Below, piece by piece: positions 1 through 13,632 of a stretch of DNA of 13,632 nucleotides (positions within the stretch are counted from its first letter, which is position 1; every line of letters starts with the position of its first letter). The notes under the pieces are model-generated. The model did not search any database and was not told the origin of the DNA. It saw only the letters and a program-made list of their open reading frames with translations. This stretch comes from Muribaculaceae bacterium (GTDB taxonomy: Bacteria; Bacteroidota; Bacteroidia; Bacteroidales; Muribaculaceae): NCBI GenBank assembly GCA_029062725.1, contig JAIDPP010000320.1, forward strand, positions 1 to 13,632. Direction: 5' to 3'. Position numbers and translations under genes: made by a program.

Positions 1-503
1 TTAAAATCATCCTTATGGAGCTCATTTATTGAATGGTTAGCCAAAATGACGCGCCCCACGGCTTTTGTCCAATCACTGGAAATCGCGACCTGAAGCTCTT
101 CATCGGCTTTATACAGAATCTCGAATATCTTATTCCCACTATTAAGAAGGGCCTGGCGTAAAGCTTCGGTATCATCGTCATCTTTTGGCATGCGTTTCAA
201 CGTATCCCTTATTACAATATGAAGTGCTTTCAGAAGTAAAAGGAAAGTAGTGGTTCGTTGTTGACCGTCAATAAGATTTAGTTTCCCCCTCTCAGAGCAA
301 TCTAAAATTACCGTTCCGAAGAAATAGGGATCATCCGCTTCTGTTGATATAAATGCGGTTATATCCTGCCACAATTTATCACATTGATCAATCGTCCATG
401 CATATTCGCGCTGATAGACCGGTATAGAGAATATCTCTTTCCCGGCCAGTTTTGTATAGTCGCCAATCAGTTTAAGATTAGGCTCAATATTCTTTGTTGG
501 CAT
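1..503 (-). CDS. DUF262 (GmrS-like, ParB/Srx fold) protein, 3' end beyond window
   Basis: The frame opens at the ATG at 503-501 and stays open for 167 codons to the left edge, so only the N-terminal part is visible. Two hallmarks of the DUF262 family are present: IPVYQREYAW at residues 27-36 and LIDGQQRTTT at 77-86. The DGQQR motif is the nucleotide-binding/hydrolysis signature of GmrS-type and related phage-restriction proteins. Family members usually exceed 500 residues and often carry a C-terminal DUF1524 HNH nuclease or another effector; whether this one does cannot be seen. It starts 23 nt after the stop of the preceding minus-strand gene and is the third gene of that operon. The family call is firm. 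A defence role is inferred from family and context. The target (for example modified phage DNA) is unknown. Confidence 0.87.
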   Translation of the reverse strand, partial: MPTKNIEPNLKLIGDYTKLAGKEIFSIPVYQREYAWTIDQCDKLWQDITAFISTEADDPYFFGTVILDCSERGKLNLIDGQQRTTTFLLLLKALHIVIRDTLKRMPKDDDDTEALRQALLNSGNKIFEILYKADEELQVAISSDWTKAVGRVILANHSINELHKDDF

Positions 504-523
504 ATTTTTTGAAAAAGTTAGCT

Positions 524-1765
524 TTACTCTCCAAACCTATTGTTAAGTCTGAGAAACGGGAAGATTAGGGTCAGGAAGCGAAGCTGATTGAGCACGGCAT
601 GAGCCGCATCAATCAGACGATATCTTTTCTTTATCTCGGGACGAGACGGGTCGGGAGCATAGGTCACGGTCTGCGTCCAATGGTCGTAAGAGGTGTTATT
701 ATGGTGGATACCGTTGCGAATCCCATTGTCGGCTATCTCCGAAAACGCGACCCTCAGCTTGGGAAGCCGTTGCATCAGGTTAAGACGCGTACCGTTGGTA
801 TGAGATATGAATTTAGCCATATCCGCATGATATGCCTTTCCATCTTTATCCTTGAATATATTGGGGTTACCGTGGTGAATCTGATTGTAGAAGGCCATAA
901 CCAACGGCAGGCATTTGCCGATAACCTCAAAGTTATCGGCATAGAGATCGTTTATCTCCTTCTCGGTAGTGGTCATCAGGAAAAGATCTTTTCCTGAACC
1001 TCCGTTGAAATCAAGCATAAAGGCCGGGAGGAACTTCGCCAAGTCCTTAACATTCTTATTAATCTGCTCTGCCACTTCATTATACAACTCCTCCGAAACA
1101 CCTGCTTCTTTGCAACATTCCACAACCTTCATCGGTCCTTCAGTATCGGATTTGAAGTTATGGCGCACCTTCCTGAACAGCATGTTGAGAAGAGACGATG
1201 TAAAGGAACCCTTATTGAAGTTGGCAAATACCACACCTATCATGGTTACGTAATGGCCATGACAATCCTCGACAGTTTCTATTCCATCCACTGGGGTATC
1301 ATCTCCAAATATCGCTTTTATCTTCCGAATATAGTACTCCGGCTTCAATTCTTTTGCCTGAAGAAGTTTATGTAAACTGTCCAAAGCCTCCGACCATTGG
1401 TCAACACCGTGCATCACCCCCTTCAATGCCATGTTATACAGATGCATCTCCTCAAATCCGAATACCATCTGCAAGGTCTGGTAAAGAGAAAGTGCCAGAC
1501 CATGCGACTGCTTCTCATAATAGAGAGGACGGGGAGTCGGAAGCCCGGCACAATAACCCACAAGATAACCCTCCGCATATCGGTCGGCCTTCTCCAAATC
1601 CGGTTTCAAACCATTCTTATCCAACTCAAGATGTATCCGGTCATTACAGTTGGGACATACCAACTCCATAGGCCATGTACGCCACTCGATGCTGGTATCA
1701 ATCTGATATTTCAGATGAAATGCCGCGCCGCATGTAGGACATAATATTTCTGCCGGTATTGTCAT
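524..1765 (-). CDS. Unknown protein with zinc ribbon and HEPN-like motif
   Basis: A 413-residue protein that I do not recognise as a named family. Residues 9-40 hold two CxxC knuckles (C9/C12 and C37/C40), consistent with a structural zinc ribbon. The rest is mostly helical. Near the C-terminus, R350-N-G-I-H-H355 matches the R-N-x3-H form of the HEPN ribonuclease motif and lies between helical segments, as in HEPN folds. There is no signal peptide or clear membrane span, so it is probably cytoplasmic. The start ATG overlaps the stop of the upstream 358-residue gene (ATGA, 1762-1765), implying translational coupling and near-equal production. A DUF262 gene follows. I infer an RNA-cleaving or RNA-binding part of a defence complex. 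The HEPN assignment rests on one short motif and could be wrong. The coding call itself is secure from length, operon position and long uninterrupted frame. Confidence 0.7.
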   Translation of the reverse strand: MTIPAEILCPTCGAAFHLKYQIDTSIEWRTWPMELVCPNCNDRIHLELDKNGLKPDLEKADRYAEGYLVGYCAGLPTPRPLYYEKQSHGLALSLYQTLQMVFGFEEMHLYNMALKGVMHGVDQWSEALDSLHKLLQAKELKPEYYIRKIKAIFGDDTPVDGIETVEDCHGHYVTMIGVVFANFNKGSFTSSLLNMLFRKVRHNFKSDTEGPMKVVECCKEAGVSEELYNEVAEQINKNVKDLAKFLPAFMLDFNGGSGKDLFLMTTTEKEINDLYADNFEVIGKCLPLVMAFYNQIHHGNPNIFKDKDGKAYHADMAKFISHTNGTRLNLMQRLPKLRVAFSEIADNGIRNGIHHNNTSYDHWTQTVTYAPDPSRPEIKKRYRLIDAAHAVLNQLRFLTLIFPFLRLNNRFGE

Positions 1766-2838
1766 TCAGTTTTCGCCTTTGTTAGAAACGCCTCTCTATA
1801 TCTTCTCGTAACTTCCTGTATATAGCTTTCAATTGCAGGTAATGACAACGGATTCGGAAGGCCTTTATAGTCTATGAATCTCTTTAATAGAATAAGAAAA
1901 AGAATATACACGGTATTGCAAAACCAATACCAGTGAGGATAGAGCGAGAAATCAGCTTTCTGACTTACAAAGGGAGAGAAGTAGTCGCCATGAAGACGTT
2001 CGCATCTGGAGGCATAGAGTATGGCAGTGAGAATAAACTCAATTCTGCGCTCAAAGGAGATCCCGGGCGTGGGAGTACCCTTGAAGGTCAAAGGCTCATC
2101 CGTCAATACACGCAAAAGTTTGCGCGCAGCTCTATGATGATCAGTGGCGGAGAGTACCTTTTCACCCCCCACCTCCGAAAGATATTCCTTTTCAAAGGCA
2201 GTAAATAGATCCTCTCCAATCGCCTCTTTTGCACGCTCCTTCACGTATTCATACTGCGATGCAATCTTTATGTCCCTGTCAAGGAGCATCCTTACGCTGG
2301 CGTAGCGACACACCGTAATAGGTATGATACTCAACCATTCCTGTAGTTTAACCTGCAACTCCCCGGCCTTGGAGTTGGAAATCTCAGGACGTATCACCTC
2401 CTCGGCAAATCTGCGGAAAAGATCGGCAGTCTTGATCTTCCCCTTCATATTCAACACCTCTTTGGCATACAGCGTCAAGAGAACCTCAAACGGAGTCCAC
2501 CATCTGTCAAAAGTGATATCGGGACGATAGGGAAGTGTCTCAAGGCCGTCAAGGATGACGGAGGAAATCTTGCTTAGTTCCGGATAGGAGAACAATACAT
2601 CCGAAGTCTCTTTTACCGGAAACGGATACGGAACAGCTATCGGTCCGCCTCTTTCGATAAGGAGATCAAGTTTGTCACGCATCTCCTTATCAGGAGTAGG
2701 GGCTACTCCCGATAGATATTCTACACGACGTTCAATGGCGTGATACTCGTTATATTCCTGTGGGGTCATTCTCTGCGAAATATTTTTTACGGCATTGAGG
2801 TAAGGAATCGGAGGTTTTAGTAATTTGTGTATAATCAT
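1762..2838 (-). CDS. Unknown HEPN-like protein, first gene of candidate defence operon
   Basis: A 358-residue protein without a recognised name. The C-terminal third contains a helix ending in R278-C-E-R-L-H283-G. This fits the R-x4-H catalytic motif of HEPN RNases and resembles the R(N/C)xxxHG form seen in Apea/abortive-infection-type HEPN domains. A strongly hydrophobic aromatic helix follows (about residues 299-319, rich in Y, W, F, L), which may be a helix-packing face or a membrane contact. No zinc motif is visible. The start ATG at 2838-2836 is chosen because a 14-codon upstream ORF ends exactly on it (ATGA) and a structured leader pairs up to its first base. Its stop overlaps the start of the 413-residue gene. 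Function is inferred: an RNase or toxin component partnered by the next two genes. Alternatively the R-x4-H match is chance and this is a scaffold protein. Confidence 0.68.
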   Translation of the reverse strand: MIIHKLLKPPIPYLNAVKNISQRMTPQEYNEYHAIERRVEYLSGVAPTPDKEMRDKLDLLIERGGPIAVPYPFPVKETSDVLFSYPELSKISSVILDGLETLPYRPDITFDRWWTPFEVLLTLYAKEVLNMKGKIKTADLFRRFAEEVIRPEISNSKAGELQVKLQEWLSIIPITVCRYASVRMLLDRDIKIASQYEYVKERAKEAIGEDLFTAFEKEYLSEVGGEKVLSATDHHRAARKLLRVLTDEPLTFKGTPTPGISFERRIEFILTAILYASRCERLHGDYFSPFVSQKADFSLYPHWYWFCNTVYILFLILLKRFIDYKGLPNPLSLPAIESYIQEVTRRYREAFLTKAKTE

Positions 2839-2879
2839 GCCAGAGCTACTGCCGAAACGGCAGACTCACGTACCGACAT
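2835..2879 (-). CDS. Candidate leader peptide (uORF), stop-start coupled
   Basis: A 14-codon ORF (MSVRESAVSAVALA) whose TGA stop at 2837-2835 overlaps the ATG of the 358-residue protein (2838-2836) as ATGA. A Shine-Dalgarno-like GGGAAG lies 7 nt before its ATG, on the 3' arm of a hairpin (2887-2915), so access to it could be controlled by folding. It spans the CTGCCG/CGGCAG hairpin. A second overlapping frame of 20 codons (2908-2846, starting MERFHWEEL) is also open. Translation of either is unproven. The exact ATGA junction is the main reason to list it. Confidence 0.35.
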   Translation of the reverse strand: MSVRESAVSAVALA

Positions 2880-2978
2880 ATTAATTCTTCCCAATGAAAA
2901 CGTTCCATAGGGAAGGATCGGTAGTCAGTCCGGAATTCCGGATATACTCTGCCTTCTACAAATACATGTGCTCCGACA
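2838..2978 (-). promoter_or_regulatory. Structured 5' leader RNA of the defence-like operon
   Basis: In the leftward transcript, UGUCGGAGC (2978-2970) can pair with GCUCUGGCA (2846-2838) over 9 bp including two G-U pairs. This closes a domain whose last base is the A of the start codon. Inside it lie a perfect 14-nt palindrome UCCGGAAUUCCGGA (2942-2929), a long hairpin (2915-2887: CUUCCC/GGGAAG, one U-U mismatch, then AUGGAA/UUUCAU around CGU), and a CUGCCG-UUU-CGGCAG hairpin (2863-2849). GGCAGA (2953-2948) is also complementary to UCUGCC (2864-2859), so it could compete with the last hairpin. This is riboswitch- or attenuator-like architecture. I do not recognise a known class. The pairings are read by eye and not computed. 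Confidence 0.5.
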
Positions 2979-3150
2979 GGACTACTCTAACTAAGAATGT
3001 TGATTTACAAAATTACTCTATTTTTTTAAAATAGGCAAATATATGCTCCGGCTAATAGAACTTGCAAATATATTTTTGAATGTAAGGTGATATTTCCCCA
3101 ACAACTGGTCTAAGCTCTTCCGTTTCGGTTCAAAAAATACTAATCTCCTT
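2839..3150. other. Intergenic region (312 bp) between defence-like operon and toxin gene
   Basis: No ordinary gene is supported here. The left part (2839-2978) is the structured leader with small uORFs. The next part (about 3000-3072) holds the promoter and extra TAnnTTTG elements in very A+T-rich sequence. The segment 3073-3150, downstream of the toxin stop, shows no convincing terminator hairpin. Confidence 0.6.
3008..3039 (-). promoter_or_regulatory. Bacteroidota-type promoter for the three-gene operon
   Basis: On the minus strand TTTG (3039-3036) is followed after 20 nt by TAATTTTG (3015-3008). This is a full match to the Bacteroides primary-sigma consensus TTTG-N19-21-TAnnTTTG. Transcription would start near 3001, giving a leader of about 160 nt before the first ATG. 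Two further TAnnTTTG matches overlap or precede it (3043-3036 and 3072-3065), so additional start sites are possible. Confidence 0.65.
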
Positions 3151-3426
3151 TTATCCAAAAATATCGGAATGGGTACCTGTGTCGAGTAAAATAAGAATCA
3201 GTGCATCATTATCCAACTCCCAAGTCAATAGCCAATCGGATGAGATATGACATTCCCATACATGGTTGAATTTCCCGCTAAGTCTGTGAGGTCGATATTC
3301 CAAAGGGAGAGTTCCCTTGTGAGAAAGTATTTCTATTACCTTTTCAAACCTCTTTATATCAAGGCCTCTCTTCAGGCATCTCTTAAAAGATTTCTTGAAG
3401 GTATTTGATCGAATAATCCTATACAT
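3151..3426 (-). CDS. Type II toxin, YafQ family (RelE superfamily mRNA interferase)
   Basis: A 91-residue protein of the usual length for YafQ. Members bind the ribosome and cut mRNA in the A site, and they are held inactive by the cognate antitoxin. Residues matching those reported as important in E. coli YafQ are all present: H47 (RPHRLSG), H60, D64 and W65 (WECHISSDWLL), and H86 and F90 near the end (THSDIFG). The toxin is therefore predicted to be intact. It begins 2 nt after the stop of the antitoxin gene, in the standard antitoxin-first order, so it is likely translationally coupled and autoregulated with it. It sits upstream of the defence-like operon in the same orientation but is separated from it by a promoter, so I treat them as independent units in one island. 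Confidence 0.9.
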   Translation of the reverse strand: MYRIIRSNTFKKSFKRCLKRGLDIKRFEKVIEILSHKGTLPLEYRPHRLSGKFNHVWECHISSDWLLTWELDNDALILILLDTGTHSDIFG

Positions 3427-3428
3427 TC

Positions 3429-3629
3429 TCAGCTCATTAAATCAGCCATCAACTCATCTACGGAGAAAAATGGACCTGCAACCTCTCCATTACGAACTTC
3501 TTCAATAGCCTCTTCCAAACGGGAAGCAGGAGCTTCTACAGGACGGATGCTTGCACCCTCGAAAGCCTTCAACAATTTTTTTATGAGACGGTAATCCTCT
3601 TCTGATTGCAAACTTAGTGTATAGTCCAT
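3429..3629 (-). CDS. Antitoxin of the YafQ-type module
   Basis: A 66-residue acidic protein immediately upstream of the YafQ-type toxin, with a 2-nt gap. The N-terminus (MDYTLSLQSEEDYRLIKKLL) looks like a short beta-alpha unit. The middle is helical (about residues 40-50). The C-terminal end (FSVDELMADLM) resembles the segment by which antitoxins wrap their toxin. I see no classical helix-turn-helix or clear ribbon-helix-helix, so its DNA-binding mode is unassigned. The role is inferred from position, size and acidity rather than a strong family match. Confidence 0.78.
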   Translation of the reverse strand: MDYTLSLQSEEDYRLIKKLLKAFEGASIRPVEAPASRLEEAIEEVRNGEVAGPFFSVDELMADLMS

Positions 3630-3684
3630 AATTTTTTTCTTTAATAACGAATATAGCCCGAGATTGTTGAATGATAGAACATTA

Positions 3685-5010
3685 TTAGTCGCGCTCGAAG
3701 ATGTCGCGGGTATAGACCTTCTCCATGACGTCGGCGAGATCCGCGCTCGTGCGGTTGGCGAGAATCGCCTGCGAGCGACGCTTGAATTCCTCGAGATCGT
3801 TAACTACACGGGAGCCGAAGAAGGTGGTGCCGTTCTCAAGCGTGGGCTCGTAGATGATCACGGTCGCTCCCTTGGCTTTGATGCGCTTCATTACCCCCTG
3901 AATCGAACTCTGACGGAAGTTGTCGGAATTGGATTTCATGGTCAGGCGATAGACACCGATCACACATTCATCATCCTGACGCTCATGGCGTTGGCCGTAA
4001 GTGTTGGAAGAGGAATAATCATACCATCCGGCCAGACGCAACACCTGATCGGCTATAAAGTCCTTGCGCGTGCGGTTGCTCTCCACGATGGCGCTCATCA
4101 TGTTCTGCGGCACATCGGCGTAGTTAGCCAAAAGTTGCTTGGTGTCTTTGGGCAGGCAGTAGCCGCCATAGCCGAAGGAAGGATTGTTGTAGTGGGTTCC
4201 GATACGCGGATCGAGCCCTATACCCTCGATTATTGCCTTGGAATCGAGTCCTTTGACTTCGGCGTAGGTATCAAGCTCATTGAAGTAGCTTACACGCAGG
4301 GCGAGATAGGTATTGGCAAAGAGCTTCACGGCCTCCGCCTCCTTCATTCCCATGTAAAGGGTGACGATATCCTTTTTCTCCGCTCCATCTTTCAGAAGCC
4401 GGGCGAAGATATGCGCCTGCTCGTCAAGCCATTCCACATCCGTGACCTTCCGGATCGCCTCATTCTCCTCGGCAAATTCCGGTTTGTCTATGATCTTGGG
4501 AATACCTGCGATGATGCGGGAGGGGTAAAGGTTGTCGTAGAGGGCCTTGCTCTCGCGCAGGAACTCGGGAAAGAACAGAAGGTTGAAGCGCTTTACGCCC
4601 CTGGCGGCGTATTTCACGTATAGATTCCGGCAGTAGCCCACGGGAATTGTGGATTTGATAACCATGACCGCCTCGGGATTGACGGAGAGGACAAGGTCGA
4701 TGACATCCTCAATGTTATGGGTATCGAAGTAGTTTTTCACCGGATCGTAATTGGTGGGTGCGGCAATCACCACAAAGTGTGCGTTGCGGTAGGCTTCCGC
4801 GCCGTCGAGGGTAGCGGTGAGGTCGAGTTCCTTCTCGGCGAGGTATTTCTCTATATAATCATCCTGAATCGGGGATTTCCGCCTGTTAATGAGCTCCACT
4901 TTTTCAGGAATCACATCGACGGCGGTTACATGATTATGCTGAGCCAAAAGAGTCGCTATCGAGAGACCGACATATCCTGTGCCCGCCACGGCTATATTAT
5001 ATTTTTCCAT
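3685..5010 (-). CDS. ugd: UDP-glucose 6-dehydrogenase
   Basis: A 441-residue cytoplasmic enzyme that oxidises UDP-glucose to UDP-glucuronate with two NAD+. UDP-glucuronate is a precursor for acidic capsule or exopolysaccharide sugars. The N-terminal Rossmann motif is GTGYVG (residues 10-15). The family blocks KSTIPVG (119-125), [15 protein letters not shown] (146-160) and [15 protein letters not shown] (225-239) are present. The catalytic nucleophile is C285 in [15 protein letters not shown], and [10 protein letters not shown] (312-321) follows. The sequence parallels E. coli Ugd almost end to end, apart from roughly 18 extra residues at about 327-349 between central and C-terminal domains (tyrosine-, serine- and arginine-rich), likely a surface loop. 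It lies 32 bp behind the UpxY-like gene in the same direction, and the regulator presumably acts on this transcript. An additional promoter may lie in that gap. Confidence 0.95.
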
Positions 5011-5029
5011 CGTATTTCGTATTTGCGCA

Positions 5030-5061
5030 CAAAGATAACAATTTATTCCACTTTCTCCAAT
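5030..5061 (-). promoter_or_regulatory. Possible internal promoter for ugd
   Basis: On the minus strand ATTG (5061-5058, one mismatch to TTTG) is followed after 20 nt by TATCTTTG (5037-5030), a full TAnnTTTG match. It overlaps the end of the upstream gene and would give a leader of only about 12 nt before the ugd ATG. It could let ugd be expressed independently of the antiterminator gene. Confidence 0.35.
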
Positions 5062-5579
5062 AAATCAGGATGGATAAACGGAAGGGCGATGGCGCAGAGT
5101 CCCTCGATTTCGACTACGATGTGCTTGTTGCGGCGGATGCGGCGCGCGTATCCTTCGTAGCCGGCAAAAGGGCCACCGGTGACACGGAGACGGTCGCCGA
5201 TCCTGAATTCCTCCTTACGGTAAACCTCACAGCGTGTCGAGTCGGGGGCTGTCAGCAGTCGGAAAAGACGGAACTCCCTATCCGCGATAGGCTGGATTTC
5301 ATCGCCGCGCTTATAGCGGTAGATCCAGAAAGGGAGCAGTTCACCTCCGGGATTCTTCCCCTCTTCCTCTAAAAGGGAAGCCGATCGGGTTCCGGTGCGC
5401 ATAAAGAGGAGCTTGGCTATAACAGGACGCCGGGAAATGGTTCCATCCGGATTCCGGACCATATCTACTGGGAGATAGGTCTCCACGCCGCGCTCCCCAA
5501 GCTGCGACGCAAGAGCCGAAGGCCGCCCGCTCTTTAGGGCGAACCATCGCTTCTCCTCTTCTTCTTGCCCTTCCTTCAT
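5043..5579 (-). CDS. UpxY-family transcription antiterminator (NusG paralogue)
   Basis: A 178-residue NusG-like regulator. Residues about 11-110 form the NGN domain that contacts RNA polymerase (KRWFALKSG at the start, then [11 protein letters not shown]). Residues about 127-160 form a KOW-type segment ([20 protein letters not shown]). In Bacteroides, UpxY proteins are encoded first in capsule operons and let RNA polymerase read through the long untranslated leader of their own locus. Here it precedes only ugd on its strand and diverges from the SLBB/Wzz genes. No UpxZ-like partner gene follows. A strong promoter lies 39-46 nt upstream. The first ten residues are highly charged ([10 protein letters not shown]). 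The family call is firm. Which operon it controls is inferred. Confidence 0.88.
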
Positions 5580-5624
5580 TCCGCTGATGTAAATATTGAA
5601 GTTCTCCGGTTTTTAATACTGTTG

Positions 5625-5655
5625 CAAAATTACCATAAATCTTTCATCATACAAA
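5625..5655 (-). promoter_or_regulatory. Promoter for the UpxY-like gene and ugd
   Basis: On the minus strand TTTG (5655-5652), a 19-nt spacer and TAATTTTG (5632-5625) match the Bacteroides consensus fully. Transcription would begin near 5618, leaving about 40 nt before the ATG at 5579. I see no flanking inverted repeats of the kind that mark invertible capsule promoters. Confidence 0.65.
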
Positions 5656-5663
5656 AATATTCT

Positions 5664-5695
5664 TTTCCTAATTTGAGAGATATTTATTAAATTTG
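5664..5695 (+). promoter_or_regulatory. Possible promoter for the SLBB-Wzz-M23 genes
   Basis: TAAATTTG at 5688-5695 is a full TAnnTTTG match. The -33 element at the expected distance is poor (TTTTC at 5663-5667); a TTTG at 5672-5675 is too close. The predicted start near 5702 would place the ATG at 5768 about 65 nt downstream. Confidence 0.4.
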
Positions 5696-5767
5696 CACAA
5701 TATAATCCAAAGCGGAGCCGAACTGACCGGTTTCACTCCCGGCTCTCAAACTTTTCAGGAAGCATAT

Positions 5768-8191
5768 ATGAATTTCAATTTCAGACATAACCTTCGTAAT
5801 TTCCTCACAATCGGACTCATGTTCTTAGCGGTTTCTGCAGTGGCGATGACCGACGACGAGGTGATAACATATATCCGGACGCAGTCGGCAAACGGCAAGA
5901 CCGAGCAGCAGATAGGCCAGGAACTGATGGCCCGGGGCGTAAGACCCGACCAGGTGAAGCGCATCAAGGCTAAATACCAGAAGGAGGGCACCAATGTGGC
6001 CGGAACCACTTCGTCGGCCCAGAGCGCCGCTCTGATCGACAACGGCCGCGACCAGGTGATCGAGACTCAGACCATCGATACCACAGTGATCGACGTCAAC
6101 AATCCCGAGCAGAATCAGCAGGCTATGGAGGTGTATGGACATGACCTCTTCAATTCCCGCTCTCTGACCTTCGAGCCGAACAAGAACCTCGCCACTCCGA
6201 AAAACTACCGGCTCGGCCCCGGCGATGAGGTGATTATCGATATCTGGGGCGCCGCCGAGGACCATATCCGCGAGCAGATCTCCCCGGAGGGGAGCATCAT
6301 GATTTCCCGCCTCGGACCGGTATATCTCAACGGAAAGACAATCGATGAAGCCAACAGCTATATCCGGAACCTGTTCGCCCGGAAATATGCCGGAGTCGGC
6401 AATGACCAGACTGACGTCAGCGTAAACCTCGGCGATGTCCGCTCAATACAGATCGATATCATGGGTGAGGTCAGCACTCCGGGGTCTTTCCGGATGTCGC
6501 CCTTCTCCACTGTCTTCCATGCCTTATATAATGCCGGTGGAATCAACAATATCGGTTCGATGCGTAATATTTACGTGATGCGCAACGGCAAGCGGGTGGC
6601 TACCGTCGATATCTATGACTATCTCTTTAAAGGGAAACAGACAGGAAACATACGTCTTCAGGAGGGAGACGTGATCATCGTGCCCCCCTACGAGCAGGTG
6701 GTCAATATCTCCGGTAACGTGAAACGTCCGATGTATTATGAAGTGAAACCGGGCGAGACCGTGGCTTCCCTTCTCGAATATGCCGGGGGATTCTCGGGCG
6801 ACGCCTATTCAGGAATGGTGCGCCTGTCGCGTCAGAACGGCGCCGAAAACGAACTCTACAATATCGAAAGCGACGAGTTTTCCTCCTATCGACTCAAGGA
6901 TGGCGATGTGGGGACTGTCGGGGAGGTGCTCGACCGTTACACAAACCGTGTGGAGCTGAAGGGTGCCGTCAACCGTCCCGGTCTTTACGCCATGAGCAAC
7001 AAAGCGACGACCGTCCGTGAGTTAATCAATATGGCCGAAGGGCTCACCGATGACGCCTATCAGGGGCGCGCGCTCCTATACCGTCAGGGACCCGACCTCA
7101 CCCTCGAGGTGATACCATTCGACCTTGCCGCGGTCATGGCCGGGACTGCCGCCGACATCACGTTGCAGAAAAACGACGTGATAGAGATTTCCAGTGTTCA
7201 GATGATGGAGGAGAGAGGAGATTTCACTATCGAAGGGATGGTGACCAATCCCGGTAACTATTCATATATGGCCAATACCTCGGTGGAGGATCTCATCCTC
7301 CGCGCCGGCGGCCTACGTGAAGGAGCCTCCACAGCAAGAATTGATATCTCCCGACGTATCGTGAACCCGTCGTCGGTTTATGAGACGCAGCAGTTAGCAG
7401 AGATTTTCACGATAAACCTTGTCTCAGGCTTAGGCCAGAAACGGAATCCGGGTCAGGAATTCATCCTTAAACCCTACGACCATGTGACTGTACGCCGTGC
7501 ACCGGGATATGCTGCCCAGAAAACAGTGAGGGTCAGTGGTGAGGTACTCTTCCCGGGAAATTATACTCTTGAAACCCGCAACGAGCGCCTAAGCAGTCTC
7601 GTCGAGCGGGCCGGAGGAGTAATTTCAGGATCATATCTGAAGGGAGCCTATCTGAAGAGAAAACTCTCTGCCGATGAAGTCGAGGCCCGAAGAAACGTGA
7701 TAAGGCTCGCTTCGCAGAATCAGGAGGGCACGGATTCCATCTCCGTAGCCAAACTGAATATCGATACCATCTACAACGTGGGGATCAACCTCCCTCTCGC
7801 TCTTTCCAAACCGGGGTCGGACTATGACCTTGTCCTTCAGGACGGCGACCAGCTGTTTATCCCGGAATTTCAGAGCACTGTCAAGATTGCAGGAGATGTG
7901 ATGTATCCCAATACGGTAGTATATCAGCCGGGACAGAAGGTTTCATATTATATCAATCAGGCCGGTGGATACGGCAACACGGCTAAAAAGAGCAAATGCT
8001 TCATTGTATATATGAACGGCGAGGTGGCGAAAGTCGGTAGGAAAACTGTCGTCGAGCCCGGAGCCACGATCATCGTGCCTTCGAAAGAGCCTTCCAACGG
8101 TCAGAGCTGGGAAAAGATCCTGACTTTCGTCTCCGGATTCGGCTCAGTAGCCACAATGGCCGCTACGGTAGCCTCCCTATTCAGAAAATAA
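5768..8191 (+). CDS. SLBB-domain polysaccharide export protein (Wza-like)
   Basis: An 807-residue envelope protein of the outer-membrane polysaccharide export family. The start at 5768 is chosen over the in-frame TTG at 5693: it has an AGGA 7 nt upstream, opens a clear signal peptide (residues 1 to about 26, ending FLAVSAVA), and the TTG overlaps the predicted -7 promoter element. A small helical domain follows (about 27-72), then the Poly_export domain (about 140-225, YRLGPGDEVIIDIWG). Six SLBB/soluble-ligand-binding repeats begin near residues 226, 310, 393, 484, 584 and 703, each with a GxVxxPG-like turn and an AGG(x)-type motif. The end is a hydrophobic helix (about 780-805). It is about twice the length of E. 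coli Wza and lacks a lipobox cysteine. It probably forms the translocon with the next gene product, a Wzz protein. Confidence 0.92.
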   Translation: MNFNFRHNLRNFLTIGLMFLAVSAVAMTDDEVITYIRTQSANGKTEQQIGQELMARGVRPDQVKRIKAKYQKEGTNVAGTTSSAQSAALIDNGRDQVIETQTIDTTVIDVNNPEQNQQAMEVYGHDLFNSRSLTFEPNKNLATPKNYRLGPGDEVIIDIWGAAEDHIREQISPEGSIMISRLGPVYLNGKTIDEANSYIRNLFARKYAGVGNDQTDVSVNLGDVRSIQIDIMGEVSTPGSFRMSPFSTVFHALYNAGGINNIGSMRNIYVMRNGKRVATVDIYDYLFKGKQTGNIRLQEGDVIIVPPYEQVVNISGNVKRPMYYEVKPGETVASLLEYAGGFSGDAYSGMVRLSRQNGAENELYNIESDEFSSYRLKDGDVGTVGEVLDRYTNRVELKGAVNRPGLYAMSNKATTVRELINMAEGLTDDAYQGRALLYRQGPDLTLEVIPFDLAAVMAGTAADITLQKNDVIEISSVQMMEERGDFTIEGMVTNPGNYSYMANTSVEDLILRAGGLREGASTARIDISRRIVNPSSVYETQQLAEIFTINLVSGLGQKRNPGQEFILKPYDHVTVRRAPGYAAQKTVRVSGEVLFPGNYTLETRNERLSSLVERAGGVISGSYLKGAYLKRKLSADEVEARRNVIRLASQNQEGTDSISVAKLNIDTIYNVGINLPLALSKPGSDYDLVLQDGDQLFIPEFQSTVKIAGDVMYPNTVVYQPGQKVSYYINQAGGYGNTAKKSKCFIVYMNGEVAKVGRKTVVEPGATIIVPSKEPSNGQSWEKILTFVSGFGSVATMAATVASLFRK

Positions 8192-8209
8192 TCACGTCAT
8201 AAACAGGGA

Positions 8210-8236
8210 TTCCCCACAACCGCAAATGCGGGGGAA
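8210..8236 (+). repeat. Intercistronic hairpin
   Basis: TTCCCC (8210-8215) and GGGGAA (8231-8236) bracket CGCA/TGCG, forming a stem with a 5-nt bulge on the left arm between the SLBB and Wzz genes. There is no following T-run, so it is more likely an mRNA processing or stability element than a terminator. Its function is unknown. Confidence 0.35.
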
Positions 8237-8253
8237 CTGCAACACCTTACGAA

Positions 8254-9393
8254 ATGTCAGAACAGAACTATAACGACAAGGAGATGGAAGAGAAGGAGAT
8301 CGATCTCCTCGAAATCGTCAGGATGATATGGAAGCGGAAGAAGACGATAGGACTCTGGTGTCTGGCCGGCGCCCTGCTCGGCTTAGTGGTCGCTTTCAGC
8401 ATCCCGAGGGAATATGACACGAGCGTGAAACTGGCTCCCGAATCTTCCGACGGAAAGGGAGGATCAAGCAACCTCGGGGCTTTGGCAGCCATGGCAGGCG
8501 TAAGCCTCGGCTCTTCGGGCGCAGATGCTGTGTCTCCGCAGCTTTATCCCGACATAATGAAGTCTGTACCCTTCAATCTTTCCCTTCTTGACATTCCCGT
8601 GACGGATAAGGAGGGGAAAAGGACCTTCACAGTAGCGGAATATCTTCAGAACGACGTCAAATCCCCCTGGTGGAGCGCGATCACCGGACTTCCCGGTCAA
8701 ATCCTCGGTGCCCTCTCATCCGGCGACAAAGAGAAGGAGGTAGAGGTAGAGACACCGGACGGGGCAACCGTTATCCGTCTCTCCAATGAGCAGGCTGACC
8801 TTATTCGCGCCCTTAACGGGGCGATCACTCCCTCGGTCGATATCAAGACAAATGTGGTCACAATCAAAGTCCGGATGCAGGATCCGATGGTCTCGGCGAT
8901 TCTGGCCGATTCCGTGGCGAGCCGCCTGAAGGAGTATGTGACAGACTACCGTACCAACAAGGCTCGCAAGGATCTTGAATATGTGGAGAAGCTTAATGCC
9001 GAGGCTAAGGAAACCTATTACGCCGCGCAGCAGAAATATGCCAATTATCTCGACACGCATCAGGGAATCGTATTATATTCTGCGCAGACAATGCGCGACC
9101 GTCTGGAGAATGAGACGCAGCTTGCCTTCAATCTCTTCAACCAGACCTCCCAGCAACTCCAGATGGCAAAAGCCAAGGTGCAGGAACAGACTCCTGTCTA
9201 TGCCACTATAGAGCCGGCTACCGTCCCCATCAAACCATCGGCTCCAAGGAAGCCGATGATTCTGATCGGATTCATTTTCCTCGCTTTCGCAGCCTCCGTG
9301 GCATGGATTCTATTCATCCAGCCTAATATTAGGAAAATCAAGGAAGAAAACGAGGCGGAAAAAGCAATTGTGAAGACGGAGGACTCTGTTTAA
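8254..9393 (+). CDS. Wzz-family polysaccharide chain-length/co-polymerase protein
   Basis: A 379-residue inner-membrane protein with the Wzz layout: a cytoplasmic N-terminus containing EIDLLEIVRMIWKRKK (residues 15-30), TM1 about 31-50, a large periplasmic region, and TM2 about 335-355 preceded by the proline-rich motif ATVPIKPSAPRKP (322-334). The periplasmic part is helical, with coiled-coil-like stretches around 235-310. No Walker-A tyrosine-kinase domain follows TM2; the tail is only about 25 charged residues, so this is Wzz-type rather than a full Wzc. A glycine/serine/alanine-rich low-complexity stretch lies at 67-92. Such proteins set polymer length and bridge the polymerase to the export protein encoded just upstream (62-bp gap, same transcript likely). 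Confidence 0.9.
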   Translation: MSEQNYNDKEMEEKEIDLLEIVRMIWKRKKTIGLWCLAGALLGLVVAFSIPREYDTSVKLAPESSDGKGGSSNLGALAAMAGVSLGSSGADAVSPQLYPDIMKSVPFNLSLLDIPVTDKEGKRTFTVAEYLQNDVKSPWWSAITGLPGQILGALSSGDKEKEVEVETPDGATVIRLSNEQADLIRALNGAITPSVDIKTNVVTIKVRMQDPMVSAILADSVASRLKEYVTDYRTNKARKDLEYVEKLNAEAKETYYAAQQKYANYLDTHQGIVLYSAQTMRDRLENETQLAFNLFNQTSQQLQMAKAKVQEQTPVYATIEPATVPIKPSAPRKPMILIGFIFLAFAASVAWILFIQPNIRKIKEENEAEKAIVKTEDSV

Positions 9394-9413
9394 TATATTT
9401 GATGTTTAACATC
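9394..9413 (+). promoter_or_regulatory. Possible promoter element and small dyad before the M23 gene
   Basis: TATATTTG (9394-9401) matches TAnnTTTG just after the Wzz stop, and ATTG lies 23 nt upstream, a little too far for a good -33 element. It is followed by GATGT-TTA-ACATC (9401-9413) and a short T-rich run. The same sequence could therefore be a weak terminator for wzz or a promoter for the peptidase gene; I cannot decide. Confidence 0.3.
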
Positions 9414-9450
9414 TTTTATTGAATGTGGTCTAAACCTCCGCGCACACCGG

Positions 9451-10497
9451 ATGTCAATTTTTAATATGACTTCAATCAGAATATATATCACGCTTATAAT
9501 TTGCCTTCTTCTTTCTCAGGGAGGAAAGGCACAGAATATTTCCGACGCTCTTGACGGCATCCTTTCAATTATGACCGACGATGGCGTCGATCTTGACCGT
9601 ATGGCGGCCTCTATGGCCGGAGAACCGGATTTCGACAGTATGATCTCGGCGATGTCCTCTCCCTCTTCCTCCTCCGCCACTGTGGATCTTGATCTTCTGG
9701 CGGCGTCAATGAGCCGTGGCGGCTCCCGTTATTCTGATGCGGCGGTCAGAAATACGCTCAGTTTCCTTTCTGATGCATATTCATATCCGGCTCAAGGGAG
9801 GGCCGGATATTTCAGAGGTTATTCTAATCCGTCGATCGCCGGGGGAGCCGTGCTGCCCGTAGCCGGAATAATAACCTCTCGCTTCGGCTACCGTCCGGCG
9901 TTCCGCAGAATGCATAAGGGAGTGGATATCGCACTTCAGGTGGGCGATACTGTAGTGGCGGCTCTTGACGGCACAGTGGAGCGCGTATCGAACGATCCGC
10001 ATGGCTACGGAGTATTCGTCTGCCTCCGCCATTCCGATGGAATGGAGACCAGATATGCGCATCTAAGCCGTGCGCTGGTAGTTCCCGGCATGAGGGTGAT
10101 GGCCGGCGAACCTCTTGCTTTGGGTGGCAACACGGGCAATTCCACCGGCCCGCATCTCCATTTCGAGACGCGCGTGCAAGGAACTGCCGTGGATCCGACC
10201 TCGATGTTCGATTTCTCCATGCCCTCAGGAATGACGCGACACCGCTCGCTGGCGGCTCTCGATTCGGAAAATCCACGTCATGCTGTCAACATGTATCCCG
10301 CGTCCTATGGCTCCGCAAATCCCGCCGCCGGAGCGGCGCTGGCACAACGGGAGAAATCTACATATATAGTAAGGACAGGCGATACCGTCGCTTCCGTAGC
10401 ACGAAAAAACGGAATCTCTGTCCTCACTCTTTGCAGATTGAATATGCTTTCTTCCGATTCCCGACTTACTCCGGGAACCATGCTCAAGATACGTTAA
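9451..10497 (+). CDS. Secreted M23 peptidase with C-terminal LysM
   Basis: A 348-residue exported protein. The N-terminal signal peptide spans residues 1-27 (hydrophobic core IYITLIICLLL, cut likely after GGKA). An in-frame ATG at 9466 (residue 6) is an equally plausible start. The lysostaphin-type zinc peptidase domain runs about 135-250. Its metal and catalytic residues are present: H155 and D159 (HKGVD), H204 (RYAHL), and H235/H237 (GPHLHFE), so it should be an active peptidoglycan endopeptidase. A LysM domain at 304-348 (YIVRTGDTVASVARKNGIS) would anchor it to peptidoglycan. The linker after the signal peptide holds two copies of VDLDxxAASM (46-55 and 78-87). It follows wzz by 57 bp in the same direction, suggesting a role in opening or remodelling the wall around the exporter. 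That link is inference. Confidence 0.92.
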   Translation: MSIFNMTSIRIYITLIICLLLSQGGKAQNISDALDGILSIMTDDGVDLDRMAASMAGEPDFDSMISAMSSPSSSSATVDLDLLAASMSRGGSRYSDAAVRNTLSFLSDAYSYPAQGRAGYFRGYSNPSIAGGAVLPVAGIITSRFGYRPAFRRMHKGVDIALQVGDTVVAALDGTVERVSNDPHGYGVFVCLRHSDGMETRYAHLSRALVVPGMRVMAGEPLALGGNTGNSTGPHLHFETRVQGTAVDPTSMFDFSMPSGMTRHRSLAALDSENPRHAVNMYPASYGSANPAAGAALAQREKSTYIVRTGDTVASVARKNGISVLTLCRLNMLSSDSRLTPGTMLKIR

Positions 10498-10500
10498 TTT

Positions 10501-12120
10501 TTACCGGTCGCCTACCGTAGTTCCGATAAGTTCCAACAGCCGCGGAAGAGCCTCCTCGGTCGGGATATTCTTTATAACAAGTTCCTTCCCTTTATATAGG
10601 CTCACTCTTCCGGGTCCGGCTCCGACATATCCGTAATCGGCGTCGGCCATCTCGCCGGGACCGTTTACTATACATCCCATCACCCCTATCTTAAGCCCCT
10701 TCAGTTCCTTTGTGGCTTCCTTGACCTCCTTCAACGTATTCTGGAGGTCGAAGAGGGTGCGTCCGCATCCGGGGCAGGCGATATATTCGGTCTTGCTCAT
10801 GCGCAGACGCGCGGCCTGAAGTATATCCAACTCGAGATCGCCGAGCACATCTTCGCCGAACGCCGGTGCCACTATCTCTATTCCGCTGCCATAACCGTTA
10901 AGAAGCATGACGCCGAAATCGGCGGCTGCCTTTATGCGGAGTGTGTCAAGGTCGGTGTCTTCGTAACGCAGCCGCAGGATCATGGGATTGTGGAAGCCCG
11001 CGGCCACGAAACGGTCGATATACGACATTATCTCCCCCGGCGCGTTGCGATGACGCGAGGTAATTGTAAGCGGACCGCTGAACTCCGGATTCTTTACCGG
11101 CATAGAGGCGTCAGTCAGAAAAAATATTGCCTTTGGCCGGTCGGCATGCATGGCGATTATCTTATCCTCATAGCCGGTCAACCTGTCGAGGCTGTCACGG
11201 CTCGCTCCCTCGACTACCTTCTCCGGTTCTTTTATGGGTGTATGCCCTTCGCGGGCTGCGATGTAGTCGCGTAGCATACGTGCTACCGGAATCTCCCTCT
11301 CCGGATCCTCCGACAAAGATACGCGGATTGTATCCCCCAACCCTTCGGCAAGGAGGGCGCCGATACCAAGGGCGCTCTTGATGCGACCATCCTCAGCGTC
11401 GCCTGCTTCGGTCACTCCCAAATGCAACGGATAATCCATTCCCTCGCTCTCCATTGCCTTGACAAGAAGCCTGACCGTCTCGGTCATTACGCAGGTGTTG
11501 GAGGCTTTTATGGAGATCACGATATCATGAAAATCTACCTTCCTACAGATTCGCAGGTATTCCATCACCGATTCCACCATCCCCGCCGGGGTGTCGCCGT
11601 AGCGGCTCATTATGCGGTCGGAGAGCGACCCGTGGTTTACCCCCAGGCGGATCGAGACTCCGTTGGAGCGGCATTTCTCAAGAAAGGGTATAAGAGCACG
11701 CGAAATCTTTTCTATCTCTTCGGCATACTCCTGATCGGTAAACTCAAGTTTACGGAACGTGCGTGCCGCATCGACGAAGTTTCCGGGATTGATGCGTACC
11801 TTATCGGCAGTATCCGCGGCGGCGAAGGCGGCGTTAGGATTGAAATGGACATCGGCCGAAAGGGGCACCTGGCAACCTGAGGCGCGCAAGGCCTTCCTTA
11901 TCTTACCCAAAGATTCCGCCTCACGGACACCCTGGGTGGTGAGACGCACGAGTTCGCCTCCCTCTTCATAAATGCGTCGGGTCTGGGCGATGCTCCCCTC
12001 TATATCGTTGGTTGAGGTGTTGGTCATCGACTGAAGGCGCACGGGATTTTCACCTCCGATGCCGATATTCCCTACCTTCACGGCGCGGCTGCGGCGCCGT
12101 CTGTAATTATATCTGCTCAT
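10501..12120 (-). CDS. ispG: 4-hydroxy-3-methylbut-2-enyl diphosphate synthase (IspG/GcpE)
   Basis: A 539-residue enzyme of the MEP isoprenoid pathway. It converts methylerythritol cyclodiphosphate to HMBPP with a [4Fe-4S] cluster. The TIM-barrel part begins with VKVGNIGIGGENPVRLQSMT (residues 15-33). Cluster ligands C449 and C452 (CPGCG) and C483 (GCIVNGPGE), with the conserved glutamate E490, lie in the C-terminal domain. At 539 residues it is longer than E. coli IspG (about 370), because Bacteroidota and plant enzymes carry an extra central domain, seen here at about 295-420. The gene starts 4 bp behind the PAP2 stop, so it is probably cotranscribed with it, and it ends 3 bp from the convergent peptidase gene. 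Its product feeds undecaprenyl phosphate and menaquinone synthesis. Confidence 0.96.
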   Translation of the reverse strand: MSRYNYRRRRSRAVKVGNIGIGGENPVRLQSMTNTSTNDIEGSIAQTRRIYEEGGELVRLTTQGVREAESLGKIRKALRASGCQVPLSADVHFNPNAAFAAADTADKVRINPGNFVDAARTFRKLEFTDQEYAEEIEKISRALIPFLEKCRSNGVSIRLGVNHGSLSDRIMSRYGDTPAGMVESVMEYLRICRKVDFHDIVISIKASNTCVMTETVRLLVKAMESEGMDYPLHLGVTEAGDAEDGRIKSALGIGALLAEGLGDTIRVSLSEDPEREIPVARMLRDYIAAREGHTPIKEPEKVVEGASRDSLDRLTGYEDKIIAMHADRPKAIFFLTDASMPVKNPEFSGPLTITSRHRNAPGEIMSYIDRFVAAGFHNPMILRLRYEDTDLDTLRIKAAADFGVMLLNGYGSGIEIVAPAFGEDVLGDLELDILQAARLRMSKTEYIACPGCGRTLFDLQNTLKEVKEATKELKGLKIGVMGCIVNGPGEMADADYGYVGAGPGRVSLYKGKELVIKNIPTEEALPRLLELIGTTVGDR

Positions 12121-12124
12121 TGAA

Positions 12125-12976
12125 CTATCTTATCATTGTCATGAAGAAAACCGAAAGAAACCCGACGGCATATCCCGCAAGCACCTGCGCGGCAGTATGG
12201 CGTCCGAGCCATACACGGGCGGAACCCAACAGACCGCAGGCCGCAATCCAGATGATGAGCCACGCCCAGATGCCGGGCTGAGGATTGGCTTCGTGCATTA
12301 TCCGGATGAGCATGGCCGCGATGCCGGCAATCGCGGCGGAATGGGCGCTGATCTTCCAGCGGAAATTGATGACAAGGTTGACAAGACCTGCCACAGCACC
12401 TCCTATAAAGAACATCACGAACCACATCGGAGCATGCTTGAAATACATGAAGAGACCCGTACCGCCCATACAGAGGATGGTGATGATATAGGGTATCAGA
12501 CGCTCTTTGCGTCCGTTAAGCCCAAGATCATCGACAAGCCCCATACGCTTCAGCAGAACCACCAGCAGGGCCGGTATCCCCACGTTTATAGCCGCTACGA
12601 TCAGCGTGAAATTGAGCTTCGTGGAGAAGGTCATGAAATCCAGGATCGAAAGGTTGAAGGCCAGCAACGTCCCGAACACCGGCATAAGCAAAGGAACGAG
12701 TATCCATGAAAGAGCCGTAGAAAAAACGTCGAAAAAACGTTCCCACTCTCCGGGATCATAGACAGGTAGCTTTTCCTGAGCCGGAATTCCTAAGATCGGA
12801 CTCTTCCTCTCTTCTGTTTCAGAGGAGGTTTTTGCATCGCTATCCTCTTCTTTCCCATTTTCTTTTCCCCCGAGGAAGAGGGAACCGTTCCCGGGTCCTT
12901 CCCCTCCCGTATTGTTGTCATTATCCTCATCTCCGAGTGGAGATTTGGGATAATAGGATGATGTGTCTATCTTCAT
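12125..12976 (-). CDS. PAP2-superfamily membrane protein with acidic N-terminal tail
   Basis: A 283-residue protein. The first about 75 residues are hydrophilic and acidic, low-complexity (Asp, Glu, Gly, Asn, Ser, Lys) and likely disordered. From residue 85 there are about six hydrophobic segments. PAP2-type motifs follow in order: K157-ERLIP (reduced motif 1), I-S210-A-H212-S (motif 2), and S252-A-R254-VWLGRH260-TAAQ (motif 3). H212, R254 and H260 correspond to the catalytic core. The acidic residue usually following motif 3 (H-x3-D) is Q264, a substitution that may be common in this lineage. The likely activity is dephosphorylation of a lipid phosphate or isoprenyl diphosphate at the membrane, but the substrate is unknown. 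It is followed after 4 bp by ispG. The annotated start is the first ATG of the frame; a later start within the tail is possible. Confidence 0.82.
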   Translation of the reverse strand: MKIDTSSYYPKSPLGDEDNDNNTGGEGPGNGSLFLGGKENGKEEDSDAKTSSETEERKSPILGIPAQEKLPVYDPGEWERFFDVFSTALSWILVPLLMPVFGTLLAFNLSILDFMTFSTKLNFTLIVAAINVGIPALLVVLLKRMGLVDDLGLNGRKERLIPYIITILCMGGTGLFMYFKHAPMWFVMFFIGGAVAGLVNLVINFRWKISAHSAAIAGIAAMLIRIMHEANPQPGIWAWLIIWIAACGLLGSARVWLGRHTAAQVLAGYAVGFLSVFFMTMIR

Positions 12977-13052
12977 AATCTTAAATTCTTTATTTCTCCT
13001 CTATCTTATCTGATCTTTCCGGACATCTTTCATACCGGACGCCGCTTGCGGG

Positions 13053-13632
13053 CTATACGTTCTGACGCCGCAGGACCGTTTGGAATTTCACAGGTACGGG
13101 AGTCTCGAAGTGCATGTCTTTCTTTGTGACTGGATGGGCGAAACGCAACGTCCGGGCATGGAGTGCGAGACGATGAAGCGGACTCTTCTTAGCCCCGTAT
13201 TTACGGTCGCCGCTGATGGGATGGCCAAGATCGGAAGCATGGACGCGGATCTGATTCTTGCGTCCGGTATCGAGAGAGAACTGAGCCAGGGTAAGGTTGT
13301 TGCCGCGGTCAAGCACTTTATAATGTGTCACGGCGATACGTCCCTCGTAAGGATTGTCGGTAGAATAGACCACAAACTGGGAGTTCTCGGCAAGCCGGCT
13401 CTTGACAAATCCTTCGTCTTGCTCCAAATATCCTTCGAGGACGGCCACATAAAGACGCTGGAGGATGACGTTGTTCCAGTTATGGCGCAGCACTTCCTGA
13501 GCCTCCGCCGACTTGGCGAACATCATAAGTCCGGAAGTGTCGCGGTCAAGACGATGCACGATAAAAAGTTTGTTACGCGGGTCAACCTCCTTTACATAAT
13601 TCCTCACTATATCGTATGCATTGGTCTCCTTC
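13053..13632 (-). CDS. RluA-family RNA pseudouridine synthase, 5' end beyond window
   Basis: The frame stays open to the right edge. In-frame codons before the GTG at 13607 read KETNAYDI, so the GTG is internal and the true start lies outside the window. The signature HRLDRDTSGLMMFAK carries the catalytic aspartate (HRLD). LYVAVLEGYL, the TGRKNQIRVHASDLGHPISGD block and the C-terminal LHALxL-like stretch (RLALHARTLRFAHP) complete the catalytic domain. The protein converts uridine to pseudouridine in rRNA or tRNA; the exact target (RluA, RluC, RluD-like) cannot be assigned from this part. It lies 76 bp upstream of the PAP2 gene on the same strand. Any N-terminal S4 domain would be off the edge. 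Confidence 0.92.
   Translation of the reverse strand, partial: KETNAYDIVRNYVKEVDPRNKLFIVHRLDRDTSGLMMFAKSAEAQEVLRHNWNNVILQRLYVAVLEGYLEQDEGFVKSRLAENSQFVVYSTDNPYEGRIAVTHYKVLDRGNNLTLAQFSLDTGRKNQIRVHASDLGHPISGDRKYGAKKSPLHRLALHARTLRFAHPVTKKDMHFETPVPVKFQTVLRRQNV

What the first reader, a model, noticed from the sequence alone, without database searches (positions are those of the whole stretch)
1..2838. Candidate three-gene defence system: two HEPN-like proteins plus DUF262
Seen: a tight minus-strand operon (ATGA overlap, then a 20-nt gap) encoding a 358-residue protein, a 413-residue zinc-ribbon protein and a DUF262 protein with DGQQR, next to a toxin-antitoxin pair in A+T-richer DNA. Known: DUF262 occurs in GmrSD-type restriction and similar systems, and HEPN domains are common RNase effectors in defence. 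Inference: DUF262 senses or hydrolyses nucleotide, and the HEPN-like pair acts on RNA. I do not recognise the two unknown proteins from any named system.
Basis: partly seen in the sequence, partly recalled or inferred. Interest (0 to 1): 0.75.

Follow-up and report, generated by a model that had tools for sequence, protein, structure and literature searches.

The report
Two-gene HEPN RNase-like defence module
A bacterium carries a rare pair of overlapping genes that look like two RNA-cutting defence proteins, beside a common DNA-restriction-type gene that is probably a separate, swappable neighbour rather than a fixed third part.

The parts
1762..2838 (-). P1: 358-codon ORF, probable true start at 2769 (335 aa); helical protein with C-terminal HEPN-type motif; no family in Pfam, NCBIfam, PADLOC (E <= 1) or PHROGs (E <= 0.01)
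1990..2007 (-). P1 motif R255-C-E-R-L-H260 (Rx4H; 335-aa numbering); R255, R258 and H260 invariant in 11 of 11 rows; RNNRFH in the G548 homologue
524..1765 (-). P2: 413 aa, N-terminal zinc ribbon plus C-terminal HEPN-type motif; PHROG 13366 family (unknown function, E 3.2e-15)
1646..1741 (-). P2 zinc ribbon, Cys9/12 and Cys37/40 (CPTC...CPNC)
   Evidence: C37, C40 invariant; C9, C12 in at least 90% of 17
701..718 (-). P2 motif R350-N351-G-I-H-H355 (RNx3H); R, N and H invariant in 17 of 17 rows, and in the 30-row alignment
1762..1765 (-). ATGA overlap of P1 stop and P2 start
3..503 (-). DUF262 (GmrSD_N) gene, first 167 codons only; cut by the contig end
   Evidence: (PF03235, E 4.1e-25)
255..269 (-). 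DGQQR motif of the DUF262 domain (residues 79-83)

Best explanation
P1 and P2 are a two-protein HEPN RNase-like module, most likely anti-phage. The ATGA overlap couples their translation (inferred); the two HEPN domains, on separate chains, probably pair as a heterodimer with a composite RNA-cleaving site (inferred from how other HEPN RNases are recalled to act). On infection the module would cut host or phage RNA and stop growth (inferred). P2's zinc ribbon is the likely RNA- or partner-binding part (inferred). The downstream DUF262 gene is most likely a complete GmrSD-type DUF262-DUF1524 restriction protein in the same operon: an exchangeable companion, not the obligatory sensor of the pair.
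For: Motifs: among columns invariant over 11 P1-like and 17 P2-like proteins are R255/R258/H260 and R350/N351/H355; shuffling the letters among the invariant columns gives Rx4-6H in 1.4% of trials for P2 and 10% for P1. The AlphaFold2 models (mean pLDDT 80 for P1, 72 for P2) place each motif at the end of a helix before a loop and a last long helix, as PMC3710099 states for HEPN (passage). All three P1 loci found in the window's family have P2 adjacent (G000, G237, G683): 4-nt overlap in G000 and G683, 2 nt apart in G237, order reversed in G683, P2 only 19-21% identical to the window's. Defence neighbours: PD-T4-7-like gene before P1 in G237; AriA/AriB-like, Septu-like, Cas13b genes and CRISPR arrays near P1 in G645 and G548; a P2 relative between Gabija and AbiD genes. 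The three nearest DUF262 relatives (54-58% identity over the piece) are GmrSD_N+GmrSD_C proteins of 600-603 aa.
Confidence: 0.55

Rival explanations
1. An obligate three-gene system: DUF262 senses or hydrolyses nucleotide and triggers the HEPN pair.
For: 20-nt spacing downstream of P2 on one strand; a DUF262+HEPN system, PD-T4-2, is known (PMC10952713, passages); G237 also has a nuclease-type gene 19 nt after P2.
Against: No DUF262 beside the pair in G237 (its one DUF262 lies on another contig) and no PF03235 match at all in the 72%-complete G683 (the G683 contig starts about 415 bp before P2, so a partner upstream is not excluded). 88 of 277 family genomes have a DUF262 relative, while 2 of 297 have P1 and 2 of 297 have P2, the same two. 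The nearest DUF262 relatives lie in a type I restriction operon or among other genes.
Confidence: 0.15
2. P1 and P2 are independent single-gene RNase toxins or Abi genes that happen to sit side by side in an island.
For: Both families occur without each other: P1 in G548 and G645 (no match to the P2 profile in either genome), P2 relatives on plasmids and in viral-collection contigs, where no P1 was found.
Against: Adjacent in all three loci found in the window's family, overlapping or 2 nt apart, order inverted once, with deep divergence.
Confidence: 0.2
3. A toxin-antitoxin-like pair in which one HEPN protein restrains the other.
For: Two overlapping co-directional genes are a common toxin-antitoxin layout (recalled); a YafQ-type pair lies next door.
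Against: Both motifs are intact in all aligned homologues, neither protein is small, and each family occurs without the other.
Confidence: 0.1

Closest known systems
HEPN superfamily of RNase domains (Anantharaman 2013, PMC3710099; passages read)
   Same: Rx4-6H motif, invariant, at the end of a helix; helical proteins; defence neighbours in several loci. AbiV and Csm6 chains are among the leaders of the weak structural lists.
   Different: No Pfam HEPN family matches P1 or P2 (members scanned one by one); fold not significant.
PD-T4-2 (DUF262 plus HEPN PF18735; PMC10952713 passages; PMC9519451 passages)
   Same: DUF262 gene next to a HEPN-type gene.
   Different: No PF18735 match at E <= 1 for P1 or P2; two HEPN-type proteins, one with a zinc ribbon; DUF262 not conserved with them.
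GmrSD/BrxU/SspE-type DUF262-DUF1524 proteins; PADLOC HEC-06 best
   Same: The window DUF262 domain with DGQQR (PF03235 E 4.1e-25; HEC-06 E 5e-24); the three nearest relatives are fused GmrSD_N-GmrSD_C.
   Different: C-terminal part not on the contig.
PHROG 13366 (unknown function)
   Same: P2 (E 3.2e-15) and relatives from viral-collection contigs.
   Different: The two such copies read have no P1 beside them; the window copy is paired with P1.
Csm6 and Cas13 HEPN RNases
   Same: Possible paired HEPN active sites; strands after the motif in the P2 model.
   Different: No CARF domain or guide RNA seen, HEPN motifs on two chains. Similarity is of principle only; details of these enzymes are recalled.

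Membership tests
HEPN superfamily (P1) | Conserved Rx4-6H motif | tested here: met
   R255..H260 invariant in 11 of 11 rows
HEPN superfamily (P1) | Motif at end of helix 3 / start of loop to helix 4 | tested here: met
   Predicted helix 239-260, low-confidence loop, helix 274-302 (rule from PMC3710099)
HEPN superfamily (P1) | HEPN four-helix fold | tested here: inconclusive
HEPN superfamily (P2) | Conserved Rx4-6H motif | tested here: met
   R350, N351, H355 invariant in 17 of 17 rows and in a 30-row alignment
HEPN superfamily (P2) | Motif at end of helix 3 / start of loop to helix 4 | tested here: met
   Predicted helix 347-354, strands, helix 384-410
HEPN superfamily (P2) | HEPN four-helix fold | tested here: inconclusive
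HEPN superfamily (both) | Metal-independent RNase activity | not testable with these tools
   needs biochemistry
GmrSD-type restriction enzyme (DUF262 gene) | DUF262 domain with DGQQR | tested here: met
   PF03235 E 4.1e-25, residues 79-83 DGQQR
GmrSD-type restriction enzyme (DUF262 gene) | DUF1524 nuclease domain, fused or in a partner | tested here: inconclusive
   Gene cut by contig end; PF07510 present in the three nearest relatives
PD-T4-2 | HEPN protein of PF18735 with DUF262 partner | tested here: not met
   No PF18735 match for P1 or P2 at E <= 1
Any PADLOC-DB system (P1, P2) | Profile match of the component | tested here: not met
   0 families for P1 and for P2 at E <= 1
PHROG 13366 (P2) | Profile match over most of the length | tested here: met
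   E 3.2e-15, profile positions 26-363 of 413

The most novel reading that the evidence does not exclude
P1 and P2 are the two halves of a split, guide-free HEPN RNase that works as a heterodimer, and P1 is a plug-in effector: recruited by P2 plus exchangeable nuclease-type genes (DUF262, Mrr-like) in one family of the order, and by type VI-B CRISPR (Cas13b) and PARIS-like loci in another.
Probability: 0.25. Interest if true: 0.72.

Novelty: new variant of a known kind. Interest (0 to 1): 0.5.

Why it matters
If true, it adds two unnamed HEPN-type protein families to bacterial immunity and shows a paired-HEPN RNase built from separate genes, which would make the composite-active-site idea directly testable by mixing subunits. 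P1 beside Cas13b in two genomes would add a candidate RNase companion to type VI-B CRISPR loci. For annotation it warns that DUF262 next to HEPN genes need not be one system.

Tried and rejected
P1 searches: 6 matches among 5.8 billion proteins; viral contigs none; plasmids none with the window's P1 or G683's; phages none; genome contigs one locus, L006, rejected because the match is an 80-residue frame overlapping another gene in a different frame, sharing little but RCERLHGD. P2 searches: only itself among 5.8 billion proteins as a single query; 28 proteins, itself included, with a five-row profile; phages none (none with the L018 relative); 3 plasmid records, 19 with the L018 relative, none with the L019 relative.

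Weak P1 profile hits dropped before counting: G300, G508, G455, G443 (E 1.1e-4 to 6.0e-4) and G947 (E 4.4e-4), stretches of 62-98 profile positions. One search realigned all five: three do not reach the motif region, and in G508 and G947, which do, the Rx4H histidine is missing. G474 (E 6.5e-10) is P2-like with an RN-x3-H motif; its contig ends about 370 bp upstream and no P1 is seen on the stretch read. It is not among the 17 rows, which are a hand-picked spread of the P2 relatives at hand; the 30-row alignment overlaps it and keeps the motif.

Foldseek gave nothing significant: PDB for both models, BFVD for P1 only. Solved-structure sequence profiles gave nothing credible. hhalign of P1 with P2: probability 0.2%. 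Pfam scans of the members gave no HEPN family (30 P2-like, one stray match at E 0.0061; 9 P1-like, none). Inverted repeats and promoter and terminator scans were unremarkable. DUF262 is not absent from G548 and G645: 4 and 8 PF03235 matches, one in G548 on the P1 contig but about 32 kb away.

Papers: searches HEPN+DUF262+defense (2 papers), HEPN+zinc ribbon+anti-phage+RNase (4), PD-T4-2+HEPN (2), HEPN+GmrSD (4), and three on Cas13b, HEC-06 and PARIS listed no title or abstract start that describes this pair. Opened, passages only: PMC3710099, PMC10952713, PMC9519451, PMC11090510. The library holds open-licence papers only.

Full report
What is there. The window is a complete contig, G000:C247, of a 1.83-Mb, 441-contig genome assembly that is 79.6% complete. 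On the minus strand lie P1 (2838-1762), P2 (1765-524) and the first 167 codons of a DUF262 gene (503-3). P1 and P2 overlap by ATGA and P2 and DUF262 are 20 nt apart. This stretch and the toxin-antitoxin pair next to it are poorer in GC (44.6% and 39.1%) than the rest (52.9%), which fits an acquired island; the genes beyond look like a polysaccharide-export locus (read by eye, not tested).

Families. P1 has no match in Pfam, PADLOC or NCBIfam at E <= 1; P2 has only weak zinc-ribbon stretches below every cut-off. P2 matches PHROG 13366, unknown function, at E 3.2e-15. The DUF262 piece matches GmrSD_N at E 4.1e-25 and PADLOC's HEC-06 best at 5e-24. P1 has 6 relatives among 5.8 billion proteins; P2 as a single query finds only itself, but a profile of five relatives finds 28 proteins, itself included.

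Neighbourhoods. Whole-genome searches (the draws overlap; G000 itself is counted): family draw, P1 in 2 of 297 and P2 in 2 of 297, the same two, G000 and G237; order draw, P1 6 of 344, of which 2 kept (G000, G548) and four weak hits dropped, P2 2 of 323 (G000, G474); genus of G237, P1 2 of 81 (G237, G683); family of G548, P1 2 of 18 (G548, G645); phylum draw, P1 2 of 345, of which G000 kept and one weak hit dropped. Of the five P1 genomes, three (G000, G237, G683) have P2 adjacent and two (G548, G645) have no match to a three-row P2 profile anywhere in the assembly; a very divergent P2 could escape that. In G237 the order is PD-T4-7-like gene, P1, P2, then, 19 nt on, a 380-aa protein with a sub-threshold Mrr_cat_2 match (E 0.00073; 19.9 bits, cut-off 22). 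In G683 the order is P2 then P1 with a 4-nt overlap, the genes downstream look unrelated to defence, and the contig begins about 415 bp before P2. G548 and G645 are genus-mates; in both, P1 lies tail-to-tail with a Cas13b gene (NF038190, E 4.1e-134 and 1.8e-159; gaps of 96 and 57 nt), with CRISPR arrays of 18 and 16 repeat copies in the locus and different extra defence genes: PtuA/PtuB-like in G548, AriA/AriB-like directly before P1 in G645.

P2 relatives elsewhere. The seven plasmid stretches read (Enterococcus, two Sinorhizobium, Leclercia, Yersinia ruckeri, Pseudomonas, Lactococcus) show no P1, and P1 finds nothing in the plasmid collection. Three viral-collection loci have a P2 relative; two were read. 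In one the P2 relative lies between Gabija genes (GajA E 1.2e-165, GajB E 4.3e-81) and an AbiD-like gene (E 4.8e-28).

DUF262. Relatives are common: 88 of 277 family genomes, G000 included. The three nearest (58, 57 and 54% identity; G003, G054, G176) are 600-603 aa with both GmrSD_N and GmrSD_C; one sits between hsdS and hsdR genes, two among other genes, none beside P1 or P2. The window gene is therefore most likely a complete GmrSD-type protein whose second part lies off the contig, and it is not tied to P1/P2. PMC10952713 (passages) lists DUF262 in GmrSD, BrxU, SspE, Menshen, Dazbog and PD-T4-2, the last with a HEPN protein of PF18735, which neither P1 nor P2 matches.

How it probably works. 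Shown: a conserved gene pair with two invariant HEPN-type motifs, several relatives in defence settings. Inferred: the two proteins form a complex; the HEPN sites cut RNA; the zinc ribbon binds RNA or partner; activation follows infection and arrests the cell. DUF262, Mrr-like, AriA/AriB-like and Cas13b genes are changing neighbours, which suggests that P1 (with or without P2) is an effector that travels among defence loci. I put this at 0.55. The obligate three-gene system stays possible (0.15), since co-transcription in the window is likely and the G683 contig is short upstream.

Novelty. New variant of a known kind: HEPN RNases in defence are well known; these two families and their pairing carry no name in the libraries searched beyond PHROG 13366, and the pair was not seen in the papers listed or opened here.

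Noticed in passing
L017 5057-10105 and L027 4183-8703: P1 homologues lie tail-to-tail with Cas13b in two genus-mate genomes, with different extra defence genes (PtuA/PtuB-like; AriA/AriB-like) near the CRISPR array. Candidate type VI-B companion gene.
   Followed up: partly
L019 1178-8183: A P2 relative lies between a Gabija pair and an AbiD-like gene in a viral-collection contig.
   Followed up: partly
L009 4231-7584: A P2 relative on a Sinorhizobium plasmid lies divergently beside a DUF4145 gene (a HEPN family) and convergently with a CARF-type gene.
   Followed up: no
window 2849-2863: Short inverted repeat CTGCCG-AAA-CGGCAG just upstream of the P1 ORF; possible operator or hairpin.
   Followed up: no
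window 3151-3629: YafQ-family toxin gene with a 66-codon gene before it that reaches no family cut-off.
   Followed up: no
L010 3362-5589: HipA-like gene followed by a PD-T4-7-like gene directly before P1 in G237.
   Followed up: no
L065 1363-9968: A DUF262-DUF1524 gene sits between hsdS and hsdR in a type I restriction operon.
   Followed up: partly
L007 5983-7347 and L072 4001-5413: Firmicute P2 relatives carry a SEC-C metal-binding tail (Pfam for L007; record annotation for L072).
   Followed up: no
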